Assembly: GCF_003946545.1 (NCBI RefSeq)
Contig: NZ_RHOA01000003.1
Coordinates: forward strand, 124,001-188,000
DNA length: 64,000 nt
Source: Levilactobacillus tangyuanensis
GTDB taxonomy: Bacteria; Bacillota; Bacilli; Lactobacillales; Lactobacillaceae
Reading direction: 5' to 3'
Numbering within the stretch: the stretch's first letter is position 1; the number at the start of each line of letters is the position of its first letter. The translations under genes and the position numbers were made by a program. Below are positions 1 through 64,000 of the stretch, piece by piece. The notes below the pieces were generated by a model, which did no database searches, had not been told where the DNA came from, and worked only from the letters and a program-made list of their open reading frames with translations.

Positions 1-839
1 TCATCTTTAACCAATACAGCCAATACGAAAATGAAATCGTGACGGGTGAAGTTGAGCGTCAAGACTCTCGATTTGTTTACGTGAGCTTGGGCAAGGTGGA
101 AGCGGTCATGGGTCGTCAGGACCAAATGCCAAATGAAACCTACCGGATTCATGACCGGATTAAGGTCTATGTGACGCGGGTTGAAAACGCCACGAAGGGT
201 CCTCAGGTCTTCGTTAGCCGGACACATGCGGACCTGTTGAAGCGGCTCTTCGAACAAGAAGTTCCTGAAATTTATGACGGGACCGTTGAAATCATGGCCA
301 TTGCTCGTGAGGCCGGTGACCGGGCAAAGGTTGCCGTTCGTTCGAACAACCCTGACATCGATCCAGTCGGGACCAGCGTTGGTCCTCGTGGGCAACGGGT
401 CCAAACCATCGTTAACGAACTTGGCGGTGAAAACATGGATATCGTTGAATGGACCGATGATGAGGCTAAGTTCATTGCTAATGCCTTGAACCCGGCCGAA
501 GTCCTTGATGTTATCTTTGATCCTAACAACGAACGGGCTTGCGAAGTCATCGTGCCAGATTATCAATTGTCCTTGGCCATTGGTAAGCGGGGCCAAAATG
601 CTCGTTTGGCGGCAAAGTTGACGGGTTACAAGATTGATATTAAATCAGAATCTGAAGCTTCTGCTATAATGGAGGCTGATGAGGGCGCGGATGACGCTAC
701 CGCACCGGCAGAAGATGCCAGTGCCAGTGACACGTCAGCAACTGATGACGACGCAGCTTCAACTGTTGACGACACGCCGGCAGCCGATGACGTTGCCGAA
801 TCAGCCGCACCAGCTGACGATGAACAAGCGACCGACTAA
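1..839 (+). CDS. nusA: Transcription termination/antitermination factor NusA (C-terminal part)
   Basis: The gene enters from the left edge; the reading frame is already open at base 3, so the GTG at 39 is an internal valine and not the start. About 279 residues are visible. NusA binds RNA polymerase and nascent RNA and modulates pausing, termination and antitermination. Visible parts are most of the S1 domain, then two KH domains with their GXXG loops (GPRG in KH1, GKRG in KH2), and a long Asp/Ala/Thr-rich acidic tail of roughly 60 residues. It heads the conserved nusA-rnpM-ylxQ-infB-rbfA operon, with rnpM 25 bases downstream. The missing N-terminus lies outside the window. Confidence 0.97.
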   Translation, partial: IFNQYSQYENEIVTGEVERQDSRFVYVSLGKVEAVMGRQDQMPNETYRIHDRIKVYVTRVENATKGPQVFVSRTHADLLKRLFEQEVPEIYDGTVEIMAIAREAGDRAKVAVRSNNPDIDPVGTSVGPRGQRVQTIVNELGGENMDIVEWTDDEAKFIANALNPAEVLDVIFDPNNERACEVIVPDYQLSLAIGKRGQNARLAAKLTGYKIDIKSESEASAIMEADEGADDATAPAEDASASDTSATDDDAASTVDDTPAADDVAESAAPADDEQATD

Positions 840-864
840 CCAGAATTAAAGGAGGTTCGGGTCC

Positions 865-1161
865 ATGAAACAGCGAAAGGTTCCCCTGCGGAAAGATATC
901 GTGACCGGGGAAATGGCACCTAAGAAGCAACTGGTCCGCGTTGTGCGGAACCAGGATCAAGAGGTCAGCATCGACCCTACCGGCAAGCAATCAGGTCGAG
1001 GCGCATACATCTCGCTTGACGTGAAGGTTGCCGAAAAGGCCAAGCATGAAAAGACTTTTGACCGCGTCTTTGGCGTCAAGATTGATGACCAGTTCTATGA
1101 TGACCTGATCGCATACGTTGACCACCAGCAGGCTCGTAAGGAATTATTCGATAATGACTAA
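865..1161 (+). CDS. rnpM: RNase P modulator RnpM (YlxR family)
   Basis: This 98-residue basic protein belongs to the YlxR (DUF448) family, reported in Bacillus subtilis to bind and modulate RNase P. Family hallmarks are visible: the N-terminal VPLRKDIVTGEMAPKKQLVR stretch and the central SGRGAYIS motif. The start ATG follows a strong GGAGG. It sits between nusA and ylxQ as in most Firmicutes, and its last 8 bases overlap the start of ylxQ, which suggests translational coupling. Identification is by family motif and gene order; the RNase P role is known from the family and not shown here. Confidence 0.93.
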   Translation: MKQRKVPLRKDIVTGEMAPKKQLVRVVRNQDQEVSIDPTGKQSGRGAYISLDVKVAEKAKHEKTFDRVFGVKIDDQFYDDLIAYVDHQQARKELFDND

Positions 1162-1459
1162 CTCCGATAAGGCTTTGCAGCTCTTGGGTTTGGTTCGTCG
1201 GGCCGGTAAGCTAGTGACGGGTGAATCATTCGTCTTAGCTGCCGTACGCGATGGCTCTGCCAAGATGGTCTTATTGGCAAACGATGCCGGTAAGAGTAGC
1301 CAAAAACAATTTCGTGATAAAACGACCAGTTATCAGGTCGAATTAATAGAAACATTTACTAAAGACCAGTTGAGTACTGCCATTGGGGCGGCACGCACGG
1401 TTATAGCCATTACCGATCCGGGTTTCGTCCGGAAGTTACACCAGTTGTTGTCAGCGTAG
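1154..1459 (+). CDS. ylxQ: YlxQ, L7Ae-family RNA-binding protein
   Basis: A 101-residue L7Ae/L30e-type K-turn RNA-binding protein, often annotated as ribosomal protein L7Ae-like. I place the start at the ATG at 1154 (MTNSDKALQLLGL), not at the longer in-frame ATG at 1118, because the family begins with the alpha helix preceding LGLVRRAGKLVTGE. The glycine- and lysine-containing RAGKLVTGE and the later ANDAG segment are typical. It overlaps the rnpM stop by 8 bases and precedes infB by 47. Its substrate RNA in this organism is unknown. Confidence 0.9.
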   Translation: MTNSDKALQLLGLVRRAGKLVTGESFVLAAVRDGSAKMVLLANDAGKSSQKQFRDKTTSYQVELIETFTKDQLSTAIGAARTVIAITDPGFVRKLHQLLSA

Positions 1460-1506
1460 CCGCTTGACGTTCTCGCGATCGATAGAATATTAAGGAGAGT
1501 GAAGAT

Positions 1507-3909
1507 ATGGGGAAAAAGCGAATTTATGAACTCGCAAAAGAAATTAATGTCTCCAGTAAACAGATCATTGCGAAGGCCGAAGAAAAGGGCTTTCCAGTGA
1601 AAAACCATATGTCTACGCTCGGCGAGAACGAAGAACGTCAATTGCGGGCTGCCTTTCAAACAAAGGGTCAAGCCACGAAGCCAGTTGCTAAACCAGCAGC
1701 CAAGCCAACGCAGGCGGCTAAGCCAAGTCAATCAACGACTCAAGGCCACAGTAAGCCTGCGGCTAAACCTGCTCAGTCCAATGGGCAATCACGGGATAAT
1801 CGAAATGCTACTAACACGCATGCCCGTTCCCAGAACCAGCAAGCGTCTCATGGCCAACAGAGCCAGCAGACGAGTAACAAAAATAACAGCCAGGCCGGCA
1901 GTAATCACAGTGATTCACGAAACTCCGGCACCGGCAGATTTGGTGGAAGTTTGAATAATAATACTAATAATAGCAGCAGTAACCGGCGTGGCGGCAATGG
2001 CGGCGGCAACAGTCGTGGCGGCCGTAACAACCGAAATAACCGGAACAACCGTCGTCGCAACACTAACAATAACAACCGTTACAAGAAGAACCAACGGATT
2101 AAAGACACGAACCAGCACAAGGGCGCCCCAGAACGGAAGAACAAGGCTTTACCAGAAACCTTAGTCTTTACGGATGGGATGAATGCGCAGGACTTGGCAA
2201 AAATCTTGCACCGTTCATCAGCTGAAATCGTCAAGAAGCTCTTCATGTTGGGTGTTATGGTCAACCAAAACCAATCCCTGGATAAGGATACGATTGAAAT
2301 TTTGGCCGATGACTACGGCATTCAAGCTGAAGAAAAGGTCGAAGTCGATGTAACCGATATCGATAAGTTCTTCGATGCCGAAATGGCTAACACGGATTAC
2401 CTGGAAACCCGGGCACCTGTCGTCACCATCATGGGACACGTTGACCATGGTAAGACGACCTTACTTGACCACTTACGTCATTCTCACATTACCGAGGGTG
2501 AAGCCGGTGGGATCACGCAAGCCATTGGGGCTTACCAAGTCCACTACAATGACAAGCAGATTACATTTTTGGATACGCCAGGACATGCTGCCTTTACTGA
2601 AATGCGTGCTCGTGGGGCCGAAATTACCGACATTACGGTGCTGGTTGTGGCTGCTGATGATGGTGTCATGCCACAAACTATCGAAGCCATTCACCATGCG
2701 AAGGCCGCTGGGACACCGATTATCGTTGCTGTCAACAAGATCGATAAGCCAGGTGCTAACCCTAACCACGTCATGGAACAGTTGACGGAATATGAATTAA
2801 TTCCTGAAGACTGGGGTGGCGATACCATCTTCGTTGAAATCTCTGCGAAGTTTGGTAAGAACATCGATGAATTACTGGATATGATTCTCTTACAATCCGA
2901 AGTGCTTGAATTGAAGGCTAACCCACGTCAAAACGGGGTTGGGTCTGTCATCGAAGCGCGTTTGGACCAAGGTAAGGGTTCCGTAGCCACGTTGTTAGTC
3001 CAACAAGGGACGCTTAAAGTTGGGGACCCAATCGTGGTTGGGAACACCTTCGGTAAGGTTCGGACGATGGTTAACGAACGTGGTCGGCGGATTAAGACGG
3101 CGGGTCCATCGACTCCTGTCGAAATTACCGGTTTAAGTGACGTGCCAGAAGCCGGGGATCGTTTCGTGGTCTTCGATGATGAAAAGACGGCACGGGCTGC
3201 TGGTGAAGAACGGGCCAAGGAAGCCTTGGTCAAGGAACGGAACAACACCAGCCATGTCACGTTAGACAACCTCTTCGACTCCCTTAAGGAAGGCGAAATG
3301 AAGGAAGTTGACGTGATCATCAAGGCCGATGTTCAAGGGTCAGTTGAAGCCTTAGCTGGTAGCTTGAAGAAGATTGATGTCTCCGGTGTTCGGGTTAACA
3401 TCATTCACTCCGCCGTTGGGGCCATTAACGAAAGTGATGTGACCTTGGCCGAAGCTTCAGACGCCATCATCATTGGGTTTAACGTGCGGCCAACGCCACA
3501 AGCACGGGCTCAAGCAGATTCCGACAAGGTTGATATTCGTTTGCACAATGTCATTTACAATGCCATTGATGAAATCGAAACGGCCATGAAGGGGATGCTG
3601 GAACCAACCTATGAAGAAGAAATCATCGGCCAAATTGAGGTTCGAGATATCTTCCATGCATCGAAGGTCGGCACCATTGTTGGTGGGATGGTAACCAGTG
3701 GTTACGTGACCTCCGAAAGTGATGTTCGGTTAATTCGTGACGGCGTGGTCATCTACGAAGGTAAGCTTGGTAGTTTGAAGCGGTTCAAGGATGATGTTAA
3801 GCAAGTTAAGCAAGGTTTCGAATTAGGTTTGACCATCGAGAATTACAACGATGTCAAGGTTGATGACGTCATCGAAGCTTACGTTATGAAGGAAGTTCCT
3901 GTTAAATAA
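1507..3909 (+). CDS. infB: Translation initiation factor IF-2
   Basis: IF-2 is the GTPase that places initiator fMet-tRNA on the 30S subunit and promotes subunit joining. The 800-residue protein starts with an IF2N domain (residues 1-50). A low-complexity linker rich in Lys/Ala/Pro and then Asn/Gly/Arg follows at about 55-205, with a second IF2N domain at about 215-265. The GTPase domain has G1 GHVDHGKT at 310-317, DTPGH, and NKID. Domains 2-4 run to the C-terminus. The start ATG follows AAGGAGAG. The linker is the variable part in lactobacilli, and its repeated codons explain the biased base composition around 1.7-2.1 kb. rbfA follows after 20 bases. Confidence 0.98.
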
Positions 3910-3929
3910 ATAATCGGAGGCAATCGTAA

Positions 3930-4280
3930 ATGGCACAATATCGAGTTGGCCGGTTGGAACAAGAAATCCAACGGGAAGTAACGGATATTCTACTGAAGCG
4001 CGTTCGGGACCCACGGGTCGACGGCGTGACCGTTATGGGTGTAGAAGTCACTGGTGATTTGCAGGAAGCTAAGGTTTACTACAGTATTCTTTCCGACAAG
4101 GCGTCATCTGTCGAAAAGACCGCTGCGGGCCTTAAAAAGGCGACTGGATTGATTCGGTCCGAATTGGGTTCTCGGCTTAGTATCTATAAGACGCCAGAAT
4201 TAACGTTTGAACAAGATCAATCGGTTCGTTATGGTAGCCGGATCGATGAGTTACTCAACGATCTCCATCATCAAGAATAA
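3930..4280 (+). CDS. rbfA: 30S ribosome-binding factor A
   Basis: RbfA is a single KH-type domain protein needed for late 30S maturation and 16S rRNA 5' end processing, and is important in the cold. The 116-residue protein has the family signature near the N-terminus (RLEQEIQREVTDILLKRVRD), then the VEVTGDLQEAKVYYS strand and the LTFEQDQSVRYGSRIDELL C-terminal segment. A CGGAGG ribosome binding site lies upstream. It is the last gene before a hairpin terminator and completes the nusA-infB operon. Confidence 0.97.
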   Translation: MAQYRVGRLEQEIQREVTDILLKRVRDPRVDGVTVMGVEVTGDLQEAKVYYSILSDKASSVEKTAAGLKKATGLIRSELGSRLSIYKTPELTFEQDQSVRYGSRIDELLNDLHHQE

Positions 4281-4302
4281 TGCTAACCAGATAATGACAC
4301 AG

Positions 4303-4337
4303 AAAAGACGCTGGTCCGAGGGGATCAGCGTCTTTTT
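4303..4337 (+). terminator. Intrinsic terminator after rbfA
   Basis: An 11-bp perfect inverted repeat AAAAGACGCTG / CAGCGTCTTTT with a 12-base loop that can pair further, ending in a T run. It separates the nusA operon from truB, 40 bases ahead of the truB start. Confidence 0.85.
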
Positions 4338-4376
4338 ATTGGCGGCAAGGTAACGGCTAGAAACGGAGGACGCAAC

Positions 4377-5285
4377 ATGAATGGAATTATTCCGTTGTAT
4401 AAGGAACGGGGATTCACCAGCCACGATTGCGTGGCGAAGCTTCGTCACATTCTGCACACGAAGAAGGTTGGCCATAGTGGGACCCTTGATCCCAGTGTGG
4501 ATGGGGTGTTACCCATCTGTATTGGCGCAGCTACCAAGGTTGTGCCATACTTAATGGCATCGGGCAAGGTGTATAAGGGTACGGTCCGGCTAGGCTTGGC
4601 CACAACCACCGAGGATCTCGATGGCGAAGTGATTGAGACGCAACCGTTGGCTAACCCATTCTCGTTGGCTGACTTAGAGGCTGCGGCGGCGAAATTAACC
4701 GGAACGATTCAACAGACACCACCCATGTTCTCCGCGGTTAAGGTGCATGGACGCCGGCTTTATGAATATGCCCGTGCCGGTGAAACGGTTGAGCGGCCAA
4801 CGAGAACCATTACCGTTGATCGCTTTGATCTGGCCGATGACGGTGAATTTGATGTTGAAGCGGGGACTCAGACCGTGGCATTTGAGATTGCCTGTTCCAA
4901 GGGAACCTATGTCCGGACACTGGCGGTTGATCTTGGTCGCCAATTGGGGGTTCCCGCGGTGATGTCATCGTTAACCCGCCTGTCCAGCGGTGGGTTTAGC
5001 CTGGACCAGACGGTTACACTGGAGCAAGTGGCGGCTGCCATGGAGAACGAAGATTTAGCCAGTATCTTGCGGCCCTTGGACTATGCCTTGAAGGATTATC
5101 CTCAAGTTGATCTGCCGGAGAAGGTCTGGCACCTGGTTCAAAACGGGGTTTGGTTGTCTCGCGATGAGGTGGCTAGTTCCGAGCCGATCGTGGCACTGCG
5201 GTTTGAAGATCAGATCAAGTGTCTTTATGAGTGGCATGAAGAAAAACAGGCTTATAAGCCCTTAAAAATGTTTAGCACGAAGTAA
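4377..5285 (+). CDS. truB: tRNA pseudouridine(55) synthase
   Basis: TruB converts U55 to pseudouridine in the T-loop of tRNAs. The catalytic aspartate is visible as D38 in GTLDPSVDGVLP. The KGTYVRTLAVDLG motif, typical of the family, lies near the middle, and a PUA-like C-terminal region follows. Length is 302 residues, as expected for lactobacilli. The ATG at 4377 follows CGGAGG. It sits 18 bases before ribF, the usual truB-ribF pair, after the rbfA terminator. Confidence 0.97.
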   Translation: MNGIIPLYKERGFTSHDCVAKLRHILHTKKVGHSGTLDPSVDGVLPICIGAATKVVPYLMASGKVYKGTVRLGLATTTEDLDGEVIETQPLANPFSLADLEAAAAKLTGTIQQTPPMFSAVKVHGRRLYEYARAGETVERPTRTITVDRFDLADDGEFDVEAGTQTVAFEIACSKGTYVRTLAVDLGRQLGVPAVMSSLTRLSSGGFSLDQTVTLEQVAAAMENEDLASILRPLDYALKDYPQVDLPEKVWHLVQNGVWLSRDEVASSEPIVALRFEDQIKCLYEWHEEKQAYKPLKMFSTK

Positions 5286-5303
5286 TTAGAAAGGGAGTCG
5301 GTT

Positions 5304-6254
5304 ATGGAAGTTATTCGCATACATCATCCATTGGACCAACGACAAATTCCCGCGGATCCGGTTGTATTGGCCATGGGCTTCTTTGATGGTGTCCATCGCG
5401 GCCATCAGGCTGTGATTCAGCGGGCTAGGGATATTGCGCAAGCCAAAGGGGTTAAGCTGGCCGTTTTGACGTATGACCATCATCCGGCCATCGTCTATCG
5501 CCCCTTAACCTTGGACGACCAGAAGTATCTCAGTACCACACAGCGAAAGTTACAGTTGCTGGCCCGCTCTGGGGTTGACCGGGTATTTCTGGTGAGCTAT
5601 ACGGGGGCGTTCTCTGCCCAGAGTCCACAACAGTTCGTCGACGATTATCTGGTTAAATTTCATACCGTCACGGCGGTGGCTGGCTTCGATCATACCTATG
5701 GGAAGAAGGATGTGGCCACGATGAGTCGGCTACCCGAATATGCCCAGGGCAGGTTCGATGTGGAGACGGTCGCTCCAGTCGAAGAGACTGACCAAAAGGT
5801 TTCCTCGACCCGGATTCGCCAGGCCATGGTGGCCGGTCAGATTGACGAGGTCAATCAACTCCTGGGCTATCAGTACCGATCGACCGGACTCGTGGTTCAT
5901 GGCGAGGCACGTGGTCGGGAGCTGGGTTTTCCCACAGCTAACGTCCTGACACCGGATGACGAATGGGTACCAGGGATTGGGATCTATACGGCCCGGTTGA
6001 AGGTTGGGGCCATCTGGTACCCTGGGATGGTCTCTGTGGGCCGGAACGTCACCTTCGGGGATCATCGGCCCATAACGATTGAAATCAACCTGTTGGACTT
6101 CCAGGGCAACTTGTATGGGGAGTCCGTGACGGTGGAATGGCATCACCGGTTGCGAGGCGAAGTGAAGTTTGCCGGGGTTGAGCCCTTAGTTGCTCAGCTT
6201 CAACAGGATGAGGTTGCCACCCGGGCTTACTTCAAACAATTAGCGGCAGATTAA
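5304..6254 (+). CDS. ribF: Bifunctional riboflavin kinase / FAD synthetase
   Basis: RibF phosphorylates riboflavin to FMN and adenylylates FMN to FAD. The N-terminal nucleotidyltransferase domain shows GFFDGVHRGH at residues 25-34 and SSTRIR at 167-172. The C-terminal flavokinase domain begins with GRELGFPTAN near 204-213. Length is 316 residues and the start ATG follows AAAGGGAG. It closes the truB-ribF pair and is followed by a strong hairpin. No FMN riboswitch is visible upstream. Confidence 0.97.
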   Translation: MEVIRIHHPLDQRQIPADPVVLAMGFFDGVHRGHQAVIQRARDIAQAKGVKLAVLTYDHHPAIVYRPLTLDDQKYLSTTQRKLQLLARSGVDRVFLVSYTGAFSAQSPQQFVDDYLVKFHTVTAVAGFDHTYGKKDVATMSRLPEYAQGRFDVETVAPVEETDQKVSSTRIRQAMVAGQIDEVNQLLGYQYRSTGLVVHGEARGRELGFPTANVLTPDDEWVPGIGIYTARLKVGAIWYPGMVSVGRNVTFGDHRPITIEINLLDFQGNLYGESVTVEWHHRLRGEVKFAGVEPLVAQLQQDEVATRAYFKQLAAD

Positions 6255-6270
6255 AAGTGAAATAATGGTG

Positions 6271-6305
6271 AAAACGGTTCAGACTAGTCGGTCTGAACCG
6301 TTTTT
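6271..6305 (+). terminator. Intrinsic terminator after ribF
   Basis: A 14-bp perfect stem AAAACGGTTCAGAC / GTCTGAACCGTTTT with a six-base loop, ending in five Ts. Its last two bases overlap the first base pair of the upstream CIRCE-like site. Confidence 0.9.
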
Positions 6306-6330
6306 AGCACTTAATAGGCGAGATTGCTAA
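6304..6330 (+). promoter_or_regulatory. CIRCE operator, upstream copy
   Basis: Arms TTAGCACTT and GATTGCTAA separated by exactly nine bases. This matches the HrcA operator consensus TTAGCACTC-N9-GAGTGCTAA with one change per arm. It lies 17 bases upstream of the -35 box of the hrcA promoter and abuts the ribF terminator. Confidence 0.75.
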
Positions 6331-6347
6331 AAATTCTACCGGATTTC

Positions 6348-6378
6348 TTGACATAAAATCGCGGTTTTGCTACATTAT
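6348..6378 (+). promoter_or_regulatory. SigA-type promoter of the hrcA operon
   Basis: A consensus -35 TTGACA at 6348-6353 is followed by an AT-rich -10 region. TACATT at 17-bp spacing or CATTAT at 19-bp spacing are the best candidates. It is bracketed by two CIRCE operators. Confidence 0.75.
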
Positions 6379-6387
6379 ATATGTGTC

Positions 6388-6414
6388 TTAGCACTTGGTT
6401 TGTTTGAGTGCTAA
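6388..6414 (+). promoter_or_regulatory. CIRCE operator, downstream copy
   Basis: Arms TTAGCACTT and GAGTGCTAA separated by nine bases; one mismatch to the HrcA operator consensus. It lies just after the -10 region, so it falls in the early transcribed region and 17 bases before the hrcA ATG. Confidence 0.95.
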
Positions 6415-6430
6415 AAAAGGGGTGATTGTG

Positions 6431-7468
6431 ATGCTTTCAGAAAGACAAATGATGATTCTGCGAGCTGTGGTCCGCGACTTCACCAACACCGGTGTGCCGG
6501 TGGGGTCGAAGGCCCTTGCGAAGCAGTTGCCCATTCATGTAAGCTCAGCAACAATTCGTAATGAGATGGCCGCACTTGAGGAACAGGGCTTGATTAAGAA
6601 GACCCACTCCTCATCGGGGCGGATTCCTTCCGTTGAAGGGTATCGGTACTACGTCGACCATTTGGTCAAGCCAGATCCATTGCAACCAAATGATATTGAT
6701 GTGATTCAAACGTCGTTAGGTGGGGATTTTCATAAGATTGACGAGATTATTTCGCAATCGGCAACCATCCTCTCTAATCTCACGAGTTACACCGCCTTTA
6801 CCTTGAAGCCAGAACTGAAGGACAGTCGTCTGAGTGGGTTCCGGTTAGTGCCATTGGGTAAGCGCCAGGTCATGGCCATCCTAGTGACGGATAGCGGCGA
6901 TGTGGAAAACCAAACGTTTGATGTTTCCGAGGCGGTCTCAGGTGATCAGCTGGAGGCGGTCGTACGGCTCATCAATGACCAGTTGGTGGGGCTCACGCTG
7001 CCGGATGTCTTGCAGAAATTGCAGACGGATATTCCGCTAAAAATCGCCAATTATTTACAGAGTCCTACGGGGTTCTTGGATATCTTTGGCGACGTCTTAA
7101 CGCGGGCTGCGCAAGAGCGCTTCTACGTTGGTGGCCGACTAAATCTCCTGAACTTTTCTCAGGATAGTGATGTGGATTCGTTGAAGTCGTTGTACTCATT
7201 GATCGATAAGACCGATGATATTGCGAATGTTCTGGGGCCACCGAGTGATAACATTTCCGTGCAAATCGGGAATGAAATGACGAACGATGCCTTACAGAAT
7301 TTCAGCCTGATTACGGCGACCTACGACGTGAACCAGCACGGTCGCGGCATGATTGCCATCCTGGGACCGACGCGGATGCCATATTCACGAATGTTAGGAA
7401 TTGTTGGTGCGTTTCGTGAAGAGCTCGCCAAAAAATTATTAGATTACTATCGAAACTATGACGAGTAA
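6431..7468 (+). CDS. hrcA: Heat-inducible transcription repressor HrcA
   Basis: HrcA binds CIRCE and represses class I heat shock genes; it depends on chaperones to fold, closing a feedback loop. I place the start at ATG 6431 ([14 protein letters not shown]) with AAGGGGTG upstream; the longer in-frame TTG at 6395 lies inside the CIRCE element. The 345-residue protein has an N-terminal winged helix ([27 protein letters not shown]) and a C-terminal GAF-like domain. It is the first gene of hrcA-grpE-dnaK-dnaJ and is autoregulated by the two CIRCE sites. Confidence 0.97.
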
Positions 7469-7488
7469 AGAAAGGGAGGGTTTTTATC

Positions 7489-8076
7489 GTGGCTGATAAG
7501 CATCAAGCAACCACCGATGATCAAACCGCGGCTAAGGCCGCTGCAACCAAAACGTCCTCAGCCAAGGCTGATGTAAAGGACGCGTCCACGGATCAAGCTA
7601 AGGCCAAGGCAGTCGAAATGACCGCTGAGGAAGCGACCGCACTCAAGAAGCGGGCCGATGACTTTGAAGACAAGTATTTGCGGGCGGAAGCCGAAGTACA
7701 AAACATGCAAACGCGTTTTCAAAAGGAACAGGCCACGCTGATTAAGTATGATGGTCAACAATTGGCAAAGGATGTGCTCCCTGTCATTGATAACTTGGAA
7801 CGGGCGCTAGACGTTGAGGCTGCTGATGAAGCGGGAACTCAACTGAAGAAGGGTGTTCAGATGACCTATGATCATCTGGAAGATGCCTTGAAGCGTAACC
7901 ATGTGACCGAGATTATTGCCGAGGGCCAAAAGTTTGACCCGACGCAACACCAAGCGGTCCAATCCGTTCCTGCCGAAGACGGTCAGGAAGCGGATACCGT
8001 GGTCAAGGTTTTACAGAAGGGTTACCTGCTGAAGGACCGAGTTTTACGGCCAGCAATGGTCATCGTTGCTCAATAA
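7489..8076 (+). CDS. grpE: Nucleotide exchange factor GrpE
   Basis: GrpE releases ADP from DnaK. The 195-residue protein has a 45-residue Ala/Lys/Thr-rich N-terminal extension, a long coiled-coil region, and a C-terminal beta domain with the conserved [17 protein letters not shown] and [18 protein letters not shown] motifs. The start is GTG at 7489, ten bases after AGGGAGGG. It lies 20 bases after hrcA and 38 before dnaK within the CIRCE-controlled operon. Confidence 0.96.
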
Positions 8077-8114
8077 TTAATCATAAAAAATAAAGATAAA
8101 AGAGGGAATTTTTG

Positions 8115-9977
8115 ATGGCAAGTAACAAGATTATCGGAATTGACTTAGGGACGACTAACTCAGCCGTTGCCGTTCTTGAAGGTAGCACGCCAAAGATTAT
8201 TGCAAACAAGGAAGGCGCTCGTACGACGCCATCCGTTGTCGCTTTTAAAGATGGCGAAACTCAAGTTGGTGAAGTGGCCAAGCGCCAAGCAATCACTAAC
8301 CCTAACACCATCTCATCCATCAAGAGTCACATGGGTGAAGCTGGTTTCAAGGAAACGGTTGACGGCAAGGACTACACGCCACAACAAATTTCTGCAATGA
8401 TTTTACAACACTTGAAGGCCTTCGCTGAAGACTACATTGGTGACACGGTTGATAAGGCCGTTATCACGGTGCCAGCTTACTTCAACGACGCCCAACGTCA
8501 AGCTACCAAGGATGCCGGTAAGATTGCTGGTCTGAACGTTGAACGGATTATCAACGAACCAACAGCTGCAGCCTTAGCTTACGGTTTGGACAAGCAAGAC
8601 AAAGATGAAAAAATCATGGTTTATGACCTTGGTGGTGGGACGTTTGACGTTTCTGTCTTGGACTTAGGGGATGGCGTCTTCGACGTTCTGTCTACTAACG
8701 GTGATACTCACTTAGGTGGGGATGACTTTGACCAAAAGATTATGGATTGGTTAATCGCCGGCTTCAAGGAAGAAAATGGCGTTGACTTGTCCAAGGATAA
8801 GATGGCCGTTCAACGGTTAAAGGATGCTGCTGAAAAGGCTAAGAAGGACCTCTCTGGGGTTACTGAAGCCCAAATCAGTTTGCCATTTATCTCCGCTGGC
8901 GACAATGGCCCATTGCACTTGGAAAAGAGCTTGAGCCGGGCTAAGTTCAACGAATTAACCGCTGACTTAGTTGAAAAGACGCGGGTACCCGTTGAAAACG
9001 CCTTGAAGGATGCCGACTTACAAGCTTCCGACATTGACGTTGTGATCTTAAACGGTGGGTCCACTCGGATTCCAGCCGTTCAAGAAGCCGTTGAAAAGTG
9101 GACGGGTAAGGAATCCAACCACTCAATCAACCCTGATGAAGCCGTTGCCTTAGGTGCTGCGGTTCAAGGTGGTGTGATTACTGGTGATGTTAAGGACGTT
9201 GTTTTACTTGACGTTACGCCATTATCCTTGGGGATTGAAACCATGGGTGGTGTCTTCACCAAGCTGATCGACCGTAATACCACGATTCCTACCAGCAAGT
9301 CACAAGTGTTCTCAACCGCTGCCGATAACCAACCAGCCGTTGATATTCACGTCTTACAAGGTGAACGGTCAATGGCCGCTGACAACAAGACGTTGGGTAA
9401 CTTCCAACTGACGGATATTCCAGCCGCACCTCGTGGTGTTCCTCAAATCCAAGTGACCTTCGATATCGATAAGAACGGGATCGTTAACGTTTCTGCTAAG
9501 GACATGGGGACCAACAAGGAACAAAAGATTACTATCAAGAGTTCCGATGGCCTGTCCGATGAAGAAATCGATAAGATGATGAAGGAAGCCAAGGAAAACG
9601 AAGCTGCCGACAACAAGCGTAAGGAAGAAGTCGACACTAAGAACGAAGTCGACCAATTACTCTTCCAAACCGACAAGACGTTGAAGGACGTTAAGGGCAA
9701 GGTTTCCGATGACGAAATCAAGAAGGCCGAAGATGCTCGTGATGCCCTCAAGAAGGCCCAAGAATCCAACGACATGGACGACATGAAGGCTAAGAAGGAT
9801 GACCTGAACAAGATTATCCAAGACCTGTCTGTCAAGTTGTACCAACAAGCGCAACAAGAACAAGCAGCCGCTGGCAAGGATGACGCCGGTGACGACAAGG
9901 GTGCCAAGAAGGACGACAAAGACGGCGAAACAGTCGACGGTGACTTCCATGAAGTCAACGACGATGACAAGAAGTAG
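8115..9977 (+). CDS. dnaK: Molecular chaperone DnaK (Hsp70)
   Basis: This ATP-dependent Hsp70 chaperone binds hydrophobic peptide segments. The start is ATG 8115 after AGAGGG; an upstream TTG at 8112 is in frame but unlikely. The 620-residue protein shows [15 protein letters not shown] near the start, the phosphate 2 motif [10 protein letters not shown], the adenosine motif [12 protein letters not shown] and the interdomain linker [11 protein letters not shown]. The substrate-binding domain ends in an acidic Lys/Asp-rich tail. Codon use is strongly biased, as expected for a very highly expressed protein. Confidence 0.98.
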
Positions 9978-9996
9978 TCATTAACGTCTAACATGG

Positions 9997-10040
9997 CAAC
10001 GGCAAGGAGTCAGAGTCCGTTGGGCTTTGGCTTTTTGTTT
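9997..10040 (+). terminator. Weak hairpin between dnaK and dnaJ
   Basis: A short stem CAACGG / CCGTTG with a 14-base loop is followed eight bases later by GGCTTTTTGTTT. It could be a partial terminator or an mRNA processing or stability element within the heat shock operon. The spacing between stem and T run is too long for a textbook terminator. Confidence 0.3.
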
Positions 10041-10101
10041 CGAGTATGCTATTCTTACACTTAGCATTTTAATTTAGCGGAATTGATTGGGAGGAAATCG
10101 G

Positions 10102-11250
10102 ATGGCGCAATCGGACTTATATGGCGTATTAGGTGTCGCAAAGGATGCCAGCCAAGATGAAATTAAAAAGGCCTATCGGAAATTATCAAAGAAGTATCAC
10201 CCGGACCTGAACAAGGCCCCTGATGCGGCTGATAAGTTCAAGGAAGTCCAAGAGGCCTATGACGTTTTGGGTGATGAACAAAAGCGGGCTAACTACGACC
10301 AATACGGGTCAGCAGATGGTGCTCAGGGTGGTTTTGGCGGCTTCGGCGGTCAAGGTGGCCAGGGCTTCGGTGGCTTTAATGGCGGCGGTGGTTTCGATGA
10401 CATCTTCAACCAGTTCTTTGGTGGTGGCGGTGGTCAACGTAATCCTAACGCGCCGCAACCCGGTCGCGATCTTCAGTACCAGATGGACTTGAAGTTTGAA
10501 GAAGCCATCTTTGGGAAGAAGACCAAGATTAAGTACACCCGTGAGGCTCAGTGTCATACCTGTGGTGGTAACGGGGCTAAGCCAGGCACGTCGCCCGTCA
10601 CCTGTCATCAATGTGGCGGTTCCGGTTACGTGACGACTGAAACCAACACACCATTGGGACGGATGCGTAGCCAACAACCTTGCCCCGTCTGCAATGGGAC
10701 TGGTAAGGAAATCAAGGACAAGTGCCCAACCTGTGGCGGTTCCGGTCATGAAGAAGAACGGCATGAAGTTGAAGTGACCATCCCAGCCGGGGTCGATGAC
10801 GGTCAACAAATGCGGTTGCAGGGTCAAGGTGAGTCCGGCCAAAATGGCGGGGGTTACGGTGACTTATTCATTATCTTCAAGGTCGAACCAAGCAAGGACT
10901 TCGAGCGTGACGGCAGTGAAATCTACTTCGATCAAGACGTCTCCTTTGTTCAGGCAACCATGGGGGATGACGTGACGGTGAAGACGGTTCATGGTGACGT
11001 TAAGCTCAAGATTCCTGCCGGAACGCAAGGTGGCACGACCTTCCGTCTGCGCGGTAAGGGTGCGCCTCGTTTGCGGGGCAATGGTAACGGTGATGAACAC
11101 GTGACCGTTAAGGTTGTCACGCCTAAGAACCTGAATAAGGGTCAACGGGAAGCACTGAAGGCCTTCGCTCGGGCCAGTGGCGAGAACGTCACTGGTAGCG
11201 GCAAAGGAAACTTATTTAACAAAATGCGTGACAAATTCAACGAAAATTAG
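10102..11250 (+). CDS. dnaJ: Co-chaperone DnaJ (Hsp40)
   Basis: DnaJ delivers substrates to DnaK and stimulates its ATPase. The start is ATG 10102 after GGGAGG; the TTG at 10087 is in frame but precedes the ribosome binding site. The 382-residue protein has a J domain with HPD at 33-35 and a Gly/Phe-rich region (about 75-115). Four zinc-binding CXXCXGXG repeats follow ([32 protein letters not shown]), then two substrate-binding beta domains. It ends the hrcA operon before a strong terminator. Confidence 0.98.
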
Positions 11251-11285
11251 TTGAGGCCCAGAAGTGGGCTAATCGCTAATCTATC

Positions 11286-11317
11286 AAGGATGCTGAAGTT
11301 TTCGGCATCCTTTTTTT
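11286..11317 (+). terminator. Intrinsic terminator after dnaJ
   Basis: Stem AAGGATGC / GCATCCTT with an 11-base loop and seven Ts, 35 bases after the dnaJ stop. Confidence 0.88.
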
Positions 11318-11381
11318 GTTGGGTATCACAAAGAAAAAGATTTCTAAAATAACAAGAAAGCGTTAAGGTTGAGTAGTGTTG

Positions 11382-11409
11382 TTTGCATTCGGGTTTTCGC
11401 AATGATAAT
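11382..11409 (+). promoter_or_regulatory. Candidate promoter of the dlt operon
   Basis: TTTGCA at 11382-11387 and GATAAT at 11404-11409 with 16-bp spacing. It is the best sigma-A-like match between the dnaJ terminator and dltX; the -35 match is only 4 of 6. Confidence 0.5.
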
Positions 11410-11425
11410 CTCAGAATATAAGAAG

Positions 11426-11529
11426 CGTGGCTGAAGCCACGATCTTCACCATCTGCAGAAGTATTCGTCGGGGAATACGGGCTTCTGTTCATGGGCTGAA
11501 CGGTGTCGGTGCGGGGGCGAATAACCGAC
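11426..11529 (+). ncRNA. Structured 5' leader of the dlt operon (three hairpins)
   Basis: Three consecutive stem-loops lie between the candidate promoter and dltX. The first is CGTGGC-TGAA-GCCACG at 11426-11441, extendable by GAAG/CTTC. The second is AGAAGTATTC / GAATA-CTTCT at 11457-11486 with a four-base bulge. The third is GTCGGT / ACCGAC at 11505-11529. No T run follows, so none is a plain terminator. The region has no convincing open reading frame of its own. It may be a cis-regulatory RNA or an mRNA stabiliser; function is inferred from position only. Confidence 0.45.
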
Positions 11530-11549
11530 TAACTTTGGGGGTGGATTTC

Positions 11550-11699
11550 ATGAAAGCAAAATGGCTGGCGTTTTGGCACCAGCCGGTGGTGGCATTTATC
11601 GGCTGGACCACGTTCTACTTTTGCATTCTGATGGCATTAGTGTATTTATACGGATATAGCGGTTTAAACAATTCAACATTTATATACAACGAGTTCTAG
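11550..11699 (+). CDS. dltX: DltX, small membrane protein for teichoic acid D-alanylation
   Basis: A 49-residue protein with one membrane segment (roughly FIGWTTFYFCILMALVYLYGY) and the conserved C-terminal FIYNEF tail of DltX. DltX is reported to be essential for D-alanine transfer to lipoteichoic acid, its C-terminal motif acting outside or at the membrane surface with DltB and DltD. The start is ATG 11550 with GGGGGTGG upstream; longer in-frame starts back to 11427 would run through the leader hairpins and are unlikely. It is the first gene of dltXABCD. Confidence 0.9.
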   Translation: MKAKWLAFWHQPVVAFIGWTTFYFCILMALVYLYGYSGLNNSTFIYNEF

Positions 11700-11749
11700 T
11701 TGAGGGGTCAACCACTCGTTGGTGAAAATACTCTGGGGGGGAATAAGTC

Positions 11750-13279
11750 ATGATAAATGACCTGATCAAAACAATCGACCAGTTTGCCACAAGCGACCCA
11801 CAGCGGATTGCCTATGACGATCTTGGTAAGACGAACACGTATGGTGATTTGAAACGGCAATCGGACGCATTAGCTGCCCACTTGGATGCCATGGACTTAC
11901 CACGACACGCACCGATTATGGTGTACGGTGGTCAAACCTTTGCGATGATGGCAACCTTCTTAGGCATTGTTAAGAGTGGCCATGCCTATGTTCCGATTGA
12001 TACGCATTCGCCAATGGAACGGATTACAACAATTAATGAAATCGCTCAGCCGGCGGCAGCCATTGCCGTTAGTCCCATTCCGGCTGACCTAAAAGCAACA
12101 CCCGTGATCACCACGGCTAACTTGGACACCATCTTTGCCGGTTCTGCAATCGACTATGTGGCGGATCATGCGGTTAAGGGTGATGAAACGTACTACATTA
12201 TTTTTACTTCTGGGACAACCGGAAAGCCAAAAGGAGTTCAAATTTCTCACACCAACTTATTGAGCTACGTCAATTGGATGCTGAGTGAAGACTTTGACCT
12301 ACCAGATTTTCCACGGACGCTTTCTCAAGCGCCATACTCGTTTGACCTGTCCGTTATGGACTGGGGGCCAACCTTGGCCAGTGGGGGCACGCTGGTGGCC
12401 TTGCCGAAGACGATTACGGATAACTTCAAGGCTTTGTTTGAAACACTGCCAGCGATGAATCTGGACGTCTGGGTATCGACCCCATCTTTCATGGATATCT
12501 GTTTATTAGAACCCACTTTCGATGCCGCCCATTATCCGAACCTGACGCGTTTCCTCTTCTGTGGAGAAGAGCTAACGCATGGAACAGCCCAAACGCTGCA
12601 TGATCGGTTCCCAGATGCGCGAATCTTCAACACCTATGGGCCAACCGAAACCACTGTGGCTGTGACCCAGGTTGAGATTACGGCGGATGTTCTTCGGGCC
12701 TATCCACGACTACCAATTGGGTATGTCAAGGACGACTCGAAGATTGTGGTGGTCGATGATAATCTGCACCCGGTTCCCGCCGGAACGGAAGGCGAAATTC
12801 TGATTTCTGGACCATCGATGTCCAAGGGTTACTTGAACAATCCGGATAAGACGGCGAAGGCCTTCGTTGATTGGAATGGCCAGACGGTTTATCGTTCGGG
12901 AGACCTCGGGGTTCAACTCGACAACGGTCTCATCATGTATCGTGGTCGAACGGACTTCCAAATCAAGTTACATGGTTACCGAATTGAACTGGAAGAGGTT
13001 AACCATTACCTGTCACTTGAAGATCATATTCAGGTGGGGGTTGCGGTTCCTCGTTATGACCGGAGTCATAAGGTGAGCCAACTGATTGCCTGGGTGGTTC
13101 CAGCTGATCATGAATTTAGTAGTGAATTGGCCCTGACCAAGGCGATTAAGGACAATTTACAAGGTGGAGATATGATGGAATATATGATTCCACAACGATT
13201 TGTTTACAAGGATAGCCTACCGATGACCCCCAACGGCAAGGTTGATATTAAATCTATTATTGCTGAGGTTAATCAATAG
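11750..13279 (+). CDS. dltA: D-alanine--D-alanyl carrier protein ligase DltA
   Basis: DltA activates D-alanine with ATP and loads it on the phosphopantetheine arm of DltC. The 509-residue adenylate-forming enzyme shows the P-loop FTSGTTGKPKG at about 152-162, the FNTYGPTETT motif, the YRSGDLG motif and the catalytic lysine in NGKVD (K497) at the C-terminus. A GGGGGG stretch precedes the start ATG. Its stop TAG shares its last base with the dltB GTG start. Confidence 0.98.
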   Translation: MINDLIKTIDQFATSDPQRIAYDDLGKTNTYGDLKRQSDALAAHLDAMDLPRHAPIMVYGGQTFAMMATFLGIVKSGHAYVPIDTHSPMERITTINEIAQPAAAIAVSPIPADLKATPVITTANLDTIFAGSAIDYVADHAVKGDETYYIIFTSGTTGKPKGVQISHTNLLSYVNWMLSEDFDLPDFPRTLSQAPYSFDLSVMDWGPTLASGGTLVALPKTITDNFKALFETLPAMNLDVWVSTPSFMDICLLEPTFDAAHYPNLTRFLFCGEELTHGTAQTLHDRFPDARIFNTYGPTETTVAVTQVEITADVLRAYPRLPIGYVKDDSKIVVVDDNLHPVPAGTEGEILISGPSMSKGYLNNPDKTAKAFVDWNGQTVYRSGDLGVQLDNGLIMYRGRTDFQIKLHGYRIELEEVNHYLSLEDHIQVGVAVPRYDRSHKVSQLIAWVVPADHEFSSELALTKAIKDNLQGGDMMEYMIPQRFVYKDSLPMTPNGKVDIKSIIAEVNQ

Positions 13280-14490
13280 TGCTGTCATTTGAACCGTATG
13301 GTAACCCAACGTATTTCGCCTTGTTGGGAGTGGCACTGCTGCCACTGATGATTGGTCTCCTGTACGGTAAACGGTCACGACTGTATGAAACGTTAATTTC
13401 TGTGTTCTTCTTGCTCTTAACCTTCGGGGGTCCGAAGTGGACGCAAGGGGTCGCGTTAATTATCTACATTTTGTATGAAGTCGCATTAACCTGGGGGTAT
13501 GCCGTCTACCGGAGGCAGAAGAATTCAGGACCAGTCTTTTACCTCATGGTGATTCTCGCGATTATCCCATTGACCATCGTCAAGGTGACACCGGCCGTGG
13601 ACCATGGTCAAGCGTCCTTGATTGGGTTCTTGGGTGTGAGTTACCTGACATTTAGAGCCGTGCAAACGATGATGGAAACTCGTGATGGAACGCTGAAGAA
13701 TTATTCACTCATGACTTTTCTGCAATTCATGTTGTTCTTCCCAACGATTTCATCCGGGCCGATTGACCGTTACCGGCGTTTCGAAAAAGACTATCGGTCG
13801 GTACCGAGCCGTGAAAAGTATCTTGGTATGATTCAAAAGGGTGTTCGCTACATCTTCGTCGGGTTCCTGTATAAGTTTATCCTGGCTTATTACTTTGGCA
13901 CCATGTTAATGCCGAAGCTGGAAATCATGGCGATGCACTCACGAGGTGGCTTTTTGAACCTGTCGTGGCCGGTGCTAGGGTATATGTATGCCTACAGTGC
14001 TGACTTGTTCTTCGATTTCGCGGGCTATTCATTGTTTGCCGTCGGGACCTCCTACATCATGGGAATTGAGACGCCAATGAACTTTAATCAACCATGGAAG
14101 TCACCGAACATCAAGGACTTCTGGAATCGTTGGCACATCACGTTGTCGTTCTGGTTCCGAGACTTTATCTACATGCGACTGGTCTTCTGGTTCATGAAGC
14201 ATAAGGTCTTCAAGAAGCCAACGACGACGGCGAACGTCACTTATATTATTAACATGTTGATTATGGGGTTCTGGCACGGGGTAACCTGGTATTACATTAC
14301 GTACGGCCTGTTTCATGGGGTAGCACTGGTGGTTAACGATGCCTGGTTACGCTATAAGAAGAAGCATCGGGAAAGTATTCCGCACAACGGATTTACGCAA
14401 GCCTTCGCCATCTTCTTGACGGCCAATATGGTCTGCTTTAGCTTCTTAATCTTCTCAGGCTTCTTGGATAAAATTTGGTTCACAAAATAA
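13279..14490 (+). CDS. dltB: DltB, MBOAT membrane D-alanyl transferase component
   Basis: DltB is a polytopic MBOAT-family membrane protein that, with DltC, DltX and DltD, moves D-alanine to the outer face of the membrane. The 403-residue protein has about ten or more hydrophobic segments and the conserved MBOAT histidine in MGFWHGVTWYY. The segments SGPIDRYRRF and FWNRWHITLSFWFRDF are typical. The start is GTG at 13279, overlapping the dltA stop by one base (TAGTG), which implies translational coupling. Confidence 0.97.
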   Translation: MLSFEPYGNPTYFALLGVALLPLMIGLLYGKRSRLYETLISVFFLLLTFGGPKWTQGVALIIYILYEVALTWGYAVYRRQKNSGPVFYLMVILAIIPLTIVKVTPAVDHGQASLIGFLGVSYLTFRAVQTMMETRDGTLKNYSLMTFLQFMLFFPTISSGPIDRYRRFEKDYRSVPSREKYLGMIQKGVRYIFVGFLYKFILAYYFGTMLMPKLEIMAMHSRGGFLNLSWPVLGYMYAYSADLFFDFAGYSLFAVGTSYIMGIETPMNFNQPWKSPNIKDFWNRWHITLSFWFRDFIYMRLVFWFMKHKVFKKPTTTANVTYIINMLIMGFWHGVTWYYITYGLFHGVALVVNDAWLRYKKKHRESIPHNGFTQAFAIFLTANMVCFSFLIFSGFLDKIWFTK

Positions 14491-14521
14491 TTTCGATATT
14501 TCATCGAGGGGGAAATAGAAA

Positions 14522-14755
14522 ATGGATACTAAGGAAACGGTTTTGAGCATTTTAAACGATTTAACGGGGAACGATGTTAGTGGCGCGATGGATGACAACT
14601 TATTTGATAGTGGGTTGTTAGATTCCATGGGTTCCGTACAACTCTTATTACAATTACAATCTGAACTAGGGATTAATGTGCCCGTTTCAGAATTTGAGCG
14701 GTCAGAGTGGGACACGCCCAACAAGATTATTAGCAAAGCTGAAAGCCTGGCCTAG
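14522..14755 (+). CDS. dltC: D-alanyl carrier protein DltC
   Basis: A 77-residue acyl-carrier-type protein. S35 in LLDSMGS is the phosphopantetheine attachment site. It receives D-alanine from DltA and hands it on at the membrane with DltB. The start ATG follows GAGGGGGAAA. The dltD start lies only three bases after the dltC stop. Confidence 0.97.
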
Positions 14756-14758
14756 CCA

Positions 14759-16048
14759 ATGGCAAAGCGATTACTGCGGATCTTTGGTCCGTTAATACTC
14801 GCGGCCATTCTCGTTTTCGCGGTGTTAGCAATGCCGGTGAACGTTGGTTTCAGTCATGTGAGTGCCACTAAGGAAAAGCAGGCTGCAGTATCCTTATCCC
14901 CCAATGTTTTACGGGGTAAGCATATTAAAGAAGCTGCCTTGAAGGATGGGTATGTCCCATTCTTTGGGTCCTCAGAGTGGTCACGTATCGATCCCATGCA
15001 TCCCTCGGTTTTAGCCCAGAAGTATAAGCGGAATTATCGTCCGTTCCTGCTGGGTGCCAGGGGGTCGCAATCACTGACCCAATACTTTGTGATGCAAAAC
15101 ATTCAAGGCGAACTTCGCAACAAGAAGGCGGTCTTCGTGATTTCACCACAATGGTTCGTGAAGGATGGGACGCGTAAGGATGCCTTTGGCTACTACTACT
15201 CACAACTCCAAACGGCTGAGTGGCTCACGCACTTCCGGACGGATGCGATTGACCGTTATGCGGCTAATCGACTTCTGCAAATGCCAGCCGCTAAGTCGGA
15301 CCACTTCATCTATGCTGCTCTACAACGGGTAGCGGACGGGAAGCAACTGACCAACTATCAACGATTCTATCTGCAAACGCGGAAGAACATGCTGACACAA
15401 GAAGATCAGTTCTTCTCGGGGATTGACTTACCATCACGAAACTTGAGTCGAGTGAACCAGCAAGCCAAGCAGTTACCCACTCATTATTCCTACTCGGCGC
15501 TGGATCAACTCGGTGGTCGTCTAGGTCGTGAAGCGACCGGCGATAATCCATTCCGAATCAGTGATAAGTTCTACAAGCAGGGGTTGAAAAAGGAAGTCAA
15601 GACCGGGAGTCTGAAGGGATTCCAAAAGAATCTTTCCTACACCAAGTCGCCTGAATTTGCCGATTTCCAACTCTGTTTGGACCAATTTTCACGATTGAAT
15701 ACGAATGTTCTCTTTATCATTCCACCGGTTAACAGTCGGTGGCAAAAGTACACGGGGTTATCCGAAACCATGTTGCGGCAATTTGACCAAAAGATTCACT
15801 ATCAATTGCAATCGCAAGGCTTCAATAACATCGTTGACTTGAGTGATAAGGGTGATGTGCCGTACTTCACGACGGATACGATTCACTTAGGCTGGCGGGG
15901 CTGGTTGGCGGTTGATCAACGGGTTAACCCGTTCCTCAGCAAGTCACAACCGAAGACCCACTATGCGATGAATGATAAGTTCTACTCTAAGACCTGGCAA
16001 CAATTGTCGCCGGATGATCTGTCACAGTACGAACAAAATACGAAGTAG
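14759..16048 (+). CDS. dltD: DltD, D-alanyl-lipoteichoic acid biosynthesis protein
   Basis: DltD is an SGNH-like, membrane-anchored extracellular enzyme that takes part in the final transfer of D-alanine to teichoic acid. The 429-residue protein has an N-terminal membrane anchor (about 8-27). The catalytic serine is in the FFGSSEWSRIDPMHPSV motif, and the distal motif TDTIHLGWRGW carries the Asp/His pair. It ends the dlt operon and is followed by a GC-rich terminator. Confidence 0.97.
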   Translation: MAKRLLRIFGPLILAAILVFAVLAMPVNVGFSHVSATKEKQAAVSLSPNVLRGKHIKEAALKDGYVPFFGSSEWSRIDPMHPSVLAQKYKRNYRPFLLGARGSQSLTQYFVMQNIQGELRNKKAVFVISPQWFVKDGTRKDAFGYYYSQLQTAEWLTHFRTDAIDRYAANRLLQMPAAKSDHFIYAALQRVADGKQLTNYQRFYLQTRKNMLTQEDQFFSGIDLPSRNLSRVNQQAKQLPTHYSYSALDQLGGRLGREATGDNPFRISDKFYKQGLKKEVKTGSLKGFQKNLSYTKSPEFADFQLCLDQFSRLNTNVLFIIPPVNSRWQKYTGLSETMLRQFDQKIHYQLQSQGFNNIVDLSDKGDVPYFTTDTIHLGWRGWLAVDQRVNPFLSKSQPKTHYAMNDKFYSKTWQQLSPDDLSQYEQNTK

Positions 16049-16058
16049 GGAAAGGGTC

Positions 16059-16077
16059 GGCCGGTGCCGGCCTTTTT
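16059..16077 (+). terminator. Intrinsic terminator after dltD
   Basis: GGCCGG-TG-CCGGCC stem followed by five Ts. Confidence 0.85.
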
Positions 16078-16091
16078 CATTGGCGGTAAGT

Positions 16092-16120
16092 TTGTACTTC
16101 CCGGGGATGGTTGGTATAAT
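16092..16120 (+). promoter_or_regulatory. lepA promoter
   Basis: TTGTAC at 16092-16097, 17 bases, consensus TATAAT at 16115-16120; 37 bases before the lepA ATG. Confidence 0.75.
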
Positions 16121-16157
16121 TGTTGAGACATGGCGTTTAAGAAAGTAGGAAATCAAC

Positions 16158-17990
16158 ATGGATCTTGAAAAATTAAAGCAACATCAAAAATACATTCGCA
16201 ACTTTTCCATCGTGGCCCACATCGACCACGGGAAATCGACCTTAGCGGACCGTATTCTGGAACTGACGGATACGATTTCCAAGCGCGATATGCAAGACCA
16301 AGTGTTGGATGACATGGAACTTGAGCGTGAACGCGGGATTACCATCAAGCTTAATGCGGTTGAATTGACGTATCATGCCAAGGATGGCAATGACTATGAG
16401 TTTCACCTGATCGATACCCCAGGGCACGTGGACTTCTCGTATGAAGTCTCACGGAGCCTGGCCGCCTGTGAAGGGGCCGTGCTGGTGGTCGATGCCGCTC
16501 AAGGGGTCGAGGCCCAAACGCTGGCCAACGTTTATTTAGCGTTGGACGATGATTTGGAAATCGTGCCCGTCATCAACAAGATTGACCTGCCTGCCGCCGA
16601 TCCGGATAAGGTTAAAAAGGAAATTGAAGATGTGATTGGTTTGGATGCCGATGATGCCGTCTTGGCCAGTGCCAAGCAGGGGATCGGTATTCCGGAATTA
16701 CTCGAACAAATTGTGGCCAAGGTGCCCGCACCAACCGGCGACCTCGATGCGCCATTGAAGGCCTTGGTTTTCGACTCCGTCTACGATGACTATCGTGGCG
16801 TTGTCTTGAGTATTCGGGTCTTTGAAGGCACCGTTCAACCCGGCGATAAGATTCGTCTGATGAACAGCGGGAGTGAATACGAAGTGACCGAGGTTGGGGT
16901 GAACTCACCCAAGCCAATTTCGCGGGATAACTTGATTGCCGGGGATGTTGGGTATATCACCGCCAGCATCAAGGATATCACCGATACCCGTGTCGGTGAT
17001 ACGGTGACCAACGCGGCCATGCCTGCCGAGAAGGCCCTGCCTGGTTACCGGGAAATGAGCCCCATGGTGTATGCCGGGTTGTATCCGACCGACAACGCCA
17101 AGCTTAACGATCTGCGGGAAGCTTTGGAAAAATTGAAGCTGAACGATGCGGCGCTGGAATTTGAACCCGAATCCTCACAAGCCTTGGGCTTTGGGTTCCG
17201 GTGTGGGTTCCTGGGCATGTTGCACATGGATGTCGTGCAAGAGCGATTGGAACGGGAATTCAACCTGGATCTGATTACGACGGCACCATCCGTTACCTAT
17301 CATGCCTTCCTGACCGATGGCACGATGAAGGAAGTTGAAAATCCGGCCGAAATGCCAGAGGCTTCCGCCATCAAGCGAATTGAAGAACCGATCGTGAAGG
17401 CCACGATCATGGCGCCTAACGAATACGTTGGGGCCGTCATGGACCTGTGCCAACACCGGCGGGGTCAATTCTTGACGATGGAATATCTGGATGATTACCG
17501 GGTTAATATCATGTATAACATGCCATTGTCCGAAATCATCTTCGACTTCTTCGACAAGTTGAAGTCGAGCACCCGTGGGTATGCGTCCCTGGATTACGAG
17601 AGAAATGGCTACTCCGCTGCGGACCTGGTTAAGATTGATATTCTCTTGAACGGGGATAAGGTCGATGCGCTGAGCTTTATCGCTCACCGGACGTTTGCCC
17701 CTCAACGAGGTCGTGAGATCGCGTCACGGCTGAAGGGCATCATTCCTCGTCAAAACTTTGAAATTCCGGTTCAAGCGGCCATCGGGGCCAAGGTTATTGC
17801 CCGGACGACGATTAAGGCTTATCGGAAGGATGTGACGGCCCATCTGTACGGTGGTGACCGTACCCGGCGGATGAAGCTGTTGGAGAAGCAAAAGGTTGGT
17901 AAGAAGCGGATGAAGGCCGTGGGGAAGGTTGATATTCCTCAAGAGGCGTTCATGGCCGTTCTGAAGACCGATGAAGACGAAACGAAATAG
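16158..17990 (+). CDS. lepA: Elongation factor 4 (LepA)
   Basis: LepA/EF-4 is a translational GTPase that acts on stalled or mistranslocated ribosomes and in initiation or biogenesis. The 610-residue protein shows G1 AHIDHGKST at about 20-28, the switch region [25 protein letters not shown] and the LepA-specific C-terminal domain ending [15 protein letters not shown]. It is monocistronic here, between the dlt operon and the minus-strand accessory region. Confidence 0.98.
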
Positions 17991-18006
17991 GTTATCTAAT
18001 GAATAG

Positions 18007-18057
18007 AAAACACCACCTACTTAGCAATTTTTCATTGCGAGATAGGTGGTGTTTTTT
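18007..18057. terminator. Bidirectional terminator, lepA / secreted protein
   Basis: Stem AAAACACCACCTA / TAGGTGGTGTTTT (13 bp) with a loop that forms a small inner pairing, flanked by T runs on both strands. It serves lepA on the plus strand and the convergent 18083-18583 gene on the minus strand. It resembles the hairpin at 18744-18790 in flanks and layout. Confidence 0.85.
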
Positions 18058-18082
18058 ATAATGTTTATATTGCTAGCTTTGC

Positions 18083-18583
18083 CTAAAAGTCCAAGTAGAC
18101 GAATTTGGGATAACGCTTAGTACCCATCTTTTTGGCAACCGATTTGCTTCTGTAGTAATGAGCATCGACGGCACCATCTGCACCGCCAGCAATCGTCAGT
18201 ACTTTGTGCTTACCAAATTTATGCAAGTTGTAGTAGCTACCAGCACCGGCTGATTGTTGCCAGCCATAAGTATGGATCCAACGATAACCGTGAAGTTTAC
18301 CGGTTTGGGTGGCCGTCCAGTACTTACTGGTCTTTTCGGCTTTTTTTCCGTAGTAGATTTGGTGTTTTTTGTATTTGCGCAAATTTTTGTTGTTAACGTG
18401 AATCTTATAAACTTTCTTCTTCCCATAACCAAAATTTGTATAGGCATACCAAGTTCCGGTCATTGACTTGGGCAACTTGCTATAGGAGTAGCCGGTACTC
18501 TTGGCGGAAGCGGTGGTGCCAAGTGTACAGATTGCTATAAGGAACGCCATGGCAATTAGAAGTGACTTTAAAACTTTCTTCAT
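18083..18583 (-). CDS. Secreted hypothetical protein, PKSM-GxWY family
   Basis: A 166-residue protein with a clear signal peptide (MKKVLKSLL, hydrophobic core, cleavage after TASA near residue 27). The mature part is basic and rich in Tyr, Lys and Gly. It contains PKSMTGTWYAY, KFGKHKV and AHYYRSKS; similar elements in the same order occur in the 129-residue protein at 20006-20395, so I infer the two are paralogues. The start ATG has GGGGAGGA upstream. A minus-strand TATAAT (plus 18625-18630) with TTCACG 17 bases upstream is a good promoter. Function not recognised; extracellular location is supported. Confidence 0.8.
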   Translation of the reverse strand: MKKVLKSLLIAMAFLIAICTLGTTASAKSTGYSYSKLPKSMTGTWYAYTNFGYGKKKVYKIHVNNKNLRKYKKHQIYYGKKAEKTSKYWTATQTGKLHGYRWIHTYGWQQSAGAGSYYNLHKFGKHKVLTIAGGADGAVDAHYYRSKSVAKKMGTKRYPKFVYLDF

Positions 18584-18743
18584 TGTAAAAAGTCCTCCCC
18601 AGAATTATTAATTTATGTATCATAATTATAATATCACTCTTTGCGGTCGTGAAATTATGGATTTCTAGGTATTGGGCCGAGGATGGGCCAAGGGTTGGTC
18701 GAATGGTGGTTCCCCTTATGAGAGGCTTTAAAGACTGAATAGA

Positions 18744-18790
18744 AAAGCACGACATACTTGGCAGCTAAGCTGTTCGGTATGTCGTGCTTT
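18744..18790. terminator. Long hairpin, terminator of the minus-strand gene at 18866
   Basis: A 14-bp perfect stem AAAGCACGACATAC / GTATGTCGTGCTTT with a 19-base loop. On the minus strand it is followed by TTCTATTC-type T-rich sequence. The left flank TGAATAGAAAA is identical to that of the lepA terminator, and the stem differs from it by compensatory changes. Confidence 0.7.
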
Positions 18791-18865
18791 GTTATCCTGC
18801 GTAATTGAAGGGATGGATTCGAATTCTTGTCGGAGTAAAAAGTTGAGACTCATTAAATATAAAAA

Positions 18866-19507
18866 TTATTCGCCATCGTATTTAAATGATCCCAGAAGGG
18901 AAGTATGTGCCAGCTTATTGCCAGCACTGTCCTGAATTGTAATATACATTTCTGTTGATCCCTTATCACTGGCGAAAGGCGTGTAATTGCTACGTAGGTT
19001 ACCAACGGCATTCCAGGCGGACTTCACGACGGTTTTTAATTCATTGCTTGATAAAGCGAGTGCATCGTCAGACAAGGTGACCATGGTCACACCACTATCT
19101 TTATCCACATAAGCACTAGTGATAGTGCCCTTGGTCTTAGTGGGAACCGTTTTAAGCGCGGTTTTATAGTTAGCTAAGTTTTCTCGTTCATTTTTCTCTC
19201 TGGCTTTTTTAACCTCGGATTTTTCTTTTTTGGATTCTTCACGCTTAGAACTTGCTTTGGATGAAGAAACTTTTTTTGCTGATGATGAAGCTTTTTCAGC
19301 TTTAGTGACATGATGTTGTTCGGCGACCTTTGGTTTTGAATGGTGAAAGGCCATCGGCATCCCGATCAGGAGAATGATTAATCCTGCAATCACGAATTCC
19401 TTGGGTTTCGTGCGTTCCCCAGAACCTTCTTTATTCCCCAAAATTGACCCTAAAATAAACATTGCCACGAATATAATGATTACCCATCCGATAATTCTAA
19501 TGAACAA
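18866..19507 (-). CDS. Membrane-anchored hypothetical protein with Ser/Lys linker
   Basis: A 213-residue protein with two membrane segments (about 4-22 and 38-56), a charged Ser/Lys/Glu-rich linker of about 75 residues (including repeated SSSKASSK-like stretches) and a 100-residue C-terminal domain of mixed alpha/beta character. The start is TTG at 19507, seven bases after AGGAGG on the minus strand. I do not recognise the C-terminal domain. Topology suggests the linker and the C-terminal domain lie on the same side of the membrane as the N-terminus if both segments span. Base composition is more AT-rich than the flanking housekeeping genes. Confidence 0.75.
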   Translation of the reverse strand: MFIRIIGWVIIIFVAMFILGSILGNKEGSGERTKPKEFVIAGLIILLIGMPMAFHHSKPKVAEQHHVTKAEKASSSAKKVSSSKASSKREESKKEKSEVKKAREKNERENLANYKTALKTVPTKTKGTITSAYVDKDSGVTMVTLSDDALALSSNELKTVVKSAWNAVGNLRSNYTPFASDKGSTEMYITIQDSAGNKLAHTSLLGSFKYDGE

Positions 19508-20005
19508 AATTGTTCCTCCTAAATTAATGAAACCAGTATTTGGGGCTAATGTCTAGCCAATCCAGCCTTAGACTGGGCGTTCCTTTTATGGTTCTTGGCA
19601 AATTTATAGTGAACATTTCAACTATTCTTCGATGTATGTCGTCTAAGATAATGGAGAATAAAGTATTTGAAAGATGGCAATGAACATTAGGCGATATTCT
19701 ATAGATAGATGATGATGTAACTATTCGTTGCCTTGGACTAAAAAAGACGCTTTAACAGTGTATCAAAAATATCGTAATATGCATATCTTTATTTATAATG
19801 GGAGCTACTTTTTTTGACGATTTGCTACATCTAGTATAAATAGACCTAGATGTGATTTCCTTACGAGCTTATCTTGAAAGTGTTCGACTGGAAATTATTA
19901 TGGGCTTGAACGAAAAAGGCCGCCCTTGAGTAGGTACTAACCTTACTCAAACGGGGGCCTTGGTTGTGAATGACAAATTAGTGGTGACTTTAGGAAAATT
20001 CTGTT
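19508..20005. other. AT-rich intergenic region without a convincing gene
   Basis: About 500 bases with no long reading frame on either strand. A plus-strand promoter-like TTGACG (19814-19819) and TATAAA (19835-19840, 15-bp spacing) is followed by a 25-codon GTG-started frame that runs into the hairpin at 19916. Coding potential is too weak to call a gene. The region may hold the promoter of the minus-strand gene at 19507 and decayed sequence. Confidence 0.4.
19916..19961 (-). terminator. Terminator of the 20006-20395 gene
   Basis: Imperfect stem with core TTGAGTA / TACTCAA and outer AAGGCC / GGCCTT-like pairing, followed on the minus strand by TTTTTCGTT. Confidence 0.7.
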
Positions 20006-20395
20006 TTAGTAGCCACCGTTAGCATACCGGTAATAGTGGGACTTGCTAACCTTATGGACGGTTGCCATGCCAACGAGACGAATTTTGTGGTAGCCAACCT
20101 TCTTAAGCTTAAGCGTAGGGTAGGTTGAACCGCCGAGGGTGAATTTAGTATGGAAACGATAGGTGTTGCCCTTTTTGGAAATACTTTTAATGTGATAAAA
20201 GTAAACGTCGGCCTGAGGGGCACCTTCACGAAGGCTGTGCTTTGTTAGCCATAATAAGTGATTGCCCCCGATATAATAGCCACGCATACTCTTAGGGGTC
20301 GTACTAGAAGCTGAGGCCGTATCGGTTGTTGAAATGAACAAACTTGCCGCTGCAACAGTGGCCAGAGCGATTGTTAATAATTGTTTCTTTTTCAT
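20006..20395 (-). CDS. Small secreted hypothetical protein, PKSM-GxWY family
   Basis: A 129-residue protein with a signal peptide (MKKKQLLTIALATVAAASLF, cleavage near TASAS at about 29). The mature part carries PKSMRGYYIGG, KVGYHKIRLVG and KSHYYRYANGGY. These parallel PKSMTGTWYAY, KFGKHKV and AHYYR of the protein at 18083-18583. The start ATG follows GGGAGGG on the minus strand. Function not recognised. It probably encodes a small beta-rich extracellular protein. Confidence 0.75.
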   Translation of the reverse strand: MKKKQLLTIALATVAAASLFISTTDTASASSTTPKSMRGYYIGGNHLLWLTKHSLREGAPQADVYFYHIKSISKKGNTYRFHTKFTLGGSTYPTLKLKKVGYHKIRLVGMATVHKVSKSHYYRYANGGY

Positions 20396-20474
20396 GTTTT
20401 CCCTCCCATGGAACTTTAGACAGCTTTTAGAGTCGTCAGGTTTGGACTACTCATTAGGCAAGGCTCTTCGAGTC

Positions 20475-20849
20475 TTATAGCTCAAGCAGTTGTGGCTTCT
20501 TCGTGTTAACCTTCTCTTTGGTAATAATGCCATCATCCAGTTGTCCCTTTAACTGTTGAATTTCGTCAACAGCAGTGGTCGTTGCCAGTTGAGTCACCGC
20601 TTGTGGTTGTTGATTAATGTAGCCGATGGGCTGTAAGAACTATTGTCAAGGATGGTCACTGGTCTGGGTTACCATATTGAGCGACATCGTGGCCTTAACC
20701 TTTTTGCCTAATACAATCATTGCTTCGATAGCAACAATCGTGTCATTCCTGGCAATTTCATCGTGGCCGGGTTTGCGGCATTGTGTCCGAGTTTGTTACG
20801 ACACTCCTGACAAATTTTATCGTTCTGTGGGGGATTAGTTAGAAGACAT
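20475..20849 (-). pseudogene. Decayed zinc-ribbon / SHOCT-domain protein gene
   Basis: On the minus strand a good ribosome binding site (GGAGG) precedes an ATG at 20849, but translation from it stops after four codons. In other frames the same stretch encodes, in order, a zinc-ribbon-like start (KICQECRNKLGHNAANPAT), a middle piece (NDTIVAIEAMIVLGKKVKA), and a C-terminal SHOCT domain (VDEIQQLKGQLDDGIITKEK, then a LysLys-xx-LeuLeu ending) that stops at 20475. Three frames are needed to read it, so at least two frameshifts plus an early break have occurred. Short plus-strand frames here are antisense artefacts. Confidence 0.7.
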
Positions 20850-21030
20850 TTTTTCCTCCAAATTGGTAATTTGCTGATTTGGTTCGTTAAGGGATTAGAC
20901 AGAGTTTCTAAAACCATTCCTATTCAGTATAGGCACAAATTTCCGTATCGGCAATTAAAAATTGTCAATTCTGGCATTACAGTATCTGCAATGTGGTTAA
21001 TTCCGGTGTGAACGGGGGAAATCCAACAAA

Positions 21031-21066
21031 AGGGCACCATGATTGTATCTAACAATCATGGTGCTC
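21031..21066 (-). terminator. Terminator of the 21101-21700 gene
   Basis: Stem GGGCACCATGATTGT / ACAATCATGGTGCTC with a five-base loop, followed on the minus strand by CCTTTTGTT. Confidence 0.8.
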
Positions 21067-21100
21067 TTGGGCGTTACGGCAGCCTAGCCAAGCGATCTAA

Positions 21101-21700
21101 TTAATCCTTAGTTCCCAGGTTATGCCATTTCTTATTCGAGTACTTGTACGCGGTAACCGTCTTAGATGAGACGACGTCCCACTCGTGTTTCGTAGGGATG
21201 ACGTGAGTACCGTATTTGAAAATGACCTGTTTCTTTTGCGTTGGCTTGAGGTAAGAAGCGGTGCTATGGGTCTTCTTTGAGTAGGTGGTATTGAAGGTCT
21301 TCATGCCTTTGTAGGCCTCAATCCGGTAGCCGTGGAACGTCTTGTAGAGGGGTTGTTTGCCCTTTTGAAACCAATTTGAACCATGCTTTGTGACTGAATA
21401 GACACCTTTGGGCCCGGACTTATACTTTCCAGAGTTCAGAACCCAGGTATAGTCACTCCCCGGATGGCCAAGCTTGTAATGGGTACCTGGTAGGATCTTG
21501 TAGGTAGCAAGAACCTTGCCACCCTTGTAGGTGGGGTGGCCGGGCTTGATCTTGCTGACGGTAATCGTCTTGCGAATGGTTACCCAGTGTTCGGTGTCCC
21601 AGTATGAGCTGGCCTTTGCGGCGGCCGGTCTGGGAATGGCTAAGAATATGCTGGCCGAGAGGGTGACGGCCGCTAAGGTGAGACCTTTATGTAAATTCAT
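21101..21700 (-). CDS. Secreted hypothetical protein
   Basis: A 199-residue protein. I choose the ATG at 21700 (MNLHKGLTLAAV) because AAGGAG lies seven bases upstream; the longer frame to 21736 has no such site. A signal peptide is clear, with cleavage after PAAA near residue 28. The mature protein is basic and rich in Lys, Tyr, Thr and Gly. It has a repeated SKTVTAYKYSNKKW-like style typical of extracellular proteins of lactobacilli. No catalytic motif is seen and no family is recognised. It lies in the minus-strand accessory island and has its own terminator. Confidence 0.72.
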   Translation of the reverse strand: MNLHKGLTLAAVTLSASIFLAIPRPAAAKASSYWDTEHWVTIRKTITVSKIKPGHPTYKGGKVLATYKILPGTHYKLGHPGSDYTWVLNSGKYKSGPKGVYSVTKHGSNWFQKGKQPLYKTFHGYRIEAYKGMKTFNTTYSKKTHSTASYLKPTQKKQVIFKYGTHVIPTKHEWDVVSSKTVTAYKYSNKKWHNLGTKD

Positions 21701-21853
21701 CAGAATCGCTCCTTCATGCATGACAGCGCTAATCATCTCGCGGTCAGCGTTCTTAGAATTAGCTTACTATTTTGTGGACTGTTAGTAAATAGGGTTTGTA
21801 ACCATACCGCATAAATTGTTGGAACTTCTAATATTTTAGAAAATAAATAAAAA

Positions 21854-21876
21854 ACGACTCACCATTGATGAGTCGT
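21854..21876 (-). terminator. Terminator of the 21892-22254 gene
   Basis: Stem ACGACTCA / TGAGTCGT with a seven-base loop and a six-T run on the minus strand. Confidence 0.75.
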
Positions 21877-21891
21877 CGGTTGATTCTTCAA

Positions 21892-22254
21892 TTAGTCTTC
21901 CTCAGCATCCTCGGCCAACTCCAACCAGATGGTTAAGGGGGAAGGAATATAGTCGGGCCAGTTCTCCATTTGCTTAGCACAACGGCTTAAAAGGTGACTG
22001 CTACCATCTTCATCCAGATCGGCGAAAACGCTGCGGGCCTGGTCGTTGTCCTCCAGGTCAACCATTAGGGTGGGAACGTTATGCTTCCATTCTTCAAGTA
22101 AGTCTTGGTAAATCACAATTCGCCGGGCCTGCAGGATGGTATAGTCGACCCCTTCATCATGCATCTCTTTCACCAACCGGTCATACTCATTGAAAACAGC
22201 GTTTTGGGCTTGTTGCCAGTCAGTCTTTGTATAAGTAATCCGTTCCTCTTTCAT
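21892..22254 (-). CDS. Acidic hypothetical protein
   Basis: A 120-residue, acidic, probably cytosolic and mostly helical protein (MKEERITYTKTDWQQAQNAV start, acidic ending LAEDAEED). No signal peptide or membrane segment. The start ATG follows AGAGGTC on the minus strand. Function is not recognised. It is the last minus-strand gene of the accessory stretch and is divergent from the padR operon. Confidence 0.7.
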   Translation of the reverse strand: MKEERITYTKTDWQQAQNAVFNEYDRLVKEMHDEGVDYTILQARRIVIYQDLLEEWKHNVPTLMVDLEDNDQARSVFADLDEDGSSHLLSRCAKQMENWPDYIPSPLTIWLELAEDAEED

Positions 22255-22445
22255 CGTCTTATCGACCTCTTTTTACGCAAGATAAAATACGCAAATCTAT
22301 TTGGAAACCGGCACTTGCTAACGAAATTGCGTCTGTTCACAGTATAGCATTTTCATGTGGAATAGTAAGGGGCGCTCACAAAAAGGTTTGGACCATTGAA
22401 AATAGAGTTGCAACAAGTTCAGGTCGTCAAATGGTTTAGTAGTGA

Positions 22446-22474
22446 TTGACAAGGTCAAATCCAACGGGTATATT
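22446..22474 (+). promoter_or_regulatory. Promoter of the padR operon
   Basis: Consensus TTGACA at 22446-22451, 17 bases, TATATT at 22469-22474. Confidence 0.8.
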
Positions 22475-22503
22475 ATTAATTGATTAATATTATACGCCGT
22501 ATA
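22475..22503 (+). promoter_or_regulatory. Candidate operator palindromes at the padR promoter
   Basis: Two adjacent palindromes lie directly downstream of the -10 box: ATTAAT-TG-ATTAAT (22475-22488) and TATACG-C-CGTATA (22491-22503). PadR-family regulators often bind such AT-rich palindromes at their own promoter, so autoregulation is likely by inference. Confidence 0.55.
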
Positions 22504-22523
22504 GTATTGCTGGAGGTGAGCGT

Positions 22524-22841
22524 ATGGCAATTCAGGTGCCAACTGAACTATTGGATGGGTGTGTTTTAGGTCTATTAACGACCAAGGATTATTACGGGTA
22601 CACGTTAACCCAAGAGGTTCAACGGCTCATTCCTATCTCTGAGTCGACGCTGTATCCAGTGCTACGGCGACTCAAAAAGAATGGCTGGTTAGAGACCTAT
22701 GATGAGCCTTTTCAGGGGCGTAACCGCCGGTACTACAAACTAACAACGACTGGTCGTGGTCGACTTGGGGAAATCCAGACGGAATGGCAGGGCTTTAGTA
22801 CTGCGATCACAACGCTATTGGGAGGAAAAATTAATGAATGA
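22524..22841 (+). CDS. PadR-family transcriptional regulator
   Basis: A 105-residue winged-helix repressor of the short PadR type. Seen are the LLDGCVLGLLTTKDYYGYTL helix, the recognition helix region SESTLYPVLRRLKKNGWLE, and the wing GRNRRYYKLTTTGRGRL. The start is ATG 22524 after TGGAGGTGA. It overlaps the next gene by 8 bases. The operon PadR-DUF1700-DUF4097 is widespread in Firmicutes and usually responds to envelope or antimicrobial stress; that role is inference here. Confidence 0.92.
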   Translation: MAIQVPTELLDGCVLGLLTTKDYYGYTLTQEVQRLIPISESTLYPVLRRLKKNGWLETYDEPFQGRNRRYYKLTTTGRGRLGEIQTEWQGFSTAITTLLGGKINE

Positions 22842-23466
22842 TTATTTTCAAGCGGTGACCAAACTATTGGGGAAGTTGACCGCGGACGAACGGGCCGATG
22901 TCATCGCTTACTATCAAGAGTATTTATTTGATGCCGGCATCAAGTCGTATGATGACGCGGTTAACGAGCTGGGGTCGCCACGTTCATTAGCTCGCAAGGT
23001 TTTAGCCGATTATTCAATTAAGGTTAGTGACCAGGAAACTTCAGCGGGTGATTCGCAGACGAATGTTAAACGGGCCAAGACCAACGTTCGCATGGTCTGG
23101 TTAATTATCCTGGCACTGTTATCAACGCCGGTTACTATTCCTATTTTACTCGTCATTTTGCTCTTACTATTGGCCTTTGGCTGTGTGGTCTTTGGCCTGA
23201 TGGTGGCAGCGGTCGCAACTTTCGTGAGTCTGATTGCAGCAGGAGTCGTGACCCTATTTGTTGGTGTGGCGACGGTGATCGCGGCACCCTGGACGGGCCT
23301 CTTTTATATCGGGATGGGGCTGACGATCTTAGGGGCTAACTGGCTAGTCTGGCTGGTGATTAAGTGGATCGGTAGTTGGTTAATCTGGGGGATTTCTTGG
23401 CTAGCCAAGAAAATCTATCATCGATTTATGCCCCGTATTCGGGCTGAACGGGGGCGTGCCTTATGA
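22834..23466 (+). CDS. DUF1700 (HAAS domain) membrane protein
   Basis: A 210-residue protein with an N-terminal cytosolic helical HAAS signalling domain (MNDYFQAVTKLLGKLTADER through LGSPRSLARKVLADYS) and then four or more hydrophobic membrane segments (about 88-190). The start is ATG 22834, overlapping the padR stop, with GGGAGG upstream. The longer frame from 22756 is antisense-free but overlaps padR extensively and is rejected. It is thought to relay between the PadR regulator and the membrane; the next gene overlaps by four bases (ATGA). Confidence 0.88.
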   Translation: MNDYFQAVTKLLGKLTADERADVIAYYQEYLFDAGIKSYDDAVNELGSPRSLARKVLADYSIKVSDQETSAGDSQTNVKRAKTNVRMVWLIILALLSTPVTIPILLVILLLLLAFGCVVFGLMVAAVATFVSLIAAGVVTLFVGVATVIAAPWTGLFYIGMGLTILGANWLVWLVIKWIGSWLIWGISWLAKKIYHRFMPRIRAERGRAL

Positions 23467-24431
23467 AAAAGACAACAAAAATTGCTTTAATTTGCTTGGG
23501 ATTAGGCCTGGTGTTGACCGGGATCGGCTGGTTAAACCACGGGGACAAGAGCGTCACCTGGTCACACGATCATCGGGGGTTTCAGGTGATTGAGCAACAC
23601 CAGACGTCCATGAATCCCGGAACGTATCACAAGATTATGGTGAATGCGAAGTCCCGGGTGACCATCCAGGAGGGGGATTCAAATCGGGTGACCGTGACGA
23701 CGATGACCAATCACCGACAGGATGCTGCCAAGGCAACGGTTTCTAAGGGAACGTTGTTTATTACGGGGGGCCAGCCGACGTATCGGTTGAGTCACTTCTT
23801 CATTGGGTTCAGTCCCGTTAGTGATACGTCTGACAAGGTACTAGTCACGGTGCCTCGGGGAACCCGATTAAGCGACGTGACGGTTCAGAAGGCTAGTCGT
23901 CGACTGTCGTTGCAAGGTATTCAAGCCAAGACGATGAACTTATGTAGTTCGACCGATAGTCGCATAGCCAATACCAAGGTTGCTGGTCGTCTCACGATTC
24001 AATCTAAGGATGGGGATGTTCAGGTCAATCAAACGCAGGCTAAGCATTTAAGCCTGACGGCAGAAAATGGCAATGTCACGGTCATGAATAGCCGGGTGTC
24101 AGCCAACGACACCCAGGTGACATCGCAAAACGGAGATGTCCGGCTGACCCAAAATAAACTTGGCGGTGGCAAGGTCACATCGTTGAATGGCGATCTGCAT
24201 CTGCAAAATAATCGGGTGGCTAAAACCTTGAAGGCCTATACGGATGATGGCGACATCACGGCCCACATCGATCGCACGGCGGGCCTTGAAACGCGCCTGA
24301 ACGACGCCGACATGGGGGATATCTCTGTGGCAGGTCGCTCACAGAACAGTGGCTATCGCCGGCATTCACATGCCACGTCGCAGTATCAGTTAACCTCTGC
24401 CGATGGCGACATTAGCGTGAGTTTCTGGTAG
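23463..24431 (+). CDS. DUF4097 beta-helix-type surface or lipid-exposed protein
   Basis: A 322-residue protein with an N-terminal membrane segment (about 5-24) and a repetitive DUF4097 region. Here the pattern NGDVxxxx / DGDIxxxx recurs about every 20 residues (SKDGDVQV, ENGNVTV, QNGDVRL, LNGDLHL, DDGDITAHI, ADGDISV), predicting a right-handed parallel beta solenoid outside the membrane. It overlaps the DUF1700 stop by four bases and completes the padR operon. Confidence 0.88.
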   Translation: MKKTTKIALICLGLGLVLTGIGWLNHGDKSVTWSHDHRGFQVIEQHQTSMNPGTYHKIMVNAKSRVTIQEGDSNRVTVTTMTNHRQDAAKATVSKGTLFITGGQPTYRLSHFFIGFSPVSDTSDKVLVTVPRGTRLSDVTVQKASRRLSLQGIQAKTMNLCSSTDSRIANTKVAGRLTIQSKDGDVQVNQTQAKHLSLTAENGNVTVMNSRVSANDTQVTSQNGDVRLTQNKLGGGKVTSLNGDLHLQNNRVAKTLKAYTDDGDITAHIDRTAGLETRLNDADMGDISVAGRSQNSGYRRHSHATSQYQLTSADGDISVSFW

Positions 24432-24449
24432 TCGTTAGGACAAAACAAA

Positions 24450-24484
24450 AAGAGCACTGTCAGTCATTGACTGACAGTGCTCTT
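24450..24484. terminator. Bidirectional terminator
   Basis: A 17-bp perfect stem AAGAGCACTGTCAGTCA / TGACTGACAGTGCTCTT with a one-base centre. It lies between the plus-strand DUF4097 gene and the convergent minus-strand gene at 24512. Confidence 0.85.
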
Positions 24485-24511
24485 AGTATACATATATGTA
24501 AACCGAAAACA

Positions 24512-24766
24512 CTATTTCTCGAAACCGCAGCGTTTGTAATGGTGGTGTTTCGCCCAGGATAGTTTGACATGCTTGAGTTTACCGGCGTTGTTCAGCCCCC
24601 GACACTGCTTGGAAAAATGGTACTTTTTCCCATGGGCTACCGCAATCCAGACGCGCTTAGTTTTGGCTTGGGCGACTGTTGTTGGAGTCGTTAACTGTTC
24701 AGTGGTACCTCCCAAAGTGAGTGAGACTAAGAAAAGCATAGCGATCTTTGGTATTGTTTTCATCAT
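24512..24766 (-). CDS. Small secreted protein with Cys/His motif
   Basis: An 84-residue protein. I start at the ATG at 24766 because GGGAGG lies ten bases upstream on the minus strand. It has a signal peptide (MMKTIPKIAMLFLVSLTLGG, cleavage near VAQA at about 34) and then a compact domain VWIAVAHGKKYHFSKQC-RGLNNA with a final HYKRCGF. This YHxxxCxxL...xxxC arrangement resembles the Ada-like metal-binding motif seen at the ends of some secreted nucleases and ComEC-like proteins. Here it stands alone. Function unknown; possible metal site or disulfide. Confidence 0.7.
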   Translation of the reverse strand: MMKTIPKIAMLFLVSLTLGGTTEQLTTPTTVAQAKTKRVWIAVAHGKKYHFSKQCRGLNNAGKLKHVKLSWAKHHHYKRCGFEK

Positions 24767-24975
24767 GATACTGATTCCTCCCAGAAAAATGATAAGTGTG
24801 CAGCGAATAATCTGAATGAAATGGTTGAATGAAAGCGTATTAGGGTTAATTAACCATCTCATCTCAGAATTAGCTGTGAAAAGCAACACACAACATCAAT
24901 TAATTTTAAAGATATTTTGAGTAATACGCAACTATATTTATGATATTTAATAAAAAAACTTATGGTATCAAAAAA

Positions 24976-24993
24976 GCCAGACGATTGTCTGGC
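24976..24993 (-). terminator. Terminator of mscL
   Basis: GCCAGAC-GATT-GTCTGGC stem with six Ts on the minus strand. Confidence 0.82.
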
Positions 24994-25002
24994 AGGGATC
25001 CT

Positions 25003-25383
25003 TTAGTCTTGTTTGTCCTTCAACAGGGTAACGATTTCCTTTAGATAGCGTTCCTCGGCACTAGGTTCCGGGACTTCTGGGGCTTCCTCGGCGGGCTTGG
25101 CAACCACCTTATTAATCAGTTTAATTAATAGGAAGACCACGAAGGCAATGATGAGAAAGTTAATGACGGAGTTGATGAATGCGCCATACTTGAAGTGGGC
25201 GCTGCCAACGGTCAGGACCAGGTTAGAGAAGTCGATACTCCCGACGAATAGGCCGATGAGTGGATTAATCAGGTTATTGACCAGTGAATTGACGATAGCG
25301 GTGAAAGCAGCCCCAACGATGACCCCAACGGCTAGGTCCATGACGTTTCCGCGGGCGATGAAATCCTTAAATTCTTTTAGCAA
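25003..25383 (-). CDS. mscL: Large-conductance mechanosensitive channel MscL
   Basis: MscL opens under membrane tension to release solutes after osmotic downshock. The 126-residue protein has the N-terminal amphipathic helix ([20 protein letters not shown]), TM1 ([19 protein letters not shown]), a short periplasmic-type loop, TM2 ([19 protein letters not shown]) and the cytosolic helical bundle ending [15 protein letters not shown]. Length and motifs match the family fully. Monocistronic, with its own terminator. Confidence 0.97.
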
Positions 25384-25554
25384 TGTGTTGGCCTCCCGGT
25401 TGAATTGATTACCTTCTATTTTTTACGATCCGGGGATAAATTGCAATAGAAAGACTTGGATTGCGTCGATAAAAGACCAATTGCCGCTAATGAACGCAAT
25501 TTTCTTGTTTTATAAAAATGCAGCTTGCGGTATAATGTAAGTGGTTTCAAAAAC

Positions 25555-25674
25555 ATGAGCGAAACAGTGAAAGATTCCATCAATCTTAGCAATTTTGGCC
25601 GGATCGCCAAACGTTTTGCTTGCAATTCGTTGTCAGATCAACTATTATCAATTATTGATACTTTTTTAACGTAG
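25555..25674 (+). CDS. Possible 39-residue small protein
   Basis: An ATG at 25555 opens a 39-codon frame starting MSETVKDSINLSNFGRIAKR and ending in a hydrophobic-acidic LLSIIDTFLT. A TATAAT at 25531-25536 lies 18 bases upstream, so a transcript would be nearly leaderless; no good ribosome binding site is seen. A short hairpin GAAAC-GGCTT-GTTTC-TTTT follows at about 25685-25703. It may be a small protein or a short RNA of about 160 bases; coding status is uncertain. Confidence 0.3.
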   Translation: MSETVKDSINLSNFGRIAKRFACNSLSDQLLSIIDTFLT

Positions 25675-25742
25675 TTGAACAACCGAAACGGCTTGTTTCT
25701 TTTGAAAACCGAGTAGATTGTCATATATAGGAGGTGATTACC

Positions 25743-26060
25743 ATGCTGAGTCGAACCAAAGAGTTCTTACGGCAACATAACTATCGTTACGAAAAGTCGT
25801 ATATCCGGCCGTTGATGGCGCCAGAGAGCGTGTACGTTTTCAAGTTCGGTCAAGATTCGCTCAATAACCGGGTAATCATTCGTTATGGTCACACGTGGAC
25901 GGGACGTCAGCGAATTAACGAGATTGATTTGCGACTGCATAAACAGAAGCACCCCCGCGTGTTCCAAAATGAGGCGGATATGTTGGATTATCTTGAGACA
26001 CGTCTTGCCCAGCGGGAACAGCAAAACGATGATCATCCGTCCGGCGCCGAGAAGGCCTAA
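25743..26060 (+). CDS. Conserved hypothetical protein upstream of prmA
   Basis: A 105-residue basic protein starting MLSRTKEFLRQHNYRYEK. The ATG at 25743 has an excellent AGGAGGTGATTACC ribosome binding site; the GTG at 25734 lies within that site and is rejected. It has a mixed alpha/beta pattern with a charged C-terminus and no membrane segment. Function not recognised. It is followed by a terminator before prmA. Confidence 0.8.
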   Translation: MLSRTKEFLRQHNYRYEKSYIRPLMAPESVYVFKFGQDSLNNRVIIRYGHTWTGRQRINEIDLRLHKQKHPRVFQNEADMLDYLETRLAQREQQNDDHPSGAEKA

Positions 26061-26098
26061 GCGATGATGAGCGTCATTTATAGTTAATGTTTAGCGGT

Positions 26099-26136
26099 GA
26101 GCTGGGGACAATGAGTGGTTGTCTCTGGCTCTTTTT
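26099..26136 (+). terminator. Intrinsic terminator before prmA
   Basis: Imperfect stem GAGC..GGACAA / TTGTCT..GGCTC with a seven-base loop and five Ts. Confidence 0.7.
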
Positions 26137-26163
26137 ATTTGAATTTTAAGGAGGATACACGGC

Positions 26164-27114
26164 ATGCAGTGGACAGAAGTGAGTGTACTAACGACCAACG
26201 AAGCGGTTGAAGCCGTCAGCAATATTTTACAGGAGGCCGGTGCCAGTGGCGTCAAGATCGATGATGCTGCCGACTTTGCCAACTTGAAGCCCGGAAAATA
26301 TGGGGAGGTTGTGGATTTGGCAACCATCCCGCACCGGACGGAAGGGGCCGAAATTACCGCTTATTACCCCGAGACGGTATTCGTGCCGGAAATTCTGCCA
26401 ACGATTCGGCAACGAGTTTCGGACTTAAGTAAGTATGGGTTAGACCCCAATCCGGGCACTGTGACTAGCCAGGCGGTTGACGATGAAAGCTGGGCCACGG
26501 CCTGGCAAAAGTATTACCATCCCGTCCGGGTTACCCGTTATTTGACGGTGACGCCTAGCTGGGAGGACTATTCACCGGTCCAAGCTGGTGAGAATGTTAT
26601 CCGGTTAGATCCAGGGATGGCCTTTGGTACGGGGACCCATCCAACGACGCGGTTGTCACTGACGGCAATGGAAATGGTCGTTCGTGGTGGCGAGTCCATG
26701 TATGATGTTGGCACGGGGTCGGGTGTGTTGAGTATCGCGGCCAAGTTGATGGGCGTGGATAAAATCACGGCATTTGATCTCGATGAGGTTGCGGTGCGTT
26801 CCGCGAAGACCAACCTTGATCTAAATCCAGTTGCCAAGGACGTTGTGGCTAAGCCCAACAACCTGTTGAATGGGATTCATCAGCCGGTTAATTTAGTGGT
26901 GGCTAATATCTTGGCCGAAATTATCCTGCCCCTGGTGCCCCAAGCCTGGGAAAATCTGACGCCGGGCGGTTACTTTCTTACTTCCGGGATCATTGCCGAT
27001 AAGTTGACCAGTGTCGTTGAGGCGCAAGAAAAGCAGGGCTTCATCATCGACAACATTCTGCAAATGAAGGATTGGCGTGGCGTCATTGCCCACAAGCCAA
27101 CGGAGGATGAATAG
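26164..27114 (+). CDS. prmA: Ribosomal protein L11 methyltransferase
   Basis: PrmA is a SAM-dependent enzyme that trimethylates ribosomal protein L11. The 316-residue protein has the N-terminal L11-binding domain (MQWTEVSV) and a Rossmann methyltransferase domain. The latter has [14 protein letters not shown], motif [16 protein letters not shown], and the NILAEII motif IV region. The start ATG follows AAGGAGG. rsmE begins two bases after the stop, so the two rRNA/ribosome modification genes are co-transcribed. Confidence 0.97.
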
Positions 27115-27116
27115 GC

Positions 27117-27869
27117 ATGCAACGATACTTTCTTGAAGAACCAGTGACGACTGGCGAGCAGCTCACCTTGGATGCGACGACGTATCGCCACTGGGTTCGG
27201 GTCTTGCGGGCAGAAGTCGGCGAAAAAGCCGAGTTCGTTGATAGCACGGCCCACCTGTTCCATGGCGAACTGACACGGGTCACGGACGACTCGGCCACGG
27301 TGACCTTGACGGCTGTGCCAACGCCGGCGGTGGAGTTGCCAGTTCCCGTGACGATTGCCTGCGGACTTCCCAAACAGGAGAAGGCCGAATGGATTACCCA
27401 GAAGGCAACGGAATTGGGCGTTCAGCACATCATTTTCTTTGGGGCCGATTGGTCCGTCGCCAAATGGCAGGGCAATAAGGTGGCTAAGAAATTAACTCGG
27501 TTAAATAAGATTGCTGCTGGGGCGGCTGAGCAAGCGCATCGCTTGGCTCGGCCAACCGTTAGTTATGTCGACAATTTGCCGGCGGTCTTGAAGACTCCGG
27601 TCACCACCACATTGGTGGCTTACGAGGAATCCGCCAAGCAGGGCGAACAGAGCGCACTGAATCAACGGTTAACGCAACTCAAGGCGGGGGATAGTTTGCT
27701 GACTATCTTTGGGCCAGAGGGTGGCATTAGCCCGAAGGAAATTCAGTTGGCCGAACAGTCTGGCGCAACCTTGGTGGGCTTAGGCCCACGGATCTTGCGG
27801 ACCGAAACGGCGCCGCTGTACCTTTTATCTGCGGTATCCATGGTTCTGGAACTCCAACAACCAAGATAA
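27117..27869 (+). CDS. rsmE: 16S rRNA (uracil1498-N3)-methyltransferase
   Basis: RsmE methylates U1498 at the decoding site of 16S rRNA. The 250-residue SPOUT-family protein has an N-terminal PUA-like domain (MQRYFLEE) and the C-terminal knot. The knot carries PEGGISPKEI, LGPRILRTETAPLYLLSAV and the preceding KATELGV motif. It directly follows prmA. Confidence 0.96.
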   Translation: MQRYFLEEPVTTGEQLTLDATTYRHWVRVLRAEVGEKAEFVDSTAHLFHGELTRVTDDSATVTLTAVPTPAVELPVPVTIACGLPKQEKAEWITQKATELGVQHIIFFGADWSVAKWQGNKVAKKLTRLNKIAAGAAEQAHRLARPTVSYVDNLPAVLKTPVTTTLVAYEESAKQGEQSALNQRLTQLKAGDSLLTIFGPEGGISPKEIQLAEQSGATLVGLGPRILRTETAPLYLLSAVSMVLELQQPR

Positions 27870-27935
27870 CTTAATGAAATCTCACTGAAAACATGCTAAA
27901 ATAGTTGCAATTATCAAGAGAGATGGGTGAATGAG

Positions 27936-28271
27936 ATGGCGTTCTTAGAGAAGATCGGTTGGCGCTATTGGGTCATTGGTATCATTATGGGGATTGCGTT
28001 ACCAGGATTGGCAACGCTGGTTGGTATCAGTCCGGTTTGGCGGTTCGGCGGGTTACTCGTCATCATTAACGGTTGTTTGGCCATTGTGATGGGGCGGGCA
28101 ATTTATCGACGGGCGCAACCAGGCTGGTGGTTACTAATCTGGCCAGTTATTTATCTATTGGGGGCTCTATTGTTTCTCCCACGTTATACGCGTTATTTTG
28201 CCATTGTTTACGTCTGTGTTTCCTATTTGAGTTACGGTTTGACGCAGACTCGCAAAGAAGTTAAATCTTAA
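27936..28271 (+). CDS. Small integral membrane protein
   Basis: A protein of 111 residues (ATG 27936) or 114 (GTG 27927); the ribosome binding site is weak for both, so the start is open. Four hydrophobic segments span most of the length (around 12-31, 36-53, 62-79 and 86-103 counted from 27936). A TGcTAAAAT extended -10 lies at about 27893-27901. No family recognised. It lies between rsmE and relA on the same strand. Confidence 0.72.
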   Translation: MAFLEKIGWRYWVIGIIMGIALPGLATLVGISPVWRFGGLLVIINGCLAIVMGRAIYRRAQPGWWLLIWPVIYLLGALLFLPRYTRYFAIVYVCVSYLSYGLTQTRKEVKS

Positions 28272-28295
28272 AAACTAAGGGTGGTGGCGTCCAAT

Positions 28296-30533
28296 ATGAC
28301 CAAAGAACGTGTCTGGACGGCAGAAGAAGTAATTGCCAGAGTTGGTAAATATATGAATGCGGAACACGTTAAGATGGTTGTTAAAGCCTGCCATTTTGCG
28401 ACGGTTGCCCACAAGGACCAATTCCGTCAATCTGGCGAACCTTATATCATGCATCCCATTCAAGTTGCCGGTATTTTGGCGGATTTAAACATGGATCCCG
28501 AAACGGTTTCGGCGGGGTTCTTACATGATATCGTTGAGGATACGGGGGTCACACTGAGTGATGTTCGCGAACTCTTCGGGGATGACGTTGCTTTGATTGT
28601 CGATGGCGTGACCAAGCTTGGCAAGATTAAGTACAAGTCGAATCGCGAACAATTAGCGGAAAATCATCGAAAGTTATTGCTCGCGATGTCCAAGGATATT
28701 CGGGTCATGATTGTTAAGCTGGCGGACCGGTTACATAATATGCGGACGCTGCAGCACTTGCGGCCGGACAAACAACGGCGTATCGCCAACGAAACGTTGG
28801 AGATCTATGCACCGCTGGCCGACCGGTTAGGGATTAGTACCATCAAGTGGGAATTGGAAGACGTTTCCCTGCGGTACCTGAATCCCCAGCAATATTACCG
28901 GATTGTCCACTTGATGAACTCCCGGCGGGATCAACGTGAAGAATATATCGCTTCAGCGATCAACGACATTGAGTCGGCGATTAAGGACCTAAAGCTCCAA
29001 CCGGAAATTTACGGCCGACCAAAGCATATCTATTCCGTTTACCGTAAGATGAAGGACCAACACAAGCAATTTAGCCAAATCTATGATCTCCTGGCAATTC
29101 GGGTGATTGTGGATACGATTAAGGATTGTTATGCCGTGTTGGGGGCCATTCATTCACAGTGGAAGCCCATGCCCGGACGGTTCAAGGACTACATCGCGAT
29201 GCCCAAGGCTAACATGTACCAATCACTGCATACCACGGTGATTGGGCCTGAGGGCCGGCCATTGGAAGTGCAGATCCGGACGAAGGAAATGCATGCCGTG
29301 GCCGAATATGGGGTTGCGGCCCACTGGGCCTACAAGGAAGGCGTCAAGGACAAAGTTGAAGAGACCAATAGTGGCGACAAACTCAATATCTTTAAGCACA
29401 TTATCGAGTTGCAAGAAGATACCGATGATGCTTCCGACTTCATGGATAGTGTCAAAGGGGAACTGTTTGGGGACCATGTCTATGCCTTCACGCCTAAGGG
29501 TGACGTTTTAGAGTTGCCTAAGGGTGCCGGCCCATTGGACATGGCCTATGCCATCCATACCGAGGTCGGGCACCATACGACCGGGGCCACGATCAATGGC
29601 AAGATTGTGCCATTAAACTATGAGATTAAGAACGGGGATATCGTCGATATTCGAACGTCCTCTAGCTCCGCTGGACCAAGTCGTGACTGGTTAAAGCTGG
29701 TCTCAACACGGCGGGCGCGGAACAAGATTAAACAATTCTTCCGGTTGAACGATCGGGAACAAAATATCACCCAGGGACAGGACATGATCGCGCGACTACT
29801 CCGTGAATCGGGTTACGATCCCAAGGTTCTCTTGGCCAAGGAAAACATGGACAAGGTGCTGGCTAAGATGCATTATCAACACGCCGACGATCTGTTGGCG
29901 GCCATTGGATTCGGGGATGTTCAGCCGCAAGGGGTTGTGAACCGACTCACCGATGACGTTCGCCAGGCGGCCGAGGACGAACGCCGTCGCCAAGAGGAAC
30001 GTGAGCTGCTTGAAGAGCATCAAACTTTGAAGACGGAACCTGACAGCGAACGCTGGGCCAAGTCGCGTAAGAAGAAGGATGCCGACACCGTGGTTATTGA
30101 AGGTGTCGACAATCTCCTCATTCGGTTAAGCCACTGTTGCTCACCGGTTCCTGGCGATAAGATCGTCGGTTACATTACCAAGGGCCGTGGAGTTTCCGTC
30201 CATCGGGATGGCTGTCCTAACGTGAAGAACGCCGAAAAGAATGGCGAACGGATCGTGGCGGTTCGCTGGGGTGATGTTGCCGGTGACCGGACCAATTACA
30301 ATGCCGATCTAGAAGTTCAGGGTTACAACCGCAATGGCTTGTTGAATGATGTCTTACGGACGATCAACAACAGCACGAAGTACCTGACCTCGATCAACGG
30401 CAAGGTTGACCACAACAAGATGGTGACGATTTCCATTAGCATTGGGATTCGTAACCTGGTTGAGCTTCAACGGATTCTGGATAATATCAAGAATGTCCCC
30501 GACGTTTACGTTGTGAAGCGGGCATTCCATTAG
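28296..30533 (+). CDS. relA: Bifunctional (p)ppGpp synthetase/hydrolase RelA
   Basis: This enzyme makes and degrades the stringent-response alarmone. Starting at ATG 28296 (MTKERVWTAEEV) it has 745 residues; an in-frame GTG at 28281 is less likely. The hydrolase domain has HD at 77-78 (FLHDIVEDT). The synthetase domain has GRFKDYIAMPKANMYQSLHT. A TGS domain (VYAFTPKGDVLELPKGAGPLD), a zinc-finger-type CCSPVPGD region and a C-terminal ACT domain follow. The presence of the intact HD motif indicates a bifunctional long RSH enzyme. dtd follows 15 bases later. Confidence 0.97.
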   Translation: MTKERVWTAEEVIARVGKYMNAEHVKMVVKACHFATVAHKDQFRQSGEPYIMHPIQVAGILADLNMDPETVSAGFLHDIVEDTGVTLSDVRELFGDDVALIVDGVTKLGKIKYKSNREQLAENHRKLLLAMSKDIRVMIVKLADRLHNMRTLQHLRPDKQRRIANETLEIYAPLADRLGISTIKWELEDVSLRYLNPQQYYRIVHLMNSRRDQREEYIASAINDIESAIKDLKLQPEIYGRPKHIYSVYRKMKDQHKQFSQIYDLLAIRVIVDTIKDCYAVLGAIHSQWKPMPGRFKDYIAMPKANMYQSLHTTVIGPEGRPLEVQIRTKEMHAVAEYGVAAHWAYKEGVKDKVEETNSGDKLNIFKHIIELQEDTDDASDFMDSVKGELFGDHVYAFTPKGDVLELPKGAGPLDMAYAIHTEVGHHTTGATINGKIVPLNYEIKNGDIVDIRTSSSSAGPSRDWLKLVSTRRARNKIKQFFRLNDREQNITQGQDMIARLLRESGYDPKVLLAKENMDKVLAKMHYQHADDLLAAIGFGDVQPQGVVNRLTDDVRQAAEDERRRQEERELLEEHQTLKTEPDSERWAKSRKKKDADTVVIEGVDNLLIRLSHCCSPVPGDKIVGYITKGRGVSVHRDGCPNVKNAEKNGERIVAVRWGDVAGDRTNYNADLEVQGYNRNGLLNDVLRTINNSTKYLTSINGKVDHNKMVTISISIGIRNLVELQRILDNIKNVPDVYVVKRAFH

Positions 30534-30548
30534 AGAGGATTTAGAACG

Positions 30549-30995
30549 ATGCGGGTTTTATTACAACGAGTCAGTCACGCCCAGGTCAGCATTGATGATC
30601 ATGTGCAGGGTGCCATTAAACAGGGCTATTGTCTGTTAGTGGGAGCCGAGGACAGTGACACCAGTGATGAGGTTGATTACCTGGTCCACAAGATCAGTCG
30701 GCTTCGCGTCTTTGACGATGATGCCGGCAAGATGAATCTCAGCATTCAAGACGTTGGCGGTGAAATTCTGTCCGTCTCCCAATTTACGCTGTACGCGAGC
30801 ACCAAGAAGGGAAATCGGCCAAGTTTTGTTGCTGCCGGAAATTCCGAACATGCCGAAGCCATTTACGATGAATTTAATCAAAAAATGGCGGCGACGGGGC
30901 TAGCCGTGGCTACCGGGGTGTTTGGCGCGGATATGCAGGTTGAATTAGTGAATGATGGTCCTGTGACCATCTGGTATGATACCGACGAACATTAG
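30549..30995 (+). CDS. dtd: D-aminoacyl-tRNA deacylase
   Basis: Dtd hydrolyses D-amino acids mischarged on tRNA. The 148-residue protein shows the signature [17 protein letters not shown] and the cross-subunit GPVTIW motif near the end. The N-terminal [14 protein letters not shown] is typical. The relA-dtd pair is conserved in Firmicutes. The start ATG follows AGAGGAT. Confidence 0.97.
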
Positions 30996-31004
30996 ACGAA
31001 GTTA

Positions 31005-31042
31005 GGGCGTCGAAACCAGCTGTTTCGGCGCCCTTTTTTTTT
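31005..31042 (+). terminator. Intrinsic terminator after dtd
   Basis: Stem GGGCGtCGAAAC / GTTTCGgCGCCC with a five-base loop and a run of nine Ts. Confidence 0.88.
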
Positions 31043-31061
31043 AGAAAATGGAGGAATTAAA

Positions 31062-31703
31062 ATGCGTTACCAAGACTTCTTTTGGGACTTTGATGGCACG
31101 CTAGTCGATACTTATCCGGGAATGGTCCGGGCCTTCTCCGCGGCACTGATAGCCAGTGGCGTGAATGATTTTGAAATCGATCAGGGCGCCATCATGCAGG
31201 CCATGCGGCAGCATAGCTTTGGCACGGCGTTACAGCAGTTTTGTGCCGAGTATCAACTCGATCAGCATCGGGTGAAGCGGTTATATGACTTGAAGATGCC
31301 GGCGGAATTTCCGACGGCGCCCGCCTTTAAGGGGCTGGCAGATATTTTGACCTGGATCACCGACCAAGGTGGTCGTAACTTCCTGCTGACTCATCGTGAT
31401 CACGCGGCGATTGAGCGGTTAACGGCGCTCGACGTTTGGTCGACTTTTAGTGGGGCGGTGACCAAGGACGATGACTTTCCGCGCAAGCCGGATCCAACCA
31501 GCCTCTTGAGCCTATGTGAGCAGTACGCGGTTGATCGGCAACGGGCGGTGATGATTGGTGATCGTAACTTAGATATTCAGGCCGCACAACGGGCTGGCAT
31601 GGCCGGGATCCTTTTCGACCCTGACCATCGGATTAGCCTTGATTCACAACCGATGGTTCGGGTGACCCAGTTACCGGAGTTACAAGCCTGGTTGGCTGAA
31701 TAA
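31062..31703 (+). CDS. HAD-family hydrolase (phosphoglycolate phosphatase-like)
   Basis: A 213-residue HAD phosphatase with motif I DFDGTLVDTY near residue 10, motif II LTHRDH, motif III lysine in FPRKPDP, and motif IV MIGDRNLDIQAA. An alpha-helical cap follows motif I. The substrate cannot be told from sequence; subfamily IA enzymes act on sugar phosphates or nucleotides. Start ATG after GGAGGA. Confidence 0.9.
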   Translation: MRYQDFFWDFDGTLVDTYPGMVRAFSAALIASGVNDFEIDQGAIMQAMRQHSFGTALQQFCAEYQLDQHRVKRLYDLKMPAEFPTAPAFKGLADILTWITDQGGRNFLLTHRDHAAIERLTALDVWSTFSGAVTKDDDFPRKPDPTSLLSLCEQYAVDRQRAVMIGDRNLDIQAAQRAGMAGILFDPDHRISLDSQPMVRVTQLPELQAWLAE

Positions 31704-31712
31704 ATCAGGGTC

Positions 31713-31749
31713 AAAAGGCGTCTGGGATTTCTACCCCAGACGCCTTTTT
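31713..31749. terminator. Bidirectional terminator
   Basis: A 14-bp stem AAAAGGCGTCTGGG / CCCAGACGCCTTTT with an eight-base loop, shared by the HAD gene (plus) and the convergent kinase gene (minus). Confidence 0.9.
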
Positions 31750-31777
31750 GGCAAAATAGTGATGAATCGTTAAACGA

Positions 31778-32620
31778 CTAAGCCAGCGCCAGAATGCGGT
31801 CGACTGCCTCGCCATAGCCTTCACCGAATAAATTTAAATGAACTAGCAGATAATACAATTGATAATATGGCAGGCGGTCATTGTGACCGGTTGCCAGCGG
31901 CCAGATAGACTGATAACCGCGGTAGAAGTCCTGATCAAAGCCACCGAAGATGGTGGTCATGGCCAGGTCCATTTCGCGGTCGCCGTAGAAGACGTCGGGG
32001 TCAATCAGGGTCGGCGTGCCCGCGGCGGTGAACAGGACGTTGCCAGCCCATAGATCGCCATGTAACAGGGATGGCACGATCGTGCGCCCATCATTCATGT
32101 GGGCGATGACTGCTTGCGTGCGTTGATAGGCGCCCGCCCGGCTGACCGACCAGAGTCCGTGCTCACTGGCCCGTTTAACTAGGGGATCGAGTCGCTGTTC
32201 AAGGTAGAAGGTCGTCCAGTTAGCCTGCCAGTGATTGTTCTTTGGGAGTTTACCGGTCAACTGGTCACCATCGAAGCCAAATTGTGGTGCCGTTAATTGA
32301 TGAACATGGGCGACCATTTGACCAAGGGCATATTGGCTACCAGCGCCAATCGCGAGATCCTCTAGGAGGAGATAGGCATCGCCATCAATTTCCCCGGTAG
32401 CAATCACGGCCGGCACATTGGCGGCCTGCGAAAGGGCCTTTAGTCCGGCAACCTCATGCGTATAGAAACTGGCCGGGGTTTGTGGTTGGATCAGCAGAAA
32501 ATAAGGTCCAGAGCCGGTCTGAAGCGCAAAGGCCTGATTGATATCACCACCAGCGACCGGGGTCGCTGATTGAATTTGCTTGAGGGGTAATTGGTCCAAC
32601 CACGTTGAGGTTAACCGCAT
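31778..32620 (-). CDS. Fructosamine kinase family protein
   Basis: A 280-residue protein-kinase-like-fold small-molecule kinase. Visible are the catalytic HGDLWAGNVLF (around 190-200), the metal-binding DPDVFYGDREMDLAMT, and the N-terminal GGDINQAF nucleotide loop. The family phosphorylates fructosamines or ribulosamines on glycated proteins or free amino acids, allowing deglycation. It is 24 bases downstream of the amidase gene on the same strand, so the two may share a transcript. Confidence 0.88.
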   Translation of the reverse strand: MRLTSTWLDQLPLKQIQSATPVAGGDINQAFALQTGSGPYFLLIQPQTPASFYTHEVAGLKALSQAANVPAVIATGEIDGDAYLLLEDLAIGAGSQYALGQMVAHVHQLTAPQFGFDGDQLTGKLPKNNHWQANWTTFYLEQRLDPLVKRASEHGLWSVSRAGAYQRTQAVIAHMNDGRTIVPSLLHGDLWAGNVLFTAAGTPTLIDPDVFYGDREMDLAMTTIFGGFDQDFYRGYQSIWPLATGHNDRLPYYQLYYLLVHLNLFGEGYGEAVDRILALA

Positions 32621-32644
32621 TCCTAAGCCTTCTTTCCGAAACGA

Positions 32645-33490
32645 TTATGACTTGAAATAGTTACTAAGCCCCGTAACCACGCGGGTAGCAACCTGTTGTT
32701 GGTAGTGGGAGCTACTAATCTGGGTGAAATCCTTCTTCGTGTTAATGTAACCCATCTCTAATAGTAGGGACGGCCGACTATTGTCACGAATGACCTCAAA
32801 ATTCCCGTACTTGATGCCGCGGTTGGTCAGCGGCAGGTCGTTCATCTGCTGATTGACCGCCTGGGCTAATTTGTAGGAAGATTGGCGGTGGTAATAATAG
32901 GTTGTCGTTCCAGAGGCTAAATTGCTCGAAGGTGAGGAATCAAAGTGAAAACTGATGAAGGCATCGGCCTGGTCGGTATTGGCTAACGCCGGACGGTCAG
33001 CCAGGCTAACCGTCGTATCGCTGGAACGCGTCATGATGACGTGGGCACCTCGAGCGCGGAGGTCGGCCGCGACCTTTTGGGCCATGGCCAACGTGTAGGT
33101 CTTCTCGTCGTGCTTTTGGTCGATGGAAAGGGCGCCGGAGTCACTACCCCCGTGACCAGGGTCGATCACGATGGTCGCTTCGGACAGGGCAGTGGCGCGC
33201 TTGAGCTGGCCGGGATGGTCCACGAGCCAGCTGGCCACCCAACCGAAGTGGTTATTGTGGTCGCGGACGTGATACCAGTTATGTTTTTCGCTCAAAATGG
33301 TTAAGCGACTATTCTTCTCGACCTTGTGGGTCACGGCGTAATTCAAACCGGGACCCCGACGGAGATTGAGATTACTGACGCGGGCGGTGACGGCGTTATG
33401 TTGGATGAAAGCCAACAAGAGTCCGCTGGCGATAACTAGAATGATGAGACTGGTGACCAGTCCCACCCAGTTTTTAGGTTTAAAGTGCAT
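32645..33490 (-). CDS. N-acetylmuramoyl-L-alanine amidase with SH3 domain
   Basis: A 281-residue cell-wall hydrolase. It has an N-terminal membrane anchor or signal (about 9-28), a bacterial SH3 domain (36-92, LNLRRGPGLNY to WVASWLV) and an amidase_3 domain. The zinc ligands are visible as H113 (DPGHGG), E129 and H182 (SFHFDSS), with catalytic E245 (LLLEMGYI). It cleaves the amide bond between muramic acid and the stem peptide. The start lies next to the hisS T-box region on the opposite strand. Confidence 0.94.
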   Translation of the reverse strand: MHFKPKNWVGLVTSLIILVIASGLLLAFIQHNAVTARVSNLNLRRGPGLNYAVTHKVEKNSRLTILSEKHNWYHVRDHNNHFGWVASWLVDHPGQLKRATALSEATIVIDPGHGGSDSGALSIDQKHDEKTYTLAMAQKVAADLRARGAHVIMTRSSDTTVSLADRPALANTDQADAFISFHFDSSPSSNLASGTTTYYYHRQSSYKLAQAVNQQMNDLPLTNRGIKYGNFEVIRDNSRPSLLLEMGYINTKKDFTQISSSHYQQQVATRVVTGLSNYFKS

Positions 33491-33644
33491 ACTGTGTCTC
33501 CTTAATCAAATTAGGTTTAATTATACCACGATTCGCAGAATGGCTAGGGTAAATCTCGGCTCCGTGCTTGACTTTTCAGGGGGCTTTCAGTAAGCTTAAA
33601 AGGAATAAAATAATTTGCCCATGAGAAAGACCAGTATAAGAAAG

Positions 33645-33816
33645 CCCGTTTACAGAGAGACCACGTCGCTGGGAGTGGTTAACGGTGTGACTTTGAAGAC
33701 ACTTTTGAGGCTAATGGCGGTTTACGTCATTCGTTTGCAACGTTATCCTGCAGAGAATTTTAAAAAGGTGGTACCGTGCATACCTGCGCCCTTGTCAATT
33801 GACAGGGGCGTTTTTT
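33645..33816 (+). promoter_or_regulatory. T-box leader of hisS-aspS
   Basis: The T-box core AGGTGGTACCGTGC at 33766-33779 is followed by a terminator stem CGCCCTTGTCAA / TTGACAGGGGCG (33787-33810) and six Ts. Upstream, AGAGAGACCAC and GGGAGTGGT fit the Stem I AG-bulge and apical region. The specifier region contains GACAC at 33698-33702, which holds both GAC (Asp) and CAC (His), matching the two downstream synthetases. A -10-like TAAAAT lies at 33606-33611. Uncharged tRNA is expected to stabilise the antiterminator and allow read-through. Confidence 0.88.
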
Positions 33817-33849
33817 ATTTTCTGTGAGATCGAGAAAGGAAGAGTGCAT

Positions 33850-35145
33850 ATGCGTTATCAACGGCCAAAAGGAACGGCGGATATCTTGCCAGGCGATTCA
33901 GAAACCTGGCAATTCGTCGAATCCACGGCGCGTCATCTGTTCTCAAACTATCGGTTTGCCGAAATTCGGACGCCCATGTTTGAAAACTTCGAAGTCTTCT
34001 CCCGAACCTCAGGAGATACCTCCGACATCGTTACCAAGGAAATGTATGATTTCAAGGACAAGGGTGACCGGCACCTGTCCCTTCGGCCAGAAGGAACGGC
34101 TGGCGTTGTTCGGGCCTTTGTTGAAAATAAGCTGTATGGTCCCGAAACAACCAAGCCTTACAAGGTCTATTACATGGGGCCCATGTTCCGTTATGAACGG
34201 CCACAATCAGGTCGGCAACGGGAATTCCATCAAATTGGGGTGGAAGCTTTTGGGAGTGATGCGCCTGAATTAGACGTAGAAGTCATTGCCTTAGGGATGG
34301 ACTTACTGACACGGTTGGGCTTGAAACACTTGCGTTTAGCCCTGAATTCCCTGGGGGACCAGGAGACTCGTTCCGCCTACCGTCAGGCCTTGATTGATTT
34401 CTTGGAACCCCACTTCGATGAATTGAGTGATGACTCGAAGGTGCGGTTACACAAGAATCCATTGCGGGTCTTGGATAGTAAGGACGCCCATGACCAAGAA
34501 TTGGTTGCGGATGCCCCATCAATCTTGGACTTCTTGACGCCAGAGGCGACGGAACATTTCAATCGGGTGAAGGCCAGTCTGGATAGTCTGGGCATTGATT
34601 ACGATGTTGATGCCACCATGGTCCGTGGGTTGGATTACTACAACCACACCATCTTTGAAATCATGGCCGATTCACCAGCACTGGGCGAAGGTTACACGAC
34701 CGTCTTAGCCGGGGGCCGTTACAACGGCTTGGTTGAAGAGCTTGGCGGTCCTGAAATGCCTGGGGTTGGTTTTGGTCTTGGTGTTGAACGCCTCGTCCTA
34801 CTGATGCAGGCTGAAGAGGTGGCCATTCCAGACGCCCATCCATTAGATGTCTACGTGGTTGGCATTGGCGACGAGACGTCGGTTGAGACGTTGAAGGTCG
34901 TTCAGGCTATCCGGCACGCCGGCTTGACCGCCGACCGTGATTACCTGGCGCGTAAGCCCAAGGCCCAGTTCAAGACGGCTAACCGTTTGGACGCGCGCTA
35001 TACTTTAACCATTGGCTCTCAGGAGTTGGCCGATCAAACGGCGCACCTGAAGTCCATGGCAACTGGTCAAGAAGTGACCGTTAAGTTGGCTTCAATTTAT
35101 GACGACTTTCAGCAAGTCGTTGCGTCAGAGTTTAAAGAAGATTAG
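33850..35145 (+). CDS. hisS: Histidine--tRNA ligase
   Basis: Class II synthetase that charges tRNA-His. The start is ATG 33850 ([16 protein letters not shown]) after AAAGGAAG; the longer frame from 33799 would begin inside the T-box terminator. The 431-residue protein shows motif 2 ([24 protein letters not shown]), the HisA motif [12 protein letters not shown], motif 3 GFGLGVERL, and a C-terminal anticodon-binding domain. It is followed 12 bases later by aspS. Confidence 0.98.
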
Positions 35146-35156
35146 AGGGAGAATTC

Positions 35157-36953
35157 ATGGAAAAGAATTTAAAACGAACCACCTACGCCGGTTTAGTTGA
35201 CGAAGAATACCTCGACCAAACCGTTGTCCTCAAGGGCTGGGTTCAAAAGCGCCGTGACCTGGGTGGCTTGGTCTTTGTTGACCTGCGCGACCGTGAAGGC
35301 ATTGTGCAATTGGTCTTCAGTGAAGATTACGACCAGGCAGCTTTCGAAGTTGCCGGCGATCTGCGGAGTGAATACGTCATCGAAGTCCAAGGGAAGGTTG
35401 TTTCCCGGACCGAAAAGGAAATTAACCCCGACATGCGGACTGGTAAGGTTGAAGTCCGGGTTTCCGGCATCAACCTGTTAAACAAGGCCAAGGAATTACC
35501 ATTTGAAATCAAGGATGGCGTTAATGCTTCCGATGACCTGCGTTTACAGTACCGTTACCTTGACCTACGCCGGCCAGAAATGCAAAAGTCCCTGTTACTC
35601 CGGAACCGGATCGTTCAATCCGTCCACAGTTACTTCGACAAGAACGGTTTCATCGATATCGAAACGCCAGACTTGACCAAGTCAACGCCTGAAGGGGCCC
35701 GGGACTACCTGGTACCTTCACGGATCTATCCTGGTCACTTCTACGCCTTGCCACAATCACCACAATTGTTTAAGCAATTGCTGATGGGTTCCGGCTTCGA
35801 TCGTTACTACCAAATTGCGCGTTGCTTCCGTGACGAAGACTTACGTGGTGACCGCCAACCAGAATTTACCCAAATCGACTTGGAAACGTCCTTCTTAACG
35901 GCCGAAGAAATCCAAGACTTGACCGAAGGGTTAATTGCCAAGGTCATGAAGGATACGCTGGGCGTCGACGTTACCTTGCCATTCGAACGCTTGGACTGGG
36001 ATGACTCCATGGCTCGCTTTGGGACCGACCAACCGGACGTCCGCTTCGGGATGGAACTGAAGGACTTGTCAGGCATCATGGCTGACACCGACTTCAAGGT
36101 CTTCTCCGGTGCCGTTGAAAACGGCGGCCAAGTCAAGGCAATCGCCGTTCCCGGTGGTGCTGACCTGTACAGTCGTAAAGACTTGGACAAGTACGGCAAG
36201 TACATCGAACGCTTCGGCGCTAAGGGCTTGGCTTGGTTAAAGGTTACGGACGATGGCTTCAGTGGCCCAATCGCCAAGTTCTTTAAGGACGGCGACTGGT
36301 TCAAGCAAATTACCGACAAGACTGGTGCCAAGAGCGGCGACCTGTTACTATTCGCTGCCGACTCAAAGCGCGTTGTTGCCTCAACCTTGGGTTACTTACG
36401 TGTAGCCATTGCCAAGGAACAAGACATGATCGACCAAAATAAGTGGGCCTTCCTCTGGATCGTCAACTGGCCATTGTTCGACTACGATGTCGATTTGGAA
36501 CGTTGGGTACCTGCCCATCACCCATTCACGATGCCTGCAGAAGGCGATGCTCACTACCTGAACGACGGCGAAGATCCACATAAGGCCTACGCTCAAAGTT
36601 ACGACATCATCTTGAATGGTTTGGAATTAGGGGGTGGATCCATCCGGATTCACACTCGTGAACTGCAAATGAAGATGTTGAAGGCCTTAGGCTTTACACC
36701 TGAACGGGCCGAAAAGCAATTTGGCTTCCTCTTGAAAGCCTTAGACTACGGGTTCCCGCCTCATGGTGGTCTGGCCATCGGTTTGGATCGGTTTGCTCGC
36801 CTGTTAGCTAAGCGCGACAACATCCGCGACGTGATTGCCTTCCCTAAGAACTCGAAGGCCACGGAACCAATGACCAAGGCGCCATCGACCGTTTCCGACA
36901 AGCAATTGTTGGACCTGGACCTCTTGGTTGCAAAAAAAGAAGACGACGATTAA
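35157..36953 (+). CDS. aspS: Aspartate--tRNA ligase
   Basis: Class II synthetase for tRNA-Asp. The 598-residue bacterial-type enzyme has an N-terminal OB-fold anticodon domain ([21 protein letters not shown]). Motif 2 is [18 protein letters not shown], a GAD insertion domain lies at roughly 300-420, and motif 3 is GLAIGLDRF. It is co-transcribed with hisS under the T-box. A large hairpin terminator follows. Confidence 0.98.
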
Positions 36954-36972
36954 TTAATCGCCAATAACCATT

Positions 36973-37033
36973 AAAACAGGGGGTCTCCTCGTCTTAATCC
37001 AATGTGATTAGGCGGGGAGGTCGCCTGTTTTTT
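36973..37033 (+). terminator. Long intrinsic terminator after aspS
   Basis: Outer arms AAAACAGG / CCTGTTTT enclose a nearly continuous inner stem (CTCCTCG / CGGGGAG and CTTAATC / GATTAGG-type pairs), ending in a run of seven Ts. Confidence 0.85.
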
Positions 37034-37113
37034 CTATGGGGTGGTACCGGGGATGCTTGACGATCCGTCATAAAAGCCGTTTAATGGAAATATTAGAAAA
37101 TGGAGTGATTAGA

Positions 37114-37644
37114 ATGAGTAAAACGATTGAGACCGCCACTTTTGCCGGCGGTTGTTTCTGGTGCATGGTCCGGCCATTTGATTCATTACCCGGCATTGAG
37201 AAGGTCTTATCCGGCTATACCGGCGGCACCGTTGCTAATCCAACTTACGAACAGGTGAAGGCCCAACACACTGGCCACACCGAAGCGGTTAAAATCTGGT
37301 TTGACCCGAGCGTGATCAGCTATGAACAGCTGGTCAATCTCTACTGGCAACAGACCGATCCCACCGATGCCGGTGGTCAGTTCCAAGACCGGGGCAGTAA
37401 CTATCGGCCGGTGATCTTTGTTAACAGTGAGGAGCAGGCGCGTGTCGCCACGGCGTCGCGGCAGGCGCTGCAAGATCGTGAACAGTTCGATCGGCCGATT
37501 GTGACGCAGATTCAGGTGGTGCAACCGTTCTATGTGGCGGAAGCCAACCATCAGGACTTTTATAAGAAAGACCCGCAGACCTTTGCGGAACAAGAAGCGG
37601 GCGGACGCGAAGCCTTCATCGCCCAGAATTGGTCCAAGGATTAG
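37114..37644 (+). CDS. msrA: Peptide-methionine (S)-S-oxide reductase
   Basis: MsrA reduces methionine-S-sulfoxide in oxidised proteins. I choose ATG 37114 ([17 protein letters not shown]) with TGGAGTG upstream; the frame is open further upstream to 37036 but without a plausible ribosome binding site. The catalytic Cys is C14 in GGCFWC. The C-terminal QNWSKD ending lacks resolving cysteines in view, so recycling may differ from the three-cysteine type. Length 176 residues. No msrB is adjacent. Confidence 0.95.
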
Positions 37645-37748
37645 AACTCACTAAGAAATGGCGGGGGTCGCAACCGGTTGCCATCGATTAGTGTTACCCT
37701 AATTCACGCGACATAATTTTTATTTTAAAGTGAGGTCAGTTTTTAAAT

Positions 37749-38624
37749 ATGGAAAACATGCGGCAACTGATGCAACGCCACGTTTATACAACCAAGTTTT
37801 CCGTGGCCTTTTTCTACGGCGTACTGGTCTCGTTGGCGGTTAACTACTTCTGGACGCCGGGTCATATCTATTCATCCGGGGTTACCGGACTCGCTCAATT
37901 GGTTAACACCTTGACCATGAACGCCGGTATTTGGCATATCAGTACGGGGCTGGGTCTGTTCCTGATTAATATTCCCATGTTCGTGTTGGCTTGGAAGCAG
38001 GTTGGGAAGACCTTTACCTTCTTTACCTTCATTTGTGTTGTCTTCGCGTCGGTTATGATTCGCCTGATTCAGCCGATTCATTTGACGAATGACCCGATTA
38101 TCTGTGCGATTTTCGGCGGGGCAATCAATGGGTTTGGTGTCGGTTTTGCCCTGAAGAATGGGATCTCTACCGGTGGACTGGATATCATCGGGATTGTGGT
38201 TCGTCGTAAGACGGGTCATAGTATCGGTAGCGTCAACATGGCCTTTAACAGTTTAATTGTTTTGAGTGCCGGGTTTGTTTATGGTTGGCCCTATGCGCTG
38301 TATTCGGCATTAGGGCTGTATGTGAGTGCCCGGGTGATCGACATGACCTTTACACGGCAGCAGCAATTGCAGGTGATGATCATCACGGACCGACCAAAAA
38401 CGGTAATCGATTGCATTCAGAATCACTTGCAACGGGGAATTACGATTGTCCATGATGTCGAAGGGGCCTATCATCATGACGAGAAGACCATTCTCTTCAC
38501 GATTATTACCCGTTATGAAATGGATGGCTTGGAAACAGCCATGGCGGAGGGTGACCCGGACGCATTCGTCAGTATCTCGCCGACGATTAAGGTCTTGGGG
38601 CACTTCACCGAATCCAAGTGGTGA
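37749..38624 (+). CDS. YitT family membrane protein
   Basis: A 291-residue protein with five or six membrane segments in the N-terminal two thirds (YitT/DUF161: SGVTGLAQLVNTL, GGAINGFGVGFALKNGISTGGLDII) and a soluble C-terminal DUF2179 domain (QVMIITDRPKTVIDCIQNHL). Function of the family is unsettled; it is a presumed transporter. The ribosome binding site is weak; an ATG at 37758 is an alternative start. Confidence 0.9.
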   Translation: MENMRQLMQRHVYTTKFSVAFFYGVLVSLAVNYFWTPGHIYSSGVTGLAQLVNTLTMNAGIWHISTGLGLFLINIPMFVLAWKQVGKTFTFFTFICVVFASVMIRLIQPIHLTNDPIICAIFGGAINGFGVGFALKNGISTGGLDIIGIVVRRKTGHSIGSVNMAFNSLIVLSAGFVYGWPYALYSALGLYVSARVIDMTFTRQQQLQVMIITDRPKTVIDCIQNHLQRGITIVHDVEGAYHHDEKTILFTIITRYEMDGLETAMAEGDPDAFVSISPTIKVLGHFTESKW

Positions 38625-38658
38625 CGTTGCCAATCCGTTGAATTTAACGAAGAAACAG

Positions 38659-38686
38659 GGGCTGTGACGACCGTCGCAGCCCTTTT
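38659..38686 (+). terminator. Intrinsic terminator after the YitT gene
   Basis: GGGCTG-T-GACG / CGTC-G-CAGCCC stem followed by four Ts. Confidence 0.75.
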
Positions 38687-38792
38687 GTAAGCCAACCGTG
38701 GCTTTTTCGTGGGCTAACTTTCGGGTGGTTTGGCGGGTCAAGGGTGTGAATGTTAAAGCTTCTTAAAATTCGCTAGGATTGGGTTCGAGATG

Positions 38793-38801
38793 TGGTATAA
38801 T
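38793..38801 (+). promoter_or_regulatory. Extended -10 promoter of the teichoic acid gene cluster
   Basis: TG-G-TATAAT (TG at 38793-38794, TATAAT at 38796-38801). No good -35 is seen at 17 bases, consistent with an extended -10 promoter. Confidence 0.6.
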
Positions 38802-38846
38802 TCTCGGTGTTATGGGTAGCGAAAATAAGTGATATTGGTGATTGAC

Positions 38847-39995
38847 GTGAAAGAGATTTATTTATGGTTAGTACGACTGATGTCGCTCATGAGCAGTTGG
38901 CACCGAAAAAGTCAGGTGGTGTATCTGATGAGCTTCGGTGATAACGTGCCCTTTATAGAGGCGTTAGTGGCGGCATTGCCGGCGGGAACCAAAGTAACGG
39001 TGTTCTACCGACCACAGCAACAAGCGGCTGCAGAGCGGTTGGCACAGCAGGGCATCGAGACCGTGATTTTTCGGGATGATCTAACCTTTGTGTTCAAAGG
39101 GATTCCCCGGATTATGCGGGCCCGATTGGTCTTCTGTGACAACTACTATGCCTTCTTGGGTGGTCTAAGACATCCTAAGCAGATGCGGATTGTTCAAGTC
39201 TGGCATGCGGTCGGCGCGATCAAACGGTTCGGCTGGGATGACCCAACGACCGTTGACCGTTCCGCCAGTGATAAACGGCGATTTCAGGCGGTTTATGACC
39301 ATTTCGATGAAGTGGTGGTGGCTTCCCCAGCGATGGGTCAGGTCTTCACCACGAGTTATCACCTCAGTTCCGATCGGATGCAAGTTCTCGGGTATCCGCG
39401 TTCGGACCGGCTGTTCGACCCCCAGTGGTTGACGGCTACTCGTGAGCGGGTTTATCGTGAGGCACCAGCATTGGCTGGTCACCGGGTCATCGTGTACGCG
39501 CCGACCTATCGGGAAGGCGTGACCTTTGCACCACCGGCAGGGTTAGCGGCTGCCCTGACCAGTGATCCAGACGCACGGGTCGTGGTGAAGCTTCATCCAG
39601 CATTAGCAGCTCAGTCACCGCATTTGCAGCAGGCATTAGGTGATCAACTTGTGACGGCAAAGGGCCTTAGCACAACGGAGTTACTGACAGTAGCGGAGAC
39701 GCTCATCACAGATTATTCGTCGGTAGCCTTTGATTACAGTTTGTTGCCAAATGCGCACAGCTTGCTATTTTACTTATTTGATTTGTCGACCTATGAACTG
39801 GGACCAGGCGTCCAGCCAGATCTGTTTGACTGGTTGCCGAGTCCAGCCTTGACCGACAATGAGCAATTAACCACCGCCATCCAGCAGGATGCGGCGGTCG
39901 ACTTTACCCAATTCAATTCTCATTGGAATAGGGCCAACGACGGGGAGGCCACGCAACGCGTGGTGGCTCGATATGTTGCGTTACTAGCCAATTAA
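38847..39995 (+). CDS. CDP-glycerol glycerophosphotransferase (TagB/TarB-like)
   Basis: A teichoic-acid-type glycerophosphotransferase. The family's C-terminal nucleotide-binding half is visible with WHAVGAIKRFG, VLGYPRSDRLF, APTYREG, VVKLHP and TDYSSVAFDYSLL. I place the start at GTG 38847 (VKEIYLWLVRL), which has GGTGAT four bases upstream; GTG 38829 is an alternative adding six residues. It catalyses addition of glycerol phosphate from CDP-glycerol during wall or lipid-linked teichoic acid synthesis. It leads a three-gene cluster with a TagG-like permease and a second transferase. Confidence 0.87.
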   Translation: MKEIYLWLVRLMSLMSSWHRKSQVVYLMSFGDNVPFIEALVAALPAGTKVTVFYRPQQQAAAERLAQQGIETVIFRDDLTFVFKGIPRIMRARLVFCDNYYAFLGGLRHPKQMRIVQVWHAVGAIKRFGWDDPTTVDRSASDKRRFQAVYDHFDEVVVASPAMGQVFTTSYHLSSDRMQVLGYPRSDRLFDPQWLTATRERVYREAPALAGHRVIVYAPTYREGVTFAPPAGLAAALTSDPDARVVVKLHPALAAQSPHLQQALGDQLVTAKGLSTTELLTVAETLITDYSSVAFDYSLLPNAHSLLFYLFDLSTYELGPGVQPDLFDWLPSPALTDNEQLTTAIQQDAAVDFTQFNSHWNRANDGEATQRVVARYVALLAN

Positions 39996-40013
39996 TTAAA
40001 GGAGTGCAGTGCC

Positions 40014-40823
40014 TTGAAAGAGGTCATAACCTTAATAAAAGAACAGGTCTCCAGCGTGGGGATTATTTTACGGATTTCGCGGTATGAGGATCAAGCGAGC
40101 TACCAAAGTCACTACTTAGGTTTAATGTGGGAATACTTATATCCGTTGATTCAGATTGCGATCTACTGGTTGGTCTTCGGTGTCGGGTTGAAGCATGGTA
40201 AGCCATTGCAAGGGATCGGTTACCTTCCTTGGATGGTTATCGGGATTTCACCTTGGTTCTTTATGAACCGGGCCACGTTGGATGCGTCAAAGAGTATCTT
40301 CCAACGGGTTAACATGGTTGCCAAGATGAAATTTCCAATTTCAGCCTTACCAACCATCAAGGTGGTTAGTAATCTGAGCTCCTTCTGGACGATGATGGTC
40401 TTCTCCATCTTTATCGGTCTGTTGAATGGGGTTTATCCAAAGGTTTCTTGGTTCCAATGGATTTACTACTTCTTCGCTATGATCTGTTTACTCGTGGCCT
40501 TAGGGGTCTTAAATTCCTGTATCAGTGTGCTGGTCCGCGACTATCACATCCTGCTTCAATCGTTGATGCGGATGTTATTTTACATGTCCGGTGTGTTGTT
40601 TAACTTCGTCACGACTTCCTTCCCAGCACCATTTGTTCACTTGCTGGAATTGAACCCGTATTACTACATTGTTTCCGGGTTCCGGGAATCCTTTATCGGA
40701 ACCGGTTGGTTCTGGCAACGGCCAGTAATGACGCTTGAATTTTGGTCATTCGTCTTCATCGTGCTGTTAGTCGGTTCTCACCTGCACTTCAAGTTCCGTT
40801 CACGTTTCGTTGATTTAATCTAA
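40014..40823 (+). CDS. TagG/TarG-type ABC transporter permease (teichoic acid export)
   Basis: A 269-residue ABC-2 membrane component with six membrane segments and the family features YQSHYLGLMWEYLYPL near the N-terminus and LNPYYYIVSGFRESF near the C-terminus. TagG pairs with the ATPase TagH to flip lipid-linked wall teichoic acid outward. The start is TTG at 40014, eight bases after AAAGGAG. No ATP-binding partner is encoded next to it or anywhere in this window. Confidence 0.88.
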   Translation: MKEVITLIKEQVSSVGIILRISRYEDQASYQSHYLGLMWEYLYPLIQIAIYWLVFGVGLKHGKPLQGIGYLPWMVIGISPWFFMNRATLDASKSIFQRVNMVAKMKFPISALPTIKVVSNLSSFWTMMVFSIFIGLLNGVYPKVSWFQWIYYFFAMICLLVALGVLNSCISVLVRDYHILLQSLMRMLFYMSGVLFNFVTTSFPAPFVHLLELNPYYYIVSGFRESFIGTGWFWQRPVMTLEFWSFVFIVLLVGSHLHFKFRSRFVDLI

Positions 40824-40843
40824 TTGAAAGGAGCAACTGCCAC

Positions 40844-42073
40844 ATGACTAATGGTGTTCAAAAACTCATCCAGTCATTAAAATTAGTTGCTCGTTATGGG
40901 CTCATCGTGATGAACGATGGGCTTATTTGTTTACCTATAAAACGACGACTAATTATCTTTGAAAGCTTCAACGGCAAGGATGTCAATGACAATCCGGCCG
41001 CGATTTACCGAAAGCTTGTAGCCGAACATCCAGAATACCGGGAAACAGCGTACTTCAGCGTGAAGCCTCGAGAGTATCAGCAACTCCACCAACAGTATCC
41101 GGATATTCAGTTGGTCAAGCGCTTCACGCCACATTGGGTCACCCTAATGGCCCGAGCCGAGTTCTGGGTCTTGAACTCGCGCTTGCCCAATTGGTGGCAT
41201 AAGAATCGGCGAACCAAGACCATTCAGACCTGGCATGGGACACCATTAAAGAAATTGGGAACTGATATCGACCGCGTGGCGATTCCGGGAACATCTACGC
41301 AAGCCTATCATGCCGAGTTTGTTAAGGCGGCCCATCAGTGGGACTATCTGATTGCCCCTAATCAATACTCACAGGATATTTTCAAGCGGGCCTTTGGGTT
41401 TAATGGCAAGTTCTTATCGATTGGTTATCCTCGGAATGATGTCCTATATCGGGACAACCAGCCCGCTAAGATTCAACAGTTAAAACAAACATTAGTGGGG
41501 AATACACCGGGCCCAGTCATCACCTATGCGCCAACGTGGCGGGACGACATGGCCGTGCGGCCGGGGGTCTATAAGTTTGACTTGCCCTTTGATCTGGCGA
41601 CCTTTTTTGAACACGTTCCGGTGGGAACGCATCTGATTATCCGGCCACACTATCTGGTTAAGGATGCGGTCAACATCAAGGGGTTTGAGGATCGGGTTTC
41701 GGTGCTCGCGGATGCGGATATCGCCGAGCTCTATCTCATCACAGACCTCCTGGTGACGGACTATTCTTCCGTGATGTTTGATTTCGCTAATCTACAAAGG
41801 CCCGAATTGTTCTTTGCCTATGATCTGGAACACTATCGTGATCAACTTCGCGGCTTCTACTTTGATTACCAGAGTGAGCTGCCAGGACCACTGGTAACGA
41901 CTGCAACGGCCTTTTATCAACAATTGGATGAATGGACCAAGCAGGGGGGCTTTCCAGCATACGCGGCCAAACAGGCGGCCTTTCAGCATGAGTTCTGTGA
42001 TTGGGAGGATGGCACGGCTAGTGATCGGGTTGTCCGTATAATGGTTCAAGGAAAGGATGACCAGAATGTCTGA
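40844..42073 (+). CDS. CDP-glycerol:polyglycerophosphate glycerophosphotransferase (TagF/TarF-like)
   Basis: A 409-residue CDP-glycerol glycerophosphotransferase. Visible are the catalytic-region motif [12 protein letters not shown] (around 127), [37 protein letters not shown] and [12 protein letters not shown]. It probably primes or extends the poly(glycerol phosphate) chain; primase and polymerase roles cannot be separated by eye. The start ATG follows AAAGGAG. Its stop overlaps the nfo start by eight bases. Confidence 0.88.
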
Positions 42074-42995
42074 ATTTTTAATCGGGTCACACGTTAGCAT
42101 GAAGGGTAAAGACATGTTGCTAGGGTCCGCACGGGAGGCGGCCAGCTTCGATGAGAATGTGTTCATGGTCTATACGGGCGCGCCGCAAAACACGCGGCGG
42201 AAACCGATTGATGAGTTGAACATTCCAGCTGGCCAGGCCTTTATGCGGGAGCACGATCAGCCGGCCGTTGTCGTGCATGCCCCGTACGTCGTCAACTTGG
42301 GTAATACAACTAAGCCACAAAACTATGCCTTTGCCGTTGAGTTCTTAACGGCCGAAGTCCAACGGGCGGCTGCCTTAGGGGCCACGCAGATTGTCCTGCA
42401 TCCCGGTGCTCATGTGGGGGCGGGTGCCCCGGCGGCCATTACCCAGATTGCCCAGGGCCTGGATGAAATCTTTGCTGCGGCCCAGGAACCCGTTCAGATT
42501 GCCTTGGAAGCGATGGCCGGCAAGGGAACCGAGGTCGGTCGTACCTTCGAAGAATTGGCGGCCATTATGGCGGCAACCAGTGCCAATGACCGGTTATCGG
42601 TCTGTTTCGATACCTGTCATACTAGTGACGCTGGCTACGATATTGCCACTGATTTTGATGGCGTCTTGAATGAATTTGACCATGTGATTGGGATCGATCG
42701 GCTTAAGGTCATTCATTTGAATGATTCGAAGAATCCCCAGGGTAGCCATAAGGATCGGCATACGAACATTGGGTTAGGTACCTTGGGTTTTGACGTGCTG
42801 AATAGCATCGCGCATCATCCCCAATTAACCGCCGTGCCAAAAATCATGGAAACCCCTTTAATTGGTCCCGATCGTAAACATGGGTTGAATCCCCACGGGT
42901 ACGAAGTGGCCATGCTTAAGCATCAACAATTCAATCCGGACCTGGAAGCCGATGTCTTGGCTGAAAAGCCGGTTGACGAATTTCTAACCCGTTAG
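42066..42995 (+). CDS. nfo: Deoxyribonuclease IV (AP endonuclease)
   Basis: Endonuclease IV cuts 5' of abasic sites in base excision repair and uses three zinc ions. The 309-residue protein begins [20 protein letters not shown]. Metal-binding motifs are visible: [46 protein letters not shown] and [22 protein letters not shown]. The start is ATG 42066 with GGAAAGGAT upstream, inside the end of the preceding gene, so the two are probably translationally coupled. Confidence 0.96.
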
Positions 42996-43036
42996 TTCAT
43001 GCGGGTCGCCGGGTAACGAAGCATGAGGCGATCAAA

Positions 43037-43069
43037 AAAACAGGTCGTGACAAGGTCACGACCTGTTTT
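43037..43069. terminator. Bidirectional terminator nfo / ppsR
   Basis: Stem AACAGGTCGTGAC / GTCACGACCTGTT with a three-base loop and A/T runs on both sides. Confidence 0.88.
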
Positions 43070-43088
43070 GTCTATTCAAACGATTTAG

Positions 43089-43916
43089 TTAGTCGGCGAG
43101 TGGGTGGGGAATGAGGTCGAAGTCGAGACTCTCCATGATGAGGGTCGCCGTTTCTTCAATAGACTTATTGGCCACATCGATGACGAGGCAGCCGATCTTC
43201 TTATAGATGCGTTGCGCATAGGCCAATTCTTCCTTGATCTTATCCGTATCGGAATAGGCGCTATTGGCAGGTAGGCCATAAGACAACATCCGCGCTTGCC
43301 GAATTTTACGCAAGGTTGCCGGTTGATTGGTTAGGCCGAAGATCCGCTTGGGGTCGACCCGCCATAATTCCTCTGGAATCTGGGTCTTAGGCGATAATGG
43401 CAAGTTGGCCACCCGAAGGTTACGGTTTGCTAGGAACAGAGACAAGGGCGTCTTTGAGGTGCGTGAGACGCCAAGGACCACGATGTCTGCCTTCAACAGG
43501 CCGGCAGGATCCTTACCATCGTCGTAGGTGACGGCGAATTCCATCGCGGCAATCCGGTCGAAGTAGGTATCGGTCAGGTTGTGCACGAGACCAGGGACCC
43601 CCTCTGGCTGAAGCTGAGTGGCATCCTGGAGAACCTTCATGGCCGGTTGAATACAGTCAAACTGTTGCAGCTGGTTATTGGCCGCAAAGTCCCGGACCCG
43701 TTGGCTGAGTTTTCCATTCACGAGGGTGTGAAAAATCATGGCATGTTGTTTGTTTGCCAAATTTAGGATGCCCTCAAGAATCGAGTTGGTTTGAATAAAA
43801 GGGAATCGTTGGTAACTTGCTTCGATGGCTGGAAATTGCGAAACGGCCGTTTGCGCCACGGTCAGGGCGGTTTCACCGGATGAATCAGAGATGATAAAGA
43901 TTGTAATAGGTGACAT
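43089..43916 (-). CDS. Pyruvate, phosphate dikinase regulatory protein family (DUF299)
   Basis: A 275-residue member of the bifunctional kinase/pyrophosphorylase family that switches PEP synthase or pyruvate phosphate dikinase on and off through phosphorylation of a threonine. Features are the N-terminal FIISDSSGETALTVAQTAVSQF and the P-loop-like LGVSRTSKTPLS near residue 150. The target enzyme is not in this window, so its role here is unconfirmed. Confidence 0.93.
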   Translation of the reverse strand: MSPITIFIISDSSGETALTVAQTAVSQFPAIEASYQRFPFIQTNSILEGILNLANKQHAMIFHTLVNGKLSQRVRDFAANNQLQQFDCIQPAMKVLQDATQLQPEGVPGLVHNLTDTYFDRIAAMEFAVTYDDGKDPAGLLKADIVVLGVSRTSKTPLSLFLANRNLRVANLPLSPKTQIPEELWRVDPKRIFGLTNQPATLRKIRQARMLSYGLPANSAYSDTDKIKEELAYAQRIYKKIGCLVIDVANKSIEETATLIMESLDFDLIPHPLAD

Positions 43917-43993
43917 AATGGCAGACTCCTCTGGTGTTTTCCCTTAGTTTACCGCCCGGGAGCAGAAGGTTCAAATTTTATTTGCTGGCATTA

Positions 43994-44022
43994 TTGACGT
44001 GGTTTCTGTGTTTATGTATAAT
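43994..44022 (+). promoter_or_regulatory. rpsU promoter
   Basis: TTGACG at 43994-43999, 17 bases, consensus TATAAT at 44017-44022. Confidence 0.85.
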
Positions 44023-44037
44023 AGTTAGGAACCGTTG

Positions 44038-44063
44038 CACTGGTGGTGTTTAGCCAACCAGTG
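44038..44063 (+). promoter_or_regulatory. Hairpin in the rpsU leader
   Basis: Stem CACTGGT-GG / CC-A-ACCAGTG with a seven-base loop, starting about eight bases after the probable transcription start and ending 34 bases before the rpsU ATG. It may be a binding site for S21 or a 5' stabiliser; inference from position only. Confidence 0.4.
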
Positions 44064-44096
44064 TTATTATTTGTGCTCGGAGGGAGGGAATTTTAT

Positions 44097-44285
44097 ATGG
44101 CAAAGACAGTCGTTCGCAAAAACGAGTCTTTTGACGACGCTCTTCGGCGCTTCAAACGTACGGTTTCCCGTAGCGGTACTTTACAAGAATACCGTAAGCG
44201 TGAATTTTACGAAAAACCAAGTGTGAAGAAAAAGTTAAAATCAGAAGCTGCGCGTAAGCGTAAGGCCAAGAAGAAGCGTTTCTAA
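44097..44285 (+). CDS. rpsU: 30S ribosomal protein S21
   Basis: A 62-residue very basic protein ([20 protein letters not shown] to RKAKKKRF) of the 30S platform near the anti-Shine-Dalgarno end of 16S rRNA. The ATG at 44097 follows GGAGGGAGGG. Upstream in-frame starts (44043) would read through the leader hairpin and are rejected. A strong terminator follows, so it is monocistronic here; the more common partner yqeY lies about 1.25 kb away beyond a minus-strand gene. Confidence 0.97.
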
Positions 44286-44305
44286 GCTCTTTTTGCAATT
44301 CTAAT

Positions 44306-44339
44306 AAAAGCCGCAGGACAATTTGTCCTGCGGCTTTTT
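44306..44339. terminator. Bidirectional terminator rpsU / alcohol dehydrogenase
   Basis: A 15-bp perfect stem AAAAGCCGCAGGACA / TGTCCTGCGGCTTTT with a three-base loop. Confidence 0.92.
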
Positions 44340-44340
44340 G

Positions 44341-45369
44341 TTAATCATTTGTGATGATAACCTTGCCAATCATGCGGTTGGATTCAACCAGGGCATGGGC
44401 GGCTCTTAGGTTGGCCGCGTTGATCGGTGACAGGGTTTTATTCAGGGTGGACTTGAGCTTGCCGGCATCCAGTAGTTCTTGGATGCGGGTCAAAATGACA
44501 TGTTGACTCGTCATGTCTGGGGTTTCATAGAGAGATTTGGTATACATCCATTCCCAGGCAAAGGTCGCGCGCTTTTGTTTTAGGGCGCGCAAATCAATTG
44601 GGGTGTCGCTTCCCGTGATCGAAACAATATGACCGCTGGGCTTGATGAGGGCCACAATCTCCGCCCAGTGTTGGTTAAGGTTACTGAGCTCGACGATATA
44701 GTCGACCGTTTGAAAACCGAGGTCGTGAACCTGGGCGACAACGTCCTCACGATGGTTTACCACGTAATCGGCACCGTGATTCTGAGTCCAGGCAGTAGTC
44801 TCGGGCCGAGAGGCGGTGGCGATCACGGTTAATCCGGCTAGGTGAGCCAGTTGGGTGGCCATTGAACCAACACCACCGGCGCCATTGATGATTAGGACGG
44901 TGTGTCCGGCATTTTCCTTTGGTGAATCGAAATTAATCTGTAGTTGTTCGAATAACGCCTCCCACGCCGTTAACGAGGTCAGTGGCACGGCGGCAATTTC
45001 CGCCGGCGTGAGTGTCTTTGGGGCCGGGCCAACAATTCGCTCATCCACCAAATGGTATTCACTGTCCGTTCCAGGCCGGATGAACGATCCAGCGTAAAAG
45101 ACCCGGTCGCCTGGCTTAAAGAGGCTGACGGCGTCGCCAACGGCCGTCACGGTCCCATAGGCATCCCAGCCGATGACCTTAGGTCGGTCGAGCCGTTCGG
45201 TGGTTCCGCGTCGAACCCCGGTATCGACCGGATTGACCGAGGTGGCGTGAATCTTCACCAAGAGGTCGTGACCCTTGGGGACTGGACGGGGTTCGAAGAA
45301 CTCGAAAAGACTCTGTTCATTTTCAATTGGTTGGTTGTGAGTGAAGCCAATGGCACGCATGTCTGGCAT
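44341..45369 (-). CDS. Zinc-type alcohol dehydrogenase-like / quinone oxidoreductase family protein
   Basis: A 342-residue MDR-superfamily NAD(P)H-dependent oxidoreductase. The start is ATG at 45369 (MPDMRAIGFTHNQ) with GAAAGGAAG upstream. Visible are HATSVNPVDTGVRRG, VIGWDAYGTVTAVG, the nucleotide-binding GGAGGVGSMATQLA and RTIL-free C-terminal catalytic ending NRMIGKVII. Zinc-ligand cysteines are absent, so it probably reduces alkenals or quinones. The gene sits between rpsU and yqeY and splits this commonly linked pair. Confidence 0.9.
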   Translation of the reverse strand: MPDMRAIGFTHNQPIENEQSLFEFFEPRPVPKGHDLLVKIHATSVNPVDTGVRRGTTERLDRPKVIGWDAYGTVTAVGDAVSLFKPGDRVFYAGSFIRPGTDSEYHLVDERIVGPAPKTLTPAEIAAVPLTSLTAWEALFEQLQINFDSPKENAGHTVLIINGAGGVGSMATQLAHLAGLTVIATASRPETTAWTQNHGADYVVNHREDVVAQVHDLGFQTVDYIVELSNLNQHWAEIVALIKPSGHIVSITGSDTPIDLRALKQKRATFAWEWMYTKSLYETPDMTSQHVILTRIQELLDAGKLKSTLNKTLSPINAANLRAAHALVESNRMIGKVIITND

Positions 45370-45472
45370 GACAAAACTTCCTTTCTGATAGCTTAAGCGT
45401 AACTGAACCACGAGTAGAAAGCTACCATTATTATTGATTTCTTTTGGTGGGACTAACGGGCGAATTTATTAA

Positions 45473-45510
45473 CTGACGGCGTTAACAATAAGGTGTAAAC
45501 TAGACCTTAT
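45473..45510 (+). promoter_or_regulatory. yqeY promoter with overlapping inverted repeat
   Basis: CTGACG (45473-45478), 17 bases, TAAACT (45496-45501). The inverted repeat ATAAGGT-N9-ACCTTAT (45488-45510) straddles the -10 box and could be an operator. Confidence 0.5.
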
Positions 45511-45534
45511 CAACGAAATTTAGGAGGAACTGAC

Positions 45535-45981
45535 ATGAGTTTAGAAAACCAACTCAACACGGATTTAAAGACGGCCATGAAGGCCCACGACAAATTATCT
45601 CTGAATGTGATTCGGATGATGAAAGCGGCCTTAACCAACGAACGCGTTAAGCAGGGCCACGAGTTAACGGCGGATGAAGAGTTAGCGGTTGTCTCACGTG
45701 AAATGAAACAACGTAAGGAATCCTTAGCCGAATTCAAGAAGGGTAACCGGGATGACCTGGTTGCCGGTGTTGAAGCGGAAATCGAAATTGTGAAGAAGTA
45801 CGCTCCTAAGCAATTGGATGCCGATGAGGTGACAAAGATCGTTGCCGACAGCATCGCCAAGGTTTCGGCTAGCGGCATGGGTGACTTTGGTAAGGTCATG
45901 GGTGTCGTGATGCCACAAGTTAAGGGCAAGGCCGACGGTGCGTTGGTCAACCAAACGGTAAAGGCCCAACTGAACAAGTAA
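45535..45981 (+). CDS. yqeY: GatB/YqeY domain-containing protein
   Basis: A 148-residue helical protein related to the C-terminal tRNA-binding domain of amidotransferase subunit GatB (MSLENQLNTDLKTAMKAHDK, LNVIRMMKAALTNERV, VKKYAPKQLDADEV, GDFGKVMGVVMPQVKGKADG). Its precise role is unknown. AGGAGG precedes the start. Confidence 0.93.
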   Translation: MSLENQLNTDLKTAMKAHDKLSLNVIRMMKAALTNERVKQGHELTADEELAVVSREMKQRKESLAEFKKGNRDDLVAGVEAEIEIVKKYAPKQLDADEVTKIVADSIAKVSASGMGDFGKVMGVVMPQVKGKADGALVNQTVKAQLNK

Positions 45982-45994
45982 TGACGCAAGAGAG

Positions 45995-46161
45995 TGGGAC
46001 AGAAGGCGGTTAGTCAATGAGCATTAACGTCGATAGACGAATAATCCCGGTTTTGGATTTTTTGTCTATCGGGGTTAAGCGGAGTTGACTGCCTTTTGTC
46101 GCACGTTTCCGCAATATACGTTCGGAGCGCACGAAGGGTCTGAGACTTTTGTCCCAGACCC
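45995..46161 (+). repeat. Structured intergenic element ending in a terminator
   Basis: Non-coding stretch between yqeY and the acetyltransferase gene. It contains an 8-bp perfect stem CGATAGAC / GTCTATCG (46031-46071). An enclosing imperfect stem pairs GACAGAAGGC..AGTCAA with TTGACTGCCTTTTGTC (45999-46100). A terminator GGGTCTG-A-GAC / GTC-C-CAGACCC with TTTT lies at 46136-46165. The first arm GGGACAGAAG can alternatively pair with CTTTTGTCCC inside the terminator. The style resembles dispersed intergenic repeats of lactobacilli, but only one copy is in this window. Confidence 0.5.
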
Positions 46162-46196
46162 TTTTATTGGTAACGAAGAGAACGGGAGGGTCCGTA

Positions 46197-46682
46197 ATGA
46201 CCTTAACTTATGAACGGATGAGCTTGCCATTGACGCCGGCTCTGAATGACCTATTGTTGTTGGCCGATCCGAGTCAGCGGTTGGTTGATGGTTATCTAGC
46301 AACTAGTGCGATCTATGCGGCCAACGATCGTCAAGGCTTGGCTGGCGTGCTGGTTCTTCAGCGTCAATCGGATCTGGTCGTTGAGGTCAAGAATGTGGCC
46401 GTGTCACCGGCAAAGCAACGGCGGGGCTACGGCCAGGCCTTGATCCAATTTGCGCTACAGTGGGCCATTGAGCATGGGTACCGCACGGTGCGCATCGCAA
46501 CCGGGACCACGAGTTTAACGCAGTTATACCTCTATCAGAAATGTGGCTTCCGGGTCGTTGGGGTGGTGCCTGATTATTTCACCACGCATTACGGCCAGTC
46601 GATCACGGGAAATGGGTTGCCACTACGGGATCGCTTAATTTTGGAGAAAACCATCAGCTTGCCACGATTACCGATTAATTAA
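46197..46682 (+). CDS. GNAT family N-acetyltransferase
   Basis: A 161-residue acetyl-CoA-dependent transferase. The start ATG 46197 (MTLTYERMSLPLTP) follows GGGAGGG; the longer frame from 46149 would begin inside the terminator. The acetyl-CoA-binding motif VKNVAVSPAKQRRGYGQALIQFA and the later LYLYQKCGFRVVGV are clear. The substrate is unknown. Confidence 0.92.
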   Translation: MTLTYERMSLPLTPALNDLLLLADPSQRLVDGYLATSAIYAANDRQGLAGVLVLQRQSDLVVEVKNVAVSPAKQRRGYGQALIQFALQWAIEHGYRTVRIATGTTSLTQLYLYQKCGFRVVGVVPDYFTTHYGQSITGNGLPLRDRLILEKTISLPRLPIN

Positions 46683-46749
46683 GGCTGAATTGCTGGGCTA
46701 CGTGAAACTCAGTCAATTCTAATGCTGAGGGGTTTTCGCGTCGAATACT

Positions 46750-46777
46750 TTTACAATCCCCGGTGGTATGCTAAAAT
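46750..46777 (+). promoter_or_regulatory. Promoter of the phoH operon
   Basis: TTTACA at 46750-46755 and TGC-TAAAAT (-10 46772-46777) with 16-bp spacing. Confidence 0.65.
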
Positions 46778-46823
46778 TTGACTATCAGTACCGCAAAAAA
46801 TAAAGATGAAGGAGCCACCATAT

Positions 46824-47810
46824 TTGACTGAAAACGCGACGATTGAAAAAGAATATATTTTGGAGCGCCCAGAGGACGAAGCTGCCTTGTTGGGCGCTCA
46901 GGATCAGTTTGTAACCTTGCTTGAAGAAGGCCTAAACGTGACCATCAAGCCCTTTGGGAATTCAATCAAGGTGGCTGGTGTCGCGGCAGCGGTGGACGAT
47001 ACTCTGGCAATTTTGCGGAGCATGAGTGATCTGCTCGCCAAGGGCATTCGCTTGAACAGTGCCGATGTCATTAGCGCCATGAAGATGGCCGACAAAGGGA
47101 CGCTCACGTACTTTAAAGACTTTTACACCGAAACCTTGATTAAGGATGCCAAGGGCCGCGCAGTGCGGGTTAAGAACTTTGGCCAACGCCAATATATTGA
47201 TGCCATTAAGCATAACGATATTACCTTTGGCATTGGCCCGGCCGGGACCGGGAAAACGTATCTGGCCGTGGTCATGGCCGTCTCTGCCTTGAAGCATGGG
47301 GATGTTGAGAAGCTCATCATCACCCGGCCAGCGGTTGAGGCCGGTGAAAGCCTCGGGTTCCTACCCGGTGACCTGAAGGAAAAGGTCGATCCCTATCTGC
47401 GGCCAATCTACGATGCGCTGTACGCCATCCTGGGTGCCGAACATACGACGCGCCTCATGGATCGTGGGGTCATCGAAATTGCCCCGTTGGCTTACATGCG
47501 TGGGCGGACGCTGGAATCGGCCTTCGTCATCTTGGATGAAGCGCAAAACACCACGAACATGCAAATGAAGATGTTCCTGACGCGGTTAGGCTTTGGGTCC
47601 AAGATGATTGTCAATGGAGATATCTCCCAGATTGATTTGCCGAACAACGCCCGTTCCGGGTTAGTTCAGGCCCAACACATTTTACAAAACGTCAGTCACA
47701 TTAAATTTGTGACGTTTAACGCCGACGATGTGGTGCGGCACCCAGTGGTTGCTCGCATCATTAACGCCTATGAAGCAAACGATACTAAACCAAATGGAGC
47801 TAAAAAATAA
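46824..47810 (+). CDS. PhoH family ATPase
   Basis: A 328-residue PhoH-like P-loop ATPase with RNA-related roles inferred from its link to YbeY. It starts at TTG 46824 (MTENATIEKEYILERP), nine bases after AAGGAG; an ATG at 46806 lies upstream of that site and is rejected. Walker A GPAGTGKTYLA and Walker B VILDEAQN are visible. Its stop overlaps the ybeY ATG by one base. It is first in phoH-ybeY-dgkA-era-recO. Confidence 0.94.
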   Translation: MTENATIEKEYILERPEDEAALLGAQDQFVTLLEEGLNVTIKPFGNSIKVAGVAAAVDDTLAILRSMSDLLAKGIRLNSADVISAMKMADKGTLTYFKDFYTETLIKDAKGRAVRVKNFGQRQYIDAIKHNDITFGIGPAGTGKTYLAVVMAVSALKHGDVEKLIITRPAVEAGESLGFLPGDLKEKVDPYLRPIYDALYAILGAEHTTRLMDRGVIEIAPLAYMRGRTLESAFVILDEAQNTTNMQMKMFLTRLGFGSKMIVNGDISQIDLPNNARSGLVQAQHILQNVSHIKFVTFNADDVVRHPVVARIINAYEANDTKPNGAKK

Positions 47811-48298
47811 TGGATTTAGAGATTTACGATAAGACCAAAGATGGTGTACCCGCTAAGCACGTTGAGATGATTCGCGACGTCTTGGAATACGCCGGCAAGT
47901 ACATCAAACTTGCCGAGAATACGGAAATGTCGGTAACGTTAATGAATAATGAAGATATTCATCAGATCAACAAACAGTACCGGGGCGTTGATCGGGCCAC
48001 CGACGTGATTAGTTTCGCCATTGAAGACGATGACGAAGAGGCCGATGAATTCCCATTGATTTTGGATGATGATATGGCAGCGGAGATTCCCGAAAATATT
48101 GGTGATATCTTCGTTTCTATGGATAAGGTTGAAGAGCAGGCAGAATACTTGGGCCACTCCTACGAACGGGAACTCGGCTTCCTGGTGGTCCATGGATTCT
48201 TACACTTGAACGGCTATGACCACATGGAACCGGAAGACGAAAAGGTCATGTTCAAGCTGCAAGCCGACATCTTAGACGCGTATGGGCTCAAACGATAA
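47810..48298 (+). CDS. ybeY: Endoribonuclease YbeY
   Basis: YbeY is a zinc metalloprotein involved in 16S rRNA 3' end maturation and ribosome quality control. The 162-residue protein carries the metal site HGFLHLNGYDH and the RGVDRATDVISFAI segment. The start ATG overlaps the phoH stop, and its last 17 bases overlap dgkA. Confidence 0.97.
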   Translation: MDLEIYDKTKDGVPAKHVEMIRDVLEYAGKYIKLAENTEMSVTLMNNEDIHQINKQYRGVDRATDVISFAIEDDDEEADEFPLILDDDMAAEIPENIGDIFVSMDKVEEQAEYLGHSYERELGFLVVHGFLHLNGYDHMEPEDEKVMFKLQADILDAYGLKR

Positions 48299-48680
48299 AC
48301 CAACGCGTCAAACCGGCAAGAACCATGCTTTTTTGCAGTCGTTAGGCCATGCGTGGGATGGCCTGCGGTCGCTCTTTCACTATGAACGAAACTTTCGTAA
48401 ACACCTGGTTCTTGGCGCGGTTACCCTTATCCTTGGGGTGGCGCTTCAGGTCTCGTTGACCGACTGGTTGTGGCTGGTCATGGCCATCTTCTTGGTGTTG
48501 TTCTCGGAAACGTTGAACACGATTGTTGAGGCGGTGGTTGACCTCGTTGTCGGCACAACGTATCATGATCTGGCCAAGCGGGCGAAGGATATCGCCGCTG
48601 GTGGGGTCTTATTGGCGGCTTTCTTTGCCGTCATCGTGGGGGCAATTATTTTGCTACCCGCACTATTGAAACGGTTTTAA
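48282..48680 (+). CDS. dgkA: Undecaprenol/diacylglycerol kinase DgkA
   Basis: A 132-residue integral membrane kinase with three membrane helices. In Gram-positives it phosphorylates undecaprenol for cell wall recycling. Conserved residues are in ERNFRKHLVLG and FSETLNTIVEAVVDLV. It begins inside the end of ybeY (17-base overlap) and precedes era by 12 bases. Confidence 0.95.
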   Translation: MGSNDKPTRQTGKNHAFLQSLGHAWDGLRSLFHYERNFRKHLVLGAVTLILGVALQVSLTDWLWLVMAIFLVLFSETLNTIVEAVVDLVVGTTYHDLAKRAKDIAAGGVLLAAFFAVIVGAIILLPALLKRF

Positions 48681-48692
48681 CTGGAGGAAAAA

Positions 48693-49598
48693 ATGGATAA
48701 CCCAAACTATAAATCAGGATTTGTGGCAATCGTTGGTCGGCCTAACGTTGGTAAATCAACGTTTTTAAACCGGGTCATTGGTCAAAAGATTGCGATCATG
48801 TCAAATACGGCACAGACCACTCGAAACAAGATTCAGGGGATTTACACCACCGATGAATCACAAATCGTCTTCATCGATACTCCTGGGGTGCATAAGCCCA
48901 AGAGTAAGCTGGGGGACTACATGGTGAAATCGGCCATGTCTGCTCTGAATGAAGTCGATGCCGTCTTATTCATGGTTAACGCCACGGAGAAGCGTGGTGC
49001 CGGGGACAACTTTATCATTGACCGGTTAAAGGATGTTAAGGCGCCAGTCTATCTGTTGATTAACAAGATTGACCAGGTTCATCCAGACGATCTGCTGCCC
49101 GTCATGGAACAGTACCAAACGGCCTTACCATGGCAGGCGGTTTACCCAATTTCCGCGTTGGAAGGCAATAATGTCGATGACCTGTTGACCGGACTGGTTG
49201 ACCAGATGCCTAACGGGCCTCAGTATTATCCGGCCGACCAAGTCACCGATCACCCCGAACGCTTCGTTGTCAGCGAATTAATCCGGGAAAAAATCTTCAT
49301 GTTGACGCGTGAAGAGGTGCCACATTCAGTTGCGGTTGAAATCGAAAGCATGAAGCAAAAGGATGAGGACCATGTCCACATCGAGGCCACCATCATCGTG
49401 GAACGTCCCACTCAAAAGGGGATCATGATCGGTAAGGGCGGCAGCATGCTAAAGAAGATTGGGACCATGGCTCGACAAGACATTGAACACTTGTTGGGTA
49501 GCAAGGTCTACCTGCAGCTGTGGGTCAAGGTTCAGCCTAATTGGCGGGACAAGTCCACGCTGTTGAAGTCCTACGGTTACCGCAAGGATGACTTATAA
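48693..49598 (+). CDS. era: GTPase Era
   Basis: Era binds the 3' end of 16S rRNA and guides 30S assembly. The 301-residue protein has G1 GRPNVGKS at 15-22, [15 protein letters not shown] and a C-terminal KH domain ([16 protein letters not shown]). Start ATG after TGGAGG. It is followed by recO, a conserved order. Confidence 0.98.
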
Positions 49599-49631
49599 AA
49601 AACAGCTTTAACTTAGAAAGTGGGGATGACT

Positions 49632-50438
49632 GTGGCTCGAAATGTAACGGACTTTCACGGCATCCTTTTGTTTCGGCGGGACTATGCCGAGCGAGATTTT
49701 CTGATCAAGTTTTTAACGCAAGAATTTGGGAAGAAAATGTTTCTAGTGCGGGGGGCCAAGAAGAAGGGCTATAAGATGGTCGCCGATATCCTGCCGTTCA
49801 CGGTGGGGAGTTACGTTGGCGATATTGCCGACGACGGCTTGTCTTACATCCGCACGGCCCGCGAAACCAGTCAGTATCAGAATATCAGTACCGATATTTT
49901 TAAGAATGCGTATGCCACCTACATCATGAGTTTGGTGGATGCGGCCTTTCCCGACAGTGAACCGTTGCCAACGTGGTATCACCGGGTCCAACGGGCACTG
50001 ACGTTGATCGACGACGGGGTGAATGCCGCCATCGTCACGAATATCATGGAGATTCAGCTGATGCCGGCCTTCGGGGTGGCGCCGCAGCTTCAGGGGTGCG
50101 TGATTTGTGGCCGCAACGATCTGCCATTCGATTATTCGGAAAGCTACGGGGGACTGCTGTGTCAGCAGCATTGGCAAATGGACCCGCGGCGGTTGCAGTT
50201 GGCCCAACGAACCATTTATTATCTGCGGCAGTTCTCGGTACTGGATCTAGACAAATTGCATACCATTGACGTGAAGCCCCAGACGGAACACGCGCTGCGG
50301 CAGTTGATGGATGAAATCTATGATAGCCAGATCGGGGTGCACCCCAAGAGCAAGCGTTTCTTGGATCAGATGCAAACTTGGTCGGCCAAGTTGACGATGC
50401 CTGAACCGGGATCGTCGGCCGATTCTAATCAGTCTTAA
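49632..50438 (+). CDS. recO: DNA repair protein RecO
   Basis: RecO helps load RecA and anneals single strands in recombinational repair. It has an N-terminal OB fold (VTDFHGILLFRRDYAERD, KKMFLVRGAKKKGYK) and a helical C-terminal domain with CxxC (CVICGR) and a downstream LCQQH zinc-like site. I prefer the GTG at 49632 (268 residues) with GGGG six bases upstream; ATG 49626 is an alternative adding two residues. A terminator follows. Confidence 0.94.
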   Translation: MARNVTDFHGILLFRRDYAERDFLIKFLTQEFGKKMFLVRGAKKKGYKMVADILPFTVGSYVGDIADDGLSYIRTARETSQYQNISTDIFKNAYATYIMSLVDAAFPDSEPLPTWYHRVQRALTLIDDGVNAAIVTNIMEIQLMPAFGVAPQLQGCVICGRNDLPFDYSESYGGLLCQQHWQMDPRRLQLAQRTIYYLRQFSVLDLDKLHTIDVKPQTEHALRQLMDEIYDSQIGVHPKSKRFLDQMQTWSAKLTMPEPGSSADSNQS

Positions 50439-50444
50439 AGGTGT

Positions 50445-50472
50445 AAAGGGACCCGAAAATGAGGTCCCTTTT
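50445..50472 (+). terminator. Intrinsic terminator after recO
   Basis: Stem AAAGGGACC / GGTCCCTTT with a nine-base loop. Confidence 0.8.
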
Positions 50473-50768
50473 AGTTTGCTTAAAATTCGAGGAGAACGGC
50501 GAACTTTTTAAAATTGTTACGGTTAATAGTCATTGTCCGAATGACAGTTAAGCTAATCCTTCGTAGCAGATTGTCTGGGCTTGAGTTCAGTGAGTTTGGT
50601 GCGGCATTATCGGCCAAGTTATAGGGATAAACGTTGACCCCGTTGGTAATTTTTGCGGCCTGATCATTTGAATAAATCGTGCTACGATGGGGTTTATGAG
50701 TAAGTAAGCCGATAATGGCATGATGGAACTTGGGCTGTTGGTGGCGAATGACGGAGGACGATTAAACA
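50473..50768 (+). promoter_or_regulatory. Upstream region of the LRR surface protein gene
   Basis: About 300 bases with no convincing gene. A possible extended -10 TGC-TACGAT lies at 50680-50688 with only a weak -35. CGGAGGACG at about 50752-50760 is the ribosome binding site of the next gene. Confidence 0.4.
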
Positions 50769-53700
50769 ATGCGGATTGATCAACGACAAGTGAAGCGCCA
50801 AGGCACCTATCGCGCCTGGCTATTTGCCGGGGTGACCCTGGCGGCCTTGAGTACCGGATTAATGCTCACGACACCGGCCAATGCTGCTACGGAACCGGTC
50901 GTATCTCAGGACTCGGAACCTAAAGCGAACACGGTTAAGCCGGTGGTGCCGGCAAGTACCGACGATGGCGACCAGTCGGCCGGTCAAAGCAACGAAAATA
51001 GCGGTGACCCATTGACCAACGAAAAAAAACAATCCGCTGATGGAACCGGTGACCTGGCTGACAAGAATGGTTCTGTGGATAAAAAAGTCACGACAACTGC
51101 CGTGAATAACCACTACCAGCGCAGGAGCCGGGCGCTGGACATCCCGGCGGCGCCCACCAACAATGCCACTGTGACGACACCCGATGCCACGGGTGCGGAC
51201 ACCGCGGGAATTCAGTATGCCTTGAATAGTGACAATACTAGCTATACGGTGACGGGATACACGGGCGATGCGACGGCGATCAGCATCCCGGACCAATTTG
51301 AAAACCTTAATGTCACGGCGATTGCCGACAAGGCGTTTGCCAATGGTAAGTTAACCAGTGTGACCATCGGTGACAAGGTGGGCACCATTGGCGAGAGTGC
51401 CTTTGCCAATAATAAATTGACCAGTCTGACCATCGGCAACGAAGTTCAGACGATCGGGGCCTCCGCATTTGAAAATAATTTACTGGCATCCATCGACTTT
51501 CGAGCTAACCAGACGGGTAGTGGCTGGCTTTGGAAGATCGGTGCGGCGGCCTTTAAGGGTAACCAGTTAAATGGGACATTGACCCTACCCGTTGGAATAG
51601 CAGAGATCGATACATCTGCATTTGAAAATAACCTATTAGAATCAATTGATTTCAAAGGTGTTCAAGCGGGAAGTACGTCACTCTGGGACATTGAGAAGGC
51701 GGCCTTTAAAAACAATCGGTTAAAAGGCATCTTAAAGTTACCAGCTGGAGTTAAGAACATTGGTGATTCTGCCTTCGAAGGCAATGATCAGGATGATGGC
51801 AGCGAAAATCAGTTAACCGGTATCGATTTTGGTGTGCGGCCGCTTAATCCTGATGGGACGAATCTCAGTCTGACCATCGGTGTAAATAGTTTTAGCTATA
51901 ATGCCTTGACGAGCATCGCCTTGCCAGATGGAACGACCTCGGTGGGTGACACTGCTTTTTCCTACAATCAACTTGTCACGGCAACGTTGGGGACGGATCT
52001 AACCACCATTGGCAATGGGGCGTTTCTGCACAACTTGTTACAGACCATTACCATCCCTAAAAATGTTAACCCGATTGGTAATACGGCGTTTGCCCATAAT
52101 TCACTGACTGAAGTGACGTTTTTTAATGGCAGGCTAGACACCATTGGTGTTGGGGCTTTTTCAGAGAACAGTATTACTAGCTTAAAAATTCCCGATAGCG
52201 TCACGACCATTCAAGGCTCTGCTTTTACAGAGAACCCTCAATTAACCAGTTTGCAATTGGGTAATCAAGTGGATACGATTGGCAGCGCCGCGTTTGGTGG
52301 AGATGCGATTAGCGGTAATCTAACTTTCCCTGATTCTGTAAGGGTCATTGGGGACAGCGCTTTTGCCGGCAATAAACTAACGGGAGTCACGTTCGGCAAT
52401 CAACACACCTCTAAGCTGGAGACCATCGGCTCGGCCGCCTTTGTGGGCAACCCCGGCTTGACAGGTGAGCTGATCATTCCTGACAAGGTTAACTTCATTA
52501 ACGCTGGCGCGTTCTCTGGAGACGCCTTGACCGGGATCGACTTTGGTAAGAGTACTGGGACCATCGGCAATGGTGCCTTCACCAACAATAAACTGGTGGG
52601 GACCTTAACGTTGTCGGATGGGATTGAACACATTAATGATGCCGCCTTTCAAAATAATGGTCTGACCGGATTAAAGTTGGGGCAGGACTTAATGACCATC
52701 GGAGACGAGGCCTTTGCTGGCAACCAGATTGCTGGTGACTTGGTCATTCCTTCAAAAGTGACCTCAATTGGCGAACAGACCTTCACCGGGAATCAGTTGA
52801 CTCGGTTAACGCTCGGTGATAGCGTGGCGTCCATTGGGACGTCGGCCTTCGCCGATAATGCCTTAACCGGTGACATCTTGCCGGACGACGATATCAGTGC
52901 TGAGCACGTGTTAATGATTCCCGCTAGCGTGACCTCGATTGGCAAAACGGCCTTTGCCGACAACGATCTCGGTGGCGTCACCTTTGCCGGAACCGTCGAT
53001 TCGATCGACAACGAGGCCTTCGCCGGCAACAACCTGCAGAAAATTCAGGCGGCCGATCCCGTCACCCACCTGGGTGATCAGGCCTTTGCCGATCAACAAA
53101 CCCTCACCGCCACGGTGGGCCACGCCAATGATCAGCTGACGGGCGTGAAGGCAGCCATCGCAGCGACCTTGAAGCTACAGAACTTCGCCCTCACGGATCC
53201 GATGGTCTTTACCTATAACGGGACACCGCTAAGCTATGATTCCACGACGGATCGGTTGAGCCTGCCCAGCGGGATTACCGGGACCAGCATGGTCCTAACT
53301 CTGAGTTCGGGGACTATCGGTCAGGACACCGATCACTCCGGTAACTATGGGGTTAATCAGTTAACCCTTAAATGGTCGGATTCAAGTAGTGGTGGCGATT
53401 CTGCGAAGACCGATCCGGTATCTCCGGATAAGCCCACGACACCGATCCACCCGGTCGATCCGGGGAAGAAGCCAGCAGTCAAACCGACGAAGCCCAAGGA
53501 TAGGAAGGGCAATCATCATCGCTCACCAAAAACGTCGCAGACGCCCTTGGCTGGGCATGGCCGTTCGGCGGCAAGTGCCACCGGCTGGACTTATTGGACT
53601 GATCGTGACGGAGCCAAGCAAGGCTTGACGAAACAACGGTCGGATCATTCGACAACCGGTCAACACCAGGCGGCCGCTGAGTTACCACAAACCGACGAAT

Positions 53701-53786
53701 CCGCGACCGCTTGGTCTTGGATTGGCACCATGCTCCTGACGATTCTGAGCTGGTTGGGACTGGCCGATCGTCGGCGCCAACGGTAA
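50769..53786 (+). CDS. Cell-wall-anchored BspA-like leucine-rich repeat surface protein
   Basis: A 1005-residue exported protein. A signal peptide occupies residues 1-40 (cleavage near TPANAA). A Ser/Asp/Lys-rich spacer and then many LRR_5 (BspA-type) repeats follow at about 145-790, with the recurring pattern xxIGxxAFxxNxLTxLxxxxxxxx. A non-repeat domain, a Pro/Lys-rich wall-spanning stretch, and a sorting signal LPQTDE (about 972), hydrophobic segment and RRRQR tail close the protein. Wall anchoring by sortase is expected. Such proteins commonly mediate adhesion; ligand unknown. It stands between recO and the glyQS T-box. Confidence 0.92.
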   Translation: MRIDQRQVKRQGTYRAWLFAGVTLAALSTGLMLTTPANAATEPVVSQDSEPKANTVKPVVPASTDDGDQSAGQSNENSGDPLTNEKKQSADGTGDLADKNGSVDKKVTTTAVNNHYQRRSRALDIPAAPTNNATVTTPDATGADTAGIQYALNSDNTSYTVTGYTGDATAISIPDQFENLNVTAIADKAFANGKLTSVTIGDKVGTIGESAFANNKLTSLTIGNEVQTIGASAFENNLLASIDFRANQTGSGWLWKIGAAAFKGNQLNGTLTLPVGIAEIDTSAFENNLLESIDFKGVQAGSTSLWDIEKAAFKNNRLKGILKLPAGVKNIGDSAFEGNDQDDGSENQLTGIDFGVRPLNPDGTNLSLTIGVNSFSYNALTSIALPDGTTSVGDTAFSYNQLVTATLGTDLTTIGNGAFLHNLLQTITIPKNVNPIGNTAFAHNSLTEVTFFNGRLDTIGVGAFSENSITSLKIPDSVTTIQGSAFTENPQLTSLQLGNQVDTIGSAAFGGDAISGNLTFPDSVRVIGDSAFAGNKLTGVTFGNQHTSKLETIGSAAFVGNPGLTGELIIPDKVNFINAGAFSGDALTGIDFGKSTGTIGNGAFTNNKLVGTLTLSDGIEHINDAAFQNNGLTGLKLGQDLMTIGDEAFAGNQIAGDLVIPSKVTSIGEQTFTGNQLTRLTLGDSVASIGTSAFADNALTGDILPDDDISAEHVLMIPASVTSIGKTAFADNDLGGVTFAGTVDSIDNEAFAGNNLQKIQAADPVTHLGDQAFADQQTLTATVGHANDQLTGVKAAIAATLKLQNFALTDPMVFTYNGTPLSYDSTTDRLSLPSGITGTSMVLTLSSGTIGQDTDHSGNYGVNQLTLKWSDSSSGGDSAKTDPVSPDKPTTPIHPVDPGKKPAVKPTKPKDRKGNHHRSPKTSQTPLAGHGRSAASATGWTYWTDRDGAKQGLTKQRSDHSTTGQHQAAAELPQTDESATAWSWIGTMLLTILSWLGLADRRRQR

Positions 53787-53804
53787 GGATTTCAGCTAAA
53801 CTCA

Positions 53805-53833
53805 TTGACAAGCCTGAGCCAGACGACTATTAT
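53805..53833 (+). promoter_or_regulatory. Promoter of the glyQS T-box transcript
   Basis: Consensus TTGACA at 53805-53810, 17 bases, TATTAT at 53828-53833. Confidence 0.85.
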
Positions 53834-53839
53834 GAAAAA

Positions 53840-54058
53840 CAGTTAAATAAGTCGATTATGATGAATGAAAAACACAGCGGTTATTTTCAGCGAATCCGGG
53901 ATAGTGCTAGCCGGATAGTAGTTTCTGTGGGTTGGCACATTCGGAGTCGTTTCCAATAAAGCTGCTAGTCCACGGACTAGAAGTAGGGTGGAACCGCGAA
54001 ATTAAAACTTCGTCCCTACGTGAATTTGCCTTAGTGAATTCTCGTAGGGACTTTTTTT
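53840..54058 (+). promoter_or_regulatory. T-box leader of glyQS
   Basis: The T-box core GGGTGGAACCGCG at 53986-53998 is followed by the terminator stem GTCCCTACG / CGTAGGGAC (54012-54051) and seven Ts. Upstream is Stem I, whose specifier region contains GGC (Gly) at 53934-53936 in GTTGGCAC. It senses uncharged tRNA-Gly and controls read-through into glyQ and glyS. Confidence 0.92.
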
Positions 54059-54124
54059 GCGCTTATTTATTAACCAAGTTAGCCACATTGATTGAATCAC
54101 ATCATTTGAGGAGGAAACGCACCC

Positions 54125-55048
54125 ATGACAGAAAAACTGTCCATGCAAGAAATCATCTTGACGCTACAGCAGTATTGGTCCGCACAGGGCTGCATGCTGA
54201 TGCAAGCTTACGATACTGAAAAAGGGGCCGGTACCATGAGCCCTTACACCTTCCTACGGGCGATTGGGCCAGAACCCTGGAACGCCGCTTACGTTGAACC
54301 ATCACGGCGACCAGCCGACGGGCGTTACGGGGAAAACCCTAACCGGTTGTACCAACATCATCAATTCCAAGTGGTTATGAAGCCTTCACCAGACAACATT
54401 CAGGAGCTTTACCTGAACAGTCTGCAAGAATTAGGCATTAACCCTCTCGAACACGATATTCGCTTCGTTGAAGATAACTGGGAAAACCCATCTATGGGTT
54501 GCGCCGGTGTTGGTTGGGAAGTTTGGTTGGACGGGATGGAAATCAGCCAGTTTACCTACTTCCAAGTCGTTGGGGGAATGGAAGTCGATCCCGTGACCTC
54601 CGAAATCACCTATGGGTTGGAACGGTTGGCTTCCTACGTTCAAGACGTGAACTCCGTCTTTGACCTGGAATGGGCCGATGGCGTTAAGTATGGGGACATC
54701 TTCAAGGAACCCGAATACGAACACTCCAAGTACAGCTTCGAAGAAAGCAATCAGGCCATGTTATTACGGCACTTCGATGAATATGAAGACGAAGCTAAGA
54801 AACAAATTGCAAATGGCTTGGTTCACCCAGCTTATGATTATGTCCTGAAGTGCAGCCACACCTTTAACCTGTTGGATGCCCGTGGGGCCGTTTCCGTTAC
54901 CGAACGGGCCGGCTACCTTTCACGGATTCGGAACATGGCCCGGGCAATTGCCAAGGCCTTCGTTGCCGAACGGAAGAAGCGTGGTTTCCCATTGATCAAG
55001 GATGACCAGGTACGACAAGCATTATTAGCGGACGAGGAGGCCAAATAA
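54125..55048 (+). CDS. glyQ: Glycine--tRNA ligase alpha subunit
   Basis: Catalytic alpha subunit of the heterotetrameric bacterial GlyRS. The 307-residue protein begins [18 protein letters not shown]. It carries the class II motifs ([52 protein letters not shown]). GAGGAGG precedes the ATG. The stop overlaps the glyS ATG by one base. Confidence 0.98.
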
Positions 55049-57123
55049 TGGCACACACATTTTTACTAGAAATCGGTTTGGAAGAAATGCCAGCCCACGT
55101 GGTCACACCGGCCATTAAGCAACTGGTTAAGCGAACCGCGGACTATTTGAAGGAACAGCGCGTGGCCTATGACGACATCAAGCCATTCTCAACCCCACGC
55201 CGGTTGGCCCTGTTAATCAGTGGCTTAGCCGACAAGCAAGACGACATCAGCGAATCCGTTAAGGGTCCTGCCAAGAAGATTGCTCAGGACGCCGATGGCA
55301 ACTGGAGCAAGGCTGCCATTGGGTTTACCCGGGGCCAAGGGCTGACGCCAGACGATATCACCTTTAAGGAAATCAAGGGAACCGAATACGTTTACGTCGA
55401 CAAGTTTATTGCCGGCGAACCCGTTGCTGCGGTTCTGGCAGGGTTAAAGGATGTCATCACGGCGATGACGTTCCCAACCATGATGAAGTGGGGCGACCAT
55501 CACTTTGAATACATCCGGCCAATCCGTTGGTTAGTGGCCTTGTTAGATGCCGACGTCATTCCCTTTAGCATTCTGGACGTGACGACCGACCGCAATACCC
55601 GCGGCCATCGCTTCCTCGGCAAGGACATCGAACTGAAACAGGCGGGCGATTACGAAGCCGACCTAACCAGTCAATTTGTCATTGCCGATGCCGACAAACG
55701 TAAGGCCTTGATCAAGACGCAAATCGACAAGATTGCCACGGATAACCAGTGGACGGTCAACGTCGATGCCGGCCTCTTGGAAGAAGTTAACAACTTGGTT
55801 GAATGGCCAACGGCCTTTGCCGGGAGCTTTGACGAAAAGTACCTGACCATTCCAGAAGAAGTGTTGATCACCTCAATGCGAGATCACCAACGGTTCTTCT
55901 ACGCGCGGGATGCTAGCGGCAAGTTATTGCCTAACTTCATCTCCGTTCGTAACGGGAACGATCATGACTTGCAAAACGTGGTTGCCGGGAACGAAAAGGT
56001 TCTGACGGCGCGGTTGGAAGATGCCATGTTCTTCTACACCGAAGACCAAAACAAGACGATTGCCGACTATGTTGAACGGTTGAAGTCGGTTAGCTTCCAT
56101 GACAAGATCAGTACCATGGCTGAAAAGATGGCCCGGGTGACGGCCATTGTGGGCGTCTTAGCCAAGCATTTTGACTTAAACGATGCCCAGACGAAGGCGG
56201 CTTTGCGTGCCAGTGAAATCTACAAGTTTGACCTGGTTACCGGGATGGTCGGTGAATTCGCCGAACTTCAAGGGGTTATGGGTGAGAAGTATGCCCTGCT
56301 TGAAGGCGAAGATCCTGCCGTTGCCCAAGCCATTCGCGAACATTACGAACCAATCTCTGCCGATGGCGCCTTGCCAGCTTCCGTGCCCGGTGCCGTCCTG
56401 GCATTGGCCGACAAGCTCGACAGTATCCTGACGTTCTTCGCCGCCGGAATGATTCCTAGTGGTTCCAACGATCCTTACGCCCTGCGTCGCCAGGCAACGG
56501 GGATTGTGCGGATTGCTCGCGACCAACAGTGGTCTCTGCCAGTTGCCGACTTGGCACGGGATGCCATTGCCGCCGAAACGGCCGCTAACGTGGCACCAGA
56601 CCTGGACCAAACGGCCCAAGTCGAAGCGTTAGTCAACTTTGTTAAGGACCGGATTCGGAAGATCTTGCGTTCCAGCAAGCAACGGCACGACATTATTGCC
56701 GCCGTTACCGAAGGTTCCAGCAGTGACGTCTTGCAGATCTTCACGGCGGCCAATATCTTGGCAAGCCACGCCGATGATGCCAACTTCAAGGATGTCATTG
56801 AATCCCTGACGCGGGTCATCCGGTTGGCCCAGAAGGCGCCAGCCGAATTGGCTACGGCCAAGGTTAACCCCGATCTGTTTAATAACGACAGTGAAGGGGC
56901 CTTGGATCAAGGCGTTGCCAAGGTTGCTGCGGCTGCCGATCAGGGCTTAGATGCGCTGTACGCTAGCCTGGCTGACATTCAACCAACGATTGCGGCCTAC
57001 TTTGACGCAACCATGGTGATGGACAAGGATGAAGCCGTTAAGAACAACCGGCTCACGGAACTTAGTCATTTGGCTCAGTTAGCGCTGACCTTGGGTGACC
57101 TGGACCAGTTAGTCGTCAAGTAG
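55048..57123 (+). CDS. glyS: Glycine--tRNA ligase beta subunit
   Basis: The 691-residue tRNA-binding beta subunit ([19 protein letters not shown]). It has the tetrapartite GatB/HD-like core with [22 protein letters not shown], the HQRFFYARD segment and a C-terminal anticodon-binding domain ([24 protein letters not shown]). Coupled to glyQ; a perfect-palindrome terminator follows. Confidence 0.98.
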
Positions 57124-57174
57124 CCACCATTTGATTAACCGTCATTTAATTAAATTGATTAATGAGTTAGCGAG

Positions 57175-57202
57175 AGTCTGGGATTAATCCCAGACTTTTT
57201 TG
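57175..57202 (+). terminator. Intrinsic terminator after glyS
   Basis: Perfect palindrome AGTCTGGGATT / AATCCCAGACT followed by five or six Ts. Confidence 0.85.
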
Positions 57203-57340
57203 TTAGGGCATCTGCTTTTAACGTTAAGGAATTAACCAATGGACGTGGTGCGGATCGATTGAAAAATTTCGTGCGTGAGGCCATGCTCACGATAGTTGGT
57301 GGGGACTGTCAGTTCAATCGAGCAAGAGGGATGATTGAGA

Positions 57341-57949
57341 ATGTTTAAAACGAAGGTGTCTGCTAAGTGGCAGTGGGGAATTCGACTCTTGAATCTTGGC
57401 CTCTTAGCGTTAATCGATCTGTTTCAGCGGTTGTCGGTGCGATTCGGGACGATTCAACCGGCGCGCTCGGTGACCAGTCTCTTGTGGTTTACGTTGATCG
57501 CGTTGGTGGCGATCAGCCTGCCGATGATTATTCCTAGCAGTCTTAGGGAGCGGCTAGCGGAACGGGTTCAAACGGAATTGCCCTTTGACTTGAACGTCGT
57601 GCTATTCTTATATAGTCTCGTTTTTCTCATTTGGCCACGAGCCTTATTGACGACTCGTCAACCCCATCAAGTGGGCGTTATCGCCATGATCGTTCTGTCG
57701 ATTATTGCCGCCATCTTGCCCTATGTTCCCCGCAATCGGTTGGTGGGCATTCGGATTCCGTGGACCTATAACTCGCCGGTCATTTGGCACAAGGTGAATG
57801 TGCTGGGCGGGCAGGTGATGTTAGTCGTTTCGTTGCTGAGTCTCTTAGCCTTTGGCATCAACCAATCCTGGTTTATCGTTATCCTAACGATTGGCACCGT
57901 GGTGCTGGTTGGAACGACCATTTGGTATGGCTACGAGTTAGCCAAGTGA
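57341..57949 (+). CDS. SdpI-family membrane protein
   Basis: A 202-residue protein with six hydrophobic segments and the SdpI signature NRLVGIRIPWTYNSPVIWHKVN. In Bacillus subtilis, SdpI gives immunity to the SdpC toxin and signals to its regulator. Lactobacilli carry orphan homologues, and no toxin gene is seen next to this one. The start is ATG 57341 with a modest AGAGGG upstream; a TTG two codons earlier is possible. Confidence 0.86.
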   Translation: MFKTKVSAKWQWGIRLLNLGLLALIDLFQRLSVRFGTIQPARSVTSLLWFTLIALVAISLPMIIPSSLRERLAERVQTELPFDLNVVLFLYSLVFLIWPRALLTTRQPHQVGVIAMIVLSIIAAILPYVPRNRLVGIRIPWTYNSPVIWHKVNVLGGQVMLVVSLLSLLAFGINQSWFIVILTIGTVVLVGTTIWYGYELAK

Positions 57950-57989
57950 CCGATTAAAATTTACCAAAAAATAGCAGCCAAACCATCGT

Positions 57990-58007
57990 AAAATACCCGG
58001 TATTTTT
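57990..58007 (+). terminator. Short hairpin after the SdpI gene
   Basis: AAAATAC-CCG-GTATTTT followed by a T. A weak terminator candidate. Confidence 0.45.
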
Positions 58008-58032
58008 CTCCCAGAACCGCGAGGCCTAAGTG

Positions 58033-58060
58033 TTGACACCGGCCGTAATAGGAGTAGTAT
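58033..58060 (+). promoter_or_regulatory. Promoter of dnaG-rpoD
   Basis: Consensus TTGACA at 58033-58038, 16 bases, TAGTAT at 58055-58060. It lies 115 bases before dnaG. Confidence 0.65.
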
Positions 58061-58097
58061 GTATAGTGTATTTTTACGCACGTAGGCCAATTAAAGA

Positions 58098-58131
58098 GTC
58101 GCACTTTTCGGGAGCCCGGGGTGCGACTTTT
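58098..58131 (+). terminator. Terminator-like hairpin in the dnaG leader
   Basis: Outer stem GTCGCAC / GTGCGAC enclosing a perfect CGGG-AG-CCCG inner stem, followed by TTTT. It lies between the promoter and the dnaG start, so transcription of dnaG-rpoD must pass it. Attenuator or short-RNA terminator. Confidence 0.6.
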
Positions 58132-58175
58132 CATAGCTTTTAGCGCGATGGCGCTCACGGTAAGGGAGTGATGGT

Positions 58176-60014
58176 TTGGCAAAGATACCCGAAGACGTGA
58201 TTGAAACGGTTCGAACGGCGACCAACATTGCTGATGTGGTTGGCCAATATGTTCAGCTTAAGAAGTCTGGAAAGAATTTGTTTGGCCTCTGTCCGTTTCA
58301 TGAGGAACGGACGCCATCATTTTCAGTAGCGGAAGATAAACAAATTTTTCATTGTTTTAGTTGCGGCCGTGGGGGCAACGTGTTTAAGTTCTTAATGGAA
58401 CTCGAACACGTGAGCTTCCCGGAAGCCGTCGTCAAGGTCGCTGACTTTAGTCACGTCGACTTGGCCAGCGAATATCGGCAAGACGCTAATGGTCCTGCCG
58501 TGGATTCCAAGACCAGCCAACTGATTGACCTGCAGGAGCAGGCGGCGAAGCTGTATCATCATATCCTGATCAATACCGAGATGGGTGAGCCGGCGTTAAC
58601 CTATCTGCACGATCGGGGCCTTACGGACGAAACCATTGAGACCTATCAGTTGGGATTCGCGCCAGCCAAGCGGTTATTGAAACCGTTCTTTGACGGCCGG
58701 GACGCGGATTATCAGCTATTGCGACAGTCGGGTCTGTTCATTGAGAACGCTGATGGCGAGCTCAGGGACCGTTTTACCGAGCGGGTCATGTTTCCCTTGC
58801 GGAATGCTAGCGGTCATGTTGCAGCATTCTCGGGGCGCTTGTTACAGGTCACGGATGGCCAACCGAAGTACTTAAACAGTCCGGAGACGGCCTTGTTTAA
58901 CAAGAGTCGGTTATTATTCAACTTTGACCTGGCGCGACCGGCGATCCGGCAACACGGTGAGGTGACGTTGTTTGAAGGCTACATGGACGTGATTTCTGCC
59001 GCCCAGGCGGGGGTTCAAAATGGGATTGCTTCCATGGGGACCAGCCTGACGACCGAACAGATTTACGCGATCGAACGGACGACGGATAAGCTCAACGTAT
59101 GTTACGATGGTGATGAGCCCGGTCAACGGGCCATCGCTCGGGCACTCACTTTGTTAGGGCAGCACAGTCATTTACAGTTGAGTGTTATCCAATTACCCGA
59201 GGGGCAAGACCCCGACGAGTATCGGCGAGCTAACGGTGACGAGGCCTTTCGACAGATGTTGCAAACGGCCAAGGAAACCCCGATTCGTTTCCATCTGCGG
59301 TACTTACGGCGCAATCGCGCCCTGGATACCGACAGTGAACGACTGGACTATCTGCAGCAGATCATGCCGCTCTTAGCTCAGGTGAAGGAACCGGTGGAAC
59401 TCGATCTGTACCTGAACCAATTGGCCAGCGAATTTCAGTTGGACAAGTCGGCCCTGATGGCCCAACTCAAGCAAACGCAGCGGTCTTCCGCGGCCGAGCA
59501 GGAGCGGCAGCGTCCGGCACAGACGCCAACGCGTCAGGAACCACCGGTGATGGTTCATCAGCAGCAACGGCCGTTGAATCGGCTGGAACGGGCCGAACGA
59601 GGCCTCCTGTACCGGTTGTTACATGATCGGAACGTCTGGGCTCGGGTGAGCTCGGTTCCCGACTTTTGCTTCGTGCATGATGACTATCAAGTTATTTACA
59701 CGCTGGCTCAAGGGTACTTTCAAACCCATCAGGTGTACCAGAGCGCTCAGTTCACTGACTTTATTCAGGAGGACCGCCTGCAGCAACTGGTGATTGACTT
59801 GGAAACCATGAACATGACCGTGGCCGTCACCGAACGCGAGATTGATGATTATCTCGCGGTGATTATGACCGACGCACCGGTGGAAGAGCAGCTCCGACAA
59901 AAGAAGAATCAATTGGCAGAAGCCTCACGATTGGGTAATGCCGAACAACAACAGCAATTAGTGATTGAAATTGTTCGCTTGGAGCAACAACGCCAGGCGA
60001 ACAAGCAAGTTTAA
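58176..60014 (+). CDS. dnaG: DNA primase
   Basis: DnaG synthesises RNA primers for replication. The 612-residue protein has an N-terminal CHC2 zinc ribbon (C39, H42, C60, C63), a TOPRIM domain ([26 protein letters not shown]) and a C-terminal helicase-binding region. The start is TTG at 58176 ([14 protein letters not shown]) with TAAGGGAG upstream. rpoD follows after 16 bases, the classical primase-sigma operon. Confidence 0.97.
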
Positions 60015-60030
60015 TCTAGGGGGTATTTTG

Positions 60031-61155
60031 ATGGCGAAAAAGACCACAGATCAACCAATGTTTGACCAAAAAGCTTACAACAAGACGGTGCGAGCTTTAA
60101 TTAAAAATACCAAAAAGGCCGGGCATATCACGTATGACGAACTGTCCGATCAGGTGGCAACTCCATACACGTTGGATGCCAAGCAGATGGATAAGTTACT
60201 TGAGACCATTTCCGATGCTGGGATTAGCGTGGTTGATGCCAAGGGTGAGCCAGACCCACGGGCCGTTAAGGCACAAAAGACCGTTTCTAAAAAGGAATTA
60301 AAGGACGCCGGCACTACGACTGGGGTTAAGATTAATGACCCTGTTCGGATGTACCTGAAGGAAATCGGGCGGGTTAACCTGTTAACAGCCGACGAAGAAG
60401 TTGCCTTAGCACTCCGGATTGAAAAGGGTGAGGAGTCTGCTAAACAAGAATTGGCAGAGGCTAACTTACGGTTGGTGGTTTCCATTGCCAAGCGTTACGT
60501 GGGTCGGGGGATGCAATTCCTGGACCTGATTCAAGAAGGGAACATGGGTCTGATGAAGGCCGTCGAAAAGTTCGACTACCGTAAAGGGTTCAAGTTCTCC
60601 ACGTATGCGACCTGGTGGATTCGGCAAGCCATCACACGGGCCATTGCTGACCAAGCACGGACCATTCGGATCCCCGTGCACATGGTTGAAACGATTAACA
60701 AATTAATTCGAATTCAACGGCAATTACTCCAAGACTTAGGGCGGGAACCAACGCCTGAAGAAATTGGGGCCGAAATGGATATGCCAACGGAAAAGGTTCG
60801 CGAAATCTTGAAGATTGCGCAAGAGCCCGTTTCCTTGGAAACGCCTATTGGTGAAGAGGATGACTCTCACTTGGGTGACTTCATCGAAGACCAAGACGCT
60901 ACCAGCCCTGCCGACCATGCGGCCTATGAACTCTTGAAGGAACAGTTGGAAAGTGTCCTCGACACGCTGACTGACCGGGAAGAAAACGTGTTGCGGTTAC
61001 GGTTCGGCCTGGATGACGGCCGGACGCGGACTTTGGAAGAAGTCGGTAAGGTCTTTGGGGTAACGCGTGAACGGATTCGTCAAATCGAAGCCAAGGCGCT
61101 GCGTAAGTTACGGCACCCATCACGGAGCAAGCAACTCAAGGACTTCTTGGAATAG
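60031..61155 (+). CDS. rpoD: RNA polymerase primary sigma factor RpoD (SigA)
   Basis: The vegetative sigma factor. I start at ATG 60031 ([16 protein letters not shown]) after AGGGGG; an in-frame ATG at 59965 lies inside dnaG. The 374-residue protein has region 1.1, region 1.2 ([21 protein letters not shown]), region 2 ([37 protein letters not shown]), region 3 and region 4 ([20 protein letters not shown]). A hairpin terminator ends the operon. Confidence 0.98.
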
Positions 61156-61165
61156 ACTTGAAACG

Positions 61166-61205
61166 ATAGTGCAACCAGTTATGATGCTGGTCGCACTATT
61201 TTTTT
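61166..61205 (+). terminator. Intrinsic terminator after rpoD
   Basis: Stem ATAGTGC-A-ACCAG / CTGGT-C-GCACTAT with an eight-base loop and a run of Ts. Confidence 0.87.
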
Positions 61206-61334
61206 GTGTCAAAAATACCGGTTTAATTTCGTTAGTAGAAGTAAGGGCATCACCCGCTTAGCGAATGTAGCTAAGTTGGAATCGTTTACATAGAAAAATA
61301 GCTGAAGGCGGGTTATTTTATTGCGTCAAAAGTC

Positions 61335-61362
61335 TTGAAATATTCTCTAAAGGGGATATAAT
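61335..61362 (+). promoter_or_regulatory. Promoter of the Rrf2-MMPL operon
   Basis: TTGAAA at 61335-61340, 16 bases, consensus TATAAT at 61357-61362. The sequence following the -10 contains CTC-GTTTAA-GAG, a small inverted repeat that could be part of an operator. Confidence 0.75.
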
Positions 61363-61419
61363 GTATCTCGTTTAAGAGTTAGGGATTTTAAAAGTTTTTG
61401 CGGTAAAGGAGGGTCGTTT

Positions 61420-61941
61420 TTGAAGGCAAAGCCAAGCTTAGAGCAGGCGCTGTGCATCGTGGCATTACTAGGAATTCAGGATCGAGAGATTCCGCTACAT
61501 AGTCAACTTGTGGCTCAACGACTGGGAATTTCGACCAGTTATCTGAAGAAAATTGTCCAAAAATTGGCGGGAGCCAAGATTGTTAAGACGGTATCCGGTC
61601 GTGAGGGCGGCATTGTTTTGACCCGCGACCCCCATGAGATAACGTTACTTGAGGTCTTCGAAGCCATCGAAGGACAATCATTGTTTGTTAAGAACACGGG
61701 ATTAGTCAATAAGGTTTTTGGATTTGATCAGAAACAAGCCTTTATGAACACCTATCAGCTAAATGACCTGCAGGATCAACAGCCAGTTGCCAATGTCTTA
61801 GCCGTTTTTGGCAGGGCAGAGGATCTGTATCGGCAGGAGTTAGCAAAGTTGACCATTGGCGAGGTCTTGCCCACAACGGATCATCAACCGGTTGAGTTGG
61901 ACTGGACGACATGGTTAAAGCAACACCCATCAGCAGAATAG
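61420..61941 (+). CDS. Rrf2 family transcriptional regulator
   Basis: A 173-residue regulator with an N-terminal winged helix (PSLEQALCIVALLGIQ, QRLGISTSYLKKIVQKLAGA, VSGREGGIVLTRDP). The only cysteine (residue 11) is in the first helix; the three-cysteine iron-sulfur cluster motif of IscR/NsrR is absent, so it likely senses something else. The start is TTG at 61420 after AAGGAGGG. It precedes the MMPL transporter gene by 27 bases and probably regulates it. Confidence 0.88.
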   Translation: MKAKPSLEQALCIVALLGIQDREIPLHSQLVAQRLGISTSYLKKIVQKLAGAKIVKTVSGREGGIVLTRDPHEITLLEVFEAIEGQSLFVKNTGLVNKVFGFDQKQAFMNTYQLNDLQDQQPVANVLAVFGRAEDLYRQELAKLTIGEVLPTTDHQPVELDWTTWLKQHPSAE

Positions 61942-61968
61942 AGAAGAAATTATTTAGGAGGTTTTCCC

Positions 61969-63390
61969 GTGCGTTGGATGAATAAACATTACACCTGGAA
62001 CGTCATCGGGTGGCTAGTGATTGTCTTGCTGGCCGTCCTGACGTTACCGAACATGAGTCAACTGGTGGCTGACAAGGGACAGATTACGGTCCCTGACAGT
62101 TATCAGAGCACCCGTGCGACGAATATGCAGAAGCAGTGGGGCCGTTCCCAACGCGGCACCACTGCGGTCGTGGTGGTCTTCAGCAACGGCAACTCGGCCT
62201 TGACGAGTTCCCAGAACACCGCGATTGACCAAACGATTCAGCGAATCAAGAATCATGAGTCCCAATATGAAATCCGGTCGGTGACCGCAGCCAGCGATAG
62301 TTCAACGGCGGCGTCACAGCTGGTTTCAAAGGATAAGAGTACGCAGTTACTGCAATTAAACGTCCATAAGTCCTCCAGTCATGGGGTGGCCACGATTCGG
62401 AGTCAAATCACGAACCTGGCCAAGACCAGCGGTGTTAAGACTTACGTTACCGGGGCCGATGTCTTGAATCAAGACTTCTCCGATGCCACACAGGCCGGGG
62501 TTCAAAAGACCGAAGTGATTGCGGCGATCTTTATCTTCTTGGTTCTATGGTTGGTCTTCCGTTCGCCGGTCACGCCATTATTCTCACTATTAACGGTGGC
62601 GGTATCCGTTATCACCTCGATTTCCGTGGTGGCCAACATGGTTGACCGCTTCAACTTCCCATTCTCCAACTTTACGGAAGTCTTTATTGTCATCGTGTTA
62701 TTCGGGATTGGGACGGACTATAACATCCTCCTATACAATGAATTCCGGGAGCGATTGGCCCAAGGGCAGGATCGCTACTCGGCAACCAAGGACGCCATTA
62801 AGATTGGAGGCCGGACGGTACTTTACTCCGGGCTTTCCGTCTTAATCGGGATGAGTGTGCTGGGCTTTGCCAACTTCTCACTGTACCGTTCCGCGGTTGG
62901 CATCGCCGTCGGGGTTGTGGTCTTGTTGGCCGTTCTCCTGACCTTAAATCCATTCTTCATGGCCGTCTTCGGTAAACGGATGTTCTGGCCAGTCAAAAAG
63001 TTTGCCGGCGAAGGCGACAGTCGATTGTGGCACGGCATGGCCAAACACGCCATGATTCGCCCAATTATCACCTTAATTGTGACCGGAATTGTCTTTGTCC
63101 CATTAGCCCTGACGTCTCATGGGACCTTGGACTACGACAATCTGGTTGAAATTGGGAATAACGTTCCCGCCAAGCAAGGGTTCAAGATTGTTCAGAAGCA
63201 TTTCTCCAAGGGGACTGCGGAACCAACGACCATTTATATTCAGAGTGATCACAAGTTGGACAACGAAAAATCCTTGATGTTAATCGACCGGTTAACCAAG
63301 CAATTGCAAGCGTCGACCGGAGTTAAGACCGTGGCTTCCGCTACCCAACCGGGTGGTAAGGAAAAAAGCTTTACGTTCGGAACCAAATGA
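61969..63390 (+). CDS. MMPL/RND-family transporter, N-terminal half (frame-interrupted)
   Basis: A 473-codon frame starting at GTG 61969, seven bases after TAGGAGG. It encodes the first half of a YdgH/YdfJ-type MMPL exporter. There is a first membrane helix (about 10-28), an extracellular domain, five more helices (about 183-350) with FGIGTDYNILLYNEFRE and GRTVLYSGLSVLIGM, then a membrane segment and extracellular portion. The frame ends prematurely at TGA 63388-63390 just after an A6 run (63362-63367); the family continues for about 400 more residues. The continuation is present in a shifted frame directly downstream. Confidence 0.82.
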   Translation: MRWMNKHYTWNVIGWLVIVLLAVLTLPNMSQLVADKGQITVPDSYQSTRATNMQKQWGRSQRGTTAVVVVFSNGNSALTSSQNTAIDQTIQRIKNHESQYEIRSVTAASDSSTAASQLVSKDKSTQLLQLNVHKSSSHGVATIRSQITNLAKTSGVKTYVTGADVLNQDFSDATQAGVQKTEVIAAIFIFLVLWLVFRSPVTPLFSLLTVAVSVITSISVVANMVDRFNFPFSNFTEVFIVIVLFGIGTDYNILLYNEFRERLAQGQDRYSATKDAIKIGGRTVLYSGLSVLIGMSVLGFANFSLYRSAVGIAVGVVVLLAVLLTLNPFFMAVFGKRMFWPVKKFAGEGDSRLWHGMAKHAMIRPIITLIVTGIVFVPLALTSHGTLDYDNLVEIGNNVPAKQGFKIVQKHFSKGTAEPTTIYIQSDHKLDNEKSLMLIDRLTKQLQASTGVKTVASATQPGGKEKSFTFGTK

Positions 63391-64000
63391 GTACCGTCAC
63401 CAGCGGATTGGCACAGGCCCAGGCCGGCGTTAATAAGGTCAACAAGGGTCTTAAGTCCGCCAACGACCAATTGAGCAAGCAAGATGTTTCCGGTTCGGTC
63501 ACGTCGGCTAAGAAACTGGCCAGTGGGGCCCAAGAGGTCAGCACCGGGACCAATCAGCTACAGTCGGCCATTTCGCAGGTCTCGACCGGGGTTAATTCCC
63601 TGAATAGTCAGGTATCATCTGCCTCCGGTGGGAAGCAGGCAGCGCAATTAGCCCAGCTGGAGGCGGCCTTGCCACAGCTGAACGCGGCCATTCAAAAACT
63701 AAACCAACAGGTTTCGGGTAGTAGTACCAATACCAGCGGGATCAAGACTTCCCTGACCACCATTGGCGGGAAGACCCAGGATATTGGGAAGCAGTTGGCC
63801 ACGGTGCAGAGCACGATGAAGAGCATGCCAAGTGTGGATGCTAGCACCGTCAGTGCCGCCTTTACCAAGGCCGGCGCACCACTATCCGCTGCTCAGAAGC
63901 AGGTGTTAGCGGGGGTTCTCAAGCAACAGACCGCTGCGCAAGCGAAGTTACAGACCGAATTAACCGCGTCACTGACTAAGATTGGAACGGATGCCACCTC
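63363..64000 (+). pseudogene. MMPL transporter, continuation in a shifted frame (runs off the window)
   Basis: From the A6 run onward a different frame reads KLYVRNQMSTVTSGLAQAQ and continues without a stop to the window edge, more than 200 codons. It is rich in Ala/Gln/Ser/Thr with a heptad-like pattern (LAQAQAGVNKVNKGLKSAND), which is the coiled-coil extracellular insert typical of MMPL proteins of Firmicutes. One extra A in the A6 run would join both parts into a single protein. An ATG at 63387 could in principle start a separate product but has no ribosome binding site. Confidence 0.75.

Follow-up and report, generated by a model that had tools for sequence, protein, structure and literature searches.

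Proteins of the MMPL family possess about 12 transmembrane helices (TM) with extracellular domains after TM1 and TM7, and mycobacterial MmpL4 and MmpL5 have a coiled-coil extracellular part. MmpL5 and MmpL4 structures (PDB entries 8zkp, 9u51, 9syt, and 9dp6) are the best PDB sequence matches of the intact Levilactobacillus senmaizukei orthologue of the exporter gene described here, and the match to 8zkp has an E-value of 4e-59 and comprises two stretches. The gene itself starts close to the end of the analyzed window, a stretch of 64,000 nucleotides (positions 124001-188000 of contig C23) from a genome of 2.19 Mb in 35 contigs.

As homologue set, the best 80 of 473 related loci were used, from which records very near to the window are possibly absent. 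The genome collections contained one genome per species, the window's species being represented by the sequenced strain alone. The loci closest to the window belong to Levilactobacillus. Among the loci compared, L. senmaizukei is the nearest relative, with an identity of about 90% for the exporter gene at the DNA level. Its contig is colinear with C23 over 58.5 kb at 84-86% DNA identity.

Reading Frames and Domains of the Exporter Gene

The exporter frame starts with GTG 61969 on the forward strand and ends at a premature in-frame TGA (63388..63390). The resulting N-terminal piece (61969..63390, 473 aa) consists of about 465 native residues and 8 out-of-frame residues before the stop. The C-terminal piece lies on the same strand (63360..64000) and contains the coiled-coil-like extracellular part. 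Its frame begins behind a stop codon whose last base is 63359, is free of stops beyond the window up to position 189240 of C23, and comprises 617 aa counted from ATG 63387, which overlaps the TGA. A hairpin and a T run could be read by eye 3′ of its natural end. The first-pass annotation had described an MMPL transporter broken by a frameshift, with the GTG-to-TGA frame, six As at 63362-63367, and the family continuation in the next frame up to the window end. All of this agrees with the letters: the protein continues as KKLYVRNQMS... in the −1 frame, and an MMPL/RND-type exporter is split at this site. In the assembly, the frame is indeed broken.

Each piece carries one MMPL domain (PF03176), with 201 bits for the N-terminal and 97 bits for the C-terminal piece (L112:3387-5237) compared to a cut-off of 20.5. 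Two PF03176 stretches are also found in the intact orthologue, while in the window the two domains sit in different frames. The matches to the NCBIfam model TIGR00833 are complementary, covering model positions 3-464 (N-terminal piece) and 585-900 (C-terminal piece) of 910. When the two pieces were scanned, both stayed below the curated cut-off of 874.7 bits of this model (202 and 145 bits).

The hydropathy profile of the intact L. senmaizukei protein shows hydrophobic blocks that suggest TM1 at residues 7-35, TM2-6 within 175-336, TM7 at 360-387, and a last bundle of helices at 904-1067. The break after about residue 465 falls into the second extracellular domain. By the same profile, the N-terminal product would retain TM1-7, the first extracellular domain, and the start of the second one. 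Missing from it would be the coiled-coil-like region and also the last TM bundle, which is encoded past the window end, and for this reason the exporter of the sequenced strain is most likely non-functional as judged from its predicted topology. A paralogue with an open frame of 927 aa is present on contig C12.

The overlap of TGA 63388 and ATG 63387, which opens the 617-aa frame, could also be read as a natural split into two coupled genes for two subunits. This explanation is hardly credible, since 30 of the 32 loci that could be aligned here contain this ATG as a Met codon within their open frame, none of the 80 homologous loci is split at the site, and a re-initiated C-terminal product would begin extracellularly, about 430 residues ahead of its first predicted TM. 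The overlap thus looks inherited by chance, and a two-gene split was rejected on the basis of the internal ATG and the unsplit loci.

Size and Nature of the Lesion

The lesion site (63361..63368, forward strand) reads GAAAAAAG in the window and GAAATTAAAAAG in L. senmaizukei. Its size was determined by DNA alignment, residue spacing, and deletion placements. A DNA alignment across the site was possible for 32 of the 80 loci. All 32 have 4 nt more than the window, whose row is the only one with a 4-nt gap at this place. The 4-nt figure presumes an ancestor that resembled these relatives. At the protein level, the distance from a conserved G to the motif [LQ]Y is exactly five residues in all 79 homologues reaching the site (of 80), with a search pattern that permitted one to nine residues and with the locus of L. 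lindianensis (L035) translated past its stop.

A single 4-nt deletion, with the A6 run as its scar, fits these alignments best. The first-pass annotation had instead proposed the loss of one base from an A7 run. This proposal was rejected as the preferred interpretation, since the site exceeds that of the window by 4 nt in the relatives and an A7 version of the site would leave four residues between the conserved G and [LQ]Y, an ancestral spacing that occurs in none of the 79 homologues. A 4-nt deletion from the L. senmaizukei sequence has three equivalent placements, corresponding to a microhomology of 2 nt. The deletion would have occurred in a single step at the A-rich codons GAA-ATT-AAA-AAG, probably by replication slippage or via the microhomology. 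An Ile codon plus one more base would thereby have been lost from the gene of an MMPL-family exporter with a length of about 1,091 aa, so that the native residues up to about 465, the 8 out-of-frame residues, and the premature TGA remain.

The one-base loss could be retained as the second of two steps, with an in-frame loss of one codon leading to A7 and the subsequent loss of one A. Removing 3 nt from the L. senmaizukei sequence does yield A7, and A7 runs are present in frame in the site codons of L038 and L040, two homologues that are intact and more distant. This path requires two events, however, and the shortened spacing was found in 0 of 79 homologues. As the five-residue spacing is common to all homologues that reach the site, no shortened in-frame intermediate is seen, and we consider the two-step path improbable.

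Uninterrupted relatives at the same site, as they characterize a frameshift pseudogene, were found throughout: 78 of the 80 loci read through it, with open frames of 821-1491 codons counted from the match start, and 32 of 35 Levilactobacillus genomes are intact. The remaining two loci are L036, which is cut by a contig end, and L035, which stops at its own nonsense codon 85. Orthologues with a natural end at the same TGA, which the first-pass annotation had named as an argument against a broken gene, do not occur among the 80 loci.

Sequencing or Assembly Error as an Alternative

The main rival explanation is a sequencing or assembly error, in which case the living strain would have an intact gene. 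The site is A-rich, and neither half of the gene is decayed, which is equally what an error would give. Against this stands the size of the discrepancy, as 4 nt instead of plus or minus one would be unlike a homopolymer error. In addition, a true A7 would mean the one-residue shortening that none of the 79 homologues shows.

Furthermore, the frames of neighboring genes were compared using L. senmaizukei ORFs of at least 80 aa from three contig stretches. In total, 99 of 100 such ORFs could be matched in the window's contig, with the exporter as the sole case of a frame switch in the window's genome. The ORFs were picked over 120 kb, of which the frame comparison spans most but not all, and some of the picked ORFs are perhaps not genes. 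These ORFs contain nine homopolymers with a length of 7 or 8 (four A7, two A8, two T7, and one G7 run), despite which no other clear frame break was found among the 99 matched ORFs. Four L. senmaizukei ORFs were flagged for stops or short coverage, namely the exporter, two short ORFs on the minus strand (83 and 104 aa), and one whose match runs off the window's start. In the reverse comparison, which comprised 47 window-side ORFs, stops or coverage on the L. senmaizukei side led to a flag for six of them. Taken together, we consider an error unlikely, and the lesion is presumably present in the living strain.

Beyond the window, C23 contains an open ORF of 286 aa (69116-69976 in window numbering, L112) whose L. 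senmaizukei counterpart is interrupted by four stops. Possibly, this ORF is spurious or has decayed in L. senmaizukei.

Expression Across the Break

Both halves of the gene are still constrained, and the continuation in the −1 frame could be reached via one extra A in the mRNA. The frame might therefore be restored during expression, by transcriptional slippage on the A6 run or by −1 ribosomal slippage, so that the full-length exporter is still made. Slippage on runs shorter than nine is described as possible in several bacteria in PMC1088944. The survey of that paper is restricted to runs of nine As or Ts, and eight As are suggested to be productive in some IS elements. Compared to these lengths, the A6 run is short. 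A passage of PMC5574713 gives overall indel rates and does not cover runs of six.

The first-pass annotation had listed transcriptional slippage among its explanations. A programmed event is not supported, given a short A run that is neither in phase nor conserved and that is followed by no notable structure. The codons GAA AAA AGC place the heptamer A_AAA_AAG out of phase, and in 77 of 79 homologues, the site codons contain no A run longer than five. A slippery run that is both in phase and conserved was not found among the 79 homologues, and the 92 nt downstream show no unusual RNA structure (z-score −0.51, pseudoknots left out). Programmed slippage was rejected on the grounds of phase, absence in the relatives, and RNA folding. 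Low-level slippage on A6 could still give some full-length protein, but continued production of the exporter in this way is very improbable overall. The A6 run also appears short for a phase-variable homopolymer.

Selection and Age of the Break

Compared to L. senmaizukei, the dN/dS ratio is 0.011 for the N-terminal half and 0.034 for the C-terminal half, and both halves are under purifying selection. With five outgroups, 5 non-synonymous changes were assigned to the window branch and 10 to the L. senmaizukei branch, while 12 could not be assigned to either. If the window branch were wholly neutral, the expectation would be about 569 non-synonymous changes, compared to the 5 assigned. Since both halves are constrained, either the break is very young, or it reflects an error, or the exporter continues to be produced. 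If the lesion is real, the lack of any onset of decay in the downstream half points to a very recent event. A recent single 4-nt deletion in the gene of an MMPL exporter that is otherwise conserved, and the function of which is most likely lost, is in our view the probable explanation of the locus. The exporter gene is therefore regarded as an ordinary recent pseudogene, and broken genes of this kind are common.

Broken Exporter Copies in Levilactobacillus

The exporter frame is kept in 32 of 35 genomes of the genus, one of which is only 72% complete, and it is broken in the window's genome and in the genomes G014 and G016, each at a different place. The copy of G014 (L084/L152; G014:C103, around position 93908) is frame-broken near codon 281 at eight Gs, where L018, which has the highest similarity among the 34 loci compared, reads GGGGGTCGG. 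In the copy of L. lindianensis 220-4 (L035; G016), codon 85 is a TAG nonsense codon, and the frame changes close to codon 1005.

As controls, the paralogue, a RelA-like gene, and a ClpB-like gene were used. Broken copies were found in 0 of 35 genomes for the paralogue, in 1 of 35 for the RelA-like gene (G004), and in 0 of 35 for the ClpB-like gene. The paralogue copies (open frames of 923-978 aa) were treated as one orthologous set without a tree. The RelA-like gene of G004 is found in two frames, split near residue 430 (G004:C1:282186-284419).

The excess of broken exporter copies over the control genes is not significant by Fisher's test, neither for 3 of 35 copies vs. 0 of 35 of the paralogue (one-sided p = 0.12) nor, with the window's genome left out, for 2 of 34 vs. 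1 of 102 copies of the three controls (p = 0.15). The binomial probability of at least 2 broken copies among 34 is 0.013, 0.045, and 0.15 at an assumed background of 0.5, 1, and 2%, respectively, and this answer hinges on a background rate that three controls cannot fix. A hot spot of recurrent loss was rejected for these reasons. It would be conceivable that independent knock-outs are selected repeatedly because the coiled-coil-like ectodomain is a liability, e.g., as an entry point for phages or bacteriocins, whereas the genus as a whole retains the gene; this is regarded as quite improbable. If it were true that repeated loss of the exporter is selected, this would point to a cost of the large surface domain.

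Rrf2 Regulator and Gene Neighborhood

An intact gene for an Rrf2-family transcriptional regulator (61420..61941, forward strand, 173 aa) is located upstream of the exporter, with matches to PF02082 (81.8 bits) and TIGR00738 (75.5 bits, cut-off 73.3), and its end is separated from the exporter start by 27 nt. A promoter-like sequence TTGAAA-16-TATAAT (61335..61362, forward strand) was detected ahead of the Rrf2 gene by a consensus scan with 11 of 12 matches. As the region contains four promoter-like sites compared to a mean of 2.6 in shuffled sequences, this site is only suggestive. The same scan revealed no promoter-like site between the Rrf2 gene and the exporter.

At a distance of up to about 650 nt, an Rrf2 relative precedes the exporter in 35 of the 80 loci, comprising 30 Levilactobacillus or closely related records, 4 of Furfurilactobacillus, and 1 MAG. 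In the other 45 loci, some of which have short flanks, no Rrf2 match was found upstream. Based on this conserved neighborhood, putative control of the exporter by the Rrf2 regulator is plausible. A literature search for the combination of MMPL, Rrf2, and Lactobacillus returned nothing.

On the 3′ side of the exporter, C23 encodes beyond the window an ORF of 1,174 aa with a signal-like start (65607-69131 in window numbering, L112), which resembles surface proteins of the KxYKxGKxW type.

Implications and Comparison With Known Systems

For the annotation, which is the point mainly concerned, the sequenced strain probably lacks the function of an MMPL exporter that is conserved and Rrf2-linked in Levilactobacillus. 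As a 4-nt deletion and not a homopolymer slip, the lesion also alters what is to be sought in reads or in other strains.

The orthologue of L. senmaizukei DSM 21775 (L002) shares 99% (N-terminal segment) and 96% (C-terminal segment) amino-acid identity with the window and is likewise preceded by an Rrf2 relative. It differs by an unbroken frame of 1,091 aa and a site that is 4 nt longer. The L. lindianensis copy resembles the window in being an otherwise conserved exporter with inactivating lesions, but these lie at codons 85 and about 1005 and are independent of the one described here. The kinship with mycobacterial MmpL5 and MmpL4, which belong to the MMPL family of the RND superfamily, is reflected by PF03176 in both halves of the exporter; in contrast to these proteins, the exporter described here belongs to the Lactobacillaceae and its gene is interrupted.
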